Part shown: positions 1-64,000 of the stretch, one piece after another
Numbering within the stretch: the first letter of the stretch is position 1
Layout: each line of letters starts with the position of its first letter
DNA from: Lachnospiraceae bacterium
GTDB taxonomy: Bacteria > Bacillota > Clostridia > Lachnospirales > Lachnospiraceae
DNA length: 64,000 bases
Assembly: GCA_022794265.1 (NCBI GenBank)
Contig: JAAWEK010000003.1
Span: 248,001 to 312,000 of the forward strand
Reading direction: 5' to 3'
Notes under the pieces: generated by a model
Databases searched by the model: none
What the model was told of the DNA's origin: nothing
What the model saw: only the letters and a program-made list of their open reading frames with translations
Translations under genes and position numbers: made by a program

Positions 1-291
1 CACCTGATATTTTACATTGGAAATGAGATTGTCCGCCACTGCGGAAATACTTACCCCATATGCCACAATCACATGAAAATTCAGCGTTAATTCATTATTT
101 TCATCCACAGCAACATGAATTCCTTTTGCCAGACTCTCTCTTTTCAACAGCTTAACGATTCCATCCGTCATGCTGACTGCCGCCATACCAACAATACCAA
201 AACATTCCACTGCCGTTGTGCCGGCACATTTTGCAATCACTGAACTATCAATATAAACATCTCCAAGACTGGAATTTAATTTACCTTTCAT
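1..291 (-). CDS. Asp23/Gls24 family protein (YloU-like), partial
   Basis: Only the first 97 residues are inside the window; the gene runs off the left edge. The start ATG follows a clear GGAGG site. The protein begins MKGKLNSSLGDVYIDSSVIA and continues with the compact alternating pattern of the Asp23/Gls24 family, small cytoplasmic or membrane-associated proteins linked to envelope stress. In many Firmicutes this gene (yloU) sits next to rpmB, and here it is divergent from rpmB, which supports the assignment. A short hairpin (GAAGTA/TACTTC, 321-340) lies in the leader. The exact role is not settled even in model species. Confidence 0.85.
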   Translation of the reverse strand, partial: MKGKLNSSLGDVYIDSSVIAKCAGTTAVECFGIVGMAAVSMTDGIVKLLKRESLAKGIHVAVDENNELTLNFHVIVAYGVSISAVADNLISNVKYQV

Positions 292-425
292 AAGGAACCT
301 CCATTCTACCCTGAACACATGAAGTATATATGCGTACTTCACAGTAAATGCCATACATATATTTCGAAACTTCCACACCTCACAGAAACAGAGTGCATAC
401 TAAGTCAATTTTATTTGTATTAGAT

Positions 426-431
426 ATTATA
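426..431 (-). promoter_or_regulatory. possible -10 element for the Asp23-type gene
   Basis: On the minus strand TATAAT occurs about 135 bases upstream of the start codon. No good -35 hexamer is seen at 17 bases (CTTTAT), so this is a weak call. The rest of the 262-base divergent region holds the rpmB promoter and no other gene. Confidence 0.3.
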
Positions 432-472
432 ACATCTTTTTTAAAAAAATAAAGCAGAAATTAAAAAAATGC

Positions 473-501
473 TTGCATATTTCTTTTTAATCTGTTAAAA
501 T
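473..501 (+). promoter_or_regulatory. sigma-A promoter of rpmB
   Basis: TTGCAT (473-478), a 17-base spacer, then TAAAAT (496-501), about 52 bases upstream of the rpmB start codon. Both hexamers are near consensus and the spacing is ideal. Confidence 0.75.
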
Positions 502-553
502 ATCATTCGTGTTAGGTCTAAAAGACCAAATGTACGTTAAGGAGGTGCTTAAA

Positions 554-739
554 ATGGCTAAATGTTCAATTTGTAATAAAGGTGCTCACTTCGGCAACGC
601 AGTCAGCCACTCACATAGAAGATCAAACAAAATGTGGAAAGCAAATGTTAAATCTGTAAAAGTGAAGGTGAATGGAGCTAGCAAGAAAATGTATGTTTGT
701 ACATCCTGCTTAAGATCCGGTTTAGTAGAAAGAGCTTAA
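554..739 (+). CDS. rpmB: 50S ribosomal protein L28
   Basis: A 61-residue protein beginning MAKCSICNKG, with CxxC at the N terminus and a second CxxC near the C terminus (VCTSCLRSG), as in zinc-binding L28 proteins. It is a structural component of the large ribosomal subunit. The start is the ATG at 554 after an AAGGAGGTG site; an upstream in-frame extension of 15 residues lies before the ribosome binding site and is not used. Expressed from its own promoter and ended by a strong hairpin at 755-791. Confidence 0.98.
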   Translation: MAKCSICNKGAHFGNAVSHSHRRSNKMWKANVKSVKVKVNGASKKMYVCTSCLRSGLVERA

Positions 740-754
740 TTTTAACAGTCCCAG

Positions 755-791
755 AGAACACTTAAAGACATTGCCTTTAAGTGTTCTTTTT
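755..791 (+). terminator. intrinsic terminator of rpmB
   Basis: A perfect 13-base stem (755-767 with 775-787) with a 7-base loop, followed by a run of T. Confidence 0.9.
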
Positions 792-848
792 ATTTACCGG
801 AACAACATCTATTCTATGTTAGATTATTCATTTTCTTTAAATTGGACA

Positions 849-886
849 CAGCCGGATCCAGGAATCTGAATGCCTGTCTCCGGCTG
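849..886 (-). terminator. hairpin downstream of the decarboxylase gene
   Basis: An 8-bp stem CAGCCGGA/TCCGGCTG with an inner CAGG/CCTG pair starts ten bases after the stop codon. The T tract behind it is weak, so it may be a partial terminator or an mRNA end stabiliser. Confidence 0.5.
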
Positions 887-895
887 CTGCTTCTA

Positions 896-2149
896 TTATT
901 TTAAAATATCAGTAAAATCAAAGGTTGCAAAATAATCTTCCGGCGTCTCTGCCCGTCTGATCATCTGAACCGAACCGTCCTCTTTCAACAGTAATTCTGC
1001 TGATTTTAACTTACCGTTATAGTTATATCCCATTGCAAACCCGTGGGCACCAGTATCATGAATTACGATAAAATCGCCGATATCGATTTTTGGCAACATA
1101 CGGTCAACTGCAAATTTATCGTTATTTTCACACAGGGAACCGGTAATATCATATTTATAATCACAAGGCTCCTTTTCTTTTCCCATGACAGTAATATGAT
1201 GATACGCCCCATACATGGCGGGCCGCATAAGATTTACCGCACAGGCATCCACACCGATATATTCTTTATGGATATGCTTCTCATGAATAGCTTTCGTCAC
1301 AAGACAGCCGTAAGGCCCTAACATATACCGTCCAAGTTCCGTATAGATTGCCACTTCCATGCCGGCAGGAACCAGAATCTCTTCATATGCTTTTTTAACC
1401 CCTTCTGCTATCTTATAAATATCATTCGGCTCCTGATCCGGTCGGTAAGGAATCCCGATTCCTCCGGAAAGATTGACAAAAGAAATTTCCACTCCTGTCT
1501 GTTCTTTAATTTCCACAATGGTTTCAAACAATATCCTTGCCAGTGTCGGATAATACTCATTTGTAACCGTATTACTTGCCAGAAATGAATGAATACCGAA
1601 TTTTTTAGCGCCCAATTCCTTTAATCTTTGATATCCTTCGATAATCTGAGGTTTGGTAAATCCATATTTTGCATCCCCCGGGTTATCCATAATACTGGTA
1701 CTAATTTTAAATACCCCGCCCGGATTAAAACGGCAGCAGATAGTTTCAGGTATTCCGCAGGTTTTATTCAGAAAATCAATATGGGTATAATCATCCAGAT
1801 TAATCTGGGCCTCCAGTTTTCTTGCCAAAAGAAACTCTTCTGCCGGAGTATCATTGGAAGAAAACATGATATCATCCCCATGAAACCCCAGTTTATCAGA
1901 CATCATAAGTTCCGTCAGAGAGGAACAGTCTACCCCGCAGCCGCACTCTTGTAATAACTTCAGAATAAACGGATTTGGTGTTGCTTTTACGGCAAAATAT
2001 TCCTTAAATCCCTTATTCCAGGAAAATGCATCTTTTAAACGCAGAGCGTTTTCCCGAATCCCTTTTTCATCATACAGATGATAAGGCGTGGGATATTTTT
2101 TTTCAATCTCTTTCAGTTGTTCCAATGTTACAAATGTTTTTTTTTCCAT
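896..2149 (-). CDS. lysA: PLP-dependent decarboxylase, diaminopimelate decarboxylase type
   Basis: A 417-residue fold-type III PLP decarboxylase (alanine-racemase-like barrel, then a C-terminal beta domain). FAVKATPNP near residue 55 carries the PLP lysine, LSGGIGIPY is the phosphate-binding glycine turn, and GSLCENNDKF with GAHGFAMGYNYNG match the C-terminal active-site segments. Length fits LysA, which makes lysine from meso-diaminopimelate. The motifs are divergent, however: IHSFLAS replaces the usual HIGSQ and SLCENND replaces CESGD. Related amino acids or carboxynorspermidine are therefore possible substrates. Starts at an ATG after GGAG. Downstream of the rhomboid-like gene, separated by 57 bases, and probably cotranscribed. 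Confidence 0.8.
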   Translation of the reverse strand: MEKKTFVTLEQLKEIEKKYPTPYHLYDEKGIRENALRLKDAFSWNKGFKEYFAVKATPNPFILKLLQECGCGVDCSSLTELMMSDKLGFHGDDIMFSSNDTPAEEFLLARKLEAQINLDDYTHIDFLNKTCGIPETICCRFNPGGVFKISTSIMDNPGDAKYGFTKPQIIEGYQRLKELGAKKFGIHSFLASNTVTNEYYPTLARILFETIVEIKEQTGVEISFVNLSGGIGIPYRPDQEPNDIYKIAEGVKKAYEEILVPAGMEVAIYTELGRYMLGPYGCLVTKAIHEKHIHKEYIGVDACAVNLMRPAMYGAYHHITVMGKEKEPCDYKYDITGSLCENNDKFAVDRMLPKIDIGDFIVIHDTGAHGFAMGYNYNGKLKSAELLLKEDGSVQMIRRAETPEDYFATFDFTDILK

Positions 2150-2206
2150 TTTTAATCTCCATTTCCGCCACTGACAAGGGCAACTCCGTTAATTTATTGA
2201 TTTATT

Positions 2207-3097
2207 CTACTGAATATGCTGATGTGTAAACAAATGATCCTCACAATACTCATGGTTTCCTGCGCATTTCGAGCAGTACCGGAACGACAGCTCCGGATTG
2301 GATTCACTGGTTCTACCGCAAATTTCACATTTATGCAGGACCGCATTTCCCCGTGACTGCCGTACCTGGCTTCTATATCTCTGTTTCCTTCGGATTTCTC
2401 CTGGTGAATACCGTTTATAATTTCTGGTGATTAAGAAAAATACAACAAAATTCAGCAGGGATACCAATGCTGCTGTGGCTATCTCTGGCAACGGGACAAT
2501 TCCCAGATTTAACGCCACCCTTGCAACGGAACGCGCCCCATCTTCCGATAACAGATACCATGAAAATCCGGAAAATATAGTCAATATAAAATATGCACCG
2601 TCTATCAATGCCAGCCACTTAATTTTAATAGGCAGGATAAAAAAAAGATACAGCTCCATATCCGGATAAACCGTGGCAAACGCAAAAAACAGCGACATGT
2701 TCAGATAATAAGTGGTCAGTGGCCAATTCACTCCAAAAATAAAATAGATTAAGAATCCTGCCAGCACATGAAAAATGACTCCCATAAAAAAATACACATT
2801 AAAACGGAAGGCTCCCCATACCCGCTCTAAATTCGTTCCCAGTATATAGTATAAATACAAGGTAAATATCATAAATATATATGACGAATCCTGGGGCGGC
2901 ATAATGATAAATGTAAGAATTCTCCACACCTGTCCATGTAAGATGGCCTCTATGTCCAGTGACAAAGCGTCATAATAAAACCTGGCATTAAACACCTGTA
3001 TCATCCAGCCGATTACATACAGGATAATGATATATGTCATCAGATTGCGAATGGCATATCTGCCAAATTTTCGTTCCAGTTTCTGTATGAAATTCAA
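2207..3097 (-). CDS. rhomboid-like multi-pass membrane protein with C-terminal zinc-ribbon-like tail
   Basis: 296 residues, with about six hydrophobic segments. The layout is rhomboid-like, including a YPDMELYLFFILPIKIKW segment that resembles the loop and helix after the catalytic serine in rhomboids. The GxSG serine motif is not seen (LNMSLFF lies at the expected place), so it is probably not a protease. The C terminus is cytosolic and Cys/His-rich (CEICGR, CSKC, then HLFTHQH), suggesting metal binding. I start it at the TTG at 3097, preceded by AAGGAGAG. A longer reading frame exists, but the consensus promoter at 3131-3159 lies inside that extension. Function unknown. Confidence 0.75.
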   Translation of the reverse strand: MNFIQKLERKFGRYAIRNLMTYIIILYVIGWMIQVFNARFYYDALSLDIEAILHGQVWRILTFIIMPPQDSSYIFMIFTLYLYYILGTNLERVWGAFRFNVYFFMGVIFHVLAGFLIYFIFGVNWPLTTYYLNMSLFFAFATVYPDMELYLFFILPIKIKWLALIDGAYFILTIFSGFSWYLLSEDGARSVARVALNLGIVPLPEIATAALVSLLNFVVFFLITRNYKRYSPGEIRRKQRYRSQVRQSRGNAVLHKCEICGRTSESNPELSFRYCSKCAGNHEYCEDHLFTHQHIQ

Positions 3098-3130
3098 TGT
3101 TATTCTCTCCTTTTTACGGTATATTTCCTT

Positions 3131-3159
3131 ATTATAGTAAGGAATAAAATATTTGTCAA
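3131..3159 (-). promoter_or_regulatory. perfect-consensus sigma-A promoter of the rhomboid-like gene
   Basis: On the minus strand TTGACA, 17 bases, TATAAT, both hexamers exact. The -10 is enclosed by the inverted repeat TTCCTTA/TAAGGAA (3125-3144), a possible operator. Its position fixes the gene start downstream, at 3097. Confidence 0.85.
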
Positions 3160-3161
3160 AT

Positions 3162-3253
3162 GTTTTGTTGTAATTGGCCAGACGGACGCAAAGGTGTAAG
3201 CCGTTGGACACAGATAGCTTACACCTCTGCTGTTCGATATCAATACGCAAAAC
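3162..3253. repeat. small palindromic structured element (copy 1)
   Basis: Inner stem AGGTGTAAGC/GCTTACACCT (3192-3201 with 3217-3226), a 15-base loop, and outer pairing GTTTTG (3162-3167) with CAAAAC (3248-3253) plus ATTG with CAAT. Between the stems lie TTGGCCAGACGGACGCA (3174-3190) on the left and CCTCTGCTGTTC (3224-3235) on the right. Both reappear in the large element at 54414-54864, with different stem sequences. It sits between two divergent promoters. The remaining bases of the 435-base intergenic region (3098-3532) hold only those promoters. Confidence 0.75.
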
Positions 3254-3439
3254 AAAATAACAACTATTTCAAAGACAATCATTAATAAATTGAAATTTAA
3301 TAGTATACATATTTTACCGATACACAGTAGCAAATTCTGGAGAAGTCTGCTGGGTCCGCTCAGTAATATATTCACCCTTTTCATAAAATTTTCATATATA
3401 TATTACTATAATATCCAAAGTTTGGCCCTATCACAACAG

Positions 3440-3468
3440 TTGAATTTTGTCGGATTATGTATTATAAT
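3440..3468 (+). promoter_or_regulatory. sigma-A promoter of the activase-type gene
   Basis: TTGAAT (3440-3445), a 17-base spacer and a perfect TATAAT (3463-3468), 64 bases before the start codon. Confidence 0.8.
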
Positions 3469-3532
3469 AAGCTGATTTCAATTTATACCGGAACTTTATC
3501 CCCCGGTACTTTATATAAAACGGAGGTTACCC

Positions 3533-6500
3533 ATGAGTAATACATTTTCACTTGGAATAGACATTGGATCTACCACGGTCAAGATTGCAATTCTTGACTC
3601 TGAAAATGAAATTATCTTTTCTGATTACGAAAGACATTATGCAAATATTCAGGAAACGCTTGCTTCCCTGTTAAAAAAATTTAATGAACACTATGGAAAT
3701 ACAAAACTTTATCCTGTCATTACTGGCTCCGGCGGACTGACGCTTGCCAAACATCTGAATGTACCATTTGTCCAGGAAGTTGTGGCTGTATCCACTGCCC
3801 TTGAGGACTATGCCCCTCAGACGGATGTTGCCATTGAGCTGGGTGGTGAAGATGCAAAAATCATATATTTTACCGGCGGTGTGGAACAGCGTATGAACGG
3901 TATCTGTGCCGGCGGCACCGGATCCTTTATCGATCAGATGGCTTCCCTGCTCCAGACGGATGCGGCAGGGCTGAATGTATATGCCAGAGAATATAAAGCC
4001 ATATATCCCATTGCCGCCAGATGCGGCGTATTCGCAAAAACGGATATTCAGCCTCTGATTAATGAAGGTGCAACCAAAGAGGATTTGTCGGCTTCCATTT
4101 TCCAGGCTGTTGTAAACCAGACCATCAGCGGTCTTGCCTGCGGAAAACCCATCCGGGGAAACGTGGCATTTTTAGGCGGTCCCCTTCACTTCCTGTCAGA
4201 ATTAAAACAGGCATTTATACGTACGTTAAAACTGACGGAGGAACAGATTATTGCGCCGGAACATTCCCACCTGTTTGCTGCCATCGGAGCCGCCCTGAAT
4301 CATAAAACCGACGCGGAAACAGATACACAGGATATGATTGACCGGCTTTCCAACGGCATAAAAATGAATTTTGAAATCAAACGAATGGAGCCGCTGTTTG
4401 AATCTCCGCAAGACTATGAATCATTTATCCAGCGGCACAATGTTCATAAAGTGGCGGCCATGGATTTAAACGATTATGAAGGCGATTGTTTTCTGGGTAT
4501 TGATGCCGGTTCCACCACTACAAAAGTGGCGCTGGTAGCAGAAGACGGCACCCTGCTGTACTCTTTCTACAGCAATAATAACGGCAGTCCCCTTGCCACC
4601 ACCATCCGGGCCATCAAAGAAATTTATCAGCAACTGCCGGACAGCGCCAGAATCGTATACTCCTGCTCCACCGGATACGGAGAGGCTCTGATTAAAGCTG
4701 CCCTTATGCTGGACGAAGGCGAAGTGGAAACGGTTTCCCACTACTATGCCGCATCCTTTTTTGAGCCGGATGTGGATTGTATCCTTGACATCGGCGGCCA
4801 GGATATGAAATGCATCAAAATTAAAAATCAGACAGTGGACAGTGTTCAGCTTAACGAAGCCTGTTCTTCCGGTTGCGGATCCTTTATTGAAACCTTTGCC
4901 AAGTCTTTGAACTATTCCGTGGAGGATTTCGCAAAAGAAGCTTTGTTTGCCAGAAATCCAGTGGATTTAGGTACCCGCTGTACGGTTTTTATGAACTCCA
5001 ATGTCAAACAGGCGCAAAAGGAAGGCTCCGAAGTTTCGGATATATCTGCCGGACTTGCCTATTCGGTCATTAAAAATGCTTTATATAAGGTTATAAAGAT
5101 TACAGACCCAAAAGATTTAGGAAAAAAAGTAGTAGTTCAGGGCGGAACCTTTTATAATGACGCTGTTCTGCGGAGTTTTGAAAAAATATCCGGCTGTAAT
5201 GCCGTACGTCCGGATATTGCTGGTATCATGGGTGCTTTCGGTGCTGCGCTGATAGCAAGGGAACGGTATGACGGCTCCAAAGAAACCACCATGCTCAGTA
5301 TTGATAAAATCAATACACTGGAATTTTCCACTTCCATGTCCCGCTGTAAAGGCTGTACCAACAGTTGTCTGCTGACAATCAACAAATTTACCGGAGGACG
5401 GCAGTTTATTACCGGAAACCGCTGTGAACGCGGAATCGGCAAGACAAAAAACAAAGAAAACATTCCGAATCTGTTTGAATACAAGCATAAAAAGATTTTC
5501 AGTTATGAATCACTGACTGCTGACGAGGCCATCCGTGGTACGGTAGGTATTCCCCGTGTACTGAATCTGTATGAAAATTACCCGTTCTGGGCCATTTTCT
5601 TCAGAAACCTGGGATTTCAGGTTATCCTTTCACCGGAATCCAGTCGGAAAATCTATGAATTGGGAATTGAATCCATCCCAAGCGAATCCGAATGTTATCC
5701 TGCCAAACTGGCTCACGGTCATATCACCTGGCTGATTAGACAACAGGTAGAATTTATATTTTATCCATGTATCCCTTATGAGCGAAATGAAACACCGGAT
5801 GCCAACAACCACTACAATTGTCCGATTGTTACTTCATATGCTGAAAACATTAAAAATAATGTAGAAGAAATTACAAACGGTCAGATACGGTTTTTAAATC
5901 CGTTTTTATCCATGACCGATTTTGACGTCATGTCCAAACGTTTAGTTGAAGTCTTTACGGAAGAATTCGGAATACCGGCAGATGACATTCAGAACGCCTG
6001 CCGCGCAGGATGGGAAGAACTGCAGGCTGCCCGGAAAGATATTCAGAAACAGGGAGAAGAAGTTTTAAAATATCTGGAAGAACATAATAAACGGGGAATT
6101 GTTCTTGCTGGACGCCCATACCACATCGACCCGGAAATCAATCATGGAATACCGGAACTGATTAATTCTTACGGAATTGCCGTATTAACGGAAGATTCCA
6201 TCTCTCATCTGGCAAATGTAGAGCGTCCGCTTCTGGTCATGGATCAATGGATGTATCATTCCAGACTTTATGCAGCCGCTAATTTTGTCAAGACACAGGA
6301 TCATCTGGATTTAATCCAGTTAAACTCCTTTGGTTGCGGACTGGATGCCGTTACCACCGACCAGGTCAGCGATATCCTTACAAAGTCCGGTAAAATTTAT
6401 ACCGTATTAAAAATAGATGAAGTAAACAATCTCGGCGCCGCCAGAATCCGGATCCGTTCCCTGCTTTCGGCACTCCGGGTCCGGGAAAAGAAAGAAGAAA

Positions 6501-7789
6501 AACGTACCATTGTTTCTTCCAGTATCAACCGCGTGGAATTTACTGCCGATATGCGGAAAAATTATACGATTCTTGCACCGCAGATGTCACCAATTCATTT
6601 TGACCTTCTGGAACCAGCGCTAAAGTCCTGTGGCTATAATATTAAAATTTTTAACAATGACAACCGGAAGGCTGTAGATATCGGTTTGAAATATGTTAAT
6701 AATGATGCCTGTTATCCGTCTCTCATTGTAATCGGACAGATTATGGAAGAACTACTGTCCGGAAACTACGACCTTGACAGAACTGCCGTCATCATGACAC
6801 AGACTGGCGGCGGCTGCCGGGCAAGCAATTATGTCGGATTTATCCGACGCGCCCTGGAAAAAGCCGGAATGTCCCAGATTCCGGTTCTGGCATTAAGTGT
6901 TCAGGGCCTGGAAAAACACGAAGGATTTAAAATCACTCCAAAGCTGACATTAAAGGCAATGCACGCTTTAATTTACGGAGATTTATTTATGCGGGTCCTT
7001 TACCGTACCCGTCCATATGAAAAAGTGCCAGGTTCCGCCAATGAACTGCATGCAAAATGGAAAAAAATCTGTGCGGAATCTCTGGCAAAACCTTCGTTGT
7101 CATTTTCCCAATTTAAACGGAATATCCGCGGTATCATACATGATTTCGATACTCTGCCTCTATTAGATATTCAGAAACCTAAGGTTGGTATTGTAGGCGA
7201 AATTCTGGTGAAATTTCTCCCGGCCGCAAATAATTTTCTTGTAGATTTACTGGAAAATGAAGGTGCCGAAGCGGTTATGCCAGATTTACTGGATTTCTTC
7301 CTGTACAGTTTTTATAATAATAATTTTAAAGCAGAAAATCTTGGTTTTAAAAAGTCTTCTGCCCGGATTGGCAATCTGGCCATCTGGTTTCTGGAAAACC
7401 TGCGGAAACCTATGGTAAAAGAATTATTAAAAAGCAAACGCTTTACTCCTCCATCCCATATTTCAGAACTGGCAAAACTGGCGGAACCAATTACCTCCAT
7501 CGGCAATCAGACCGGAGAAGGATGGTTTTTAACTGGAGAAATGCTGGAACTGATTCACAGTGGCGTTCCAAATATTGTTTGTGCCCAGCCATTCGGCTGC
7601 CTTCCAAACCATGTGGTGGGAAAAGGCGTTATCAAAGAATTGCGGCACAGACATCCGGAAGCAAATATTGTAGCCGTTGACTATGACCCTGGTGCCAGCG
7701 AAGTTAATCAGTTAAACCGGATTAAACTGATGCTGTCCACGGCCAATAAGAATCTGGCAAAGAACAATGAAAAATCTTTAGAACAATAA
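3533..7789 (+). CDS. large 2-hydroxyacyl-CoA dehydratase activase-type protein
   Basis: 1418 residues with a GGAGG site. Two ASKHA ATPase domains (BcrA/BadF/HgdC family) stand in tandem. The first (about 5-260) has [14 protein letters not shown] and GGTGSF; the second (about 320-580) has [22 protein letters not shown] and [13 protein letters not shown]2229-type region follows (about 640-950, with [13 protein letters not shown]), then an HgdB-like C-terminal half with further cysteines (NDACYPS). Single-domain relatives use ATP to drive one electron into 2-hydroxyacyl-CoA dehydratases through a 4Fe-4S cluster. These long fused forms are widespread in Clostridia, but their substrate is unknown. 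No dehydratase subunits lie nearby, so it may act elsewhere or alone. Confidence 0.9.
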
Positions 7790-7811
7790 TCAAAACCATT
7801 TGAAACAATAA

Positions 7812-7879
7812 AAAACATCTCATAGAAGAATCAGCGATTCCCGGTCAACCGGGCAATCCTCTCTTCTATGAGATGTTTT
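7812..7879. terminator. bidirectional terminator between convergent genes
   Basis: A perfect 18-base stem (7812-7829 with 7862-7879) is flanked by A and T runs on both sides. Inside its loop sits a second hairpin, CCCGGT/ACCGGG (7840-7853). It serves both the activase gene and the opposing ung operon. Confidence 0.9.
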
Positions 7880-7882
7880 CAT

Positions 7883-8557
7883 TTAGATATTTTCAATCTG
7901 CCAATCGATAGGTATTTCTCCATTCTGTTTCAGAAATTCATTGGTCTGACTGAAATGCCTGCAACCAAAAAATCCTCTGTATGCCGACAGCGGACTTGGA
8001 TGGGGCGACTTTAATATTAGATGGTTAGGATTCGTCAACATAGATTCCTTCATTTGTGCCGGTTTTCCCCATAGCAAAAATACGATAGGACGGTCTTCCT
8101 GATTCAACGCCTGAATAGCTGCATCCGTAAACTTTTCCCAACCGATTCCCTTGTGTGAAAATGCTGCATGGGCCCGAACCGTCAGTATGGTATTTAGTAA
8201 TAAAACACCCTGTTCTGCCCATTTCACCAGATACCCATTATTCGGAATATAGGTACCCACATCATCCGCCATTTCTTTATATATATTCTCTAAAGAAGGA
8301 GGAATACCGATTCCCGGTTTCACAGAAAAGCTTAATCCATGGGCCTGTCCCGGTTCATGGTATGGATCCTGTCCTATGATTACTACTTTTACTTTATGAT
8401 AGGGGGTCATATGAAATGCATTAAATATATCCTCCGATGCCGGATACACCACATGCGTAGAATATTCTTCCTTTACTTTATCAAACAGTGTTTTATAATA
8501 TTCTTTTGAAAATTCTTCCTTTAACGGCTCAAGCCAATCATTATTTATCGCTGACAT
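7883..8557 (-). CDS. ung: uracil-DNA glycosylase, family 1
   Basis: 224 residues, the usual length. The water-activating loop [18 protein letters not shown] is near residue 62 and the DNA-intercalating loop [13 protein letters not shown] near residue 186; both are complete. It removes uracil from DNA in base-excision repair. Its start overlaps the end of hisF by 17 bases, so the two are translationally linked in the hisH-hisF-ung run. Confidence 0.98.
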
Positions 8558-9314
8558 ATCTTATTGGTACTCCTGACTCATATAAATATTGTTTTAAATC
8601 CTTAATTTCCAGTTCCTTATAGTGAAACAGGGAAGCAGCCAGTGCTGCATCCGCTTTTCCGTCTGTTAACGCTTTCAAAAAATGTTCTTTTGTACCTGCT
8701 CCGCCGGATGCGATTACAGGAATAGAAACACGTTCCGCAATCGTTTTGGTCAGAGAAATATCATAGCCATCCTTCGTTCCATCACAATCCATGCTGGTCA
8801 GCAGAATTTCTCCTGCTCCCATCTGCTCCGCCTCTATAGCCCAGGACAAAGCATCGATTCCAGTATCGATTCTTCCGCCATTTTGATAAATATTCCAACC
8901 GCTTCCGTCGGCTCTCCGTTTCGCATCTATGGCAACCACCACGCACTGGCTTCCAAATTTATCTGCTGCCTCCCGGATTAGATTCGGTTGATTGATTGCC
9001 GCCGAATTGACTGCTATTTTGTCAGCCCCTTCCCGAAGCAGTTCCTTAAAATCATCCACGGTCCGGATTCCTCCGCCTACTGTAAAAGGAATAAAAACTT
9101 TTTCAGCAACCTTTCGAACTAAATCCACCACCGTATGCCTGTGGTCAGAAGATGCCGTGATATCCAAAAAAACCAGTTCATCCGCACCAGCTTTATCATA
9201 AGCCGCCGCCACTTCCACAGGATCTCCTGCATCTTTCAGATTAATAAAATTAATTCCTTTTACTACTCTGTTATTATTTATATCCAGACATGGAATAATT
9301 CTTTTTGTATGCAT
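8541..9314 (-). CDS. hisF: imidazole glycerol phosphate synthase, cyclase subunit
   Basis: 257 residues, TIM barrel. Catalytic aspartates are visible in IIPCLDIN (near residue 11) and VVVAIDAKR (near 130), with phosphate-binding [10 protein letters not shown] and [10 protein letters not shown] loops. With HisH it converts PRFAR and ammonia to imidazole glycerol phosphate and AICAR in histidine synthesis. Good GGAGG site; 10 bases after hisH. No other his gene is in the window, so the rest of the pathway is elsewhere or this pair is specialised. Confidence 0.97.
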
Positions 9315-9324
9315 GTACTACCTC

Positions 9325-9942
9325 CTAAGACGTCTGATGGATTTCTGCAAAATTTTTCAATATCTGCAGTCCCGTATCTCCGCTCTTCTCCGGATGAAAC
9401 TGACATGCAAATATATTATTCTTTTCTACGGAAGCATCAATAATCGTGCCATATTCGGTAACAGCCTTGACAATTTCCGGTTCTTTTGCTTTCAGATAAT
9501 ACGAATGAACAAAATATACATATGCATCATCATCAATATTCCGAAACAGTCTGCCATCATTCATAAACCGCAGAGAATTCCAGCCGATATGGGGTATCTT
9601 TAATCCCGGAGCATCCGGAATCTTCCGTATCTCGCCTTTCAGAATCCCCAGGCCCTCAATCCCCTCTGATTCGTCACTTCCTTCAAATAACAACTGAAGT
9701 CCGAGACAAATTCCGAGAAACGGTATCTTTCGGGCCGCCACCTCATGTATAGGCCCTATCAGATTATAATTCTTTAGTTTTTCCATGGCATCCCCAAAAT
9801 TTCCAACTCCCGGTAAAATAACCTTATCCGCAGATAGAATCTCATCATGTTTACGTGATATGACCACCTCCTGTCCTAAAAACTCCAAAGCCTTCCGGAC
9901 ACTGCTCAAATTACCTGCATCATAATCAATTATTGCTATCAT
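9325..9942 (-). CDS. hisH: imidazole glycerol phosphate synthase, glutamine amidotransferase subunit
   Basis: 205 residues, class I glutamine amidotransferase. The nucleophile elbow is in PFLGICLGLQLLFEGS and the His/Glu pair in CQFHPEKSG. It supplies ammonia from glutamine to HisF. Starts 24 bases after the acidic membrane protein gene and continues into hisF and ung, suggesting one transcript. Confidence 0.97.
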   Translation of the reverse strand: MIAIIDYDAGNLSSVRKALEFLGQEVVISRKHDEILSADKVILPGVGNFGDAMEKLKNYNLIGPIHEVAARKIPFLGICLGLQLLFEGSDESEGIEGLGILKGEIRKIPDAPGLKIPHIGWNSLRFMNDGRLFRNIDDDAYVYFVHSYYLKAKEPEIVKAVTEYGTIIDASVEKNNIFACQFHPEKSGDTGLQILKNFAEIHQTS

Positions 9943-9966
9943 TGCCTGTTCGTCCCTTTCTCAGAA

Positions 9967-11427
9967 TTAATTTTTCCCGGAAGCTTTGCTGTTAATAATC
10001 CTGGAATATTCTTCCCTGTCTGCCATCTGGGATAATTGTCTGGCTTCACTTTCTGTCATACCGTAATAACTTGATAAACAATCAATAATCTTACCCAGAG
10101 AAGATGTTGTCTGATCAAAGGTTCCCAATTCCCTGGCATCATCGATTACGGAATCATAAGTCTTAATTCCCCGGATCAGAGAATCCAGCGCATCAACATT
10201 CATTTCCAACTTATAATATGTATTAAATTCATTATAATGTTTCTCAACTTTCATAACCGTAACAACCTGCTGGTAAAATGCCTTGTCGCTGTCTTTTAAA
10301 TCCATGCCCGCCAAAATAGCATATGCTTTGGTGAAATTCTTATCAACATAATATCCGGTGGCCTTATCAATATTTCTGTTATATGAAAAGAATCCGGCTC
10401 CAAAATAAATCAGACACACACTTGCCGCTATCACAGACATGCTGAGAACCAGCCCCAATGGTGTAATTTTTATTTTTTCCTCCATAACCGGTGGTTTGGC
10501 TGGTTTCTTTTTCTTTTCCTTCGGTTCTTTTTCTTTCTTAGGTTTCTTTTCTTTTTTCTCTTTTTTCTTTTTTTCTTTCTTTGCCTTTTTGTCCTCTGCT
10601 TCTTCTGTATCCTCTGATACTCCCTCCGATGCCGAATCAATATTTAAATCTCCACCGAACCCGAAATCACTGAGACCCAGACTGTCCATATCATCCATAA
10701 CACTTCCGGTTTCATCCAGTATACTGTCTGCATCAATCAGGGAATTATCTTCCGGCTGTTGGGACTTGTTACTGCGTGAAAACAATTTGCCAAAAAAACC
10801 TTTGGACTTCTTTGATTCCGCCTTTTCCTGGGCCGGTTCCGGTTCTTCTCCATTTTCTTCGTCTAAATGGATATCTTCATATCGTTTCACCGCCCGGTTA
10901 TCTTCTTCCGAAGAACCAATATCCTCTGGTTCAGAACCGCTGCCCTCTTCTTCCTGCTCAATTGCATTAATCATGCTTAAAATATCTGCCAGATCATCAT
11001 CCGACTCTTCGGTATCTATTTCTCCACTGATGTCTGTCTGACCCGATTCCTCTTCCGGAAACGTATCCAACTGTAATTCATCTGTTGATAATTCCTCTGT
11101 AATAGACGATTCCATGAAAGATTCTTCTATAAAGGGCTCTTCCGTAAGCGTTTCTTCTGCTAAAGATTTTTCTGAAGCAGGAGGTTCTTCTGCCAGTATA
11201 TCATCACCGCTAAAAGACTCTTCCGCCTCTTCACCGGTTAATTCCTTTTGTTCATCTTCGTTTGAGAAATCTATATCATCATTAATATCAGAGATTTCTT
11301 CATCAAAATTAAAATCCCCGTCTTCCAATTCCTTTTCAAACCAGTCATCAGAGTCTGTCTCACTTCCTTCCACCACAGAATTCAGAAGCTGTTCCAGATA
11401 ATCTTCATCTTTGTTGTCTAATGCCAT
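9967..11427 (-). CDS. acidic membrane protein of unknown function
   Basis: 486 residues. The first 200 are extremely rich in Glu, Asp and Ser, followed by a short basic patch, another acidic stretch and a lysine-rich block (KKEKKKKEKKEKKPK, about 280-315). A single membrane helix follows (LGLVLSMSVIAASVCLIYFG, about 328-347). The outer C-terminal domain (about 140 residues) is predicted mostly helical, resembling a tetratricopeptide-type fold. Good GGAGGTG site. I do not recognise a named family; similar acidic-lysine-TM proteins occur in Lachnospiraceae. First gene of the run that continues into hisH, hisF and ung, just downstream of cheV. Confidence 0.75.
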   Translation of the reverse strand: MALDNKDEDYLEQLLNSVVEGSETDSDDWFEKELEDGDFNFDEEISDINDDIDFSNEDEQKELTGEEAEESFSGDDILAEEPPASEKSLAEETLTEEPFIEESFMESSITEELSTDELQLDTFPEEESGQTDISGEIDTEESDDDLADILSMINAIEQEEEGSGSEPEDIGSSEEDNRAVKRYEDIHLDEENGEEPEPAQEKAESKKSKGFFGKLFSRSNKSQQPEDNSLIDADSILDETGSVMDDMDSLGLSDFGFGGDLNIDSASEGVSEDTEEAEDKKAKKEKKKKEKKEKKPKKEKEPKEKKKKPAKPPVMEEKIKITPLGLVLSMSVIAASVCLIYFGAGFFSYNRNIDKATGYYVDKNFTKAYAILAGMDLKDSDKAFYQQVVTVMKVEKHYNEFNTYYKLEMNVDALDSLIRGIKTYDSVIDDARELGTFDQTTSSLGKIIDCLSSYYGMTESEARQLSQMADREEYSRIINSKASGKN

Positions 11428-11457
11428 TCTTACACCTCCGGTAACTTAGTAAACAAC

Positions 11458-11490
11458 ACATTAGGTCGACCTGCTTTGCCGACCTAATGT
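11458..11490 (-). terminator. hairpin after cheV
   Basis: Perfect 11-bp stem ACATTAGGTCG/CGACCTAATGT with an 11-base loop, right behind the cheV stop. The T tract is weak (GTTGTTT), so some readthrough into the next gene is likely. Confidence 0.6.
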
Positions 11491-11501
11491 ACTTCATTGA
11501 A

Positions 11502-12413
11502 CTATGATTGATTATTCTGAATTAATCCATCAATAATCCTGACCAGATTTCCAATCTCTGGTTTTGAAAGCTGGGCATCTGCACCAAGCGATAATCCTTT
11601 AATCCGCATTTCTTCATTTACCAGAGAAGAGAAAATAATCAATGGTATTTCTTTTAATACATCGTCTGATTTTACCAGTTTTGTCAGTCTGTGACCATCC
11701 ATTACCGGCATTTCTATATCTGTGATTATACATTTTACTTCATCCAGAACTGTACCCTTTTGCTTTAATTCCTCCAGTTTATCCCAGGCTTCCTGTCCGT
11801 TGTCATTTTTTATGACATTGATATATCCTGCCTTATGCAGGGAATCTATAATAAGCTTGCTCAGAAGTGCAGAATCCTCTGCAATCAGTATTGGCGATTC
11901 GTTTCTCTGTCTGGTTCCCAGCGCATCGATTTCCGATACCTTTAATCCGGTTTCCGGACTGATTTCCGAAACAATACTCTCAAAATCGAGTATAACGATT
12001 AACTTGCCATCAATTTTTATTATACCGGTTGCAATACTGGAATCTGTGGTATTGATTGTATGATCCGGTTTAATGATATCATTCCAGGAAACTCTATGTA
12101 TGCCGACTACCTTATGAACATGAAATGCAATATTTAATTTATTAAAATTGGTAATAATCATCATATCGCTGGAATAGTCGGTACTCTCAGCCAGCCCAAG
12201 TTCTTTTGGAAGATTGATTACTGTAATCATGGTATCCCTCGGCATAAATATTCCTTCAATGCTCTTATGCGCATTAGGCATCGGAGTAACCGGTTGGTAT
12301 GGTAATATTTCCCGAATCTTTGCCACGTTAATACCATAATAATTATTTCCAATAGTGAATTCCAGCACTTCAAGTTCATTTGTTCCATTCTCTAATAAAA
12401 TATTCGTTTCCAT
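11502..12413 (-). CDS. cheV: chemotaxis coupling protein CheV
   Basis: 303 residues. An N-terminal CheW domain (about 10-155, with GINVAKIREILPYQPVTPMP) is joined to a receiver domain (about 172-300). The receiver has ILIAEDSALL, the phosphoacceptor region TDIEMPVMDGH and the lysine in SKPE. CheV couples chemoreceptors to CheA and adapts the response through phosphorylation. No other chemotaxis gene is in the window. A lipoprotein gene lies 21 bases upstream and the acidic membrane protein downstream. Confidence 0.95.
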   Translation of the reverse strand: METNILLENGTNELEVLEFTIGNNYYGINVAKIREILPYQPVTPMPNAHKSIEGIFMPRDTMITVINLPKELGLAESTDYSSDMMIITNFNKLNIAFHVHKVVGIHRVSWNDIIKPDHTINTTDSSIATGIIKIDGKLIVILDFESIVSEISPETGLKVSEIDALGTRQRNESPILIAEDSALLSKLIIDSLHKAGYINVIKNDNGQEAWDKLEELKQKGTVLDEVKCIITDIEMPVMDGHRLTKLVKSDDVLKEIPLIIFSSLVNEEMRIKGLSLGADAQLSKPEIGNLVRIIDGLIQNNQS

Positions 12414-12434
12414 AAAAGCCCTCCTACAATTTTA

Positions 12435-13154
12435 CTATTTTAATTTTATTTTAGTCGAATTTCCATTTTCATCAGCTATATCGATTACCAGACTTTTAAT
12501 CTCCTCTTTTGTCTCCGTCTGTATCTGATAAACCAGAACAAATTCCTGTGAAACTCCTGCCGGAATCGTTCCATCAAAGGTATTCAGTGCATCGAGTAAC
12601 AGCGAAAGCTGGGCATTCACCTTAATGGTTTCATTCACAACTCCCCGGTATCTCCTTCCCCCTGCCATCATGTTAATGGCAATATCCTGTCCGGAAGGAT
12701 TGGATATTTTAAACTTGACCACAAGAAGCTTTGAATTCTCTACGGCTTTCATTACAAACAGTGCAGAATCCTGATTCTCAAAGGGATATGCATCTGTCAC
12801 ATAATAATCAATATACTCTGCTGAAAGACCGTTTATTCCAAGAGCCCGTGTTAATTCTTCCGCCGTGGCAACCATTTCGGCTGAAGATCCCCCATTCGGC
12901 ACATTTATGTCTCCCTGTGAAGTTGTAGTATCTTCGCCAAAGGTCATGGATTCCGTTTCTGTTGCCAGTTCCGAAGTTTCAATGTAATTATCCTTATAAT
13001 TCACATCATGTTTCAAAACCACGGCCGCCGCATAATCCGCTATCATGCCCTTCTGTTCCTCTGTGTATTCCAGTTCGGAACACCCAGCCAGTGAAACAAT
13101 TGCTCCTGCCAATACTGCTGTCAATAAATATTTTGCTTTATTTCTCACATTCAT
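12435..13154 (-). CDS. lipoprotein of unknown function
   Basis: 239 residues. N terminus KAKYLLTAVLAGAIVSLAGC is a signal peptide with the lipobox LAGC, so the protein is anchored outside the membrane after Lgt processing. The C-terminal half (about 130-239) looks beta-rich, like the Ig-like folds of DUF4352/DUF5067 lipoproteins. I chose the ATG at 13154 because AAGGA lies 8 bases before it; a GTG five codons upstream has no site of its own. Directly upstream of cheV. Confidence 0.8.
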   Translation of the reverse strand: MNVRNKAKYLLTAVLAGAIVSLAGCSELEYTEEQKGMIADYAAAVVLKHDVNYKDNYIETSELATETESMTFGEDTTTSQGDINVPNGGSSAEMVATAEELTRALGINGLSAEYIDYYVTDAYPFENQDSALFVMKAVENSKLLVVKFKISNPSGQDIAINMMAGGRRYRGVVNETIKVNAQLSLLLDALNTFDGTIPAGVSQEFVLVYQIQTETKEEIKSLVIDIADENGNSTKIKLK

Positions 13155-13254
13155 ATCTCTGTCCTTCACAATAATCCTATTTTATCCGAATCAGAACCGG
13201 ATAATATAATTTAAAAATTACATACTATTATTTTACCATTAATTCTTTTATTCT

Positions 13255-14781
13255 TCAAGCCAATTCCGTATCTAATTCAAACCAAAATTCCACGCCGTCT
13301 TTTTTATTGGAAACTCCACACTCCCTGCCATGGGATTTCATAATAGCCCGTACGATGGATAAACCGATGCCACTTCCTCCGTATTCCCTGGTTCTGGCCT
13401 TATCCACTTTATAAAACTTAATCCAGATTTTTTCCAGTTCCTCCTCCGGAATCGGATTGCCTGAATTAAATACAAGAATCCTTACTTTATTTTCCATTTT
13501 CTGAACCGAAATTTTTACTTCCTTTCGTCCCAATGCATAATGTATCGCATTTGTCACATAATTGGTAACGACTCCTTCAATCTGAAATTCATCCGCATAT
13601 ACATAAAGCGGCTCCGTTTCTTCAAATACCATATGAATATCGTTCTGTTTTACCATATAATCCAGTGAACCCAGTACCCCGCGGATTAGCATAATTATAT
13701 CAAAACGTTCAAACCGGATATGGTCGCCGCCGGATTCCAGCTGATTCAGCATTAAAAGATTTTTAACAAGTTTATTCATCTTTTCCGCTTCGTCCATAAT
13801 CACTTCGCAATAAAATTCCCTGGACTCGGCATCATCATTGATGCATTCCGACAAGCCCTCCGCATATCCCTGAATCAATGCAATTGGTGTTTTCAGTTCA
13901 TGGGATACGTTAGAAATGAAATCTTTTCTCATTTCATCGATTTCTTCTTTACGGGCAATGTCTTTCTGCAGCCGGTTATTTGCACTCTTTAATTCTACAA
14001 TAGTCTCTTTCAGCCTGTCAGACAGTTTGTTCATACTGTTTCCAAGTACCGCAATTTCATCATCCGTATCAGAAATATATTTTGCATTAAAATCAAGATT
14101 TGACATCCGTTCAGAAAGATTGGCCAGATCCAGAATCGGCCGGGTAAATTTCTCAGAAACAAAATAAACTATCACCACACTGATGATTAATATGGCAATT
14201 CCGATATATAAAAAAAACACACGGGATACAGCAGCGCTTTCCTGTATGCTCTCCACGGTCATGCGCATCAGAAACAGTTTATTTTCATTAAATCTTCCAT
14301 AAATCTCCAGATATCCGTCTCCGCCTCCACCGGTATTCAGGCTCTGAAAGATATATTTATTGGTCTTTTTAATAATCGAAACGTTATCATCATTAATTCC
14401 AAAATCAATGGTTGCCAGCCGCAGGCTCAATTCCGCTCCGTTTCCGTATTGAAACACAAGAGAATTATTAGTCCCCAGTATCACCACTGCAATCCCATAG
14501 CTTTCACAGATACCGGATAATTTATATTGTGCGGTATCCGAAATTCCATACATGCCGCTTTCTGAATTTACAATTTCATTCATATCCTCATAAGCTTCCA
14601 TAAAGGCATCCTGCTTGGATTTCATATAAAAATCCCCTAATAATAAATGATTCAGCAGTAAATATAATAAAAAAGTTCCGCCAATGATATACAGCATCAG
14701 CATAATCAGTTTAATCCGAATGGAATCCGTCAGCTTAACATTCAGTACATGTTCTTTTTTTCCTTTGTTTTCAGATTTCAA
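13255..14781 (-). CDS. sensor histidine kinase (HAMP, HisKA, VanS/PhoR type)
   Basis: About 508 residues. Two membrane helices (near 22-45 and 195-217) enclose an extracellular sensor region. They are followed by HAMP, a HisKA domain with FISNVSHELKTPIALIQGYA (phosphorylated His), and an HATPase domain with the N box (VTNYVTNAIHYA) and GGSGIGLSIV. It partners with the OmpR-type regulator encoded just upstream, whose stop codon it overlaps. The start is uncertain: a TTG at 14781 overlaps the regulator's end, while the open frame extends to 14832. The signal is unknown; cell-envelope stress is typical for relatives. Confidence 0.93.
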   Translation of the reverse strand: MKSENKGKKEHVLNVKLTDSIRIKLIMLMLYIIGGTFLLYLLLNHLLLGDFYMKSKQDAFMEAYEDMNEIVNSESGMYGISDTAQYKLSGICESYGIAVVILGTNNSLVFQYGNGAELSLRLATIDFGINDDNVSIIKKTNKYIFQSLNTGGGGDGYLEIYGRFNENKLFLMRMTVESIQESAAVSRVFFLYIGIAILIISVVIVYFVSEKFTRPILDLANLSERMSNLDFNAKYISDTDDEIAVLGNSMNKLSDRLKETIVELKSANNRLQKDIARKEEIDEMRKDFISNVSHELKTPIALIQGYAEGLSECINDDAESREFYCEVIMDEAEKMNKLVKNLLMLNQLESGGDHIRFERFDIIMLIRGVLGSLDYMVKQNDIHMVFEETEPLYVYADEFQIEGVVTNYVTNAIHYALGRKEVKISVQKMENKVRILVFNSGNPIPEEELEKIWIKFYKVDKARTREYGGSGIGLSIVRAIMKSHGRECGVSNKKDGVEFWFELDTELA

Positions 14782-15445
14782 ATTTATACCCCATTCCCCA
14801 GATGGTCTTAATATATTCACCACAATCCCCAAGCTTGCTTCTCAATTTTTTTACATGGGTATCAATGGTTCTGGCATCGCCAAAATAATCATAATTCCAT
14901 ACATTATTTAATATTTTTTCTCTGGACAGAGCAATCCCTTTATTTTCAACAAAGTAGACCAAAAGTTCAAATTCTTTAAAACTCAGATCGATATTTTCTC
15001 CATTTACTTTTACCTGATGCGCTGCCTTGTCAATCAATATATTTCCTGCCTCTACTGCTTCGGAAGTGTCCAGCCTGTTTGTCCTTCGAAGCAGTGCATC
15101 TACCCGTGCCACCAGTATCTTCGGACTGAATGGTTTTGATATATATTCATCCACCCCCAGTTCAAATCCCAGCAATTCATCATGCTCTTCCGACTTTGCC
15201 GTCAACATGACAATTGGTACCCTGGATTCTTTTCTGATTTCCCGGCATACCTGCCAGCCATCCATTTTCGGCATCATGATATCCAGAATGATCAATGCTA
15301 TATCCTTTTCTGTATAAAATCGTTCCACAGCCTCTTCTCCATTTGCGGCTTCAATTACCTCATATCCTTTTTTGGACAAAAAATCATTTACCAGTTTTCT
15401 CATTCTGCTTTCATCATCTACCACTAAAATTTTAAGACTGCTCAT
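14771..15445 (-). CDS. OmpR/PhoB-family response regulator
   Basis: 224 residues. The receiver domain has LVVDDESRMRKL, phosphoacceptor LILDIMMPKMDGW near residue 53 and the lysine in YISKPFSP. A winged helix follows (about 130-224), with SREKILNNVWNYDYFGDART and IKTIWGMGYKFE, typical of PhoB-type DNA binding. Coupled to the following kinase by overlapping reading frames. Confidence 0.96.
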   Translation of the reverse strand: MSSLKILVVDDESRMRKLVNDFLSKKGYEVIEAANGEEAVERFYTEKDIALIILDIMMPKMDGWQVCREIRKESRVPIVMLTAKSEEHDELLGFELGVDEYISKPFSPKILVARVDALLRRTNRLDTSEAVEAGNILIDKAAHQVKVNGENIDLSFKEFELLVYFVENKGIALSREKILNNVWNYDYFGDARTIDTHVKKLRSKLGDCGEYIKTIWGMGYKFEI

Positions 15446-15567
15446 ATCATCCGGCTCCTTTCAACAGATTCTTACACGACAGGCAACGGCAAAACCCGGT
15501 ATTTTTCTGCTGTCTGTCGGAAATCCTTTTCAATCAGTGTATCATTCAAATATGATTATTCTGTGAA

Positions 15568-16131
15568 TCACTGGTTCCGGCCATGCTCCAGTTCCCACTG
15601 CTGAATATAGGATTCTCTTTCTTTCAAATCGTTTTCCCATGATATGTACTCGTTTTCTATGCGTTCCCGATGCGCCTGATCATCAAACCGATGGGTATAT
15701 TTCACAATCAGAAACATTGCAGCAATTATAATCACAAATACAATATTTGCAATCAATGATTTGGTAAACCTGTCTTTATATTTTTGTGCATCTTTTTTAT
15801 TTTTATCAGTGTTTTTTTGAAATTCTGTTATTTTTTTCACCGGCTGCTGTTCACTGCTTTTTTCATTATTTATTTTAATAGCTTTAATCTCGCTTTTGTC
15901 AATGTTTTTTACCGATAACAGTTCTTTTTGCAGGCTCCGTATATATTCCAGTCCTACCGGGGTTTTAAACAGATTTTCTTCCAGCAGTTTATTGTATACG
16001 CTTAAGGCGATTTTATGGTTATTCATATTTCCCTGACTTTTAATCTTTGAAATCATCTCCAATTCATTCTTTGCCGCTTCTGCAGAAGCCTTATTATCAA
16101 ATTCATACCCCATTACAATATATTTTTCCAT
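15568..16131 (-). CDS. small membrane protein of unknown function
   Basis: 187 residues. A soluble N-terminal region (about 1-120) is rich in Lys, Asn and Gln. One strong membrane helix follows (LIANIVFVIIIAAMFLIVKY, about 123-142), then a charged, probably coiled-coil tail (about 145-187, with ERIENEYISWENDLKERES). I start at the ATG at 16131, which has GAGG 9 bases upstream; the frame opens 7 codons earlier at a TTG without a site. No family recognised. A hairpin (CGACAGGCA/TGTCTGTCG, 15478-15513) lies behind it, without a clear T run. Confidence 0.7.
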   Translation of the reverse strand: MEKYIVMGYEFDNKASAEAAKNELEMISKIKSQGNMNNHKIALSVYNKLLEENLFKTPVGLEYIRSLQKELLSVKNIDKSEIKAIKINNEKSSEQQPVKKITEFQKNTDKNKKDAQKYKDRFTKSLIANIVFVIIIAAMFLIVKYTHRFDDQAHRERIENEYISWENDLKERESYIQQWELEHGRNQ

Positions 16132-16181
16132 TTCCAGGTACCTCGTTTCCAATATATTTCATTAAATACAGCTTTTTTCAC

Positions 16182-16209
16182 ATTATAGCATATTTTTTTG
16201 GGGAACCAA
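16182..16209 (-). promoter_or_regulatory. extended -10 promoter for the 15568-16131 gene
   Basis: Minus strand TTGGTT, 16 bases, then TGCTATAAT, which includes the extended TGn motif. It lies 50 bases upstream of the chosen start. Confidence 0.55.
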
Positions 16210-16221
16210 AACACTTTATTC

Positions 16222-16250
16222 TTGCTTTATTGAAAATATTATTGTAGATT
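16222..16250 (+). promoter_or_regulatory. possible promoter of the transglutaminase-like gene
   Basis: TTGCTT, 17 bases, TAGATT. Reasonable hexamers and ideal spacing, 57 bases upstream of the start. Confidence 0.4.
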
Positions 16251-16307
16251 ATAAATAGAATCAAACCATTATTGCAAATGCAGTAGCAAAAATATTGGAG
16301 GTGTAAA

Positions 16308-17141
16308 TTGAAACATATCAGGTTACTATTATATCCGTTACTGTTTATTTCCCTGTTTTTCATATATTTTTATCTCTATGGCAATCCTTTTGCCCAATAC
16401 AGCGTAGAGGATTCCACAGTTCAAAAAATCATTGACGAAACGATTGATACATCTATGTCTGATTATGACAAAATTAAAGCCATACATGATTACATAGTCG
16501 TGCATACAGTTTACGACCAGAAAAACCTTGAAAATAACTCGATTCCTGATATCGATTATACCGCAAAAGGCGTATTTGAGAACGGGATTGCCGTTTGCCG
16601 CGGATATGCCGAAGCGTTTCAGCTTTTAATGGATGCACTGGACATCGAATGTCAGATTGTTACCGGATATGCAGAAAATACAACCCATGCCTGGAATATC
16701 GTAAAAATAGACGGTCAATGGTATCATGTGGATACTACTTTTGATGACCCTATTGATGATTCTATGGAACGTCCCTATGATAATCTCCGATATGATTATT
16801 TTTTGATTAATGACGAACAGATATTTTTGGACCATATAATGGAAAGCAAAGCTCCTGCATGTACTTCAGATTTATATATGTACAAAGAAAAGAAATATAA
16901 TACACCTTATGAAATCCTTGAAAATGCTGCAGAGATTCCTGCAGTCTATACCAGATATTATAATACCGGAATTAACACAGTTACATTTTACTTTCCTGAA
17001 AATGCAGATTTAAGTTCCGCCGGTATCATAAACAGAATCGGTACACAGTTATATTCAAGCGGTAATCAGGTGTCCGGCTGTACTTATACTGCCGTAACCA
17101 GATGCGGAGATTATTATTATACAACAATAACCGTAAATTAG
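16308..17141 (+). CDS. secreted or membrane-anchored transglutaminase-like protein
   Basis: 277 residues. The N-terminal hydrophobic segment (LLLYPLLFISLFFIYFYLYG) is an uncleaved signal anchor or signal peptide. The transglutaminase-like core (about 50-185) carries the Cys in GIAVCRGYAEAF, the His in TTHAWNIVKIDGQWYHV and the Asp in DTTFDDP, in the expected order. Such domains act as proteases or transamidases on cell-surface proteins or peptides. The C-terminal 90 residues are beta-rich and unassigned. Start is TTG after GGAGGTGTAAA. Confidence 0.88.
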   Translation: MKHIRLLLYPLLFISLFFIYFYLYGNPFAQYSVEDSTVQKIIDETIDTSMSDYDKIKAIHDYIVVHTVYDQKNLENNSIPDIDYTAKGVFENGIAVCRGYAEAFQLLMDALDIECQIVTGYAENTTHAWNIVKIDGQWYHVDTTFDDPIDDSMERPYDNLRYDYFLINDEQIFLDHIMESKAPACTSDLYMYKEKKYNTPYEILENAAEIPAVYTRYYNTGINTVTFYFPENADLSSAGIINRIGTQLYSSGNQVSGCTYTAVTRCGDYYYTTITVN

Positions 17142-17180
17142 CAGAAAAACATGTGAGGGATTGCATAATGGATTCTGTCA

Positions 17181-17217
17181 AAAAATCGCTGCAAGCATTA
17201 TGCTTACAGCGATTTTT
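17181..17217. terminator. bidirectional terminator
   Basis: AAAAATCGCTG pairs with CAGCGATTTTT, and the inner AAGCA with TGCTT, giving a nearly continuous 16-bp stem with A and T runs on both sides. It separates two convergent genes. Confidence 0.92.
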
Positions 17218-17251
17218 CTTTCAGGATTGTTTCTACAGTCCTCTTTTTATT

Positions 17252-18115
17252 TTATTCGTTTTTTGCTGCTAAAGCTTCTTCAGGTACAGTGATTGTAACT
17301 GCATCGTAAGAATCAATAGTAAATTCAATGGCACATTCTTTTAACTCATATGTTGCACCCTGCAATTCAAACTTATCCATATCAAGTGCAACTGACATAG
17401 ACTGCGGCAGATACTTCTCTGCATCTACAACAACTGTAATGATTACTGTAAAATCCGGAATAGCAGAAAGGTCTACTCCCATTGAAGAAGAATCTGCACC
17501 GGCATCCTCTGCCATTTCCAGAAGTTTCTTGCTGTCCATCTTTGCAACTATGGTATAATTTCCTTTTTTCAATTCAGATGTTATATCACTGCAGTATTCT
17601 TTTATATCAGCAAAACTAACATCTTTTAAGGAAGACTGAAGCCCCTGAAGCATACCGGAATACTCAGATATATCATCTTCCTCATAGCTCCACTCACCAT
17701 CTTCTTTGGAGTATACGTCCATGGAATCACCGTTTGCTACTGCATAATTTTCCATCTCCATCTCCTGTGACTGTCCCATTGCATTTACATTAAATTTGCC
17801 CTTCATATAAGATGCCTGTGGTTCCGTGGAAGTCTTAGCTTCAATGGTTCCGTTTATGCCCATTTCAGCTTTTGCATCTACTCCATCTACAGAAGCCGTG
17901 ATTTTCATAACCAAATCAACATTACCGCTCATAGTTATGCCGTCAACATCTGTTGAAGTTGTTTTAATCTTTTCAAATAACTGTTCTGTTGATAACTGGT
18001 CAGCAGAGCCGGCATTTGCATCCTTTTCCACCTCAGAAGAACCACATGCAACCATTGCCATAGCCAATACGACTACTAACACTAAACTTACTAATTTTTT
18101 TAAGTTCTTTTTCAT
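17252..18115 (-). CDS. lipoprotein of unknown function (DUF6612-like)
   Basis: 287 residues. Signal peptide with lipobox (VVVLAMAMVACGSS). The mature part has repeated beta strands and lysine/acidic residues, resembling the LolA/LppX-like antiparallel-sheet lipoproteins often annotated DUF6612. This family link is from pattern only. I start at the ATG at 18115, with GGAG 7 bases before it. Own promoter at 18165-18193 and a shared terminator at 17181-17217, so it is a single-gene unit. Confidence 0.8.
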   Translation of the reverse strand: MKKNLKKLVSLVLVVVLAMAMVACGSSEVEKDANAGSADQLSTEQLFEKIKTTSTDVDGITMSGNVDLVMKITASVDGVDAKAEMGINGTIEAKTSTEPQASYMKGKFNVNAMGQSQEMEMENYAVANGDSMDVYSKEDGEWSYEEDDISEYSGMLQGLQSSLKDVSFADIKEYCSDITSELKKGNYTIVAKMDSKKLLEMAEDAGADSSSMGVDLSAIPDFTVIITVVVDAEKYLPQSMSVALDMDKFELQGATYELKECAIEFTIDSYDAVTITVPEEALAAKNE

Positions 18116-18164
18116 AATCATTCTCCATTTCATAAATTTTTGTTGTTTTTACAACTTCCTTTGC

Positions 18165-18193
18165 ATTTTAACACCATTGTGGAATAACGTCAA
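18165..18193 (-). promoter_or_regulatory. sigma-A promoter of the lipoprotein gene
   Basis: Minus strand TTGACG, 17 bases, TAAAAT, about 50 bases upstream of the start codon. Confidence 0.8.
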
Positions 18194-18326
18194 GATTTTT
18201 CATTACATAAATTTTATTTTTACATATAAATAACAAATTCTGATAAAAAATCGAAAAATAATACTATAATAACTTTTATCAGCAATTATCGCAAATACAC
18301 CCTGTATCTGACAGTTGCCGGTGCAG

Positions 18327-18372
18327 GGATAAAGAAATACTGCTACAGCCATTTTACCGGATTCTGCAGCAG
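18327..18372 (-). terminator. terminator of the DUF5688 gene
   Basis: Nine-bp stem, CTGCTGCAG/CTGTAGCAG on the minus strand with one G-U pair, then TATTTCTTTA. The remainder of the 301-base gap 18116-18416 contains only this and the lipoprotein promoter. Confidence 0.65.
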
Positions 18373-18416
18373 CATTCTGTTATACAACGGATTCTAAATT
18401 CATTTACAACCAGACA

Positions 18417-19391
18417 TTACATCTGAATTTCATCCCGGATTCTGTCATAATAATACACACGATTTGATAAAACATCTCCCTCCTCTAACTCATTTTGATT
18501 AACATCCTGTACCATTCTGCTCAGTTCTGACCGGTTGATATCCTCTGCCACCGGAACCAGAATCACTTCATGCACGGAACTGGGCAATATATATATATCC
18601 TTATTTTTTTGATTTGCAAAATCATATAATATATGTTCATATAAAATACAGGAAGCGCCATACATCTTCTGTTTATTGGTAAGTACATACATTTCTACCG
18701 CATCCTCTGCTTCTTTCACACCTTTTAACAATCCCTCTGCTACAACTTCCGGTGAAGGAAAGTTACAATTTTCATCGTATCTGAAATCATTTTCATATAT
18801 TGTATTCTCAATGTCACTAATTAAAATATCTTTAATTACATCATTCATATCTCTTAACTCATAAGGCAGAATGACCGGCGTATTTTTTTTTGCAGCCTCA
18901 AAGAGTTCCTCCACTGTCAGTCCCCACATATCCATATGAACATTATGAATCAATGCAGTTGCACTGCCCAGAAAATCATTATCCACAAGACAATAGAATA
19001 CAATTGCCAGATCAAGAATTTCCACAAAAGGAATCTGAGATAACAATTTCTCATTGGTCGATTTATTAATCAGTTTATATGCCACCCGTCCTCTGATTCC
19101 ATCAAAATTTTTGAACAAATCCACATTAAATTCCAGTTTATCCCTGTGACTTTCATATAACTGATAAATTTCACTTACAATATCCCCCGGCTCCCTGCCA
19201 TTTTCATATTCTTTGTAATAAGAATTCAGATAAATTGTAGGTGCTACATTGGTTTCATCACTGGATATGGTTAATGCCTCTAACTCCACATCATTATTTT
19301 TTAATACCTTATTAATAGTCACTGTTTTATCGTTACCAACTGCTTCAGCTATATAATCCCTGATACAGCTAATAAATTCTTCATAGTTCAT
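18417..19391 (-). CDS. DUF5688-type protein
   Basis: 324 residues, no signal peptide or membrane helix, slightly acidic. Begins MNYEEFISCIRDYI. The pattern of an N-terminal helical part, a central RVAYKLINKSTNEKLLSQIP segment and a C-terminal YGASCILYEHIL segment matches the DUF5688 proteins that occur in several copies in Lachnospiraceae genomes. Function is unknown. GGAGG site before the ATG; single-gene unit with its own promoter and terminator. Confidence 0.8.
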   Translation of the reverse strand: MNYEEFISCIRDYIAEAVGNDKTVTINKVLKNNDVELEALTISSDETNVAPTIYLNSYYKEYENGREPGDIVSEIYQLYESHRDKLEFNVDLFKNFDGIRGRVAYKLINKSTNEKLLSQIPFVEILDLAIVFYCLVDNDFLGSATALIHNVHMDMWGLTVEELFEAAKKNTPVILPYELRDMNDVIKDILISDIENTIYENDFRYDENCNFPSPEVVAEGLLKGVKEAEDAVEMYVLTNKQKMYGASCILYEHILYDFANQKNKDIYILPSSVHEVILVPVAEDINRSELSRMVQDVNQNELEEGDVLSNRVYYYDRIRDEIQM

Positions 19392-19461
19392 TTAACCTCC
19401 ATTTACGTTTTCATACGTATTTCATTCTTATTTTTCTTATATATTTCGGCGCCTTAATAAA

Positions 19462-19490
19462 TTTATATCGTATTCTGGCTGTATTGTCAA
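19462..19490 (-). promoter_or_regulatory. sigma-A promoter of the DUF5688 gene
   Basis: Minus strand TTGACA, 17 bases, TATAAA, 70 bases upstream of the start. In the 360-base gap 19392-19751 I see only this promoter and the efp terminator. Confidence 0.8.
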
Positions 19491-19646
19491 TGAACTATTT
19501 TAACAAATTAATTCATGATATTATGTTTAGTTTAACGTTTTTATTACGGATAACCATAAGGATTACTATACATGTGAAATGAATTTTATTCAAATCTTCC
19601 AATAAATTTCTTATTTATTGTTTAATATTTATAAATTACTGCATAC

Positions 19647-19693
19647 AAAATAAAAAACTGCATATTGTAAAAACTCATTTAACAATATGCAGT
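19647..19693 (-). terminator. intrinsic terminator of efp
   Basis: Minus strand 12-bp perfect stem (19657-19668 with 19682-19693), a 13-base loop, followed by TTTTTTATTTTG. Confidence 0.9.
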
Positions 19694-19751
19694 CAACTAT
19701 TATCATTTATTCTAATTTCGAATTCTCAATTGTGTAATTAATATAAAAACA

Positions 19752-20309
19752 TTATATTCTGGATAAATATTCGCCAGTACGGGTATCAATTTTGATTTTG
19801 TCACCCTGCTCCACAAATAACGGAACATAAACGGTAGCTCCCGTTTCAACAACTGCGGGCTTTGTAGCACCTGTAGCCGTATCACCTTTAAAGCCCGGCT
19901 CTGTTTCAGTAATTTCCAGTTCTGCAAATAAAGGTGGCTCTATGGCAAATACATTTCCGTTATGAGAACACATCTTAACCATATCATTTTCTTTTACAAA
20001 CTTTAAAGAATCTCCTATACTATCAGCATCTAATGAAATCTGATCATATGTTTCAACATCCATAAAGTGGAATAAATCACCATCAGAATATAAATACTGC
20101 ATATCCTTTCTGTCAATTCTGGCCTGCGGACATTTCTCTGTAGGTCGAAACGTTTTTTCAATCACTCCGCCGTTCTTAATGTTTTTTAATTTTGTTCTTA
20201 CAAACGCAGCACCTTTTCCTGGCTTTACATGTTGAAATTCGATAATTTGATAAATATTATTATCCAATTCAATTGTTATTCCATTCCTAAAATCGCCTGC
20301 TGATATCAT
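19752..20309 (-). CDS. efp: elongation factor P
   Basis: 185 residues, the standard length, with three beta-barrel domains. The modification-loop lysine is Lys32 in [13 protein letters not shown], and the C-terminal [20 protein letters not shown] signature is complete. EF-P rescues ribosomes stalled at proline runs. AAGGAGG site before the start. Downstream of aroK and aroD, as often in Clostridia. Confidence 0.98.
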
Positions 20310-20414
20310 GTAAAATTCCTCCTTAAATAAAACTTACAGCATTTAAATATTTTAGTCAAATCGTCAAAACTCAATAACTTATACTAGTTTATAATAATAT
20401 AGACTTTTTTTCAA

Positions 20415-20951
20415 CTATTTTTTATCAAATTTACCAATCTTTAATATAATTTCTCCGGCAACTGTGGAAATATCCTTTCTGTCCGTCTCTATCACTATAT
20501 CGGCTACTTCCATATAACGCGGCTTTCTTTTTTCCATAAGCTCTTTTATATATTCTACATTCATATGTCCGTTTAATATCGGCCGGTCCGTACTATATCT
20601 GACACGTTTATAAATAGTCTCCGGTTCAGCCGTCAGTAAAATGATTACGCCGTTCTGTTTCATATATTCCACATTCTCATCCCGAAGCACCGCACCACCG
20701 CCGCATGACACAATTCGCCCGGTAGTCTGCTGAATCTCCTTCAGACATGCCGTCTCAATATCGCGAAATGCATCTTCTCCTGATTCAGCAAATATATCCG
20801 GAATGCTCTTTCCCTCATGTTTTACAATATATGCATCCATATCCACTTCTGGTATTCTCATCTGCCGGCTCAACTCATGGGATACTGTGGTTTTTCCGCT
20901 TCCCATAAACCCAATCAGCATAATATTATTCTCTGTTATCTCCATTTTCAT
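20415..20951 (-). CDS. aroK: shikimate kinase
   Basis: 178 residues. Walker A is GFMGSGKTT near residue 14, the shikimate-binding Asp and Arg are in DMDAY and FRDIE, CGGGAVLRD is the glycine motif and DRPIL lies in the lid. Phosphorylates shikimate at O3 in chorismate synthesis. Follows aroD by 32 bases; likely cotranscribed. Confidence 0.96.
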   Translation of the reverse strand: MKMEITENNIMLIGFMGSGKTTVSHELSRQMRIPEVDMDAYIVKHEGKSIPDIFAESGEDAFRDIETACLKEIQQTTGRIVSCGGGAVLRDENVEYMKQNGVIILLTAEPETIYKRVRYSTDRPILNGHMNVEYIKELMEKRKPRYMEVADIVIETDRKDISTVAGEIILKIGKFDKK

Positions 20952-20983
20952 TCTCCGTTCCTATTTCATATTTAGTTTATCTG

Positions 20984-21751
20984 TCATTCTTTCTCCAGAT
21001 TGCGGTTAATCAGTTCCAGCATATCTTTCAATTCGCCAGCTTCCAGCTGTCCCGGTGCAGACGATATCCCAACAGTACCAAAAGTAATGGCGCTTCCAAA
21101 AATCTGTCCTGCCATCCTGCTTAAAATTCCGGTTTTTCCCATAGACATGGTTACAATAGGAATTTCCCCAAACTGACTGTTAACCTCATGAGTGGCTGAA
21201 AGCAGTGTCAGCAAATCATCTACCGTAGACGGCATAACGGCAATCTTTGCAATATCTGCATTCAGACTCTGCATTTTTATCAGTCTGGCAATGATTTCAA
21301 ATTTTACTGGTGTTTTATTAAAATCATGGTTGGAAAGAATCACTTTTACGCCCAAACGATGTGCTTCCCGGACAATTTCTTTTACCAGTTCCTCTCCCTG
21401 AAACAATTCAACATCAATAAAATCTGCCATTCCTGTTGCCAAAACCAATTTCAGATATTCCAGATATTTTTCCTTTGATATTTCAGCTTCACCGCCCTCA
21501 CCCGTTGTCCGTAACGTAAAAATAACCGGCTGTGATATTATTTTGTTAAGTGTTTCCAGTAATTCCCCAACAACTCCTATATCTTCAAATTGTTCAAAAT
21601 AATCAATTCTGATTTCTACTAAATCACAGGACACCCCTGTAATCCGCTCTGCCTGCCGGATGATTTCCTCTCTGCTCCTGCCAGCAATCGGAACACAGAT
21701 TTTTGGCATTCCTTCACCAATAATAACATTTTTCACTTTCACTGTTTTCAT
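20984..21751 (-). CDS. aroD: 3-dehydroquinate dehydratase, type I
   Basis: 255 residues. Class I fold with EIRIDYFE and FTLRTTGEGG, the catalytic His in LSNHDFNKTP and the Schiff-base Lys in DIAKIAVMPS. Converts 3-dehydroquinate to 3-dehydroshikimate. I place the start at the ATG at 21751, directly after GGAGGAATAAT; the longer frame adds 19 unlikely residues. Divergent from aroE, whose product acts next in the pathway. Confidence 0.97.
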   Translation of the reverse strand: MKTVKVKNVIIGEGMPKICVPIAGRSREEIIRQAERITGVSCDLVEIRIDYFEQFEDIGVVGELLETLNKIISQPVIFTLRTTGEGGEAEISKEKYLEYLKLVLATGMADFIDVELFQGEELVKEIVREAHRLGVKVILSNHDFNKTPVKFEIIARLIKMQSLNADIAKIAVMPSTVDDLLTLLSATHEVNSQFGEIPIVTMSMGKTGILSRMAGQIFGSAITFGTVGISSAPGQLEAGELKDMLELINRNLEKE

Positions 21752-21900
21752 ATTATTCCTCCGCATATCACAGAAAAACCTGCTATAATGCACAAATATT
21801 AATTTCATTTAAAACATATCCAAATTACCATTCATTATACCATTCCATAAAGCAATAATCAATTCATTCTCCGACATAAAATATTATTCTCCTGCTTTGG

Positions 21901-21929
21901 TTGACAGATTCTACGTTTGGATTTAAGAT
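21901..21929 (+). promoter_or_regulatory. sigma-A promoter of aroE
   Basis: TTGACA, 17 bases, TAAGAT. A second candidate -10 (TGGTAAAAT, 21935-21943) lies just downstream. Confidence 0.65.
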
Positions 21930-21992
21930 ATTTATGGTAAAATTTATATAAATAATCAGAAGATTCTTTTTAACAAAGAAATGGAGGATTTT

Positions 21993-22862
21993 ATGAGCAC
22001 TACAATAACCGGACATACAAAATTAACAGGATTGCTGGGAAGTCCCGTTGCACACAGCATATCTCCGATGATGCATAATGAAGCCTTTAACCGGTTGGGA
22101 TTGGATTATGTGTACCTTTGCTTTGACGTAGGTACCGACGGACTGAAGACAGCTGTTAATGGTCTGAAAGAAATCGGTATCTGCGGATTTAACTGTACAA
22201 TGCCGGATAAAAACCTGATGTGTGAACTGGCTGATGAATTAAGTCCTGCCGCTTCCATGATTGGCGCTGTTAATACCGTTGTAAACAAAAACGGAAAACT
22301 AATCGGATATAATACAGACGGAATTGGATATATGCAGGCTGTCAGAGATGCTGGACATAATATTACCGGTAAAACCATGACACTGCTGGGCGCCGGCGGT
22401 GCTGCCACTGCCATCAGTGTTCAGGCGGCTCTTGACGGTGTGGCCAGTATTAATATTTTCAGCATCAAAGACCAGTTCTTTGACCGGGCAAAGAAAACGG
22501 TTGATCTGATAAACTCTAACACAAACTGCCGTGCTGCCTTATATGATCTGGCTGATGACACAGAATTAAAAAAGAGCATCGCTTCCAGTTATATTTTAAC
22601 TAACGGCACCAGTGTAGGTATGGCACCGAATATTGACAACTGTATTATAACGGACGAAAGCATTTTTCATGAAAATCTGATTGTATCTGATGTTATATAT
22701 AATCCGGAAGAAACCAAACTGTTATCCATGGCCAAAGCCCATGGATGTCATGTATTTAACGGACTATATATGCTGCTGTATCAGGGTGCGGAAGCATTTA
22801 AACTATGGACCGGAAAAGAAATGCCTGTTGACATCATAAAAGAAAAATATTTTAAAAGATAA
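21993..22862 (+). CDS. aroE: shikimate dehydrogenase (shikimate/quinate type)
   Basis: 289 residues. Substrate-binding GSPVAHSISPMMHNEAF, catalytic lysine in GFNCTMPDKNLMCELADEL, and Rossmann loop TLLGAGGAATAIS. The NCTMPDK form, where classic AroE has NVTIPHK, resembles the YdiB-like shikimate/quinate dehydrogenases, so NAD use and quinate activity are possible. Start is the ATG at 21993 after GGAGGATTTT. Divergent from aroD and aroK. Confidence 0.94.
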   Translation: MSTTITGHTKLTGLLGSPVAHSISPMMHNEAFNRLGLDYVYLCFDVGTDGLKTAVNGLKEIGICGFNCTMPDKNLMCELADELSPAASMIGAVNTVVNKNGKLIGYNTDGIGYMQAVRDAGHNITGKTMTLLGAGGAATAISVQAALDGVASINIFSIKDQFFDRAKKTVDLINSNTNCRAALYDLADDTELKKSIASSYILTNGTSVGMAPNIDNCIITDESIFHENLIVSDVIYNPEETKLLSMAKAHGCHVFNGLYMLLYQGAEAFKLWTGKEMPVDIIKEKYFKR

Positions 22863-22904
22863 AAAAGGGGCTGTTGCACTGATTCTTAATGCAACAGCCC
22901 TTTC
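22863..22904. terminator. bidirectional terminator between aroE and the Ig-like repeat gene
   Basis: Eleven-bp stem GGGCTGTTGCA/TGCAACAGCCC extended by A-T pairs, 11-base loop. On the minus strand a CCCTTTTTTATC tail makes it strong; on the plus strand the tail is shorter. Confidence 0.88.
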
Positions 22905-22929
22905 GCACACCATTCCAACAAACCGGAAT

Positions 22930-25900
22930 TTATTTAACTGTTATAGATTTTACCTGACTATAAGGACTTAAATATTCTTTTCCGGCTATTGTCTTTGCCG
23001 ATTTTACTTTTACATATACTTTCTGTCCTTTTGTCAGAGCGCGGATTGTATAGCTTGCAGAACTTACATTTCCTGCTTTTTTATATGTTTTCCCACCATT
23101 TGTTGAATAATAAATATAATATCTGTTTGCACCTGATACCTGTCCCCACTTTGCAGTTACTGACTGCGATGCGGAGGAAAGCGTAGCCGACGGTGTTTTC
23201 GGAACTGTATATGCAGTTACATTTACAGAATACGGGGAATAATATTTTGTGGAGGTACCAACCTTTTTGTATGCCCGCACAGCAAAAACATAGGAATTTC
23301 CGGCTGACAATTTTGAAACTGTTATACTTGTACCTGAAGTACTTGAAACATATGTATATTTCTTAGTAGAAGTATTATACTTATAAACTGCATAACCGGA
23401 AACAGAACCTTCCACTTTAGTCCATGATAATTTTACACTGGACTGGGAAGCGGAACTCTGCTTAAATCCTTGTACCTGCTTAGGCAGAATCTTAAAATTA
23501 ACCGTTTTAGATGATGTATAATTACCGTTGGATCCTGCCGATATTTTAGCAGTAGCTTTACCAGTCTTAATATTATTGCTGTATGTTACCTTGTAATCGG
23601 AACCAGCATACATAGTTTTATATGTTCCATCCGGCATTTTTCTCTTTACCGTCAATGATGGTTTTATTTCCAGGCCTGTATAACTCTTATCCGGTATGGA
23701 GGTTATCTTAACACTGGTCAGAGAATATGGCTTAATTGTAAACTTTATTTCTCTGTACGTGGCAGAGGAATAATTTCCTTTACCATAAATCTGAACCGTT
23801 GCAGTACCTGCATTTGTATTATTTATATACTTTATTGTATAATCTTTATTTTCCAAAAGTTTTTTGGTTCCGTCATATACATAAAATGACTGTGTAATCG
23901 CTTTGGATGTATAAGATTTACTTGGAAGAGTTTTTAAAACTTTTCCGCTCTTATCCTTAATGGTAAATCCGGCAGCAGATTTTGCGGTGACTCTATATGT
24001 CTTACTTGCTATTCCACTGAAATTACCCATAAATTCAACTTTTAACGAATAATTTCCTACATTTGCTGAAACAGCGGGATATACTACTTTATAATCTCTG
24101 CCATTTTTCAGAACAACATCACCATATTTAACAGTAACGGCAGGTCTGATATTGCTGCCTTTAAATTCATGGGAATTTGTATATATAATGCTAACACTGG
24201 AACTGATGGCTTTCGGCTTAATGGTAAATGTTCCTGTTTTGGTTCCTGAATATTTGCCGATACCTTCAATGGTTATGACAGCAGTTCCCGCTGCAATATT
24301 ATTTTTATAGCCGATTACTTTATAATCCGTATTTCTTCTTAAGGTTGCAGAACCAACCTTTACAGATGATGGTATCGCTTCAATTGCCTTTCCCGTATAT
24401 GTCTGATCTGAAACGGTCATTACACAGTCCAAAATACCAATCGTTTCTACAACTACTGTAATGGATTTACGCAATCCGCTCTCCGTCTCAGCTGTAATCA
24501 CAACGGTTCCTTCTTCCAGTCCCTGAATCTGAACCAGCTGTTTTGGTCCGTATAACGGAGCTATCTGTTTCAGGCTTATAATGCCTTCTCTGTCTACCGT
24601 CCATGTGACTCTGTCATTAGTATTTGCAGGAGTCAGATTTGCAGTCAGTGTTACTATACCACCACCACGATTAATCGTAATTTCCTTAGGATTATCCTGT
24701 GCATTGATCTGCAATGATTCTGCTGGTATTAATACCGTAACACTCAGAGTAAAGGATACTCCTGACTCTCCGGTTACCTTTATACTTGTTGTTCCTATGG
24801 ATTCGGCCGTTATTTTTGCTGACTTTCCATCACTGGCTGCAGCTATGGTTAACAAACCCTTGGTTTCTTCCCAGTTAAACTTTGAATCAGAAGTATTGAC
24901 TGGTAAAATATTTACAAGTGAAAGTGTTGTTGACTGACCAACACATAAACTTAAAGCTTCTATTTTCTTTCCATTCTCAACAAACTCCAGACTCTCAGTT
25001 GCAACAACAGCATTTATCGTTATCTCATCAAATTTTCCGGATTCCGCCTCTGCCCGAATCGTATATGAACCTGTTTTGCTGGCTGTTATCTGTATTTTTT
25101 CTGAACCTTTTGACTTATTCTTGGAAAATCTAATTCCTGAAGCATCGCCGGAAACTACACTCCACAATACATTATCTGTAGAAGAGGATGATAATTTCGC
25201 ACTTACCTGTGTTGATTTTCCTACATGGAACTGTAATATATCTTTTGAAGCACCACTGCTGTTCAAAATATCAACACTGGTAGCAGATACAATAATACGA
25301 AGTTTTATATTCGCCACAAACCCGCTGGAAGACTCACAGGATATGATTACATCTCCTGTTCTCTTTGGTGTAATTGTTGCAAGATTATTATTAATACTGT
25401 ATGTAATATAATCCAGACCCTCATTCCATACCATCCATTTCAGAGAATCATTTGCATCAGACGGAGTTACATTTGCAGTAATTGTAAAGTTTTTTCCTTT
25501 CTCTACACAATATACCTGTTCACTTTCAACAGTTTCAATCCTTACATAATTATCCGGAATCAGGCTCATGTTTGTAACCGGAATTGCTTTCAGGCCTTTT
25601 ACCTGTATGGTTGCCTGTATCCTGCTGTCACTGGAAGTTCCTGTAATATTAACATAACCTGAAGTTTCCTTTAATATCTCTAACGTAAGATTATATTTTC
25701 CGGCAGTATTTATATCCTTCTCCACATTAAGTACTTTGACAGAAGACGAATCATCACTAATCCAGGTTACGGTTTCACCGGTGTTCGTCGGCGTCATCAT
25801 ATAAGGAATCTGTACTGTCTGTCCTTGCGGAATATTATAAGTATTTGCTTCCGGTTTAATTTGTGTTGCCACAACATACACATGAACATCTATCGTTTTG

Positions 25901-27480
25901 GTGATTCCGGAATTTGCTCTGGCCGTAATCTTCACGGTTCCATTGGTATTTGCCTTTGCAGTAACATTTCCATTTGCATCAACCGTTGCAATGGAAGTAT
26001 TGGATGATGACCAGGAAATAGTCTCATTCGGTCTTTTATTATCATCTGTACAGCTTGGGTCAAAAACATTAAGCTGAGCCGTTTTGCCGGCGGCAACACT
26101 AGTTTCCGTAATTATATTTTTACTTGTCACATCATCCACAAATACCATATCACCATAATTATATCTCTTACTGATATTCATCGTGAATGATTTAGAGAGT
26201 GTTCTCTCCTTGAACTTACTGTCCTTTACTTTACATGTAATGGTGGCTGTTCCAAATCCGTTTGTACGAAAAGTACCATCTTCCGAAATATCAACAATTT
26301 GATTATCCGATGACCATTCAACGGTATCTGTACTTGCAGACGGAGTATATGAAACTGATAACATTCCATTATAGCCTTCTATTACCCTGAACCCGCCGTT
26401 ATCTTCAATTATAGTATTGTCTAATTTCATAGTTATATCCGTTGCCGGATCTAATGCATTAACAGTATAATTTTTACTTAAATAACCACTCTCAGTTGTA
26501 ACACCAACAGTACATTTCCCTTTTTGCTTAACTTCGTACAAAGTTAAACCACCAACTGTAGCACCTTCCTTCTCCACTAATACTTTCGTATTCGCTTCTA
26601 TACTAACGTAAGCATTATCATCATTATCTACTCCACAATCTCTCGAAAATGCAATATAATATCCTTTGTCAACATATACATTTGTATCCTCAATATATCC
26701 TGGAAGAGGTGTTACAGGATTTAAACCTGTATCATAAATTAAAAATCCAATATTTACTTCAGAAGCCGGTTTCAACAAATGCAATTCCAATTCTTTTTTC
26801 AATCCGCTTCTTGTAGATGCAAATACTTTACAAACTGCCTCTCCTGTTTCCGGTTTTGCAAGAATTCTGACCTGTGCCGTAGCAACCCATTTTCCATTTT
26901 CAATCTCCAGATTATATGGAACAATACTTACAATCCTGTCATTTTCGGATGTCCAGATAATATCTTCCGAACCACTGGCTGTAATAACCGTACTTATAAA
27001 GAAAGTATCTCCCACAAAACAGTTATCTGTTCCTCTGGAAGGAGTTAATTCTGATATGGACTCTGTCAGAACACAAAACGTAAACGCATTCTCATTCCCA
27101 TACGTTTTTGCTGTACTTTCGGCATGTCCCCAAACTTTAAAACCATCAATTCTGTTGCCGGACCTATATCCGAAGGCTTTTGATCCAATCGTTACGTTTG
27201 CTCCTGCCACAGCCACACTTTTTAAATTCGGATATTTTCCTCCATCAAAAGCATCTGCGGCAATCTGTGTAACTGTAATATTATTAATCGTTTCCGGTAC
27301 AACAATCTCCTCTGCAGTTACATCACTGTAAGCACTGACAATACCATTTGCATCAATGGTAAACGTTCCTGCCGTTTTGACCGTTGACTGGACAATCGAA
27401 TCTGCAAATACAGATTCCATTGGTACTGATGAAAAAATCAACATAAGGGCCAAAAGCAGCGATAAAATTTTCTTTTTCAT
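22930..27480 (-). CDS. large secreted protein with bacterial Ig-like and fibronectin repeats
   Basis: 1516 residues. Signal peptide KKKILSLLLALMLIFSSVPM, likely cut after VFA. Order: a short leucine-rich/BspA-like segment (about 30-130); about ten Ig-like Big_2-type domains recognised by repeats such as WSSSNTSIATVDANGNVTAK (about 150-1050); four YTGK-type domains with the GxDYxVxYxNNxxxGxAxxxI pattern (about 1055-1335); two fibronectin type III domains to the end. No LPXTG or choline/SLH anchor is visible, so it is probably secreted or held by the repeats. Start is the ATG at 27480 after AAAGGAG; the longer frame crosses the promoter. Probably an adhesin or glycan-binding protein; ligand unknown. 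Confidence 0.9.
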   Translation of the reverse strand: MKKKILSLLLALMLIFSSVPMESVFADSIVQSTVKTAGTFTIDANGIVSAYSDVTAEEIVVPETINNITVTQIAADAFDGGKYPNLKSVAVAGANVTIGSKAFGYRSGNRIDGFKVWGHAESTAKTYGNENAFTFCVLTESISELTPSRGTDNCFVGDTFFISTVITASGSEDIIWTSENDRIVSIVPYNLEIENGKWVATAQVRILAKPETGEAVCKVFASTRSGLKKELELHLLKPASEVNIGFLIYDTGLNPVTPLPGYIEDTNVYVDKGYYIAFSRDCGVDNDDNAYVSIEANTKVLVEKEGATVGGLTLYEVKQKGKCTVGVTTESGYLSKNYTVNALDPATDITMKLDNTIIEDNGGFRVIEGYNGMLSVSYTPSASTDTVEWSSDNQIVDISEDGTFRTNGFGTATITCKVKDSKFKERTLSKSFTMNISKRYNYGDMVFVDDVTSKNIITETSVAAGKTAQLNVFDPSCTDDNKRPNETISWSSSNTSIATVDANGNVTAKANTNGTVKITARANSGITKTIDVHVYVVATQIKPEANTYNIPQGQTVQIPYMMTPTNTGETVTWISDDSSSVKVLNVEKDINTAGKYNLTLEILKETSGYVNITGTSSDSRIQATIQVKGLKAIPVTNMSLIPDNYVRIETVESEQVYCVEKGKNFTITANVTPSDANDSLKWMVWNEGLDYITYSINNNLATITPKRTGDVIISCESSSGFVANIKLRIIVSATSVDILNSSGASKDILQFHVGKSTQVSAKLSSSSTDNVLWSVVSGDASGIRFSKNKSKGSEKIQITASKTGSYTIRAEAESGKFDEITINAVVATESLEFVENGKKIEALSLCVGQSTTLSLVNILPVNTSDSKFNWEETKGLLTIAAASDGKSAKITAESIGTTSIKVTGESGVSFTLSVTVLIPAESLQINAQDNPKEITINRGGGIVTLTANLTPANTNDRVTWTVDREGIISLKQIAPLYGPKQLVQIQGLEEGTVVITAETESGLRKSITVVVETIGILDCVMTVSDQTYTGKAIEAIPSSVKVGSATLRRNTDYKVIGYKNNIAAGTAVITIEGIGKYSGTKTGTFTIKPKAISSSVSIIYTNSHEFKGSNIRPAVTVKYGDVVLKNGRDYKVVYPAVSANVGNYSLKVEFMGNFSGIASKTYRVTAKSAAGFTIKDKSGKVLKTLPSKSYTSKAITQSFYVYDGTKKLLENKDYTIKYINNTNAGTATVQIYGKGNYSSATYREIKFTIKPYSLTSVKITSIPDKSYTGLEIKPSLTVKRKMPDGTYKTMYAGSDYKVTYSNNIKTGKATAKISAGSNGNYTSSKTVNFKILPKQVQGFKQSSASQSSVKLSWTKVEGSVSGYAVYKYNTSTKKYTYVSSTSGTSITVSKLSAGNSYVFAVRAYKKVGTSTKYYSPYSVNVTAYTVPKTPSATLSSASQSVTAKWGQVSGANRYYIYYSTNGGKTYKKAGNVSSASYTIRALTKGQKVYVKVKSAKTIAGKEYLSPYSQVKSITVK

Positions 27481-27580
27481 TTTTCTCCTTTCCGCCATCT
27501 TGCGGATGACATAACACCTTATTGCCCGAATTACAATTAATTGTTTATCTTTTGTAATTCTTTCCAATTTTATCCAAATA

Positions 27581-27610
27581 ATTATAGCATAATTGTTCAC
27601 ATTTACGCAA
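27581..27610 (-). promoter_or_regulatory. promoter of the Ig-like repeat gene
   Basis: Minus strand TTGCGT, 18 bases, TATAAT, with TGC before the -10. It lies inside the longer reading frame and so supports the start at 27480. Confidence 0.65.
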
Positions 27611-27652
27611 TAAAATAAGACTTAAATTCTAAAATAATTAAAATTTAAGTCT
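27611..27652 (-). terminator. terminator of the nrdR-yqeG unit
   Basis: Perfect 11-bp inverted repeat AGACTTAAATT/AATTTAAGTCT (27618-27628 with 27642-27652), followed on the minus strand by TATTTTATTG. It sits just before the next gene's promoter. Confidence 0.7.
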
Positions 27653-27716
27653 ATTCCGAAAGTTAACGTATGTTAAATTATACTTAAACATAAATCAGCA
27701 TTCATATTCTGAACGG

Positions 27717-28268
27717 TTACATCTGTTTTTTCTTTTCTGCATACAGCTTTTTCTGTCTTCTCTGTTCCCGCCGCTCTTCCCTGTAAAAAAATAATATAAT
27801 CTTTTCAAATTTTCGTTTGATTACGATTTGAATTTCCTCTTTCGGGTGAATCGGACGTACCAGAATCGTATACATTTTCACCCGGTTCGCCCCATAGACA
27901 TCGGTAAATACCTGATCACCCACGAACATTGTCTGTTCTTTGTCAGTCCCTAACAATTCAAATGCTTTCCGGTAACTTTTCCTGGATGGTTTGTGGGCAT
28001 TGCAGATATAACTGGTTTCCAGTTCATCGGCAAAAGGTTTTACCCGTTCTTCTTTATTATTTGAAATCAGGCAGGTCTTAAAACCAATCTCTTTCAACTG
28101 ACGAAACAGTTCTCTAACCCTGTCATCCGGCGGTGCGCCGTGGGGAACCAATGTATTGTCCACATCAAACAAAATTCCCCGGTAGCCCATTTCATAATAT
28201 TTTTTAAATTCAATAAAATATGTAGATTTTCTATATTCATTCGGATAAAAATTACGAAAAATTTTCAT
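27717..28268 (-). CDS. yqeG: YqeG family HAD phosphatase
   Basis: 183 residues. HAD motif I is LFDVDNTLVPHG, motif II LISNNKEERV, motif III lysine in NAHKPSRKSY and motif IV FVGDQVFTDVYGAN. YqeG proteins are small HAD-IIIA phosphatases of uncertain substrate, with phosphatidylglycerophosphate phosphatase activity suggested for relatives. The C-terminal tail is rich in Arg and Lys. Downstream of nrdR by 53 bases. In Bacillus yqeG is grouped with aroE; here aroE is about 5 kb away beyond the large repeat gene. Confidence 0.93.
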   Translation of the reverse strand: MKIFRNFYPNEYRKSTYFIEFKKYYEMGYRGILFDVDNTLVPHGAPPDDRVRELFRQLKEIGFKTCLISNNKEERVKPFADELETSYICNAHKPSRKSYRKAFELLGTDKEQTMFVGDQVFTDVYGANRVKMYTILVRPIHPKEEIQIVIKRKFEKIILFFYREERREQRRQKKLYAEKKKQM

Positions 28269-28321
28269 ATGGCATCATAACCCTGTGCCTTTCCACTGAT
28301 TTCTGAATCCTTTCAGATTTA

Positions 28322-28771
28322 TTACTGATCCAGTAATTTCTTTAATTCATCCATAAACGTATTAACATCCTTAAATTCACGATAAACCGAAGCGAATCTG
28401 ACGTATGCAACATCATCAAAGTTTTTCAGTTTATTCATCAGCAATTCCCCTATAAACTTACTGGATACTTCTTTCTCTCCCATATTAAAAATCGTATTTT
28501 CTATATCGTCCACCAATGCGGTAATCTGTTTCATGGAAACCGGCCTCTTATGGCAAGAACGAATGATTCCCGCTTCTATTTTGGTACGATCATACGGCTC
28601 TCTGTTCTGATCTTTTTTTATTACAATCAGCGGCAGCATTTCTATCTTTTCATAGGTTGTAAAACGCTTTCCGCAGTTCTCACACTGTCTTCTTCTTTTA
28701 ATGGCATTATTCTCCGCTGCCCTGGAATCTATAACCTTGGTATCTTCTGCATTACAAAACGGACATTTCAA
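28322..28771 (-). CDS. nrdR: transcriptional repressor NrdR
   Basis: 149 residues. N-terminal zinc ribbon with Cys3, Cys6, Cys30 and Cys33 (MKCPFCNAEDTKVIDSR, RRQCENCGKRF), followed by an ATP-cone domain (about 48-138). It senses ATP/dATP and represses ribonucleotide reductase genes. No nrd gene lies in the window. Confidence 0.97.
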   Translation of the reverse strand: MKCPFCNAEDTKVIDSRAAENNAIKRRRQCENCGKRFTTYEKIEMLPLIVIKKDQNREPYDRTKIEAGIIRSCHKRPVSMKQITALVDDIENTIFNMGEKEVSSKFIGELLMNKLKNFDDVAYVRFASVYREFKDVNTFMDELKKLLDQ

Positions 28772-28874
28772 TTATTTTTCCTCCTGTACAAGGTAATTAT
28801 ATGGTTTATTATAATTAATAAAAAAAGATTGGTCAAGAAAATTTTAAGCCTGGGAAACATACACCGAAACCATT

Positions 28875-29138
28875 CTATAACAGATTACATTTTTTCAATA
28901 CATCTTCTTCCTTCACATTGACCAGAATGATTTCTTCACCAATCTGACATATTTTGCAATAAGGAATGATATACTCTGTATCCCTCCCAAAAAATCCTCC
29001 AAACTTAGCCATTCCCGGTACGATCAGAGCAATGATTCTTCCATCGCATATATCAAATTCCACATCACAGACAAACCCCAGTCGTTTACAGTTACACTGA
29101 TTGATAACTTCCTTTTGCCGAAGTTCACAGATTCTCAT
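28875..29138 (-). CDS. ymxH: YlmC/YmxH family sporulation protein
   Basis: 87 residues, PRC-barrel-like fold. MRICELRQKEVINQCNCKRLG and the GYVCDVEFD-type strand (here GFVCDVEFD) match the YlmC/YmxH family, small sporulation-associated proteins of unknown biochemical role. The start at 29138 is preceded by GGGGGAAGG; a longer frame runs back through a palindrome and is not credible. Position directly after sigG agrees with the Firmicutes pattern. Confidence 0.9.
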   Translation of the reverse strand: MRICELRQKEVINQCNCKRLGFVCDVEFDICDGRIIALIVPGMAKFGGFFGRDTEYIIPYCKICQIGEEIILVNVKEEDVLKKCNLL

Positions 29139-29156
29139 ATCCTTCCCCCAATTTAT

Positions 29157-29204
29157 TATATTATAATTGACTGGAAATCCCATATTCCAATCAACTATAA
29201 TATA
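29157..29204. repeat. 20-bp inverted repeat between sigG and ymxH
   Basis: Arms 29157-29176 and 29185-29204 pair along 20 positions with two G-U pairs on the minus-strand RNA and an 8-base loop. There is no T run on the minus strand, so it is not a standard terminator. It covers most of the sigG-ymxH gap. Confidence 0.75.
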
Positions 29205-29243
29205 TTTCATAAACAGAGGATATATACCGTTCAAAGCATATTA

Positions 29244-30026
29244 TTAATCATGAGTCAGATAGTTTTTCATGGATTTCAATGCATTTTTCTCCAGCCGGCT
29301 GACCTGTGCCTGGGAAATTCCGATTTCTTCTGCTACTTCCATCTGGGTTTTTCCTTTGAAGAACCGCATTTCGATAATGTTCCTTTCCCGCTCACCCAGT
29401 CTCCTTATGGCATCGTTTAACGCCATCTCCTCCACCCAGTTATCTTCTTTATTTTTTTTATCGCTAATCTGGTCCATGACATATAATGTATCACCGCCCT
29501 CAGAATATACCGGTTCAAATAAGGAAACTGGCGTCTGAATGGCATCCATGGCGTAGGCTACCTCTTCTTTACTGAGCCCGATTTCCGATGCAATCTCCAT
29601 AACCGTAGGCTCTTTCTGATTCTTCTTCATCAGTGATTCTCTGGCATATATTGCTTTATATGCCGTATCCCTCAAAGAACGGCTGACACGAATTGCATTA
29701 TTATCCCTGAGATATCTTCGGATTTCTCCCAGTATCATCGGCACTGCATAAGTGGAAAACTTAACACCAATGGTTCTGTCAAAATTATCAATCGCTTTAA
29801 TCAAGCCGATACATCCAATCTGAAACAGATCATCTACATTTTCACTATTTCCTGCAAATCGTTTAATAATACTTAAGACAAGTCTTAAGTTACCCTTTAT
29901 AAATGTTTCTCTGGCTTCCTTATCCCCCTGTTCCATTCTATCCCATAATTCTTCTTTTTCTTCGTTTTTAAGCAATGGCAGTTTTGCTGTATTCACACCG
30001 CATATTTCCACCTTATAAAGAGCCAT
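29244..30026 (-). CDS. sigG: RNA polymerase sporulation sigma factor G
   Basis: 260 residues. The N terminus MALYKVEICGVNTAKLPLL is the SigG signature. Region 2 has DDLFQIGCIGLIKAIDNFD and KFSTYAVPMILGEIRRYLRD; region 4 has MEVAEEIGISQAQVSRLEK. It directs late forespore transcription. GGAGG site. In most Firmicutes sigG follows sigE directly; here sigE is 8 kb away on the same strand. Confidence 0.97.
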   Translation of the reverse strand: MALYKVEICGVNTAKLPLLKNEEKEELWDRMEQGDKEARETFIKGNLRLVLSIIKRFAGNSENVDDLFQIGCIGLIKAIDNFDRTIGVKFSTYAVPMILGEIRRYLRDNNAIRVSRSLRDTAYKAIYARESLMKKNQKEPTVMEIASEIGLSKEEVAYAMDAIQTPVSLFEPVYSEGGDTLYVMDQISDKKNKEDNWVEEMALNDAIRRLGERERNIIEMRFFKGKTQMEVAEEIGISQAQVSRLEKNALKSMKNYLTHD

Positions 30027-30121
30027 ATCCCCATTCCTCCGTCAATTAATTGTTTACAATAAAATGATTAACGAAATGGGGGTATTTTATTCTTCATAAT
30101 TTAATAATGATTTGTAAATAT

Positions 30122-30913
30122 TTAAACAAAATGCCAGAGCGGACCGCTGCCTGTTCCAAGATTTAAGCCTGTCTGAATGGCCTTTGCAATATATTTTTTT
30201 GCCTCTGCCACTCCGGTTTCCAAATTTTGGCCAGCCGCCAGCTGACAGGCTATGGCAGAAGACAATGTACAACCGGTTCCATGGGTATTGGGATTATCAA
30301 TTCTTTCCCCCTGAAACCAGATTTCTTCCGGTTCACCTTCCGGAACCCGGTACAAAATATCAGAAGCCTGACCGGTCATATGTCCGCCTTTGACCAGCAC
30401 CGCAGTCCCTGACTTTTCATAAATGATATGGGCAGCCTGTACCATATCCGCTTCACTTTGAATCTGTATTCCGCTCAGAACCTGAGCTTCCGGAATATTC
30501 GGCGTAATAAGTGTGGCCAACGGAATCAGACGGGAAACAAGTAGCTGAAGGGCAGAATTCTCCAACAGCATACAGCCACTGGTGGATACCATAACCGGGT
30601 CGACCACCAGAATTTCCGGTTTATACTGCTCCATTCGTTTTACAATACACTCAATAATATCCGCATTGGATACCATACCGATTTTCACCGCATCCGGTGG
30701 GATATCCTCAAATACACAGTCAATCTGTCTTCCGACAAAATCCGGATCCATATCGCAGACTCCATACACACCTGTGGTATTTTGTGCTGTCACCGATGTA
30801 ATAACACTCATTCCATACATTCCATGGGCAGAAATAGTCTTTAAATCCGCCTGGATTCCGGCTCCCCCGCTACAGTCCGAACCGGCAATACTCAATATCT
30901 TTTTTACATTCAT
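30122..30913 (-). CDS. thiD: hydroxymethylpyrimidine/phosphomethylpyrimidine kinase
   Basis: 263 residues, ribokinase fold. SIAGSDCSGGAGIQADLKT at the N terminus, VDPVMVSTSG near residue 105, and the catalytic Cys in NPNTHGTGCTLSSAIA near 213. It makes HMP pyrophosphate for thiamine synthesis. No TPP riboswitch is visible upstream. The salvage partner TPK (thiN) is encoded 29 kb away. Confidence 0.96.
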   Translation of the reverse strand: MNVKKILSIAGSDCSGGAGIQADLKTISAHGMYGMSVITSVTAQNTTGVYGVCDMDPDFVGRQIDCVFEDIPPDAVKIGMVSNADIIECIVKRMEQYKPEILVVDPVMVSTSGCMLLENSALQLLVSRLIPLATLITPNIPEAQVLSGIQIQSEADMVQAAHIIYEKSGTAVLVKGGHMTGQASDILYRVPEGEPEEIWFQGERIDNPNTHGTGCTLSSAIACQLAAGQNLETGVAEAKKYIAKAIQTGLNLGTGSGPLWHFV

Positions 30914-31022
30914 CTTTAAATCCTTTCCTTAAATAAATTCTTTAGACAATTGTATAATTCATAGTCGCAGATAAAACGTTTCAGCAAACTGAGTCTATGG
31001 GGTTCACAAGTGTCCGAATGAT

Positions 31023-32831
31023 TTATCTTCCTACCAGATATCGAATCATATCCACAAGCCATGGATTTACCTCATATGACGTGATGGTCTCTCTGGCAAA
31101 TGCCGGACGGTCAGTAATTACCATATCTACGCCGTTGGATATCATATTTATTATTTTCTCCTCGGAATTAACCGTCCATACATACACTTCTTTTCCGGCA
31201 TCATGGGCATCGTTAACAAGCATGGATGTGGCAAATGAGTAATTTACACTTAGCGCATCTGCAAAATCCAGTCCCGAAAAATCTCCATATGCCACTTTCA
31301 GAATATACCCAGTCCGAATATCCGGATTCAGTCTTTTCACTTCTTTCAATGCAGAGGCCTGAAAAGAAGTAATCACACAATCATCTGTCATATCATAGAC
31401 CTCAATCAGTCTTACTACTGATTGAACCAGATTCCGTTCGGTCCCGTTCAGCTTGATTTCAATATTCAGTTTAATCTTTCCCTTTGCCGCTTCCAGTGTT
31501 TCCGCCAGGGTCGGTATCATTTCTCCCTTGTACTCCTCGGAAAACCAGCTTCCGGCATCCAGTTGCCGGATCTTTTTATAATTCCATTCCGAAGCCTCTG
31601 CATCCACACCGGTAGTCCGCTTCAGACCGGAGTCGTGCAACAGGATGACCACTCCGTCTTTTGTCTCCTGCACATCTATTTCTGCATAATCCGCCCGGTT
31701 TACAATTGCCCGGTTTACAGCCGCAAGGGTATTTTCCGGAGCTTCTGCTGAAGCTCCCCTGTGAGCGGCTACCAGCGCGTTTCTGAATAACTGTACATTA
31801 ACGGATTCCAATCCAAAATCATTATTGATGTAAAGAAGATTTAAAATCGCCGAAACAACAACTGCCGCTGCCATAACTTTTTTTACTTTACTAAAATATT
31901 TTTTCTCTTTTTTATACTCTGTGATTTTCTGAATATCTTCATTCATTTTTTCTTTTCTGGAATAGAAACATCCACTGAAAAAAGCAAAAATCACCGGAAC
32001 TGTAACACAGGAATACACTCTCAGCCAAATCCCGTAAATCTCTCTACCCATAAACAAAGACAATGAATAAGTGGTATTATAACTTACAAATATTTTAATG
32101 CTATTGGTAATTATAAACATAATTACAATAAACACGATAAAAAATACTGCAATCAATATACCTTCCCAGATAAAATATGACAGTACCAGTCCCGGATATG
32201 CAAGTCCGTTCAGTTTAATACTGCTGATACAGGACTCCCGGAATCTTTTCCGCTCCAATATAAAATAGTGCAGACTGTATATCCAGCGGATTGCAAATAT
32301 GCAGAGCACAGCATAAACAGCAATCAATACAGCTTTTACAGCAACTGGTTTCAACAGAATTTCTGTGATATATTCCGGTATTTCAATTGTAGTGATATAT
32401 CCTGAAATAATAGGCAAATGGATAATTGGTACCATTGTCAAAACAAAAATGAACAATTTCATATTACTGCCTGCAAACATCCGTAATGCCGTTTTTATTC
32501 CTGCCTTAAACATATCGGCAATATCTGCTTTTACTTCTTGGTAAGAACAGTCATAGCAATAAACCAGTGCCGCCATCTCTATTGTAATAAAGAACACTGC
32601 CAACAGCAGCATAATTAAAAAAATCGGAATTGTGGAAGGTTTCAGCAAAAACTCTACCAGTCTTCTGTTTGTCAGATATTTAATTCCCGCCGACCACAAT
32701 GCCAGACGGATCATCCCTACCATAAGTGGTGTAAATATGGCAGTGGTCACTAATTTATATATCAATTCAAATAAAAAAACTGTTTTGAAATTCTTCTTTA
32801 GTAAGCCGAAAGCTATCGTAAATCGTTTCAT
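31023..32831 (-). CDS. membrane glycerophosphodiester phosphodiesterase
   Basis: 602 residues. The first 330 form a membrane domain with about seven hydrophobic helices (GPDPase_memb type). The C-terminal GDPD domain (about 360-590) has the catalytic HRG in AAHRGASAEAPENT, the metal ligands in YAEIDVQ and the His in ILLHDSGLKRTTG, and ends with VITDRP. It hydrolyses glycerophosphodiesters to glycerol-3-phosphate plus alcohol, likely at the outer face; the substrate may be lipid or teichoic acid. Start at the ATG at 32831 with GGAAGGA; the frame extends 24 codons further without a site. Confidence 0.93.
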   Translation of the reverse strand: MKRFTIAFGLLKKNFKTVFLFELIYKLVTTAIFTPLMVGMIRLALWSAGIKYLTNRRLVEFLLKPSTIPIFLIMLLLAVFFITIEMAALVYCYDCSYQEVKADIADMFKAGIKTALRMFAGSNMKLFIFVLTMVPIIHLPIISGYITTIEIPEYITEILLKPVAVKAVLIAVYAVLCIFAIRWIYSLHYFILERKRFRESCISSIKLNGLAYPGLVLSYFIWEGILIAVFFIVFIVIMFIITNSIKIFVSYNTTYSLSLFMGREIYGIWLRVYSCVTVPVIFAFFSGCFYSRKEKMNEDIQKITEYKKEKKYFSKVKKVMAAAVVVSAILNLLYINNDFGLESVNVQLFRNALVAAHRGASAEAPENTLAAVNRAIVNRADYAEIDVQETKDGVVILLHDSGLKRTTGVDAEASEWNYKKIRQLDAGSWFSEEYKGEMIPTLAETLEAAKGKIKLNIEIKLNGTERNLVQSVVRLIEVYDMTDDCVITSFQASALKEVKRLNPDIRTGYILKVAYGDFSGLDFADALSVNYSFATSMLVNDAHDAGKEVYVWTVNSEEKIINMISNGVDMVITDRPAFARETITSYEVNPWLVDMIRYLVGR

Positions 32832-32939
32832 ATCTTCCTTCCAATCTCTGATCACTTCTCTTATATCATCCGTAAGAAATACACACTTTTTCCATTCTAT
32901 CACAATTCATTTATATATTCAAATAATATATTTCAATCT

Positions 32940-34142
32940 CTATTTCTCCTCTGTCACCTGAAACAAATAAAATTTCAAATAATAGGTTTCGTCCGCCGCC
33001 CAGAGAATCGGATGATCCGGCGACTGGGTACGGAACTCAATCTGTCTCAAACGTTTATGGGCATCCTTTGCAGCTCCGGCAATGGTCTGTGCAAACAGTT
33101 CCTGACTCATAAAATGAGAACAGGAACAGGTGGCAAGATAACCACCATCCCTTACCAGCTTCATTCCCCGAAGATTAATTTCCTTATATCCTTTTGCTGC
33201 CTTTTTCACCGATTCCCTGGATTTGGTAAATGCCGGCGGATCTAAGATGACCACATCATATTTTTCTCCCCTGCGCTCTAACTCCGGTAATAATTCAAAC
33301 ACATCTGCACAAATAAATTCTGCCCTTTCTTCCAGCCCATTTAACTTTGCATTTTCTTTTGCCCTGGCAACTGCCAATTCAGAAGCATCCACGCCCAGAA
33401 CGGAATCTGCTCCTGCTTTCGCGGCATTTAATGCAAACGAACCAGTGTGGGTAAAACAATCCAGCACTTTTTTTCCTCTGCATACCTTCCAAACAGATTT
33501 CCGGTTATATTTTTGATCCAGAAAAAATCCGGTTTTCTGGCCTTCTGCAATGTCTACAATGTATTTCACATTATTTTCCGTAATCTCTACAAAGGTATCA
33601 AATTCCCCGCCAATAAATCCTTTGACTCTCTCCATTCCTTCTTTGGTACGCTCCTTGGCATCACTGCGTTCATAGACGCCCCGTATCAGTATTCCATCTT
33701 CGGCAAGCACTTTTTTAACCGTTTCCACAATAATTTCTTTCCATCTGTCAATTCCCAGAGCCAGCGATTGAACCACCAGAACATCGCTGAACTTATCTAT
33801 CACCATACCCGGAAGTCCGTCGGCTTCGCCAAAGAGCAGACGGCAACTGGATATATCCACAGTATCTTTTCTATACATCCATGCATCCCGTATTCTCGAC
33901 TCAAAAAAATCTTCGTTTATCGCCTGTTCCTGTTTCCGAGTCAGAATTCTGACACGTATTTTGGAATTAAAATTTATAAATCCTGTTCCCATAAAATATC
34001 CCGTACTGCTGATTACTGACACTAAATCTCCATTCCGGGGAAGGCCTTCAACAAATGCAACCTCATTATCAAATACCCACATTCCGCCATTTTTTATCAA
34101 CCTTCCCTCACCTTTTTTCAAATGTACTATTTTATTTTCCAT
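32940..34142 (-). CDS. class I SAM-dependent rRNA methyltransferase, RlmI/RlmK family
   Basis: 400 residues. N-terminal PUA domain (about 5-75), EEHD-type linker, then a Rossmann methyltransferase with DCFTHTGSFALNAAKAGA (SAM loop), VVILDPPAFTKS and TCSCSHFMS motifs. RlmI makes m5C1962 in E. coli 23S rRNA; the exact target in this organism is inferred only. Follows DUF5662 by 38 bases. Confidence 0.94.
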   Translation of the reverse strand: MENKIVHLKKGEGRLIKNGGMWVFDNEVAFVEGLPRNGDLVSVISSTGYFMGTGFINFNSKIRVRILTRKQEQAINEDFFESRIRDAWMYRKDTVDISSCRLLFGEADGLPGMVIDKFSDVLVVQSLALGIDRWKEIIVETVKKVLAEDGILIRGVYERSDAKERTKEGMERVKGFIGGEFDTFVEITENNVKYIVDIAEGQKTGFFLDQKYNRKSVWKVCRGKKVLDCFTHTGSFALNAAKAGADSVLGVDASELAVARAKENAKLNGLEERAEFICADVFELLPELERRGEKYDVVILDPPAFTKSRESVKKAAKGYKEINLRGMKLVRDGGYLATCSCSHFMSQELFAQTIAGAAKDAHKRLRQIEFRTQSPDHPILWAADETYYLKFYLFQVTEEK

Positions 34143-34180
34143 CGTTCTTCTTCCTCATTTCTATTCCATTGCCGAATTAT

Positions 34181-34738
34181 CTATAGCTTTTTTCCTAAAA
34201 AGCGAACCCTTCTAATATAACGAAAGGTTTTCTTTTCTCCCTGCTCTGCCAGCATGGTGAGCAACTTTTCAATCTGTTTTGCCGTTTCCGGATGAATCAT
34301 TCTGTTTACCGTTCCCCGTTTATAATAATCCAAAGGAGAACGATTGGTATACCGCTCCCCCATATAAACCTTCGATGCAGCTACCCGGTCACAAAACATT
34401 TCTATTACATAACGAACCGGCATCCGTACTGCACTCATTTCTTTTGTTTCCAGACTATAATCTGTCCAGTATTCAAAATGATGCTTATTCCTGCCTTTAT
34501 GATGCATCCATGCCCTTGAAAATCCGTAATCCTCCCGCTCTCCTTCATTCGGACTTCTGTTTCCCTGGTAATGCAGTATCCCGGCTATAAACTCCGTCGG
34601 AGAATATTTTGATAAATCATGAAAACAACCCTGAAAAAAAATACCTGCCCGAAAGCAGTTCTTCATCACCAGATGCCGGTGTCTGGTAATGGTTTTAAAA
34701 TGATTTCTGGCTGATAAAAAAAAATCTTTCACTTTCAT
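34181..34738 (-). CDS. DUF5662 family protein
   Basis: 185 residues with a histidine-rich helical core: RHRHLVMKNCF, FHDLSKYSPTEF and HHKGRNKHHFEYW. The HD followed by clustered His resembles metal-dependent HD-type hydrolases, and the family is named DUF5662. The function is unknown. No signal peptide; basic C terminus. Confidence 0.88.
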   Translation of the reverse strand: MKVKDFFLSARNHFKTITRHRHLVMKNCFRAGIFFQGCFHDLSKYSPTEFIAGILHYQGNRSPNEGEREDYGFSRAWMHHKGRNKHHFEYWTDYSLETKEMSAVRMPVRYVIEMFCDRVAASKVYMGERYTNRSPLDYYKRGTVNRMIHPETAKQIEKLLTMLAEQGEKKTFRYIRRVRFLGKKL

Positions 34739-34767
34739 GTTCTGCCTCCCGTCTGATATCCTGACAA

Positions 34768-34800
34768 CAAAATCGCTGCCGTATCACATATACGACAGCG
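34768..34800 (-). terminator. terminator of the lipoprotein foldase gene
   Basis: CGCTG-T-CGTAT pairs with ATACG-G-CAGCG on the minus strand, with a short loop and a following ATTTTGTTG. Confidence 0.75.
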
Positions 34801-34816
34801 CCATTCTGTACTTTAT

Positions 34817-35932
34817 CTATTCGGTATCTTCCTCACCGGAAACTTTTACCTGATTCACCGTTGAATTCTCATAGAGATAATCTAGTACCTTTTCTGTTCT
34901 CATTTGGATTAATAACTGGTCTTTTGATAAAGCTTCTTCCATAGATTCAACCGAATCCCATCCGTAGTTTTCCGCATAGGATTTAAGTTTTTCCTGATAC
35001 TCTTCCTCTGTTATATCCATATTCAGAGTCTTTAACAATGATTCCGCAATCAGACACTCTTTTGTTGCCTTTACTGCATCCATCTTTATGTCTTCCATAG
35101 TCAGTCCACATGCCGTAAGGTAATCCTTCAGAGACATACCAAAGTAGGAGCCATATGTCGCATAATTCCGGGCAATGGAATTATAATTAATGTTATATAA
35201 AAATGCCGGGGTATTATCGACTGTAGACGCTTCTGTTACCAACTGGAATAAATCCTGCTTCGCTTTGTTCTTTGCTTCCTCAGCATTCTGTTCTTCCAGT
35301 TCTTTTCTCTTGGCAGTCTTATACTCATCTATGGTTTTGCTTTCTGAGTTGGCAGCAATAAATTCATCCGTTACTTCCGGTACCACTTTTTCTTCAATCT
35401 TCGTCAGTGTTACTTCATAAGTCACATTAATTGTTTTAATCTCGGAATTTTCATCAGTATCATTTTCCTCAGTGGTCTGCTCGGATTCATCCAGTTCTTC
35501 CACCGTAAAGGTCTTGGTTCCGTTCAGATTCAGGTTAATCATCTGCTTTTCAAAATCTTCACCCATATCACCGGAACCAATTTCAAAAGTTTCTGATTTG
35601 GATTCTTCCGGACTTTTTCCTTCTTCAGTCCGAATAAAACTGACAGATACACGGTCGCCGGACTGTGCATTCCTATCAGTCTTTTCATTATATGTGGTTT
35701 TATTCTCCACCAGTGAATCAATGGCATTCTGAATATCTTTGTCTGTAACAATCGTGATTTCTTCGTCTACATTCAGTCCTTTATATTCACCCAGTTTTAC
35801 ATAGTCATCCACATTATACTCTACACTGGCATACGGATCTGAATCCTTACTTCCGCAGCCTGAAATAAGCGCCGCAGATGCTATGCAGGCCAAAGACAAT
35901 GCTGCTATTCTTTTTAAGTTATTCCTATTCAT
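34817..35932 (-). CDS. lipoprotein of trigger-factor type (extracytoplasmic foldase)
   Basis: 371 residues. Signal peptide with lipobox (ALISGCGSKDS). After it, YVKLGEYKGLNVDEE and QSGDRVSVSFIRT lead into an FKBP-like domain (about 75-175) with GSGDMGEDFEKQMINLNLNG. It is followed by a helical region like the C-terminal chaperone part of trigger factor (about 185-360). It lacks the ribosome-binding N domain, so it probably acts outside the membrane as a PPIase/chaperone for secreted proteins. The acidic loop TTEENDTDENSE is inserted in the FKBP domain. Confidence 0.88.
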   Translation of the reverse strand: MNRNNLKRIAALSLACIASAALISGCGSKDSDPYASVEYNVDDYVKLGEYKGLNVDEEITIVTDKDIQNAIDSLVENKTTYNEKTDRNAQSGDRVSVSFIRTEEGKSPEESKSETFEIGSGDMGEDFEKQMINLNLNGTKTFTVEELDESEQTTEENDTDENSEIKTINVTYEVTLTKIEEKVVPEVTDEFIAANSESKTIDEYKTAKRKELEEQNAEEAKNKAKQDLFQLVTEASTVDNTPAFLYNINYNSIARNYATYGSYFGMSLKDYLTACGLTMEDIKMDAVKATKECLIAESLLKTLNMDITEEEYQEKLKSYAENYGWDSVESMEEALSKDQLLIQMRTEKVLDYLYENSTVNQVKVSGEEDTE

Positions 35933-36014
35933 TTCCCTTTTTCCTTTCGAACATTCATTGGAGTATTAAAAACGTATGAAAAAAATATATCACATGAACA
36001 GGGATTTTGTCAAA

Positions 36015-38126
36015 CTACTTTATGGTAATCTTTTTGGGTGCCGACCATGCGCCATAACGAATTTTCCCATTCACATAGCGGTATGCCCGGACTTTATAAT
36101 AATAACTCTTTCCGGAAGGACGGTTCTGTTCGGCAAAACTGTTGGTTTTAACCTGACCCGCCTTCGTATAGGTTCCATCCGCCTTGCTGCATCTATATAC
36201 CATATACCCACTTGCGCCATTGACACTCGTCCAGGATAGTTCTGACTGTCTATAGCTATTAGAAGCCGCTTTCAAATTATAAACCGTTCCTAATTTTGGT
36301 GATTTCCAGACTTTTTCACTGAATTCACTCTTGGATATTAATGAACTCTGTTTCCTGATGGCTTTAACCTTATAGAAATAAGTAAATCCGGTTGTCAGAT
36401 TAGTATTATAAAACGTTGTAGCCGTTGTAGTCTTAATCAGCCTGTATGTACCGTTCTTGGAAATGGAGCGGTAAATCTCATAACCAGTGGCGCCGGTTAC
36501 CGGTGAATATGTAACCTTCACCGTATTATATCCTGCCGCATCCGCTTTAACATTTAACGGTTTGTTCAGTACCGCTTTGGCATTCTCTACACCAGTAAAC
36601 AGACTATAAATATATTCATTGTTTCCCAGTGCCCGTATGGCTCTTACCTTATAATAATATCTCTGACCGGTTGTAATGTTATCATTGAGATAAAAGATAT
36701 TAGAAGTAGTGGCAATCTTCACAAATGCTCCGGTCGATGTCTGGGCTCTGTATATTTCATACCCTGTCGCATCCGAAGAAGCATTCCATGTCAGCTTAAT
36801 CTTATTATAATCCGTTACAGTCACATTTAAAGCGGAAGGCTGATTTACATACAGCTTTGCACTGGCAGCACTGCTGTAAACACTGGAATCCTGTGAATTG
36901 CATGCCTGAACCTTGTAATAATAAGAAACTCCGCTCTGAATATTCTCATCCGTATAAGCGGTCTTAGTCGTCTCCGCTATTTTCTGATATCCATTCTCCG
37001 GATGATTACTTCTGTAAATAATATACCTTTCCGTCTCAGCTGTTCTATCCCAGGTTAACACAACTTTATTTTTATTAATAATCGTGGTTCTGACATTCCC
37101 CGGTTCCGGAAGCCTGTGCTGCAATCCTTTGGAAACATCATAGGTAACCGCATTGGTAAAATCTGCATAAACGCCGGTAAAGGCATAGTTTACATCAACA
37201 TTTCCCACAATTCCGGGAATACTTCCTTTTGATGTATACTGCCACATAATATAAACACCGTCATAGGTACAGACATCGCTATACTGTGCCACCCATTTCG
37301 GCCATTGATTAAATCTGGGATCTGTCAGGATTGTAGTAAACCAATACTTGTTGGCATATATTCCCACATCAAATCCTGCCCTTGATATGGAATTACAAAA
37401 TGTTTCGGCTATATCCCCGATGGTTCCGGCGCTCAGCATTCCCGTTGTCCCGGAATCCTCCAGATCGTACCAGACTTTATATGGAAAAGTATGACCAGCT
37501 ATCATTCGGAGTACATGATCAGCTTCACTCTGTGCTTCTGCTGTATTCATTGCATAAGAGTACAGATAAACTCCCATCGGTATTCCCAGTCTGGAACATT
37601 CCTGCATATTATAGACAAACTTAATATCGTCCTGCTCCAGATAATTTGAACCAAAACCGCACCGGATAATTGCAAAATCCACCAGACCACTGTTATACAC
37701 CTGATTCCAGTCAATGATCTCATTCCATTTCGAAACATCAATACCTTTCACGTTCTTCTTACCGGATACAATATTGGAAGCTTCACTCATTTTGCCGTTT
37801 CCATATGCATATACCTTAAAATAATATGTAATATTATCCTGTAATCCCTTCAATAACAACTTGTTTGTAGTCAGTCCGCAGACCAGCTCATATCCCGTTG
37901 TCTTTGATGTTGACATATAAACATAATATTTTTCCGCACCTGCAACCGTATTCCATCTAAGATACACAGTGTCCACTTTGGGATTATACAGTTCCATCTG
38001 TTTGGGTGCAGCAATGGCACTGTCTGCATAAAAATCCCTGCCGGAACACAGTATCATAATTAAAATCAAAACAGTCATCAGGGCAATCGTCCGAATGTTT
38101 CTTAATAATCTTACTTTTTTGTACAT
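36015..38126 (-). CDS. GH25 lysozyme-type hydrolase with fibronectin III domains
   Basis: 703 residues. An N-terminal signal segment (LMTVLILIMILCSG) leads into one fibronectin domain (about 42-122). A GH25 muramidase domain (about 126-325) has KGIDVSKWN, MGVYLYSYA and the catalytic acid in VWYDLEDSG, plus WQYTSKGSIPG. Four more fibronectin domains follow (about 345-703). GH25 enzymes cut the MurNAc-GlcNAc bond of peptidoglycan. The AGG-type site lies about 17 bases before the ATG, so the start is less certain. Next to sigE but not clearly sporulation-specific. Confidence 0.92.
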   Translation of the reverse strand: MYKKVRLLRNIRTIALMTVLILIMILCSGRDFYADSAIAAPKQMELYNPKVDTVYLRWNTVAGAEKYYVYMSTSKTTGYELVCGLTTNKLLLKGLQDNITYYFKVYAYGNGKMSEASNIVSGKKNVKGIDVSKWNEIIDWNQVYNSGLVDFAIIRCGFGSNYLEQDDIKFVYNMQECSRLGIPMGVYLYSYAMNTAEAQSEADHVLRMIAGHTFPYKVWYDLEDSGTTGMLSAGTIGDIAETFCNSISRAGFDVGIYANKYWFTTILTDPRFNQWPKWVAQYSDVCTYDGVYIMWQYTSKGSIPGIVGNVDVNYAFTGVYADFTNAVTYDVSKGLQHRLPEPGNVRTTIINKNKVVLTWDRTAETERYIIYRSNHPENGYQKIAETTKTAYTDENIQSGVSYYYKVQACNSQDSSVYSSAASAKLYVNQPSALNVTVTDYNKIKLTWNASSDATGYEIYRAQTSTGAFVKIATTSNIFYLNDNITTGQRYYYKVRAIRALGNNEYIYSLFTGVENAKAVLNKPLNVKADAAGYNTVKVTYSPVTGATGYEIYRSISKNGTYRLIKTTTATTFYNTNLTTGFTYFYKVKAIRKQSSLISKSEFSEKVWKSPKLGTVYNLKAASNSYRQSELSWTSVNGASGYMVYRCSKADGTYTKAGQVKTNSFAEQNRPSGKSYYYKVRAYRYVNGKIRYGAWSAPKKITIK

Positions 38127-38296
38127 TATGATACTCAGTTCATCCTTTCTTTATTATTATTGACCGGAAATCTCCGGTCAGTTTATTATATCAGACTCTC
38201 CCCTGATTTACAATTCAATTATACTGTAAAATAATTGTAAAAAATCCTTTAATTCCCTGCACTTTCAGCAAATTATCCTGTTGTCCGGCAGACAGA

Positions 38297-38320
38297 GAAA
38301 AAAGCGGTTTTTTCACCGCC
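38297..38320 (-). terminator. intrinsic terminator of the spoIIGA-sigE unit
   Basis: Minus strand GGCGGTGAAAAAACCGCTTTTTTC: short GC stem with a 6-base loop and six T. Confidence 0.85.
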
Positions 38321-38342
38321 ATTTTTCAAAAACTATTTTTAT

Positions 38343-39083
38343 TTAATAACATTTTACGATTTCTTTCTTTAACCGCTTAATAATCTTTTTTTCCAGTCTG
38401 GATATATAAGACTGGGAAATACCCAGCAGGTCTGCAACCTCTTTTTGCGTCATTTCCTCACCGTCAGGATTGCTGAGACCAAACCGCAGTTCTATAATCG
38501 TTTTTTCTCTGGTATTTAATTTGGAGATTGCCTTAATCAGCAATTTCCTCTCTACCTCGTCTTCAATATCTTTGCAAATCACATCTTCATCTGTACCCAG
38601 AACGTCTGACAACAGCAACTCGTTTCCGTCCCAGTCCACATTCAGCGGCTCATCAATGGAAACCTCCATTTTTGTTTTGCTGTTTCTTCTCAGATACATC
38701 AGTATTTCATTCTCAATACATCTGGACGCGTAGGTAGCCAGTTTAATGTTTTTCTGCGGGTTAAAGGTATTGATGGACTTAATCAGACCAATGGTTCCGA
38801 TGGAAATCAGATCCTCTACCCCCACCCCGGTATTGTCAAATTTTTTTGCTATGTACACCACCAGACGTAAATTCCGTTCAATCAGTGTGGTTCTTGCCTG
38901 AGAATCCTCTTCAGTTGCAAGCTTTTCAATCACTTCCTGTTCGGACTTTGCATCCAGCGGCGGAGGCAGCACCTCCGTTCCGCCTATATAATGAATATCC
39001 CCTTTTTTTGCGAATAATACATTTTTAATGCCAGGTATAACCTTAAACTGTAATCTGTTCGGAATTGATACCTTTATTACCAT
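38343..39083 (-). CDS. sigE: RNA polymerase sporulation sigma factor E (precursor)
   Basis: 246 residues. [12 protein letters not shown] near residue 33 is the SigE signature; the first roughly 28 residues form the pro-sequence removed by SpoIIGA. Region 2 has [18 protein letters not shown] and [19 protein letters not shown]; region 4 has [17 protein letters not shown]. Directs early mother-cell transcription. Start at the ATG at 39083 after GGGGAG, 25 bases after the spoIIGA stop. Confidence 0.97.
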
Positions 39084-39108
39084 TTGCAATTCTCCCCTGC
39101 TTATTATT

Positions 39109-40029
39109 TCACTTGTTTTCAAATGCATCCTTGTTCAGTATCATGGTATATTCGCCAATTGCTGATAACTTTCCCTTATAAATAGCTATCACAGACTGTT
39201 CAAGCACTATCTCGTTCCTGTTTTCGTCACCTGATTTGCAGTTCTTTTCCTCCAGACTGCCACCGTCCATGTTTCGTATAACTATTTTTTCAACCCTTAT
39301 TCCATATATTATACCGTGTTCCGTTCCAACTGCATGGTATGGAATAACACAGAATTTTTCTTCTATCGTTTCATCTCCTTCCAATATTTCCTTCAGTATC
39401 TCATATTCAGCCATATGTACAATCTTACCGGAAACCGGCTCCCTCAGACTGTTGCCTGTATCATACAGTGCCACACATGTAACCTCTCTCCCCTTATGGT
39501 ACAGACTGACACGATACAGATTCTTTTCCTTTCGTTTCCACCGAAAAAGGTATCTCCATATGACACTGATCATGATATATGTTAAAAGTGTGACCATTAC
39601 AAATCTTACCACTGAAATCCCTTTATAATAACCATCATTATGTATCAATATCCTTCGGAGCCATACTCCAAAGCCAGTGGAATAATACAAAACATTCATA
39701 ATTCCCCCGGCCGCAAATGTAACAATATACAGCATTATTGTCTGTTTTACAGTTTTTTTCAGATTAGAATATCCGAAACTTATCAGTGACATACTCCCGG
39801 CAATCAACACATTTACTCCCAACAATAGCGGAGAATTTCTTATAAGTGGTGTGGTGATTACTATTATGCTGTAACATGCGCCTGCAAATGCCCCTGCCAG
39901 AGTCCGGTATTTCCTGTGGTCATCTTTCAGAACTGCTTTTGTGATACAAAGTAGCAGGTAATCCAGACAATAATTAATTACAAAAAAAACATCCAGATAT
40001 ATAATATACTGATTATTTTCCTGTGGCAT
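39109..40029 (-). CDS. spoIIGA: sporulation sigma-E processing peptidase
   Basis: 306 residues. Five to six N-terminal membrane helices (about 8-165) begin with [19 protein letters not shown], followed by a cytosolic aspartic-protease-like domain with the catalytic DTGNSLREP (Asp near 190). It cleaves pro-SigE at the sporulation septum after a signal from the forespore. A stop codon precedes the ATG, and the AGGAGG lies 18 bases upstream, farther than usual, which may limit translation. Confidence 0.96.
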
Positions 40030-40063
40030 TGTTCTGCTTTATGTTCAACCTCCTCTCAACATC

Positions 40064-40133
40064 CGGTATTATACCGCAGACAGAAATTATTTTTTGTCAT
40101 AACCTGTAGGAAAAATCATAAAATTGTTTGACA
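40064..40133 (-). promoter_or_regulatory. spoIIGA promoter with long spacer and Spo0A-type box
   Basis: Minus strand: -10 TATAAT (40068-40073) lies in the palindrome CGGTATTATACCG (40064-40076). The best -35 is ATGACA (40095-40100) with a 21-base spacer, or TATGAC with 22. A TGTCAAA sequence (40127-40133) matches the Spo0A box TGTCRAA. The long spacer is the known hallmark of Spo0A-activated spoIIG in Bacillus. That it works the same way here is inferred. Confidence 0.55.
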
Positions 40134-40171
40134 TGTTTCGACCTGCAGGATACCAGAGTGTTTCTGAAATT

Positions 40172-40197
40172 AAAAAAACTGCCCATTCCTGAGCAGC
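40172..40197 (-). terminator. intrinsic terminator of ftsZ
   Basis: Minus strand CTGCTC/GGGCAG stem with a 6-base loop, then TTTTTTT. Confidence 0.8.
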
Positions 40198-40204
40198 TCT
40201 CTTT

Positions 40205-41398
40205 CTAATTATTTCTGTTCTTTTTCAAAAATTCAGGTATATTCAAAGACTTCTCTTCCTTCTTTGCCACAGGCTGACTGGTAATAAACGGTTTTACATT
40301 CGTCTGTGCCGTAGTCGGTCTGACATAACTTCCCGTTGTTCCCGTACCTGTGCTTCCGGTTCTTCCGCCGAAGGAACGGGCAGATACCGGTGATGTGCCG
40401 GTGACTCCGTTTAATCTGGAGCCCATTCCAAAGGATGGTTTTGCATTATTCTCTTCCAGACCCGTAGCAATGACCGTAATGGTACATTCATCCGGATATG
40501 TATCATCATATCTTGCACCAAAGATTATCTCAGATTCCTCTCCCGTCAAATCCTGCACATAGCTTGCGGCTTCATTGGCTTCCATCAGACTGATGTCACC
40601 AGATATGTTAATAATGACATGGGAAGCGCCTTCAATGGTAGTTTCCAGCAACGGACTGGTAACCGCCGCCTGAACAGCTTCATTAGCCTTGTCATCACCT
40701 TTTGCAACTCCGATGCCGATGTGGGCAACACCCTTGTCCTTCATTACCGTCTGCACATCCGCAAAATCCAGATTAATCAGTGCTGGAACGTTAATCAGAT
40801 CCGTAATTCCCTGTACCGCCTGCTGTAATACCTCATCTGCTTTTTTTAATGCCTCCGGCATAGTGGTTCTTCGGTCTACAATCTCTAATAATTTGTCATT
40901 CGGAATCACTATCAGGGTATCCACGGAATCTTTCAGTTTTTCAATCCCACCCAAAGCATTATTCATGCGGGCCTTTGCTTCAAAACGAAAGGGTTTTGTT
41001 ACTACGCCTACTGTAAGAATTCCCATCTCTTTTGCTATCTTTGCAACAACAGGAGCCGCACCCGTTCCTGTTCCGCCGCCCATGCCACAGGTAACAAATA
41101 CCATATCGGCACCTTTAATCGCCTGTGTAATTTCTTCAATATTTTCTTCGGCTGCCTTCTCACCGACTTCCGGAACCGCTCCGCAACCAAGCCCTTTTGT
41201 CAGTTTTTCGCCTACCTGCAGTGCTGTCGGCGCTTTACAAAGCTTTAACGCCTGCTTGTCTGTATTAATTCCAATAAACTCAACACCACCGATACTTTCA
41301 TCTATCATTCTATTAACGGCATTGTTTCCAGCTCCACCTACACCTACGACAATAATCTTCGCAGCTGACTCTGCCTCATTTGTTTTAATCTCTAACAA
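40205..41398 (-). CDS. ftsZ: cell division protein FtsZ
   Basis: 397 residues. Tubulin-like GTPase: [14 protein letters not shown], the signature [15 protein letters not shown] near 107 and the T7 loop [12 protein letters not shown] Gly/Thr/Ser-rich linker follows, then the conserved C-terminal peptide [10 protein letters not shown], which binds FtsA/SepF-type partners. Forms the division ring. Start is TTG after GGAGG. It has its own promoter, in addition to any readthrough from the dcw genes. Confidence 0.98.
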
Positions 41399-41469
41399 GG
41401 GTTTTTCCTCCTTTAATACTTTTTTGTACCCTATTTTTGTAATATGTACATAATAAAACAGCTTATTCT

Positions 41470-41498
41470 ATAATATATTCATTTAAGAAAATAATCAA
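41470..41498 (-). promoter_or_regulatory. sigma-A promoter of ftsZ
   Basis: Minus strand TTGATT, 17 bases, TATTAT, in the 235-base gap between divIB and ftsZ. A perfect palindrome CACAGGCTGCCTGTG (41539-41553) lies upstream and could be an operator. Confidence 0.75.
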
Positions 41499-41633
41499 CT
41501 ATTATTTTAAATTTTTTTCATTTTTATACCATACATTTCACAGGCTGCCTGTGTACTGTCCCAATAAACAGGTTGAAAAAAATTTTGTAATTTTCTCTTT
41601 TTTTAATAATTCCTTTCAATCTTCTTACAGCCT

Positions 41634-42362
41634 TCAGCGCTTTTTAAACGTATATCCGTTTCCTTTTTCATCATATTCCTTCATATTCAGCGTACCGCTT
41701 AATCCTGAAAGATTTGGCAGCATATCTGCCAGACTTTGTATTTTCTCCGCTATATCCTGATATTTTCCCAGCTCCACTACTACTTGCTCCATATACAGGG
41801 TAACTTCCTGTTTTTCTGAAATAAAAATCCTGTCCACTCCCACCTCATACTTTGCCAATGCCTGGGTTACATCCAGAATCAGATGAAATATCTTTTCATC
41901 TCCCACCGGCAATGTCTCGTCCAATACGATATAATCGAATTTTAATCCGGTTATCCTTGGTATATTTTCAATTTCCTCCGTTGAACTTTCCACTATGGTT
42001 CCGTCTTTATCAAAATACATGTTAACGCCTTTATACTGAACATAACCTATAATCTTCTTTTCATATACAGTTATTTTAATTTTCTGCAGGGATGTAAACT
42101 CCACATCATATTCATCCACAAAAGGAATCTTTTCCTGCTTTCCAAACTTTGTTTTATAATATAATACAAACGGATTTCTATCCAGGTCGGATTTGAATAT
42201 ATATGCAGTCATTTCTTCTTTCGTATATTTTTTATTTCCACGGATTTCAATTTCTCCGTCGTCAATCCGCAATGTATATGCAACACAGCCTCCAGCTGCC
42301 ATTAAAAACAGTAATACCAAAAAAATTTTGAATGTATGTTTTCTGCCTTTGCTTCTGCTCAT
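41634..42362 (-). CDS. divIB: cell division protein DivIB/FtsQ
   Basis: 242 residues. Short basic cytosolic N terminus, one membrane helix (FKIFLVLLFLMAAGGCVAYTL), then a POTRA domain starting IEIRGNKKYTKEEM and the beta domain (YVQYKGVNMYFDKDGTIV). It links the septal synthase and early division proteins. Six bases after murA. Confidence 0.93.
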   Translation of the reverse strand: MSRSKGRKHTFKIFLVLLFLMAAGGCVAYTLRIDDGEIEIRGNKKYTKEEMTAYIFKSDLDRNPFVLYYKTKFGKQEKIPFVDEYDVEFTSLQKIKITVYEKKIIGYVQYKGVNMYFDKDGTIVESSTEEIENIPRITGLKFDYIVLDETLPVGDEKIFHLILDVTQALAKYEVGVDRIFISEKQEVTLYMEQVVVELGKYQDIAEKIQSLADMLPNLSGLSGTLNMKEYDEKGNGYTFKKR

Positions 42363-42368
42363 GGGTAC

Positions 42369-43649
42369 CTATGTCCTCCGCATCTTAATGTTTACGCCAA
42401 GTTCCTTGAAATCACGTTCCAGATTTTCATATCCCCGCTCTATATATTCCGCATCTTCTACTTTGGTTTCTCCGTCTGCTACCAGTCCGGCGATTATCAG
42501 TGCCGCACCGCCCCTCAGATCCGGTGCCTGAACACTACATCCGGTCAGACGGCTGACCCCGTTGATCAGCGCTACCCGCTCGCTGACCACCTGGATATCT
42601 GCTCCCAGTTTCTTCAGCATATCTGCCGTATTCAGACGATTTTCAAATACGTTTTCAACAATGATTCCAGTTTCTGCCTTTTTACACATTACTGCCATAA
42701 ACTGAGACTGCATGTCGGTGGGAAACCCAGGATACGGCGCTGTGGATATGATAAAATCTCCTGCATACATATGATGTTCCGGCAGAACCCGGGCTTCCAG
42801 CACCATATTGTCTTCTTCACAGGTAAATTTCAAGCCCATCCGGGCACAAAGCAGCAACACTTCCGAATCAATATGGGGCCGTACTCCATGTAATACAATC
42901 CTTCCACCCGCCGCTACCGCTGCAGCCGCATACGTACCTGCAACAATCCGGTCGGAACCTATGGTATACCGGCTCTCATGAAGTTCTTTTACACCTTTTA
43001 TCATAATCCGGGAACTGCCAGCTCCAGTGATATCAGCACCCATACCATTTAACATATTACAGAGTTCAACAATTTCCGGCTCTCTGGCAACATTTTCCAA
43101 AATCACAATATATCCATCAGATAAAACCGAAGCCAGAATTCCGTTTTCCGTAGCGCCCACACTGGCATACCGGAGTATCATATGGCAATCTCCATGAATT
43201 CTGCCGGATGCCATAATCCTCTCATCATCATACTCTTCCGTTTCATATCCCAGTTCCCGGAATATTTCCAGATGAATGTCGATTTTCCGGTTACCGATCT
43301 TACAGCCTCCGGGATAAGAAAGCCGGACACTGCCCATCCTTCCCAGCAATACTCCCAACAAAACCACAGAAGACCGAAGTTTCTTTACATCAGCCGCCGG
43401 TATATCGGCATAATCCGTTTCGGAAGCATCGATAACCAGACTTTTTTTCTCCCGTCTGCAGATACATCCAATCGACTCAAGCAATCCTGTCATTTCCCTG
43501 ACATCCGAAATATCAGGACAGTTATCAAGAACGGTAACACCTTTGCAGAGAACTGCAGCAGCTATCATCGGCAATGCAGCATTTTTTGAACCCTGCAGTT
43601 CAATTTCCCCATACAGACCATTCGGTCTTGTTAATTGAAAATATGACAT
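42369..43649 (-). CDS. murA: UDP-N-acetylglucosamine 1-carboxyvinyltransferase
   Basis: 426 residues, EPT fold. N-terminal LQGSKNAALPMIAAAVL; the loop PGGCKIGNRKIDIHL holds the PEP-binding catalytic Cys targeted by fosfomycin; C-terminal APDLRGGAALIIAGL is complete. First committed step of peptidoglycan precursor synthesis. It takes the place murG or murB occupies in Bacillus clusters. Confidence 0.96.
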   Translation of the reverse strand: MSYFQLTRPNGLYGEIELQGSKNAALPMIAAAVLCKGVTVLDNCPDISDVREMTGLLESIGCICRREKKSLVIDASETDYADIPAADVKKLRSSVVLLGVLLGRMGSVRLSYPGGCKIGNRKIDIHLEIFRELGYETEEYDDERIMASGRIHGDCHMILRYASVGATENGILASVLSDGYIVILENVAREPEIVELCNMLNGMGADITGAGSSRIMIKGVKELHESRYTIGSDRIVAGTYAAAAVAAGGRIVLHGVRPHIDSEVLLLCARMGLKFTCEEDNMVLEARVLPEHHMYAGDFIISTAPYPGFPTDMQSQFMAVMCKKAETGIIVENVFENRLNTADMLKKLGADIQVVSERVALINGVSRLTGCSVQAPDLRGGAALIIAGLVADGETKVEDAEYIERGYENLERDFKELGVNIKMRRT

Positions 43650-43744
43650 ATGCTCCCATCCGTTACTACATCAGCAATCCTTTGATGCAGACTGACAACA
43701 ACTATTTCTATATTATATTCACTGTTTGTGGTTTTGTTACCAAA

Positions 43745-44887
43745 TTACTCAAAACGGATTCTCTTTGAAACGGATAAAACCAGACCAATTTCCGCCAGCA
43801 GACATAAGGTGGAGCTTCCTCCATAACTGACAAACGGCAGGGTTACCCCCGTATTCGGCATTGCGTTTGTAACAACCGCAATATTCATCACAACCTGCAA
43901 TGCAATATGCGCCATTACTCCCACAACCAGCATGGATCCGAATAAATCCCTGGCATTATTGGCTACAATCATAAATCTCCAAATCAGAAAAATAAACAGT
44001 AAGATAACTGCAATTCCGCCAATCAGTCCCAGTTCTTCGCAGATAACCGTAAATATCATGTCATTTTGTGCTTCCGGTATGTATCCCAGTTTCTGTATTC
44101 CTTTTCCCAGACCCTTACCAAAAAGACCGCCGGATCCCAATGCATACAAAGACTGCATAGTCTGATATCCTCCGTCATTGGGATATGCCTGGGGATTCAG
44201 CCAGACATTAAAACGCTCCAAACGATAGGGTTCCGCGATAATGGCAACAACTACCGCTGCCACGCCCATTCCGGCAATCTCCACAAAATAAATGATTCTG
44301 GGACATGAAACAAATAACATGATAGCACCGATTCCGGCAATTACAATGGCAGAACTCAAATTACTGGTAACAACAGCCACCAGACCTGCGATTATAATGG
44401 TATAGGCAAGACCAGTAAAAAATACTTTGGCTTTTTTTAACCGTTTGGAATTCCGGTTGATAAAAAACGCCATAAAAACAATCAGTCCTAATTTTGCAAC
44501 CTCGCTGGGTTGAACGCTCATTCCAAGATTAATCCATCGTCTGGCGCCATTCCTCTCAATTCCCAATGGTGAAAGCACCATCAGAATCAACAGTACGGAA
44601 CCTGAAAATGCCAGAAGAGCCATCGCCGGTTTATTAAACCATTCATAATTCAGCCGGATTACAACTATCATAACTCCAAATCCCAATACCGTTGACAGAA
44701 GCTGTTTTTTCAGATAATAGCCGGAATCCCCATATTCCATTGCCGACTCGTAATAACTGGCGCTATAAAGCATCACAAGCCCAAAGCAAAGCATAAAAAT
44801 AACAATGAACAATAAACTGTAATCAAAATATACCCCTCCCTGATGCATATTTCTTTTTCCTGCTCTCTGACCCATATTTTTCCTCAT
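43745..44887 (-). CDS. ftsW: SEDS-family peptidoglycan glycosyltransferase FtsW/SpoVE
   Basis: 380 residues, about ten membrane helices. SVQPSEVAKLGLIVFMA, the extracellular loop with NDGGYQTMQSLYALGSGG, AQNDMIFTVICEELGLIGG and NTGVTLPFVSYGGSS are SEDS motifs. It polymerises glycan strands with a class B PBP. Whether it is the vegetative FtsW or sporulation SpoVE cannot be told from sequence alone. Confidence 0.96.
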   Translation of the reverse strand: MRKNMGQRAGKRNMHQGGVYFDYSLLFIVIFMLCFGLVMLYSASYYESAMEYGDSGYYLKKQLLSTVLGFGVMIVVIRLNYEWFNKPAMALLAFSGSVLLILMVLSPLGIERNGARRWINLGMSVQPSEVAKLGLIVFMAFFINRNSKRLKKAKVFFTGLAYTIIIAGLVAVVTSNLSSAIVIAGIGAIMLFVSCPRIIYFVEIAGMGVAAVVVAIIAEPYRLERFNVWLNPQAYPNDGGYQTMQSLYALGSGGLFGKGLGKGIQKLGYIPEAQNDMIFTVICEELGLIGGIAVILLFIFLIWRFMIVANNARDLFGSMLVVGVMAHIALQVVMNIAVVTNAMPNTGVTLPFVSYGGSSTLCLLAEIGLVLSVSKRIRFE

Positions 44888-44928
44888 TTCTGCCTGGTTT
44901 CATATCCTGATAAATCTACACAAATAAT

Positions 44929-46272
44929 CTAAAGATTATTCACATATTCCTTAAATAATCTTCCTCTCTCTTCATAACTTTTAAACATATCCCAACTTGC
45001 ACAGGCCGGGGACAACAGTACGGCATCTCCTTCCTGTGCCTGTTCCGCCGAAACTGCCACTGCTTCTTCCAGTGTATCCACACAGGTATAATCCTTATAT
45101 CCATAACGGTCTGCCGTCTTTGCAATCTTATCCTTTGTAGCTCCCAGCAATACCAGATGTCTGATTTTTCCTCCAAAGGCTTCCAGCCATTCGTCATATT
45201 CCGAACCTTTATCATATCCACCAGCTATGAGTACTGTAGGCCTGGTCATTGCTTCTATGGCCTTTATCGATGCATCCGTATTGGTTCCTTTGGAATCATT
45301 ATAATAAATGACACCCTGTTTCTCTGCAACGTATTCAATTCTATGTTCTACCGCATTAAAATTACGGATGGTTTCCCTGATAATTTCTACCGGAACTTTC
45401 ATAATCATTGCTATGGCTGTGGCCGCCATCACATTTTCTATATTATGTATCCCTACCAGCTTCATTTCATGAGCGCCACATATAAACGTTTCGGTTCCAT
45501 GTTCCCGGTATACAATGTTTTCACCATTCAGACAGATACCCTCTGGCAAAAGAGTCCGGCTGCTGAAAAACAATACACGGTTTTTTAATTTTTCTGCTTC
45601 TCTTCTCAAAATATCATCTTCATAATTTAATACACAAACCTGATGGTTCTCCTGATTTTTAGCAATGCTCATTTTAACAGCCGTATAATTTTCCATAGTA
45701 TAATGCCTGTTTAAATGATCCGGCGTTATGTTTAATACAGCCGATACCACCGGCTTGAATTTCTGTATGGATTCCAGCTGAAAACTACTAATCTCCGCTA
45801 CCGTCACCGTATCCAGCCCGGTATCGGAAGCCACTGAAGTATATGCCGTTCCAATATTTCCCACAACAAAAACACTTTCGAAATAATTTTTCATAATCTC
45901 CCCTGTCAGAGCCGTGGTTGTGGTTTTTCCGTTGGTTCCTGTAATACCGATTACCCTGCCTTTTGAATACCGGTACGCCAGCTCGATTTCACCCCAAATT
46001 TCTACTCCGCAATTTCTGACACGAGTCACAATTTCTGAATCAATGGGAATTCCCGGACTGATAATCATGATATCCACATCATCGATAACTTCCTGGGGCA
46101 GTTCACCAATAACGATTTTCACTTCTTTATTTCCATCCAGTCTGGCCCGGATCTCTTCTTCTGTTAATGCCTTATTTCCATCATAAATTGTAATATCTGA
46201 AGCATTACTGCTCAATAATTTTACTGCACCGATTCCGCTGATTCCCGAACCTGCAACCAGGTATCTCTTCAT
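44929..46272 (-). CDS. murD: UDP-N-acetylmuramoyl-L-alanine--D-glutamate ligase
   Basis: 447 residues. N-terminal Rossmann VAGSGISGIGAVKLL, ATP loop GITGTNGKTTTTAL, NITPDHLNRH and YNDSKGTNTDAS are the Mur ligase signatures, and the length fits MurD. Adds D-glutamate to UDP-MurNAc-Ala. Start at the ATG at 46272 after GGAATAGG; the longer frame adds 19 residues overlapping the mraY end. Confidence 0.97.
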   Translation of the reverse strand: MKRYLVAGSGISGIGAVKLLSSNASDITIYDGNKALTEEEIRARLDGNKEVKIVIGELPQEVIDDVDIMIISPGIPIDSEIVTRVRNCGVEIWGEIELAYRYSKGRVIGITGTNGKTTTTALTGEIMKNYFESVFVVGNIGTAYTSVASDTGLDTVTVAEISSFQLESIQKFKPVVSAVLNITPDHLNRHYTMENYTAVKMSIAKNQENHQVCVLNYEDDILRREAEKLKNRVLFFSSRTLLPEGICLNGENIVYREHGTETFICGAHEMKLVGIHNIENVMAATAIAMIMKVPVEIIRETIRNFNAVEHRIEYVAEKQGVIYYNDSKGTNTDASIKAIEAMTRPTVLIAGGYDKGSEYDEWLEAFGGKIRHLVLLGATKDKIAKTADRYGYKDYTCVDTLEEAVAVSAEQAQEGDAVLLSPACASWDMFKSYEERGRLFKEYVNNL

Positions 46273-46309
46273 ATGTTTATACCTATTCCTTTCTACAATT
46301 CTAATTTTC

Positions 46310-47278
46310 CTATAGTGCAAGATATGCAATCATACACATCACCGCAGTCACCGTTGCAAATACGGTAACCACTCTGGTTTCCGACCAGCCGCATAATTCA
46401 AAATGATGATGAATCGGAGCCATTTTAAATATTCGTTTTCCTTTGGTGGCCTTAAAATAAGAAACCTGAAGCATAACGGATATCACCTCCATCAGATAAA
46501 CAAACGCAATGATTAATAAAAAAATAGGCATCTGCATCATATAGGCGGTGGAAGCCACAAACCCCCCCAGAGCCAGTGAGCCCGTATCTCCCATAAATAC
46601 CCTGGCCGGATACACGTTAAACAGAAGAAAACCCAACAGGCTTCCGGCTACGGCGCCCGTTATGGTTTCCAGTCCTGCATGGTGAACCATGGAAATTACC
46701 GTAAAAAATACAGCAATCATGATTGTTACTCCTGTAGCAAGACCATCCAGCCCATCGGTAAAATTTGCGCCGTTTACCGTTCCAATGACCACAAAAAAAA
46801 GCATTGGTACAAACAGGATTCCTACCTCCAGATATTTTCCCTGTTCAAACCCTCCGGTAAAAGGAATCAGCATTTTGGTACTGACATTGGAATACTTTGT
46901 CAGATAGCAGGCAAAAACCGCAGTAATAACAATCTGAAATAACATCTTCTGCCATGCCCGCAATCCCATGGAACGTTTCATAACTATCTTGATATAATCA
47001 TCCAGAAAGCCGATGAGACCAAATCCCAGCGTAACAAACAGCACCGGAATAATCTGTCTGTTGTTTTTAAAAAACAACAGGGAAGTTAACACAATGGAAG
47101 ATAAAATAATCAGACCTCCCATAGTGGGTGTTCCCGTTTTCTTTAAATGTTCCTTTGGTCCTTCCTCCCGTACATTCTGACCAAATTTCAGTTTTTTTAA
47201 AAATGGTATTATGATTGGACATAAAATAACACTCAGTCCGAATGAAATCAACACCGCTATTAATATCTCATTATGCAT
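46310..47278 (-). CDS. mraY: phospho-N-acetylmuramoyl-pentapeptide transferase
   Basis: 322 residues, ten membrane helices. EGPKEHLKKTGTPTMGGL, the Asp pair in FGLIGFLDDYIKI, NFTDGLDGLATG and APIHHHFELCGWSETRVV are all present. Makes lipid I from UDP-MurNAc-pentapeptide and undecaprenyl phosphate. Confidence 0.98.
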   Translation of the reverse strand: MHNEILIAVLISFGLSVILCPIIIPFLKKLKFGQNVREEGPKEHLKKTGTPTMGGLIILSSIVLTSLLFFKNNRQIIPVLFVTLGFGLIGFLDDYIKIVMKRSMGLRAWQKMLFQIVITAVFACYLTKYSNVSTKMLIPFTGGFEQGKYLEVGILFVPMLFFVVIGTVNGANFTDGLDGLATGVTIMIAVFFTVISMVHHAGLETITGAVAGSLLGFLLFNVYPARVFMGDTGSLALGGFVASTAYMMQMPIFLLIIAFVYLMEVISVMLQVSYFKATKGKRIFKMAPIHHHFELCGWSETRVVTVFATVTAVMCMIAYLAL

Positions 47279-47329
47279 ACTCTACCTCGTTCTTGTGCAG
47301 TATTAGTATAATATTATTTATTTAAATAA

Positions 47330-49054
47330 TCAATCTTTTTTAATCTGTAAATAAGGCAATATATTTTCGTATAATTCCCGGATTACTGGCGCCGCTATGG
47401 TTCCGCCGTAATAGATTCCTTCTGGCTCATCAATAATACAGATGGCAATAAGCTGCGGGTCGTCGGCCGGAGCAAAACCAATAAACGACGATATATATTT
47501 ATGCGCGCTTCTGGGCAGTTTCTGGGAGGTTGCCGTCTTTCCGCCGATGGCATACCCCTCGATGATTGCATTTTTTCCCCCGCCCTCCGAAACTACTTTT
47601 TCCAGCATAAATTTCATATCTTCCGAAGTTTTCGAGCTTACAGCCCCGGAAGTAACGGGATATTCAAAGGTCTTAAGCAGATTCCCGTTTTCATCTTCCA
47701 CCGCAACACCAAAGTGGGGTGTCACCAGATTTCCGCCATTGATTACTGCGCTGGCCGCCGTCAGAAGCTGCAGAGGCGTAATCTGAAAAGACTGTCCGAA
47801 GGACATGGTAGCCAGTTCCACAGTTCCTACATTTTCCAGTTTATGAATAATGGTTCCTGCCTCTCCCGGCAAATCCACTCCGGTTTTCGACATAAGTCCC
47901 AGCTTATTCATATAATAGAAAAAACGTTCTGGTCCGATACGCAGTCCTACATCCATGAATACCGGATTACAGGAATTCATAATGCCCTGTACAAAGTTTT
48001 CTGCTCCGTGTCCGCCGTTTTTATGACATCGGATTCTTCGATCCTCTACAATCCGGAAGCCCGGACAGCTGAATGTACTTTCTTTCGTTACCACACCTTC
48101 TTCCAGTCCGGCTGTAGCAGTTACGATTTTAAAGGTTGAACCAGGTTCATAGGTATCATTGATACACTGATTTCTCCACATCTTATTCAGAAGCTTCTGA
48201 AATTCCTCCCCGCTTACCTCAGTATCCGGCGTATAATTTAATTCAAACGGAGTGTTCAGATTGAATTCCGGCACATTTACCATAGCATATATTTCACCAT
48301 TTTGGGGATTCATTACAATGATAGATACATAATTTGCCTGTTTTGCTTCCAATACTTTCGAAGCGGCCTGTTCCGCATATTTTTGTATATTCACATCCAG
48401 ACTTGTATATAAATTATTTCCTGGTATGGATTCTTTTCGGTTTTCAGCCATTCCGTTCAGTTCAATTCCTTTGGCATCGGTCATCGTCAGTATTTTTCCG
48501 TTGGTTCCCTTCAGATATTGTTCATACTGAACTTCCAAACCTATAATTCCCTGGTTATCCGCACCAGTAAATCCCAAGACTTTGGAAGCCATGGAATCAT
48601 AGGGATAATAGCGTTTAAAATCCTCATCTACCTTTACGCCATCCAGATTATAGTTTCTGATTTTATCTCCGGTTTCCTTATCCACGTTTGATTTTATCTT
48701 TTCACGTACACTGACTTTTTCCACACTTTTCCGCACTTTTTCAGTATCCATGCCCAGTTCCGTACTGAGTACGCTGATTACCTGTTCAGCATCCGTAATC
48801 TGGCTATGTACCACTGAAATTGTACAAACTGTTTTATTTGTGGCAATCACTTCTCCATTTCTGTCTAAAATTTCTCCTCTCGGTGCCTTTATCTCCCGCT
48901 CCCGCTCATGCAAATCCTGTGCTGCAGCAGAATATTCTTCTGAACAGAATATCATTAAATACGCAAGTCTGATGGTCACATAAAATGTAACCACCAGAAC
49001 GATTGTCATAACTATAAATATCCTTTTCCGATACTGACTTTTATTGTTAAACAT
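47330..49054 (-). CDS. class B penicillin-binding protein (SpoVD-like position)
   Basis: 574 residues. One N-terminal membrane helix (FIVMTIVLVVTFYVTIRLAYL), dimerisation domain with APRGEILDRNGEVIATN, transpeptidase domain with STFK in YEPGSTFKIV and SCN in MNSCNPVF. The third motif reads KTAT (GGKTATSQK) where KTGT is usual; the codons are unambiguous. No PASTA domain. Second of two class B PBPs in tandem, matching pbpB-spoVD order in Bacillus, so a spore-cortex role is plausible but unproven. Confidence 0.93.
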   Translation of the reverse strand: MFNNKSQYRKRIFIVMTIVLVVTFYVTIRLAYLMIFCSEEYSAAAQDLHEREREIKAPRGEILDRNGEVIATNKTVCTISVVHSQITDAEQVISVLSTELGMDTEKVRKSVEKVSVREKIKSNVDKETGDKIRNYNLDGVKVDEDFKRYYPYDSMASKVLGFTGADNQGIIGLEVQYEQYLKGTNGKILTMTDAKGIELNGMAENRKESIPGNNLYTSLDVNIQKYAEQAASKVLEAKQANYVSIIVMNPQNGEIYAMVNVPEFNLNTPFELNYTPDTEVSGEEFQKLLNKMWRNQCINDTYEPGSTFKIVTATAGLEEGVVTKESTFSCPGFRIVEDRRIRCHKNGGHGAENFVQGIMNSCNPVFMDVGLRIGPERFFYYMNKLGLMSKTGVDLPGEAGTIIHKLENVGTVELATMSFGQSFQITPLQLLTAASAVINGGNLVTPHFGVAVEDENGNLLKTFEYPVTSGAVSSKTSEDMKFMLEKVVSEGGGKNAIIEGYAIGGKTATSQKLPRSAHKYISSFIGFAPADDPQLIAICIIDEPEGIYYGGTIAAPVIRELYENILPYLQIKKD

Positions 49055-49129
49055 ATTCCTCCGCCACTGGTAGTATTCATTATAATGTATTAGCTTATTA
49101 TGAGAATATGCTTTATTTATAAATTATTT

Positions 49130-51118
49130 TTATTCCGCAGCTACGGTTTCTCCTGACGGTTCCATGAAATCTCCGCCTTCATAACTCTCATCTTCACTTG
49201 GATTCAACGGAACCGTGGTTTCGCCTTCGGTCTGGCTTTCTGTTTCCTGTGGAGCCGGAGTTGTAGTTTCCACTTCCTCCGGACTGTCAGGAAATATATT
49301 CATATACGGCAACGCTTCTCCCATAATAGAACTGAATAATCTACAGGCATAGCTGCTGCTACCCGGATCCGGTACCTGTGGCGCATCCACTATGACATAA
49401 CACAACAACTGAGGTTTGTCATATGGGGCAAAACCCAAAAATGATAACAGGTAACTTTCTTCTGTCTTATCCAAATGCTGTGCCGTTCCTGTTTTTCCTC
49501 CAATCTGGTATCCCGGTACTTTTGCAGTTCTTCCGGTTCCTGCTTCCACCGTCTGCCACATGGCATGACGGATAAAATCAGAAGTTTTGGATGTAACTAT
49601 CTGCTTTATCAATGTATCATCTTTATTTTCAACCACTCCGCCGTTGGGACTTAATATCTGTTTCACCACATGGGGCTGATAATAATTACCTCCGTTGATA
49701 AGTGCTGAAAAACCTGCTACCATTTGAACCATGGTCACATTAAACGTCTGACCGAAAGAATTGGTGGCAAGGGAACTATCGGCCATATTATCCGGCGAAA
49801 ATATCAGATTTTCACAGCTTGCCTCTCCTGGAAGGTCAATACTGGTTTTCATACCAAAACCAAATTTAGACTGATATTCACAAAATATCGGTTTCCCAAT
49901 CTGAAATGCAATTTCCATCACTGCGTCATTACAGGAGTACATCAATGCCTGTTCCGCATTCAGTGTTCCATGCCCCGATGTGTTGTGACATTTAATTTTA
50001 AAACCGCCTATCATTTCAGATCCGTCACATACATAAGTCTGATCTGTCGTGATTTTACCTTCCTCCAGTGCATTGGCTATCGTAAACGGCTTTATGGTCG
50101 ATCCTGGTTCATAAGAATCACTGATACAATAGTTTCGCCACATTTTACTGAGATTATTCAGATATTCTTCCTCTGTCATGGCATCAATTGCCTCCTGGGT
50201 ATAATATCTGGTTAAATCTCTGGGATTATTCAAATCATACATATTCTTATTATCCGCCATGGCAAGAATTTCCCCATTATTGGGGTCTGCCAAAATAACG
50301 GCTACCGTTTCCGGATGATATTCTTCCACCCATTTTCCAATCCACTTTTCACAAATGGTCTGCAGTGTCAGGTCAATGGTGGATACCACCGTATGGCCGT
50401 TTGTTTCGCTTTTTTTTACCGGGTCCATAATATTATCTTCATTGACATAACCGTATTCCCTTCCATCCGTTCCGTTCAGATATTCATTATAATATTCCTC
50501 AATTCCCCATCTTCCCACGTTGCCGGATTCTGTAAAACCAATAACCGTACTGGCAAGGGTATTATAGGGATACATCCTCTTATATTCTTCTTCAAACCAG
50601 ATTCCTTTAACATAAGGATTTTTATCCCGATTTACGGTAAGTATGTCATTTAATGCTTTGATTTCTTCATACTGCAGCTTTTTTAACGTGACCACATAAC
50701 GGCTGGAGGCCCGGGTCTGTATGGTTTCTGTCAAAGTATTCTTATCCAGCTGTGGAAAACAATCTGTCAGTGCTTTTAATGTTGGCTCCAGATATTTTTC
50801 ATTACTTAATATTATCACCGGGTCCAGAATCAGATTATATACTTTGACGCTGGTTGCCAGTACATTCCCGTTCGTATCCAGAATATTTCCCCGCTGATAC
50901 GGTATTACTTTACTTCCATATGTCTGCTTTGATAATACCTGAGCGGCATATTCATCCCCTTTCTGTGTGTTATAATATGTCATAAACCCGCTTAAAGCAA
51001 TTAAAACCAGCAGAACCATAACAAATAATCCCACCAGTCTTTTCCGCATTTTTCTTGTAAGTTTCTTTTCTTTTTTTACCCTGTTTTTTTTCATGGTTCC
51101 GGTACGATTTTGTTTCAC
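49130..51118 (-). CDS. class B penicillin-binding protein (PBP2B/FtsI-like position)
   Basis: About 662 residues. Basic start, one membrane helix (LVGLFVMVLLVLIALSGFMTY), dimerisation domain (YQRGNILDTNGNVLATS), transpeptidase motifs STIK (YEPGSTIKPF), SCN (MYSCNDAV) and KTGT (GGKTGTAQHL). The C-terminal tail after the domain is Glu/Thr/Pro-rich. It pairs with FtsW in septal synthesis. The start is uncertain: GTG at 51118 has AAAGGA upstream, ATG at 51094 has GGAA close by, and the frame itself opens at 51178 inside a hairpin loop. Confidence 0.93.
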   Translation of the reverse strand: MKQNRTGTMKKNRVKKEKKLTRKMRKRLVGLFVMVLLVLIALSGFMTYYNTQKGDEYAAQVLSKQTYGSKVIPYQRGNILDTNGNVLATSVKVYNLILDPVIILSNEKYLEPTLKALTDCFPQLDKNTLTETIQTRASSRYVVTLKKLQYEEIKALNDILTVNRDKNPYVKGIWFEEEYKRMYPYNTLASTVIGFTESGNVGRWGIEEYYNEYLNGTDGREYGYVNEDNIMDPVKKSETNGHTVVSTIDLTLQTICEKWIGKWVEEYHPETVAVILADPNNGEILAMADNKNMYDLNNPRDLTRYYTQEAIDAMTEEEYLNNLSKMWRNYCISDSYEPGSTIKPFTIANALEEGKITTDQTYVCDGSEMIGGFKIKCHNTSGHGTLNAEQALMYSCNDAVMEIAFQIGKPIFCEYQSKFGFGMKTSIDLPGEASCENLIFSPDNMADSSLATNSFGQTFNVTMVQMVAGFSALINGGNYYQPHVVKQILSPNGGVVENKDDTLIKQIVTSKTSDFIRHAMWQTVEAGTGRTAKVPGYQIGGKTGTAQHLDKTEESYLLSFLGFAPYDKPQLLCYVIVDAPQVPDPGSSSYACRLFSSIMGEALPYMNIFPDSPEEVETTTPAPQETESQTEGETTVPLNPSEDESYEGGDFMEPSGETVAAE

Positions 51119-51154
51119 AAGTAAACAAATTCCTTTCTGCAGATTATATAAACA

Positions 51155-51193
51155 ATTGCGAAACTTCTGATTTAACATCCTGAGTTTCGCAAT
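51155..51193 (-). repeat. inverted repeat between ftsL and the first PBP gene
   Basis: Perfect 11-bp arms ATTGCGAAACT/AGTTTCGCAAT (51155-51165 with 51183-51193), 17-base loop, only weakly T-rich afterwards. Could attenuate or process the dcw transcript; it argues against the ATG at 51178, which lies in the loop. Confidence 0.7.
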
Positions 51194-51206
51194 AGCCTGT
51201 ACTTTT

Positions 51207-51707
51207 TTATTTGTCTGTCGGAATATCCTTAAATTGTTTCATATATTCATTTTCCGTATTGTTATAAAATGAAATCTGATGTTCCGTTGCCCGTATCATT
51301 CCCAGTTCTTCCATTGCCACCTTTATTATATATTCAATATCCATAAAACTGTTGATAGTATAGTCCAATGCATCATTCTGGGATTTCAGCGTATTAATTT
51401 CTGATTCCAATGATACAATATCTGCCTTTTTTGTAGAAATACTGTCCTGTAAAGACAAATATCGGACGCAGACTGCCATCAGTACCAGACAACAAATACC
51501 TAATACCATAACATAAGAAAGGCTCATACGCAATGCCTTTTCTCTGTTTCTATAGGTTTCCCTTGTGGTTGTTACCCTTTCATTATCCACATAAGTACGC
51601 GGCTCCTTCAGCGGAAGTTCAACCGTGCTTATCTTACGAACTGCATTCCCCTGTACATAATCATTATAACGGGTATATCTCTTCTTAAAGCCTGTCTGTT
51701 TTGTCAT
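51207..51707 (-). CDS. ftsL: FtsL-like cell division protein
   Basis: 166 residues. Long basic cytosolic part, one membrane helix (MSLSYVMVLGICCLVLMAVC, about 61-80), then a coiled coil (STKKADIVSLESEINTLKSQ) and the EELGMIRA segment typical of FtsL/DivIC. Identity rests on topology and its position between rsmH and the PBPs. Confidence 0.88.
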   Translation of the reverse strand: MTKQTGFKKRYTRYNDYVQGNAVRKISTVELPLKEPRTYVDNERVTTTRETYRNREKALRMSLSYVMVLGICCLVLMAVCVRYLSLQDSISTKKADIVSLESEINTLKSQNDALDYTINSFMDIEYIIKVAMEELGMIRATEHQISFYNNTENEYMKQFKDIPTDK

Positions 51708-51741
51708 GATTTCTCACCCTGCATATACATGCATTTTCCTT

Positions 51742-52683
51742 TTATTCTCTTACTCGTTCAAAAACCCTCAATTTTGAACTTTTCGCTCTTGTATTTTCTT
51801 CTAATTCTCTGGTACCCGGTACGATGGGTTTTCTTGTTATAACTGTTCCCCTTGACTTTTTTCCGCAGACACAAACCGGAAAATCCGGCGGACATGTACA
51901 TGGATTTTCATTATTTTTAAATCCCGTTTTTACTATTCTGTCTTCCAGAGAATGGAATGTAATAATGCTTAGTCTTCCTCTGTCAGATAAATAATCAATC
52001 ATAATATCAATGGAATTTTTTAATACCTCCAACTCTCTGTTACACTCTATCCGAATGGCCTGAAATGTTTTTTTGGACGGATGTCCTCCTGCCATCCGGA
52101 CCTTTGCCGGTATTGCCGCCTTAATGATTTCTGTCAGCTCGCCTGTGGTTTCAATTTCCTTTTTCTGTCTTGCCATAACAATATGTTTTGCAATGTTTTT
52201 TGCAAATTTATCTTCACCGTAATCCCGGATAATTCTGTATAAGTCTCTTTCGCTATATTCGTTTACGATATCTCTGGCAGTAATTTCATTTCGGTTATCC
52301 ATTCTCATGTCCAGCGCTGCATCCACTTTGTAAGAAAATCCCCGTTCCGGTGTATCCAGCTGTCTGGAGGATACGCCCAAATCCAGAAGAATACCGTCCA
52401 CCTGTGTAATATTCAGTGATTTCAGTATATCATCAATATCTGCATAATTGCTTCTTACAATCGTAACTTTGTCGCCAAACTCAGCCAGACGTAAGCCTGC
52501 CGCTTCTATTGCCTCCGCATCCTGGTCAATTCCAATCAGCCTTCCATGTTCTCCCAGTCTTTTGCACACCTCATATGCATGTCCGCCTCCGCCAAGAGTG
52601 CCGTCTACATATATTCCATCCGGTTTGATATTCAGACTGTCTATGGTTTCTTTTAATAAAACCGATTTGTGTACAAATTTCAC
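51742..52683 (-). CDS. rsmH: 16S rRNA (cytosine1402-N4)-methyltransferase
   Basis: 313 residues. [18 protein letters not shown] loop [30 protein letters not shown] and [12 protein letters not shown] are all intact. Methylates C1402 of 16S rRNA. Start is GTG at 52683 with AAAGGA nine bases upstream; this gives the usual length, and six in-frame codons before it are not needed. Confidence 0.97.
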
Positions 52684-52735
52684 TGTTTCTGTTCCTTTCA
52701 TTACTTCCCCGGCGTCTTATTACGCCTTACATATA

Positions 52736-53173
52736 TTAAAATTCAATGCCAAAATCCGAAAGATTTTCTGCAACTTCATCCATATCCTCATATTCAAAGG
52801 TTGCTGTCGCATCCCATTTTTCCCTGCTCCAAATTTCAATCTTTTTACCCACACCAGCAAAAACCACATCTTTTTCCAGACCGGCAAATGCCCGATGTGT
52901 ATTCGGAATCAGAATTCTTCCCATTTTATCCAGCTCCACCTGTGTAGCTGACGAAAGAAAAAAACGTACCATCTTTCTTATATCGCTTTTTCCCATTGGT
53001 AATTCACTCAGTTTTTTTTCAAATTCCTTCCATTCTTCGTTGGGATATATGTATAAACAACCATCCAGTCCCTTAGTCACTACAAATTCCTCTCCCAGTG
53101 CTTCCCGAAACTTCGCTGGTACAATCAGACGTCCCTTTGCATCAATGGAATGATTATATTCACCAAGAAACAT
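52736..53173 (-). CDS. mraZ: transcriptional regulator MraZ
   Basis: 145 residues, two SpoVT/AbrB-like half-repeats: MFLGEYNHSIDAKGRLIVP at the start and EVDKMGRILIP-type segment (here VELDKMGRILIPN) in the second half. It forms a ring that binds direct repeats upstream of its own operon. Start at the ATG at 53173 after AGGTG. First gene of the dcw operon, with a candidate operator at 53240-53284. Confidence 0.97.
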   Translation of the reverse strand: MFLGEYNHSIDAKGRLIVPAKFREALGEEFVVTKGLDGCLYIYPNEEWKEFEKKLSELPMGKSDIRKMVRFFLSSATQVELDKMGRILIPNTHRAFAGLEKDVVFAGVGKKIEIWSREKWDATATFEYEDMDEVAENLSDFGIEF

Positions 53174-53239
53174 CTGCCGCACCTGCCTTTCGTCTGTTTT
53201 TCATTTTGCGGCTTCTTCAATCTTATCCTTTTAAATCTG

Positions 53240-53284
53240 CCACTTCATACCACTATTTGACCACTATTTCCCACTTTTCACCAC
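53240..53284 (-). promoter_or_regulatory. MraZ operator with five direct repeats
   Basis: On the minus strand GTGG occurs five times, each preceded by A and four of them followed by G or T; on the plus strand CCAC starts at 53240, 53250, 53261, 53271 and 53281. The 10-11 base period puts all on one helix face. Known MraZ sites are TGGG-type or AAGTGK-type repeats of about this period. Located just downstream of the mraZ promoter, so binding would block transcription. Confidence 0.8.
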
Positions 53285-53294
53285 TTATAGGTAA

Positions 53295-53323
53295 ATTTTA
53301 ACGCAAAACAATTGAAATAGCAA
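53295..53323 (-). promoter_or_regulatory. sigma-A promoter of the dcw operon (mraZ)
   Basis: Minus strand TTGCTA, 17 bases, TAAAAT. The predicted start site is near 53288, immediately before the five repeats. The 305-base gap 53174-53478 is fully accounted for by operator, promoter and the lgt terminator. Confidence 0.78.
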
Positions 53324-53390
53324 GTGTTTTTATGTAAAATAAACAAAAAAGTTATTTCCAAATTTTGAGAAAAAGTTCTTAAAACAGACA

Positions 53391-53436
53391 AAAAATAAGA
53401 ACTGTCGCATTCTACAACTGCATTATGCGACAGTTC
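53391..53436 (-). terminator. intrinsic terminator of lgt
   Basis: Perfect 12-bp stem GAACTGTCGCAT/ATGCGACAGTTC with a 14-base loop, then TTATTTTTTG on the minus strand. Confidence 0.9.
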
Positions 53437-53478
53437 CATTTCATTATTTATTCACTTTTTTATATCGTAAGTTTCTTT

Positions 53479-54354
53479 TTAATCCGTCTCTGTTCCTTTG
53501 CGGCTACAACGTTTTCGTCCTGCAATCACAATCCCGATTCCTGTTATCACCATTATAACCGATACAATCTGTGAAACCGGGATATTAATAATTGGTGCAA
53601 TTAACTGGTCCGTACGAAGTCCCTCAATCATAAATCTTCCAACTCCATATCCAATAACATACCAGGCAAACATTTCTCCATGAAACTTTTTATATTTTTT
53701 GAAAATTAAAATCAAAATTAATAATACAAGATTCCATAAGGATTCATATAAAAAAGTAGGATGTACCTGAATATACTCTACTCCATCCACTACCTGAATA
53801 TTTTCTCTAACAGAATCCGATATTACACCACCCACTTCATCCAGCTTTATCTGCATGGCAAAGAGATTATCGGTAAATCCGCCGAATGCTTCCCGGTTAA
53901 CAAAATTTCCCCATCTGCCAATAATCTGTCCCAGCAGCAAACCTAAAATTGTAGTATCTGCTATTTGCCAGAAATTCAGTTTTTTTATCTTCGTATAGAT
54001 GACCGCCGTCAAAATTCCTGCCAATACACCGCCATAAATGGCCATGCCTCCATTTCTGGTCTTAAAAATATCCGTCAGATTATCCTTATACTGCTCCCAT
54101 TCAAATGCCACATAATATAATCTGGCGCCAATCACGCTAAAGACCAACAGCCATATGGCAAAATCATAATAATTTTCTACGTTCTGGCTGGTCTTCTTTG
54201 CTTCGTGGAAAACCAGCAACATAGCCAGTAACATTCCACATGCGATGATTAGACCATAATATGCGATTTCAAATCCAAATATAGTAAAGCTCTTATTTAA
54301 ATGCTCAATCTCAATTCCCAGGTGAACAAATCTGATGCTTGCTGATGCTGACAT
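53479..54354 (-). CDS. lgt: prolipoprotein diacylglyceryl transferase
   Basis: 291 residues, seven membrane helices. The signature GRWGNFVNREAFGG near 150, YYVAFEWEQY and VHPTFLYESLWN are present. Transfers diacylglycerol to the lipobox cysteine of prolipoproteins, including the four encoded in this window. Start at the ATG at 54354 after GGAGG. Single-gene unit. Confidence 0.97.
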   Translation of the reverse strand: MSASASIRFVHLGIEIEHLNKSFTIFGFEIAYYGLIIACGMLLAMLLVFHEAKKTSQNVENYYDFAIWLLVFSVIGARLYYVAFEWEQYKDNLTDIFKTRNGGMAIYGGVLAGILTAVIYTKIKKLNFWQIADTTILGLLLGQIIGRWGNFVNREAFGGFTDNLFAMQIKLDEVGGVISDSVRENIQVVDGVEYIQVHPTFLYESLWNLVLLILILIFKKYKKFHGEMFAWYVIGYGVGRFMIEGLRTDQLIAPIINIPVSQIVSVIMVITGIGIVIAGRKRCSRKGTETD

Positions 54355-54377
54355 TGTAACCTCCATCTATAATATTG

Positions 54378-54407
54378 TATATAATTGTAATGCTTTAATC
54401 GTGCCAA
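54378..54407 (-). promoter_or_regulatory. likely lgt promoter
   Basis: Minus strand TTGGCA, 18 bases, TATATA. The outer arm of the large palindromic element begins seven bases upstream of the -35. Confidence 0.5.
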
Positions 54408-54413
54408 ACTCCG

Positions 54414-54864
54414 ATTCGGGCAGAATTGCTACTGGTAGTTTGCTGGTTAGGAGATTTGGCTAGCCGGACGCAGAAGCGGAAGCTTTCGGGCACAGGCCGG
54501 CTCCTCTCCAAAAGCCAGGAAGTTCTAAGTGTTCTGCGGCAGGTATTCTCATGCGGACGCTACCGTCAGCAATTCGGCATCCATGCCTCAACTGCTGACT
54601 TTGTCTGACCTCGTGTCAGACAATAGCTGGGTGTTTCATGCAGAACACTAAGAACTTTCAGGCTTTTTTCGAAAGTCGCCAGCCTGTGCCCGAAAGCTTC
54701 CGCCTCTGCTGTTCCCTGCCAATTTTACAGAATCAGCTATTCTTTCATTACGTTGCTATTCAGTAGAAAACTTGTCACGGCTTGACAATGTAGATTCATC
54801 CAACGCACAGCAGTTATGTCCGACTGGTCTAATTACAAACCACCTGTAGCAATTCTGCCCGAAT
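54414..54864. repeat. large palindromic structured element (copy 2), possible ncRNA or miniature mobile element
   Basis: About 450 bases. Outer arms 54414-54442 and 54836-54864 pair at 27 of 29 positions. Inner arms 54470-54497 and 54682-54709 pair at 27 of 28, then 54510-54537 with 54640-54667 at 25 of 28. The tip carries two more hairpins, GTCAGCA/TGCTGAC (54565-54571 with 54593-54599) and TTGTCTGAC/GTCAGACAA (54601-54609 with 54615-54623). A side hairpin TTGTCA/TGACAA lies at 54772-54788. No convincing coding capacity and no obvious target duplication. Shares TTGGCnAGnCGGACGCA and CCTCTGCTGTTC with the element at 3162-3253. It fills most of the 648-base gap 54355-55002. Confidence 0.8.
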
Positions 54865-54909
54865 AATACCCACTATTATACCCCAATTGGTATTTCTTAG
54901 CAAGTTTTC

Positions 54910-54938
54910 TTGAGTTTTTTTTCTTTTGATGCTATTAT
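54910..54938 (+). promoter_or_regulatory. sigma-A promoter of ychF
   Basis: TTGAGT, 17 bases, TATTAT, 65 bases before the start codon. Confidence 0.7.
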
Positions 54939-55002
54939 ATATTTCGTATGTTTATTTATAGGACGTGCAAATTAAAACTTTAAGATAGAAAGGACTACCA
55001 CC

Positions 55003-56100
55003 ATGAAATTAGGTATCGTAGGTTTGCCGAACGTAGGCAAAAGTACACTCTTCAATTCACTGACAAAAGCTGGTGCAGAATCCGCAAATTATCCATTCTG
55101 TACCATAGACCCTAATATCGGTATTGTTACCGTACCGGATGAAAGGCTGAATAAATTAGCCGCTCTTTATGACTCTGATAAAATTACGCCTGCAGTCATC
55201 GAATTTGTTGATATCGCCGGACTTGTAAAAGGCGCATCCAAAGGCGAGGGGTTGGGAAATCAATTTCTCTCCAACATCCGTGAAGTGGATGCCATTGTCC
55301 ATGTTGTCAGATGTTTTGAAAATTCAAATGTCATTCATGTGGAGGGAAGCGTAGACCCTATGCGTGACATCGAAACCATTAATCTTGAATTAATTTTCTC
55401 AGATATTGAAATTCTGGAACGAAGAATTGCCAAGACATCAAAAGGTGCAAGAAATGATAAAGCCCTGGCAAAAGAACTGGATTTGCTGAATCGTTTGAAA
55501 GAATATCTTGAGGAAGGTAATCTTGCAAAGAGTTTTACTGTAAACGATGATGACGAAGCATTACTTCTGGCATCTTATAATCTGCTGACCTATAAACCGG
55601 TTATCTTTGCCGCAAATGTATCGGATGATGATTTGGCAGACGATGCCGCAGGCAATATTTATGTTCAGAAAGTCAGAGAGTTCGCTGCGAAAGAAGGTTG
55701 TGAAGTATTTGCCATATCCGCTCAGACCGAGCAGGAAATTTCCGAACTGGATGATGAAGACAAAGCCATGTTTTTGGAAGAGTTAGGACTGACAGAATCC
55801 GGACTTGACAAACTGATTAAAGCCAGCTATCACCTGCTGGGACTTATCAGCTATTTAACTGCCGGAAAACAGGAAACCCGGGCTTGGACCATCAAAGAAG
55901 GAACAAAGGCTCCGGGGGCTGCCGGAAAAATTCACAGTGATTTTGAACGCGGGTTTATCCGTGCCGAAGTTGTGAACTATCAGGATTTACTGAACTGCGG
56001 TACTTATGCCGGCGCAAAAGAAAAAGGTCTGGTTCGTCTGGAAGGAAAAGACTATGTTGTAAAAGACGGAGATGTCATTTTATTCCGGTTTAATGTTTAA
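55003..56100 (+). CDS. ychF: redox-regulated ribosome-associated ATPase YchF
   Basis: 365 residues, standard length. Obg-type G domain with GLPNVGKSTLFNSL and DIAGLVKGASKGEGLGNQFL; the NxxE-type specificity motif (ANVSDDD) replaces NKxD, as in ATP-preferring YchF/OLA1. A coiled-coil insert and C-terminal TGS domain (about 280-365) with TKAPGAAGKIHSDFERGFIRAEV are complete. Binds ribosomes and is linked to stress responses. Confidence 0.97.
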   Translation: MKLGIVGLPNVGKSTLFNSLTKAGAESANYPFCTIDPNIGIVTVPDERLNKLAALYDSDKITPAVIEFVDIAGLVKGASKGEGLGNQFLSNIREVDAIVHVVRCFENSNVIHVEGSVDPMRDIETINLELIFSDIEILERRIAKTSKGARNDKALAKELDLLNRLKEYLEEGNLAKSFTVNDDDEALLLASYNLLTYKPVIFAANVSDDDLADDAAGNIYVQKVREFAAKEGCEVFAISAQTEQEISELDDEDKAMFLEELGLTESGLDKLIKASYHLLGLISYLTAGKQETRAWTIKEGTKAPGAAGKIHSDFERGFIRAEVVNYQDLLNCGTYAGAKEKGLVRLEGKDYVVKDGDVILFRFNV

Positions 56101-56107
56101 TAATTTT

Positions 56108-56149
56108 AAAAGGTGTATCTTTGGATTATATTCCTGATACACCTTTTTT
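56108..56149. terminator. terminator between ychF and the histidine kinase gene
   Basis: Perfect 12-bp stem AAAAGGTGTATC/GATACACCTTTT with T run on the plus strand and A-rich mirror on the other, so it can serve both convergent genes. Confidence 0.9.
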
Positions 56150-56162
56150 CTATCCTTTGATT

Positions 56163-57827
56163 TCAAACATTTAACGGCAATTTAATTATAGTACGGAATC
56201 CTTCCTGTTCTGCAGACATAAACTGAATGGTTCCTCCGGCTGCACTTGTCCGCTCCCTCATTCCTTTCAGTCCGTTCCCATAATGTATATTGGAACATCC
56301 GTCTCCATTATCAAAAATAAACATATCCAGTTCCGTATCACCAAATCTTACAATTACATCCATTTTATCTGCATTTCCATATTTTAAAGTATTGGTAATG
56401 GCTTCTCTTAAGTTTTCATACAGAACATCTGATAAATACATATATTTTTCATCATCATTTCCCTGTATCGTAACTTCCAGGTCAATCCCTTTTACATTTT
56501 CTATCAAATCTGTAATTTTTTGTGTTACCAGACAATACATTTCTTCTCTATTCGGATTACAAATGTTTTCCCTGATTTCTTTCAAACCATCACTGGCAAT
56601 TCCCGCAGCCTGATTTAAATGTTTAATAATCTCTGATGTATTTACAGAAGTATCCGCAGTTAATTCTTCTATCCCCTTTTTGGATAAGAAAAGCAACGAC
56701 CGAATTACCGTCAGATTATGCCCAATCCCATCATGTATGATTTGAATCATCCGATTCCGTTCCTGTTCAATATCCAGCTTATGTTTATAGATCAATATCT
56801 CTTTATTTTTCTGCTCCAACTCATAATATTTGCTGATATCCCGAAAGATATATGCAACTGCTGCTTTCTTTTCAATTTTATCAAAATAGAAGTGCTTCTG
56901 AATATGATATTTTCCTAAATCACGAAAAAAATATAACGTTTCAAGATGATTCTCCAATTCTTCCCACTGTTGTTCCGTTAAAAAATCTAAAAAATCAACA
57001 GAAAAATTTTGCTGTATCTGTTTTCCCGTTATCCGAAACAAAACAGATTCTATACTTTTGTTATAGAAAACCAAATTATTTTCACAGTCAAATATCAGAA
57101 TTCCATCCCTCATATTTTTAATCATTTCACCATACACATCTGTTTTTATATCAAATGCATTCCATTTGAATGTAATCAGTAAAACCAACAGACATCCTGC
57201 ACTAAAACCAATAGGCGTTAAATCATATTGCAGATTATCATGCCGGAACTGATAAATTACATTCAAAAATAATGGAATCGTAACAGAACATACCAAAGCA
57301 GATTTTATAAATCCTGTTTTTTTCTGTTTTGGCAGATTTTTTAGAAGTATATAATTCCCAATAATAACACAGAGATAATCATACAGGATATTAATATAAA
57401 ACAAAAAACCATATTCTATTTTTCCATTTTGAAAATTCGAATAATATAGATTGTGTATGGAATTTGTACATATCATGCCATACATAATAACGGAATAAAA
57501 AACCGGAATCCATATTACTTTATATTTTCCCACTCTTCCACTGAATAATATGGAAAATTCAATCCAACTGGTTCCAATAAAACAGATTCCTAAGTTCCCT
57601 ATTAAATATGCTATAAATCGTTGGTTCTGACCATTCGATACAAAAATAAGAATCTGAGAAATACACCATAATTCTACGCATACCAATGCCATAACGTAGA
57701 TATAGGTCTCCATTTTTCGATTTCGATGTTCCAATAAATAAAAGATACAGCAAAAAAGGATTCCGATTGTCAGCAAATAAATTGCTGTTAATATAAAATC
57801 ATTCATATGTATAACTGCCGCTTTCAT
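56163..57827 (-). CDS. 7TM sensor histidine kinase with PAS domain (DegS/NarX-type HisKA_3)
   Basis: 554 residues. Seven N-terminal membrane helices (about 8-225) with TNSIHNLYYS, typical of the His_kinase_7TM region, then PAS (about 235-340, starting MIKNMRDGILIFD) and HisKA_3 with the phosphorylated His in IQIIHDGIGHNLTVIR. The HATPase has NLREAITNTLKYGNA and GNGLKGMRER. It likely pairs with the LuxR-type regulator at 59068, from which it is separated by three tiny membrane protein genes. No clear ribosome binding site is seen at either candidate Met (57827 or 57806); an AT-rich palindrome (57827-57849) abuts the first. Confidence 0.92.
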   Translation of the reverse strand: MKAAVIHMNDFILTAIYLLTIGILFCCIFYLLEHRNRKMETYIYVMALVCVELWCISQILIFVSNGQNQRFIAYLIGNLGICFIGTSWIEFSILFSGRVGKYKVIWIPVFYSVIMYGMICTNSIHNLYYSNFQNGKIEYGFLFYINILYDYLCVIIGNYILLKNLPKQKKTGFIKSALVCSVTIPLFLNVIYQFRHDNLQYDLTPIGFSAGCLLVLLITFKWNAFDIKTDVYGEMIKNMRDGILIFDCENNLVFYNKSIESVLFRITGKQIQQNFSVDFLDFLTEQQWEELENHLETLYFFRDLGKYHIQKHFYFDKIEKKAAVAYIFRDISKYYELEQKNKEILIYKHKLDIEQERNRMIQIIHDGIGHNLTVIRSLLFLSKKGIEELTADTSVNTSEIIKHLNQAAGIASDGLKEIRENICNPNREEMYCLVTQKITDLIENVKGIDLEVTIQGNDDEKYMYLSDVLYENLREAITNTLKYGNADKMDVIVRFGDTELDMFIFDNGDGCSNIHYGNGLKGMRERTSAAGGTIQFMSAEQEGFRTIIKLPLNV

Positions 57828-57884
57828 ATATAATAATTTATATTATATACCTTTATTACTTTTTAACAAATATAAAAATAAACA

Positions 57885-58100
57885 CTAAATCTTGTCATTT
57901 TTAGATTTTTTCACAAAGGCCAAAAGAAACATTATAAACATTACAATTAAATATAATATATAAATTAAATATACAATTTTTAAATCAAATTTCCAAGAAC
58001 ACTCTGGATGACTAAATGCAAAAAATATAAAAAATATTGCAAAAACAAACATTGCAAAGCCAATACTAAAGAATATTTTTTCAGATTTATTTTCATTCAC
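57885..58100 (-). CDS. small two-helix membrane protein (71 residues)
   Basis: 71 residues starting at GTG with AAGGAG 10 bases upstream. Two membrane helices (IGFAMFVFAIFFIFFAF and YLIYILYLIVMFIMFLLAF) joined by a short loop containing one Cys, with a lysine-rich end (VKKSKNDKI). No family recognised. Last of three consecutive small membrane genes ahead of the kinase gene. Confidence 0.7.
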   Translation of the reverse strand: MNENKSEKIFFSIGFAMFVFAIFFIFFAFSHPECSWKFDLKIVYLIYILYLIVMFIMFLLAFVKKSKNDKI

Positions 58101-58120
58101 TTCGCTACGCTCCTTCCCGT

Positions 58121-58393
58121 TTAATTTCTATCCTTTTTATTCTTCATCTTTTGAATAATAAAAATACTTATTATTATAATCGTTATAAATACCAAAATGG
58201 ATAATGATATTAGAAATGTTACCCATAAAGGAAGCTGCCAGAAAGTTCTTGATGATAATCCGGCATAGATTCGTTTATCATGGATATCTATATAATTTAA
58301 AATATACATTAAAGCCAGTGAGACAATCATAACTATCCCATCAAAAGTTACAAAAATTTTTAATTTTCTCATATTCTGTTTCTTTCTTGACAC
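58121..58393 (-). CDS. small two-helix membrane protein (90 residues)
   Basis: 90 residues, GTG start with GGAGG nine bases upstream. Basic N terminus, two membrane helices (VTFDGIVMIVSLALMYILNY and WVTFLISLSILVFITIIIIS) and a basic tail (KMKNKKDRN). No family recognised. 20 bases from the next gene, so cotranscribed. Confidence 0.7.
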   Translation of the reverse strand: MSRKKQNMRKLKIFVTFDGIVMIVSLALMYILNYIDIHDKRIYAGLSSRTFWQLPLWVTFLISLSILVFITIIIISIFIIQKMKNKKDRN

Positions 58394-58422
58394 AGCCCCA
58401 TTCCTCCATTTTCAATTTCACC

Positions 58423-58749
58423 CTATTGTTCCCATAACGGTCCAACTATAAGTACACACCAAAACAAAAATGTTAACAGTAAAAAAAGTAAATCCGTTAT
58501 GATATATATGACCTTATATTTTGTTATAGTTAGTCTTTTCACTTTATAATTAATATAAATTAAAATCTGAAAAGCTGCCATGAATAATAATTCTTGAACC
58601 AAATATTCCATTTCCGAAAAATATAGTTTAGGACTCCATTTCACATATACCAGCCAACAGGCTATAGCATAACTACATGCAAAATGTAAAAATACTAATA
58701 TAATTATTTTTATAATCAGATTAATAATTTGTTTTTTTCTATCATTCAT
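58423..58749 (-). CDS. small three-helix membrane protein (108 residues)
   Basis: 108 residues, ATG after TAGGAG. Three membrane helices (IIKIIILVFLHFACSYAIAC, LLFMAAFQILIYINY, IITDLLFLLLTFLFWCVLIV). First of the three small membrane genes. AT-rich compared with flanking ychF and thiN. Possible accessory sensor, immunity or transport component for the split two-component system; nothing in the sequence proves any of these. Confidence 0.7.
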   Translation of the reverse strand: MNDRKKQIINLIIKIIILVFLHFACSYAIACWLVYVKWSPKLYFSEMEYLVQELLFMAAFQILIYINYKVKRLTITKYKVIYIITDLLFLLLTFLFWCVLIVGPLWEQ

Positions 58750-58770
58750 AACTGCTCCTAATATCTCATT

Positions 58771-58830
58771 CTATGATCCTGCATTACCTAGAGCTACATA
58801 TTCTAATCTTCCGTATTTACAAGGCTCCAT
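58771..58830 (-). CDS. possible 19-residue peptide MEPCKYGRLEYVALGNAGS
   Basis: A short open frame ends 22 bases before the 108-residue protein gene. It has no strong ribosome binding site (AAAGAGA directly before the ATG), but it overlaps the end of a 13-codon frame at 58817-58858 that has AAGGGG seven bases before its ATG, so coupling is possible. One Cys and a GNAGS end. It could be a leader or signal peptide, or chance. Confidence 0.25.
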   Translation of the reverse strand: MEPCKYGRLEYVALGNAGS

Positions 58831-58858
58831 TCTCTTTTGAATTGTATTTCTTTCTCAT
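58817..58858 (-). CDS. possible 13-residue leader peptide MRKKYNSKENGAL
   Basis: AAGGGGCAATCTT precedes the ATG with ideal spacing. Too short to judge by composition. It lies in the leader of the three-gene membrane operon. The rest of the 318-base gap 58750-59067 is AT-rich, with one promoter for the plus-strand regulator. Confidence 0.3.
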   Translation of the reverse strand: MRKKYNSKENGAL

Positions 58859-59002
58859 AAGATTGCCCCTTAAAAAATAAATATAAACATTTCTATTAAA
58901 AGAATACACTTTTTAAATCAGAAATAACAGATACTATTTGTAACTAAATAAAATGACATATGTAATTATATTTCACTCAACATCATCAAAACCAACAGTA
59001 TC

Positions 59003-59031
59003 TTTACTTCATTTTATTTATTTGCTATAAT
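59003..59031 (+). promoter_or_regulatory. sigma-A promoter of the LuxR-type regulator
   Basis: TTTACT, 17 bases, TATAAT, preceded by TTGC before the -10; 36 bases upstream of the start codon. Confidence 0.7.
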
Positions 59032-59067
59032 ATAAGACATTCTATTTAAGTAACGAAAGGGAATCAA

Positions 59068-59712
59068 ATGACAAAAATCAATGTACTTATCGCCGATGAT
59101 ATGCAAATATTACGAACCGGCTTAAAAGCCATATTAGAAAAAAATGACACTCTTCAGGTTGTTGGAATGGCAGCAAACGGAAAAGAAGCATACGAATTCT
59201 GCCAAAATGCCATGGTAGATGTCATTTTAATGGATATGCATATGCCTGATTATGATGGGGCATATGGAATAAAATCAATAAAAAATAAATTCCCGAATAT
59301 AAAAATTCTTGTACTTTCCACATTCGATGATGATAATACAGTAAAAGCCGCTGTCAACAGCGGCGCTGATGGTTATATTTTAAAAGAAATGGAAGCGGAG
59401 CAAATTATTCAATCCATTATTAGTACATACAACGGATTAAGTATATTCTGTAATCATATCTACAAAAATATTTCGTCCCGGATACATTTTTCTGATATTC
59501 CCTCCGACACAGAAAAATCCTTCCATTTTTCAACCCGTGAAAAAGAACTGATTCATTATATTACACAAGGTCTGGATAATAAAGAAATATCTCAAAAAAT
59601 GTATTTAGCAGAAGGAACCGTCAGAAATAATATTTCCAAATTATTAATCAGGCTGAATATGAAAGACCGGACACAACTGGCCGTATTTGCAGTTAAAAAC
59701 GGACTTGACTAA
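59068..59712 (+). CDS. NarL/LuxR-family response regulator
   Basis: 214 residues. Receiver domain with VLIADDMQILRTGL, phosphoacceptor VILMDMHMPDYDG near residue 55 and lysine in YILKEMEAE. C-terminal helix-turn-helix (about 150-214) has STREKELIHYITQGLDNKEI and LAEGTVRNNISKLL. HisKA_3 kinases pair with this regulator class, so the kinase at 56163 is the likely partner. AACGAAAGGG before the start. Confidence 0.95.
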   Translation: MTKINVLIADDMQILRTGLKAILEKNDTLQVVGMAANGKEAYEFCQNAMVDVILMDMHMPDYDGAYGIKSIKNKFPNIKILVLSTFDDDNTVKAAVNSGADGYILKEMEAEQIIQSIISTYNGLSIFCNHIYKNISSRIHFSDIPSDTEKSFHFSTREKELIHYITQGLDNKEISQKMYLAEGTVRNNISKLLIRLNMKDRTQLAVFAVKNGLD

Positions 59713-59722
59713 TTATACTGTT

Positions 59723-60382
59723 CTAATCCCTGGACTCAATCAATATAATTTTCCCGCTTTTTAATTTTACAGCCGCCGGTTCCTCAATTATCTCATTACT
59801 CACTCCCAGACTGATTGTCTGGTCTATGTACATTTCATAATTCCTAAGGGGATATTTCATTCCTGTCAGAGTAAGCCCCGTAATACATTGGCTCATCGGA
59901 ATAATCGAAACATATTTATATTCACTCTTTTTTAATTCTATCTCTTTCCGCTTTACCCCTAACAACCGGATTCTATTATGGGAATTTATAATAACTGCCT
60001 CTATCCCCTGTTCCAACGGCATTTGCAAAAGCTGTATGTTCGCCAGGGAATGGTCCATTCTGGTTCCGATTCCCCCAAAAATTGTAATACTCAGAGTTCC
60101 TAATTCAACAGCAAGATTAATGGCGCTTTGGGTATCCGTAAAATCCTTTTCTGGCTGAAACTGTCGGAAGACAATATTAGGATTCGTCCGGTAACTATCT
60201 AAAATATCCTTCGAAACCGTATCAAAATCCCCTACAATATAACCTGGAACCAAATTCATCTTCATGGCAGATTCCAGTCCGCCATCCACTGCAATAATAT
60301 GCTCAAAGCTGTGATTCTTCAGATAATTGCAGGCAAAATCAATATCGATACTCCCCCCTGAAATAATTAATGTTTCACTCAT
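59723..60382 (-). CDS. thiN: thiamine pyrophosphokinase
   Basis: 219 residues. AVDGGLESAMKMNLVPGYIVGDFDTV near residue 32, and the ATP/Mg region EKDFTDTQSAINLAVELG and GGIGTRMDHSLANIQLL, are TPK signatures. Phosphorylates thiamine to TPP. Overlaps rpe by four bases (stop/start overlap). Confidence 0.96.
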   Translation of the reverse strand: MSETLIISGGSIDIDFACNYLKNHSFEHIIAVDGGLESAMKMNLVPGYIVGDFDTVSKDILDSYRTNPNIVFRQFQPEKDFTDTQSAINLAVELGTLSITIFGGIGTRMDHSLANIQLLQMPLEQGIEAVIINSHNRIRLLGVKRKEIELKKSEYKYVSIIPMSQCITGLTLTGMKYPLRNYEMYIDQTISLGVSNEIIEEPAAVKLKSGKIILIESRD

Positions 60383-61044
60383 CCCATGATCCTCTTAAAT
60401 GCTTTCACATTTTCTGAAATATTTCCGGAAAAGATTGCTGAACCAGCTACAATTACATTTGCTCCTGCCTCCAGAACCATTTTTAAATTATCTGTTTTAA
60501 TGCCGCCATCTACTTCAATATCTACTGGAAGATTCCTTTCATCAATCATTCTTCGCAAAGCTGATATCTTTTCTGTAATCTGCGGAATATAAGATTGTCC
60601 GCCAAATCCAGGATTCACACTCATCAATAAAACCATGTCAACATCCGATAAAATATAATCCAAAGCATGAAGAGATGTGGAAGGATTCAGCACCACACCT
60701 GCCTTGCAGCCCGATTCCAAAACAGCATGTACCGTACGGTCCAAATGCCTGCAAGCCTCTGCATGAACAGTAATCATATCCGCACCGGCTGCAGCAAAAT
60801 CCTCAATATAACGCACCGGTTCATCAATCATTAAATGAACATCAAAACACTGATTGGTAGTCTTACGAATCGATTGGATGACCGGCATACCAAACGAAAT
60901 ACTCGGCACAAAACTCCCATCCATTACATCAATATGAATATAATCGGTTCCTGCCTGAACTGCAGTATTGATTTCTTCACCCAATTTTGAAAAATCAGCC
61001 GCCAGAATCGACGCTGCCAGTTTATTTTTTCTTATATATTCCAT
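60379..61044 (-). CDS. rpe: ribulose-phosphate 3-epimerase
   Basis: 221 residues, TIM barrel. AASILAADFSKLGEEI, metal and catalytic residues in HIDVMDGSFVPSISFG, VHLMIDEPVRYI, NPGFGGQSY and IEVDGGIK. Interconverts ribulose-5-P and xylulose-5-P. Between rsgA and thiN, the usual Firmicutes order. Confidence 0.98.
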   Translation of the reverse strand: MEYIRKNKLAASILAADFSKLGEEINTAVQAGTDYIHIDVMDGSFVPSISFGMPVIQSIRKTTNQCFDVHLMIDEPVRYIEDFAAAGADMITVHAEACRHLDRTVHAVLESGCKAGVVLNPSTSLHALDYILSDVDMVLLMSVNPGFGGQSYIPQITEKISALRRMIDERNLPVDIEVDGGIKTDNLKMVLEAGANVIVAGSAIFSGNISENVKAFKRIMG

Positions 61045-61056
61045 ACTTTGCTCCTG

Positions 61057-61935
61057 CTAATATTTCTTACGATTTTTTAATTCATCAAACAAAAGACAAT
61101 AATTATCATATCGGACCTGACTGATCTTTTCTTCCGCCAATGCCTGTTTTACACTGCAATCCGGCTCATTGATATGAACACAGCCTTTAAAACGACAGGT
61201 TTCATTATACTCAGCAAATTCCCTGAAATACCACTTCAAATCCTCACCTTCAAAATCGTTGGTATAAAGGGAACTAAATCCCGGTGTATCCATCAGATAA
61301 GTATTTTCATCCAAATGAAACAGTTCTGTATGCCTTGTGGTATGTTTCCCTCTTTTAATCTTTTCACTGATTTCTCCTGTTCTGGAATTTGCTTCCGGCA
61401 TAAGTGCATTCAGAAGGGAAGATTTCCCCACACCGGAAGGACCTGCAAATGCAGTGGTTTTTCCGTTTATCAGCCGGAATACATCTCCGGTTCCCATATT
61501 CATCATGGTACTGGTAAATATAACATGATATCCGGCATTCACATAAATATCTTTATATTTCATAACCTCGTCTTCTTTTACCAAATCCACCTTATTAAAA
61601 CATATGATTGTATTAATATCACACCGCTCCATCATTACCAGAAAACGGTCCAGTAAATTAAGATTCGGCATGGGATCTGCAATGGCAAAAACCACAATGG
61701 CCTGGTCAATATTCGCCACTGCCGGACGGATTAATTCATTTTTCCGCATAAAAATATTAGAGATATTGCCAAGTTTATTCTCCTCATCCAATATCTCAAT
61801 ATCCACATCATCGCCTACCAGAGGCTTAATCTTTTTATTTCTGAAAATTCCTTTTGCCTTACATTCATAGATTCCACTATGTACAATGTGTACATAGTAG
61901 AATCCGGCTATTCCTTTAATAATTTTTCCTTGCAT
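61057..61935 (-). CDS. rsgA: ribosome small subunit-dependent GTPase A
   Basis: 292 residues. OB fold (about 1-60), circularly permuted GTPase with NKVD before the P loop (GPSGVGKSSLLNAL) and DTPGFSSL, and a zinc knuckle (CRFKGCVHINEPDC). Acts in 30S maturation. I use the ATG at 61935, after GGTG, which fits RsgA length; the longer frame would run through a strong hairpin. Two perfect or near-perfect inverted repeats lie at the start of its message. Confidence 0.96.
   Translation of the reverse strand: MQGKIIKGIAGFYYVHIVHSGIYECKAKGIFRNKKIKPLVGDDVDIEILDEENKLGNISNIFMRKNELIRPAVANIDQAIVVFAIADPMPNLNLLDRFLVMMERCDINTIICFNKVDLVKEDEVMKYKDIYVNAGYHVIFTSTMMNMGTGDVFRLINGKTTAFAGPSGVGKSSLLNALMPEANSRTGEISEKIKRGKHTTRHTELFHLDENTYLMDTPGFSSLYTNDFEGEDLKWYFREFAEYNETCRFKGCVHINEPDCSVKQALAEEKISQVRYDNYCLLFDELKNRKKY
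61870..61904. repeat. inverted repeat inside the start of rsgA
   Basis: Arms 61870-61885 and 61889-61904 match at 15 of 16 positions with a three-base loop, within codons about 11-22 of rsgA. Coding pressure alone rarely produces such symmetry. Confidence 0.7.
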
Positions 61936-61946
61936 ATCTACACCAT

Positions 61947-61976
61947 GCAGTATCACAGACAACACTGTGATACTGC
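61947..61976. repeat. 12-bp perfect hairpin at the prkC-rsgA junction
   Basis: GCAGTATCACAG (61947-61958) and CTGTGATACTGC (61965-61976), six-base loop, no T run, ending 11 bases before the rsgA start codon. Probably an mRNA structure affecting rsgA translation or processing rather than a terminator. Confidence 0.75.
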
Positions 61977-61986
61977 CCAAATAACA

Positions 61987-64000
61987 CTATTCTTCAACAA
62001 GATACATCTTATTATTGAATAATACATGTGAACCATTTCTATCCTCCACAGAAATCGTCAGCCATACAGATTCAGCACCTTTATCTACCAGCTCGCTGAC
62101 GTTTTCTCCTGTCCAGCCGTTCAGTTTATTGGTGCTGAGAGCTACCTCCTGTGTGATGGTTCTTCCGTCGCTGCAATGGGTCACCATACTGGCGGATAAA
62201 ATACCTTCCGTAATTTCCTGTGTATTTCCATCTTCATCCACATATTTCCGGTCTAAATCACTGTAATTTACAGAAATCCTTGCATACTTCTGCTTTTCAG
62301 CCGTGGTCGGCTCCGGTGTGGTCGGCTCTGGTGTCGGTTCCGGCGTTGGCTCTGGTGTGGTAGATTCCGGTTCTTTTCCGAGACTGACAATGTAATCAAT
62401 GGAACTTCCTTTTTCTACAGTAGTTCCCTCGGTTACAGTTGCCCGGATAATGGAATTCTTAGGTATGGTATCATGATATTGTTCATCCTGTTTTCTTCCC
62501 AGTTTTAATCCTGCCTTTTCCAGCTCTTCTTTTGCCTTTTCAACAGACATTCCTGCAATGGATGGAACCTTTGGATTCGGCTCAACGCCTTTACTGATCC
62601 ATATATTGACCGTTGCTCCTTCCGGCAGCTTGCTGTCAGCCGGAACATCCTGCCTTGTTACCAGACCGGCTGCTACGGTATCGTGATACTCTTCATTTAC
62701 CTGTCCTAATTTTAACTTCTGCATTTCAAGCTTGGCTCTGGCACCGTCTTTTGTTTCCCCTGACAGATTCGGAACGGTGGTATCCGTGGAATCTGCACCA
62801 GAACTTACATAAACGGTTATGGTATCGCCATATTTAACCTGCTGTGGTGCTTTCGGACTGGTTTCAATAACTGTATCCAACGGTGCGGAAGCATCCGGTT
62901 TATACTCAAATTCCGGATTTAATCCATATTCATCTTTTAAAATCTTTCTTGCTTCTTCTTTATTCTTACCCGTTACATCTGGTACATCAAATTCTTTTGC
63001 ACCATCACTGACTGTAAGAATAATAGTGGTATGCTTTTCAACCACAGTTCCTTCTTCCACGGAAGAACTGATAACAAAACCTTTCTCAATGGTGTTGTGA
63101 TAATCAGTTTCAATCCTGTAACCCAAATCTTCTTTTTTCAAAAGGGCAATCGCATCATCCTCTGCAACACCTACTACCTTTGGTACTCTGGAATGTTTGG
63201 CATCCAGCGTGGTCTCACCCTCACCAGTAGTGGTCTTCTTTTCCACAGGGTTTGACGAACTGCATCCGTCTCCCACGATGTTGGTCAGAATAAAAAACAT
63301 GGCTATTACTATAATCACTGCCGTTACGATTCCACCGATGGCTATGATTTTATCCAGCTTCGGATTTTCCTCATCTGTCTCCAGGTCATCCTCAATTTCT
63401 TCCTCATCTTCCTGTTCCAGCACATGATTATCTTTCCCAATGACCGGAATATCCAGTTCCGGTTTTTCAAACCCGGATTCATGACGGATCTGGGATATCT
63501 CATCGTCGGAAATCATTACCGTGGCAGCACCTTCATCCACCGAAACAATCTGGACAAAATCTTCATCCGGCGTGATTAGTGACTTTTTCAGGTCAGCAAT
63601 CAGAGAAGACACCTTCAGATATCTCCGGTCCGGTTTCTTCTGCGTACACTTTAAAATAATTTTTTCCACGCTGACCGGCAGATCCGGAACCAGCCGCTTC
63701 GGACTCGGAATATCATTCTGTACATGCTGCAGGGCAATAGCAACCGTAGAATCACCTTCAAACGGTACCTTTCCTGTCAGCATTTCATACAAAGTAACGC
63801 CCAGAGAATATATATCACTCTTTTCATCTATAAATCCGCCCTTTGCCTGTTCCGGTGAAATATAGTGTACAGAACCCATGGCATTGGAACTGATGGTATT
63901 TGTTGAGGCCGCCCTGGCAATACCAAAATCCGTTACTTTTACTTTTCCTTCTTTGGAAATAATAATGTTCTGCGGCTTAATATCCCTGTGAATAATATGA
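61987..64000 (-). CDS. prkC: PASTA-domain serine/threonine protein kinase, 5' part missing
   Basis: About 670 residues are visible; the first part of the kinase lies beyond the right edge. Visible: catalytic loop HRDIKPQN, DFGIARAAS, APE-type GSVHYISPEQAKGG, then a juxtamembrane segment, one membrane helix (IGGIVTAVIIVIAMFFIL), and four PASTA domains starting VPKVVGV, VPDVTGK, VPNLSGE and VPSIAGM. A Thr/Pro/Glu-repeat linker (TPEPTPEPTPEPTTPEP) and a beta-rich C-terminal domain follow. Binds muropeptides and phosphorylates cytosolic targets in growth and germination. The gene precedes rsgA, as in Bacillus. Confidence 0.97.
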   Translation of the reverse strand, partial: HIIHRDIKPQNIIISKEGKVKVTDFGIARAASTNTISSNAMGSVHYISPEQAKGGFIDEKSDIYSLGVTLYEMLTGKVPFEGDSTVAIALQHVQNDIPSPKRLVPDLPVSVEKIILKCTQKKPDRRYLKVSSLIADLKKSLITPDEDFVQIVSVDEGAATVMISDDEISQIRHESGFEKPELDIPVIGKDNHVLEQEDEEEIEDDLETDEENPKLDKIIAIGGIVTAVIIVIAMFFILTNIVGDGCSSSNPVEKKTTTGEGETTLDAKHSRVPKVVGVAEDDAIALLKKEDLGYRIETDYHNTIEKGFVISSSVEEGTVVEKHTTIILTVSDGAKEFDVPDVTGKNKEEARKILKDEYGLNPEFEYKPDASAPLDTVIETSPKAPQQVKYGDTITVYVSSGADSTDTTVPNLSGETKDGARAKLEMQKLKLGQVNEEYHDTVAAGLVTRQDVPADSKLPEGATVNIWISKGVEPNPKVPSIAGMSVEKAKEELEKAGLKLGRKQDEQYHDTIPKNSIIRATVTEGTTVEKGSSIDYIVSLGKEPESTTPEPTPEPTPEPTTPEPTTAEKQKYARISVNYSDLDRKYVDEDGNTQEITEGILSASMVTHCSDGRTITQEVALSTNKLNGWTGENVSELVDKGAESVWLTISVEDRNGSHVLFNNKMYLVEE

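Follow-up and report, generated by a model that had tools for sequence, protein, structure and literature searches.

A TwoAYGGAY RNA carried by a dispersed, probably mobile palindromic repeat between lgt and ychF of a Lachnospiraceae bacterium

MITEs such as RUP of pneumococcus are short, TIR-bounded repeats that lack a long ORF and occur in dispersed copies, and REP/BIME sequences are dispersed intergenic palindromes, some of them arranged in inverted pairs. Among RNA systems, the motif of RsmA/CsrA is given as ANGGAN (PMC3791407; PMC7652899), and the SELEX consensus as RUACARGGAUGU (PMC7652899). The TwoAYGGAY RNA was proposed to be a CsrA-binding sRNA by Gardner and Eldai in 2015, by whose account CsrA-sequestering sRNAs have been identified in Gammaproteobacteria only (PMC4333381). 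For Bacillus subtilis, the FliW protein is described as holding CsrA in check (PMC7652899). In the open-access literature we found no report of TwoAYGGAY mobility or of a TIR-element setting for this RNA, nor of a two-module TIR-bounded arrangement or of a genome-wide association with hosts that have CsrA and flagella.

The locus described here lies in a stretch of 64,000 nucleotides of Lachnospiraceae DNA, hereafter the window, between lgt (prolipoprotein diacylglyceryl transferase, 53479–54366, minus strand; PF01790, E 8.2e-73) and the GTPase gene ychF (55003–56100, plus strand; PF06071, E 8.9e-39). A sequence-only reading had described positions 54414–54864 as a long nested palindrome with no convincing gene on either strand. 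Both statements hold. Our own sequence comparison recovers three nested arm pairs, the outermost at 54414–54442/54836–54864 (29 nt, 93% complementary), that of the long stem at 54470–54513/54666–54709 (44 nt, 86%) and an inner pair at 54510–54537/54640–54667 (28 nt, 89%), and the longest listed ORF within the palindrome has 60 aa. Folded as RNA, the region 54400–54880 has an energy of −215.9 kcal/mol; its shuffles average −134.1 (z −11.4), and none of 100 folds as well. At the neighbouring gene, the initial ATG of the lgt reading frame (window 54354–54366) overlaps a ribosome-binding sequence, ATGGAGG, and the second ATG, at 54354, looks the better start.

The same reading did not recognise a named RNA family, and in this it was mistaken. 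An Rfam search assigns the minus strand of 54503–54674 to TwoAYGGAY (RF01731) over the full model (1–168 of 168) at 112.6 bits (E 5.9e-21; gathering cut-off 43). This is the sole Rfam match at the gathering threshold across the entire window, and by its score the membership of the core in the family is secure. The structured noncoding RNA and the miniature mobile element had been offered as alternatives; since the RF01731 core shows strong covariation and is embedded in a dispersed repeat with TIRs, both are favoured at once, and the palindrome holds a structured RNA of a known family inside a dispersed, probably mobile repeat. We propose, with moderate confidence, that it is a small, probably non-autonomous mobile element carrying a TwoAYGGAY RNA, of a family likely to bind and titrate CsrA.

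The RNA forms a long stem, at the tip of which two hairpins display GGA loops of the CsrA type. Its conservation was examined in 55 of 110 collected copies, from 38 genomes, all of them found with the Rfam model (no genome contributed more than two, except the own genome with four besides the window copy; lengths 150–175). Covariation, which the sequence-only reading had named as a mark of an RNA, is strong in a shuffle test. Because the tested structure was predicted from the same 55-copy alignment, the test leans towards itself; within it, 34 of 35 pairs are altered on both sides and 90.3% of the paired cells can pair, compared with 58.2% in the shuffles, neither value being reached in 500 shuffles. 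One of the five covariation measures is unexceptional: further pair types number 107 versus 102.2 in the shuffles, 68 of 500 of which reach that value. Sliding the partners by 1–3 columns lowers pairing to 36–45%.

The TwoAYGGAY loops fit the CsrA motif ANGGAN. The C–G pairs that close them are retained in 55/55 and 54/55 copies, and GGA is present in loop 1 of 43, in loop 2 of 46, in both loops of 38 and in at least one loop of 51 of the 55, leaving four copies with GGA in neither; the base preceding GGA varies among copies. As just 38 of these model-found copies have GGA in both loops, the Rfam model itself does not demand it. In the window copy, hairpin 1 (loop region ACACGAGG, 54609–54616, minus strand) has lost GGA according to the alignment of copies, and hairpin 2 (loop region CATGGATGC, 54577–54585, minus strand; loop CATGGATG) keeps an intact AUGGAU, a loop of the CsrA type. 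A common loop variant without GGA is ACGAU. It replaces the GGA loop in both loops of four of the eight copies of one congener (G005) and of the sole copy of genome G128, whose CsrA looks normal despite these loops. The CsrA of G030, translated in a wrong frame, was left out of consideration.

The stem extends beyond the Rfam model, in the window by a 5′ outer arm at 54675–54709, copy-specific in sequence, and a 3′ outer arm at 54470–54502, both on the minus strand and both supported by the arm-pairing test. Across copies, an arm usually finds its best pairing in its own partner. This was the case for 10 of 11 copies in the own genome (G000), 8 of 8 in G005, 6 of 7 in G016 and 14 of 15 in G030, and for only 7 of 15 in G012, where the arms are alike between copies.

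The own genome (2.88 Mb, 34 contigs) contains 18 RF01731 matches, every one above the cut-off. Seven contigs start or stop within a copy (C5, C6, C11, C12, C13, C25 and C32), and repeats often make contigs break within them. The cores at C5, C11, C12 and C13 are identical at 163–166 of 167 positions (98–99%), and the sequence outside the element is unrelated. The 28-nt TIR is found at 10 sites of the genome with up to three mismatches, a reversed control giving none. When the fetched loci were scanned less strictly, 15 ends came up; they adjoin 11 of the 18 matches, and TA stands immediately outside 9 of the 15. In the window, the TIR on the lgt side (54414–54442, plus strand) is complementary at 27 of 29 positions to that on the ychF side (54836–54864, minus strand), the latter supported by its partner arm and by the genome TIR scans. 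The element has some of the features by which MITEs are recognised: TIRs (27/29), no long coding sequence and many dispersed copies.

The complete form consists of a pair of 28-nt TIRs around two divergent TwoAYGGAY modules. Three divergent module pairs were assembled in the own genome (C6, C24 and C30). The only one assembled from TIR to TIR, C30:47923–48587, has the order TIR, module, spacer, second module in opposite orientation, TIR; a TIR is recognisable at one end of the C24 pair and at neither end of the C6 pair. The window element (54414–54864) aligns with the C30 element minus one module, and its arms, its fold and this alignment give the order TIR, module (RNA on the minus strand), spacer, TIR. 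The word CGGAC, which flanks the missing module in the C30 element, is present once at the window junction (54818–54826). A single CGGAC at this point suggests that the module was deleted at its hairpin base, most likely between two such words.

Other copies show further rearrangement. Single modules without a TIR occur on C28 and C9, and other eroded copies are present in the own genome. At locus L151 (1476–1528; G000 C8:35162), two TIRs lie back to back with no interior over about 52 bp, seemingly an end stage of interior loss. Locus L106 (C30:111838–112087) holds a chimeric module that combines the arms of two module types with an extra inserted hairpin. Divergent pairs are also found in G016, G069 and G239. 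In the G016 pair (C47, locus L186), the cores are identical at 101 of 112 positions and the 5′ arms at 20 of 41; the opposite modules of the C6 pair (L102) of the own genome have inner cores that are likewise 101/112 identical, again with different arms. Such near-identical cores between different arms suggest gene conversion or inversion between modules. In the G239 pair the cores differ too (62/121).

The preferred reading would involve transposition in trans. A transposase for it was sought in one family, DDE_3 (PF13358), of which the own genome (assembly rated 91% complete) gave no member, so an IS630-type helper was rejected. Carriage by known plasmids or phages was also rejected, since at E 1e-5 the complete element matched nothing in the plasmid or the phage collection. 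Three elements can be read at both ends; their flanking di- or trinucleotides are TTG/TTG (C30 element), TA/TA (solo TIR pair) and GA/TA (window copy), and we saw no clear target duplication.

It is possible, if doubtful, that the window copy is dead, a decaying and functionless remnant. One of its modules is deleted, GGA is gone from loop 1 and further eroded copies exist in the same genome, all of which fit decay, whereas the remaining stems are still long and well paired. With GGA in just one of its two loops, the window copy may be a weak or decaying site, and the function that we propose concerns the family.

Five of eight congeners (G002, G003, G005, G006 and G008) keep lgt and ychF adjacent in the same arrangement with no element between them; in G004 a gap of about 950 bp separates the two genes, and G001 and G007 have them rearranged. 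The divergence of these species is too great to define an exact empty site. At 80 ychF loci, 50 of them with lgt, the element had no blastn match at E 1e-3. RF01731 has no match in seven of the eight congeners with the stricter filters of the congener, family and class scans, which lose weak matches; the eighth, G005, has eight, none of them on the contig with its lgt–ychF pair. A second short hairpin repeat of about 110–125 bp, with copy-specific outer arms of its own, lies beside three of six TwoAYGGAY loci inspected in G005 (L125, L130 and L142), within 350 bp upstream of the core.

The search of Lachnospiraceae genomes, which the sequence-only reading had advised, did find copies: 54 of 348 genomes (54 of 333 genera) have an RF01731 match, 52 of them above the cut-off, and 44 of the 54 carriers have two or more. 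In the class, 36 of 391 genomes have a match (27 above the cut-off), and 30 of these 36 carriers belong to 11 other families. The per-genome counts in both scans are lower bounds, at most seven candidates per genome having been scored. A search of the other 347 family genomes for the TIR, allowing up to three mismatches, gave no site, and the TIR-bounded form is therefore established for the window species only.

Carriers of the RNA are, with few exceptions, CsrA-bearing. Within the family, 52 of the 54 carriers encode CsrA, compared with 132 of the 294 non-carriers (Fisher p 5.5e-14, kinship ignored). Outside it, 25 of 30 carriers do so, compared with 10 of 50 non-carriers (p 2.9e-8, kinship likewise ignored); just 21 of these 30 carriers exceed the Rfam cut-off. 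In a control, however, flagellar FlhA was found in 53 of 54 family carriers and 131 of 294 others; four genomes have CsrA without FlhA and four FlhA without CsrA. FlhA fits as well as CsrA, so that CsrA and motility are not separable, and CsrA as the sole correlate was rejected. The own genome encodes CsrA (PF02599, E 3.9e-25) directly after FliW, and by hand count this protein has L4 and R44, residues named in PMC7652899. Judged from the loops, binding of CsrA by TwoAYGGAY is plausible, as already proposed, and the most likely function of the family would be to bind and titrate CsrA.

A rather unlikely alternative is that the repeat is a selfish DNA palindrome of the REP or MITE kind, whose hairpins are read as DNA by a transposase and whose RNA fold and GGA loops are by-products. 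Dispersed, lineage-specific copies with TIRs would be expected of such a repeat, and so would the lack of an own promoter signal and of any gene-orientation preference, described below. Its stems are also nearly free of G–U (23 of 1694 standard stem cells, against 38 A–C mismatches). This low share is not decisive: a small control of 14 E. coli tRNA genes gave three G–U and three A–C and did not discriminate, and the argument for DNA-level pairing from G–U rarity was dropped. In the arms, moreover, G–U exceeds A–C (148 versus 93). Against the selfish palindrome, the loop GGA and the closing C–G are kept on one strand while nearly all stem pairs change, and near-restriction to CsrA-bearing, flagellated genomes is unexpected for a plain DNA repeat.

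The RNA sense of the element is the minus strand, the same as that of lgt. Between 54200 and 55050, six promoter-like sites were found against 1.9 expected, the best for lgt being TTGCTA-17-TATAAT (10/12; 54903–54875, minus strand). The sequence-only reading had placed an lgt promoter next to the element; this promoter-like site is upstream of the element, which therefore lies between the site and the lgt start. A transcript predicted from this site would start at about the element edge and cross the RNA strand into lgt. We propose that insertion took place downstream of the lgt promoter and ahead of the gene, and that the RNA of the window copy is probably transcribed within the lgt leader.

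Among 105 copies, promoter-like sites lie upstream of 24 and downstream of 28, with no upstream excess, and a dedicated own promoter was rejected because the upstream and downstream scores are alike. The orientation of neighbouring genes shows no preference either (−− 18, +− 16, ++ 14 and −+ 12, with 7 of 67 copies unresolved), and on the 60 resolved copies a role as cis-regulator of particular genes was rejected. Both results are unlike the expectation for a dedicated sRNA gene; copies, if transcribed, thus probably use neighbouring promoters. A cis-acting RNA controlling the neighbouring gene, here lgt, is very improbable: the element does lie between a promoter-like site and lgt in the sense of lgt, and Rfam labels RF01731 'Cis-reg', but neighbour orientation shows no preference, five congeners lack the element at lgt, and Weinberg 2010 (PMC2864571) scored cis-regulation 'n'.

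Returning to the mobile element with a CsrA-binding RNA, a more tentative extension, which we regard as no better than possible, is that such elements act as mobile CsrA sponges. They would spread in flagellated, CsrA-bearing Clostridia and add further CsrA-binding sites to leaders and to transcripts between genes; the CsrA–FliW flagellin switch would then be tuned by how many copies there are and where they lie. If true, these would be CsrA-titrating RNAs outside Gammaproteobacteria that spread by transposition and are not fixed genes. With loops of the CsrA type, many copies and probable mobility, and found mainly in CsrA-bearing, flagellated genomes, this RNA makes the proposal of Gardner and Eldai directly testable and suggests that a regulatory RNA can be propagated in the manner of a repeat. 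Annotators should bear in mind that an RF01731 match may belong to a dispersed repeat and does not by itself mark a cis-regulator of a given gene.

In comparison with CsrB, RsmY and RsmZ, TwoAYGGAY presents the same ANGGAN hairpin loops, and Rfam clan CL00106 comprises RF01731 and CsrB. In contrast to these RNAs, it has two sites per module (one intact in the window copy) and occurs in many dispersed copies, with no own promoter signal detected across 105 of them. REP/BIME palindromes are likewise dispersed, intergenic and partly in inverted pairs, as some copies of the element are, but the core of the element is far longer, at about 170 nt. Like MITEs such as RUP, the element is short, TIR-bounded and dispersed, without a long ORF and with TA outside 9 of 15 ends; it differs in having no matching transposase in the own genome (DDE_3 searched), and its interior is a conserved RNA family that also occurs in genomes without a TIR match. 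With the TwoAYGGAY RNA as described by Weinberg et al. 2010 (PMC2864571), the window copy shares a full-length model match and the two-hairpin tip. It departs from that RNA in a loop 1 without GGA, in a stem that runs past the Rfam model with copy-specific arms, and in its setting, an element bounded by TIRs that in complete form carries two modules.
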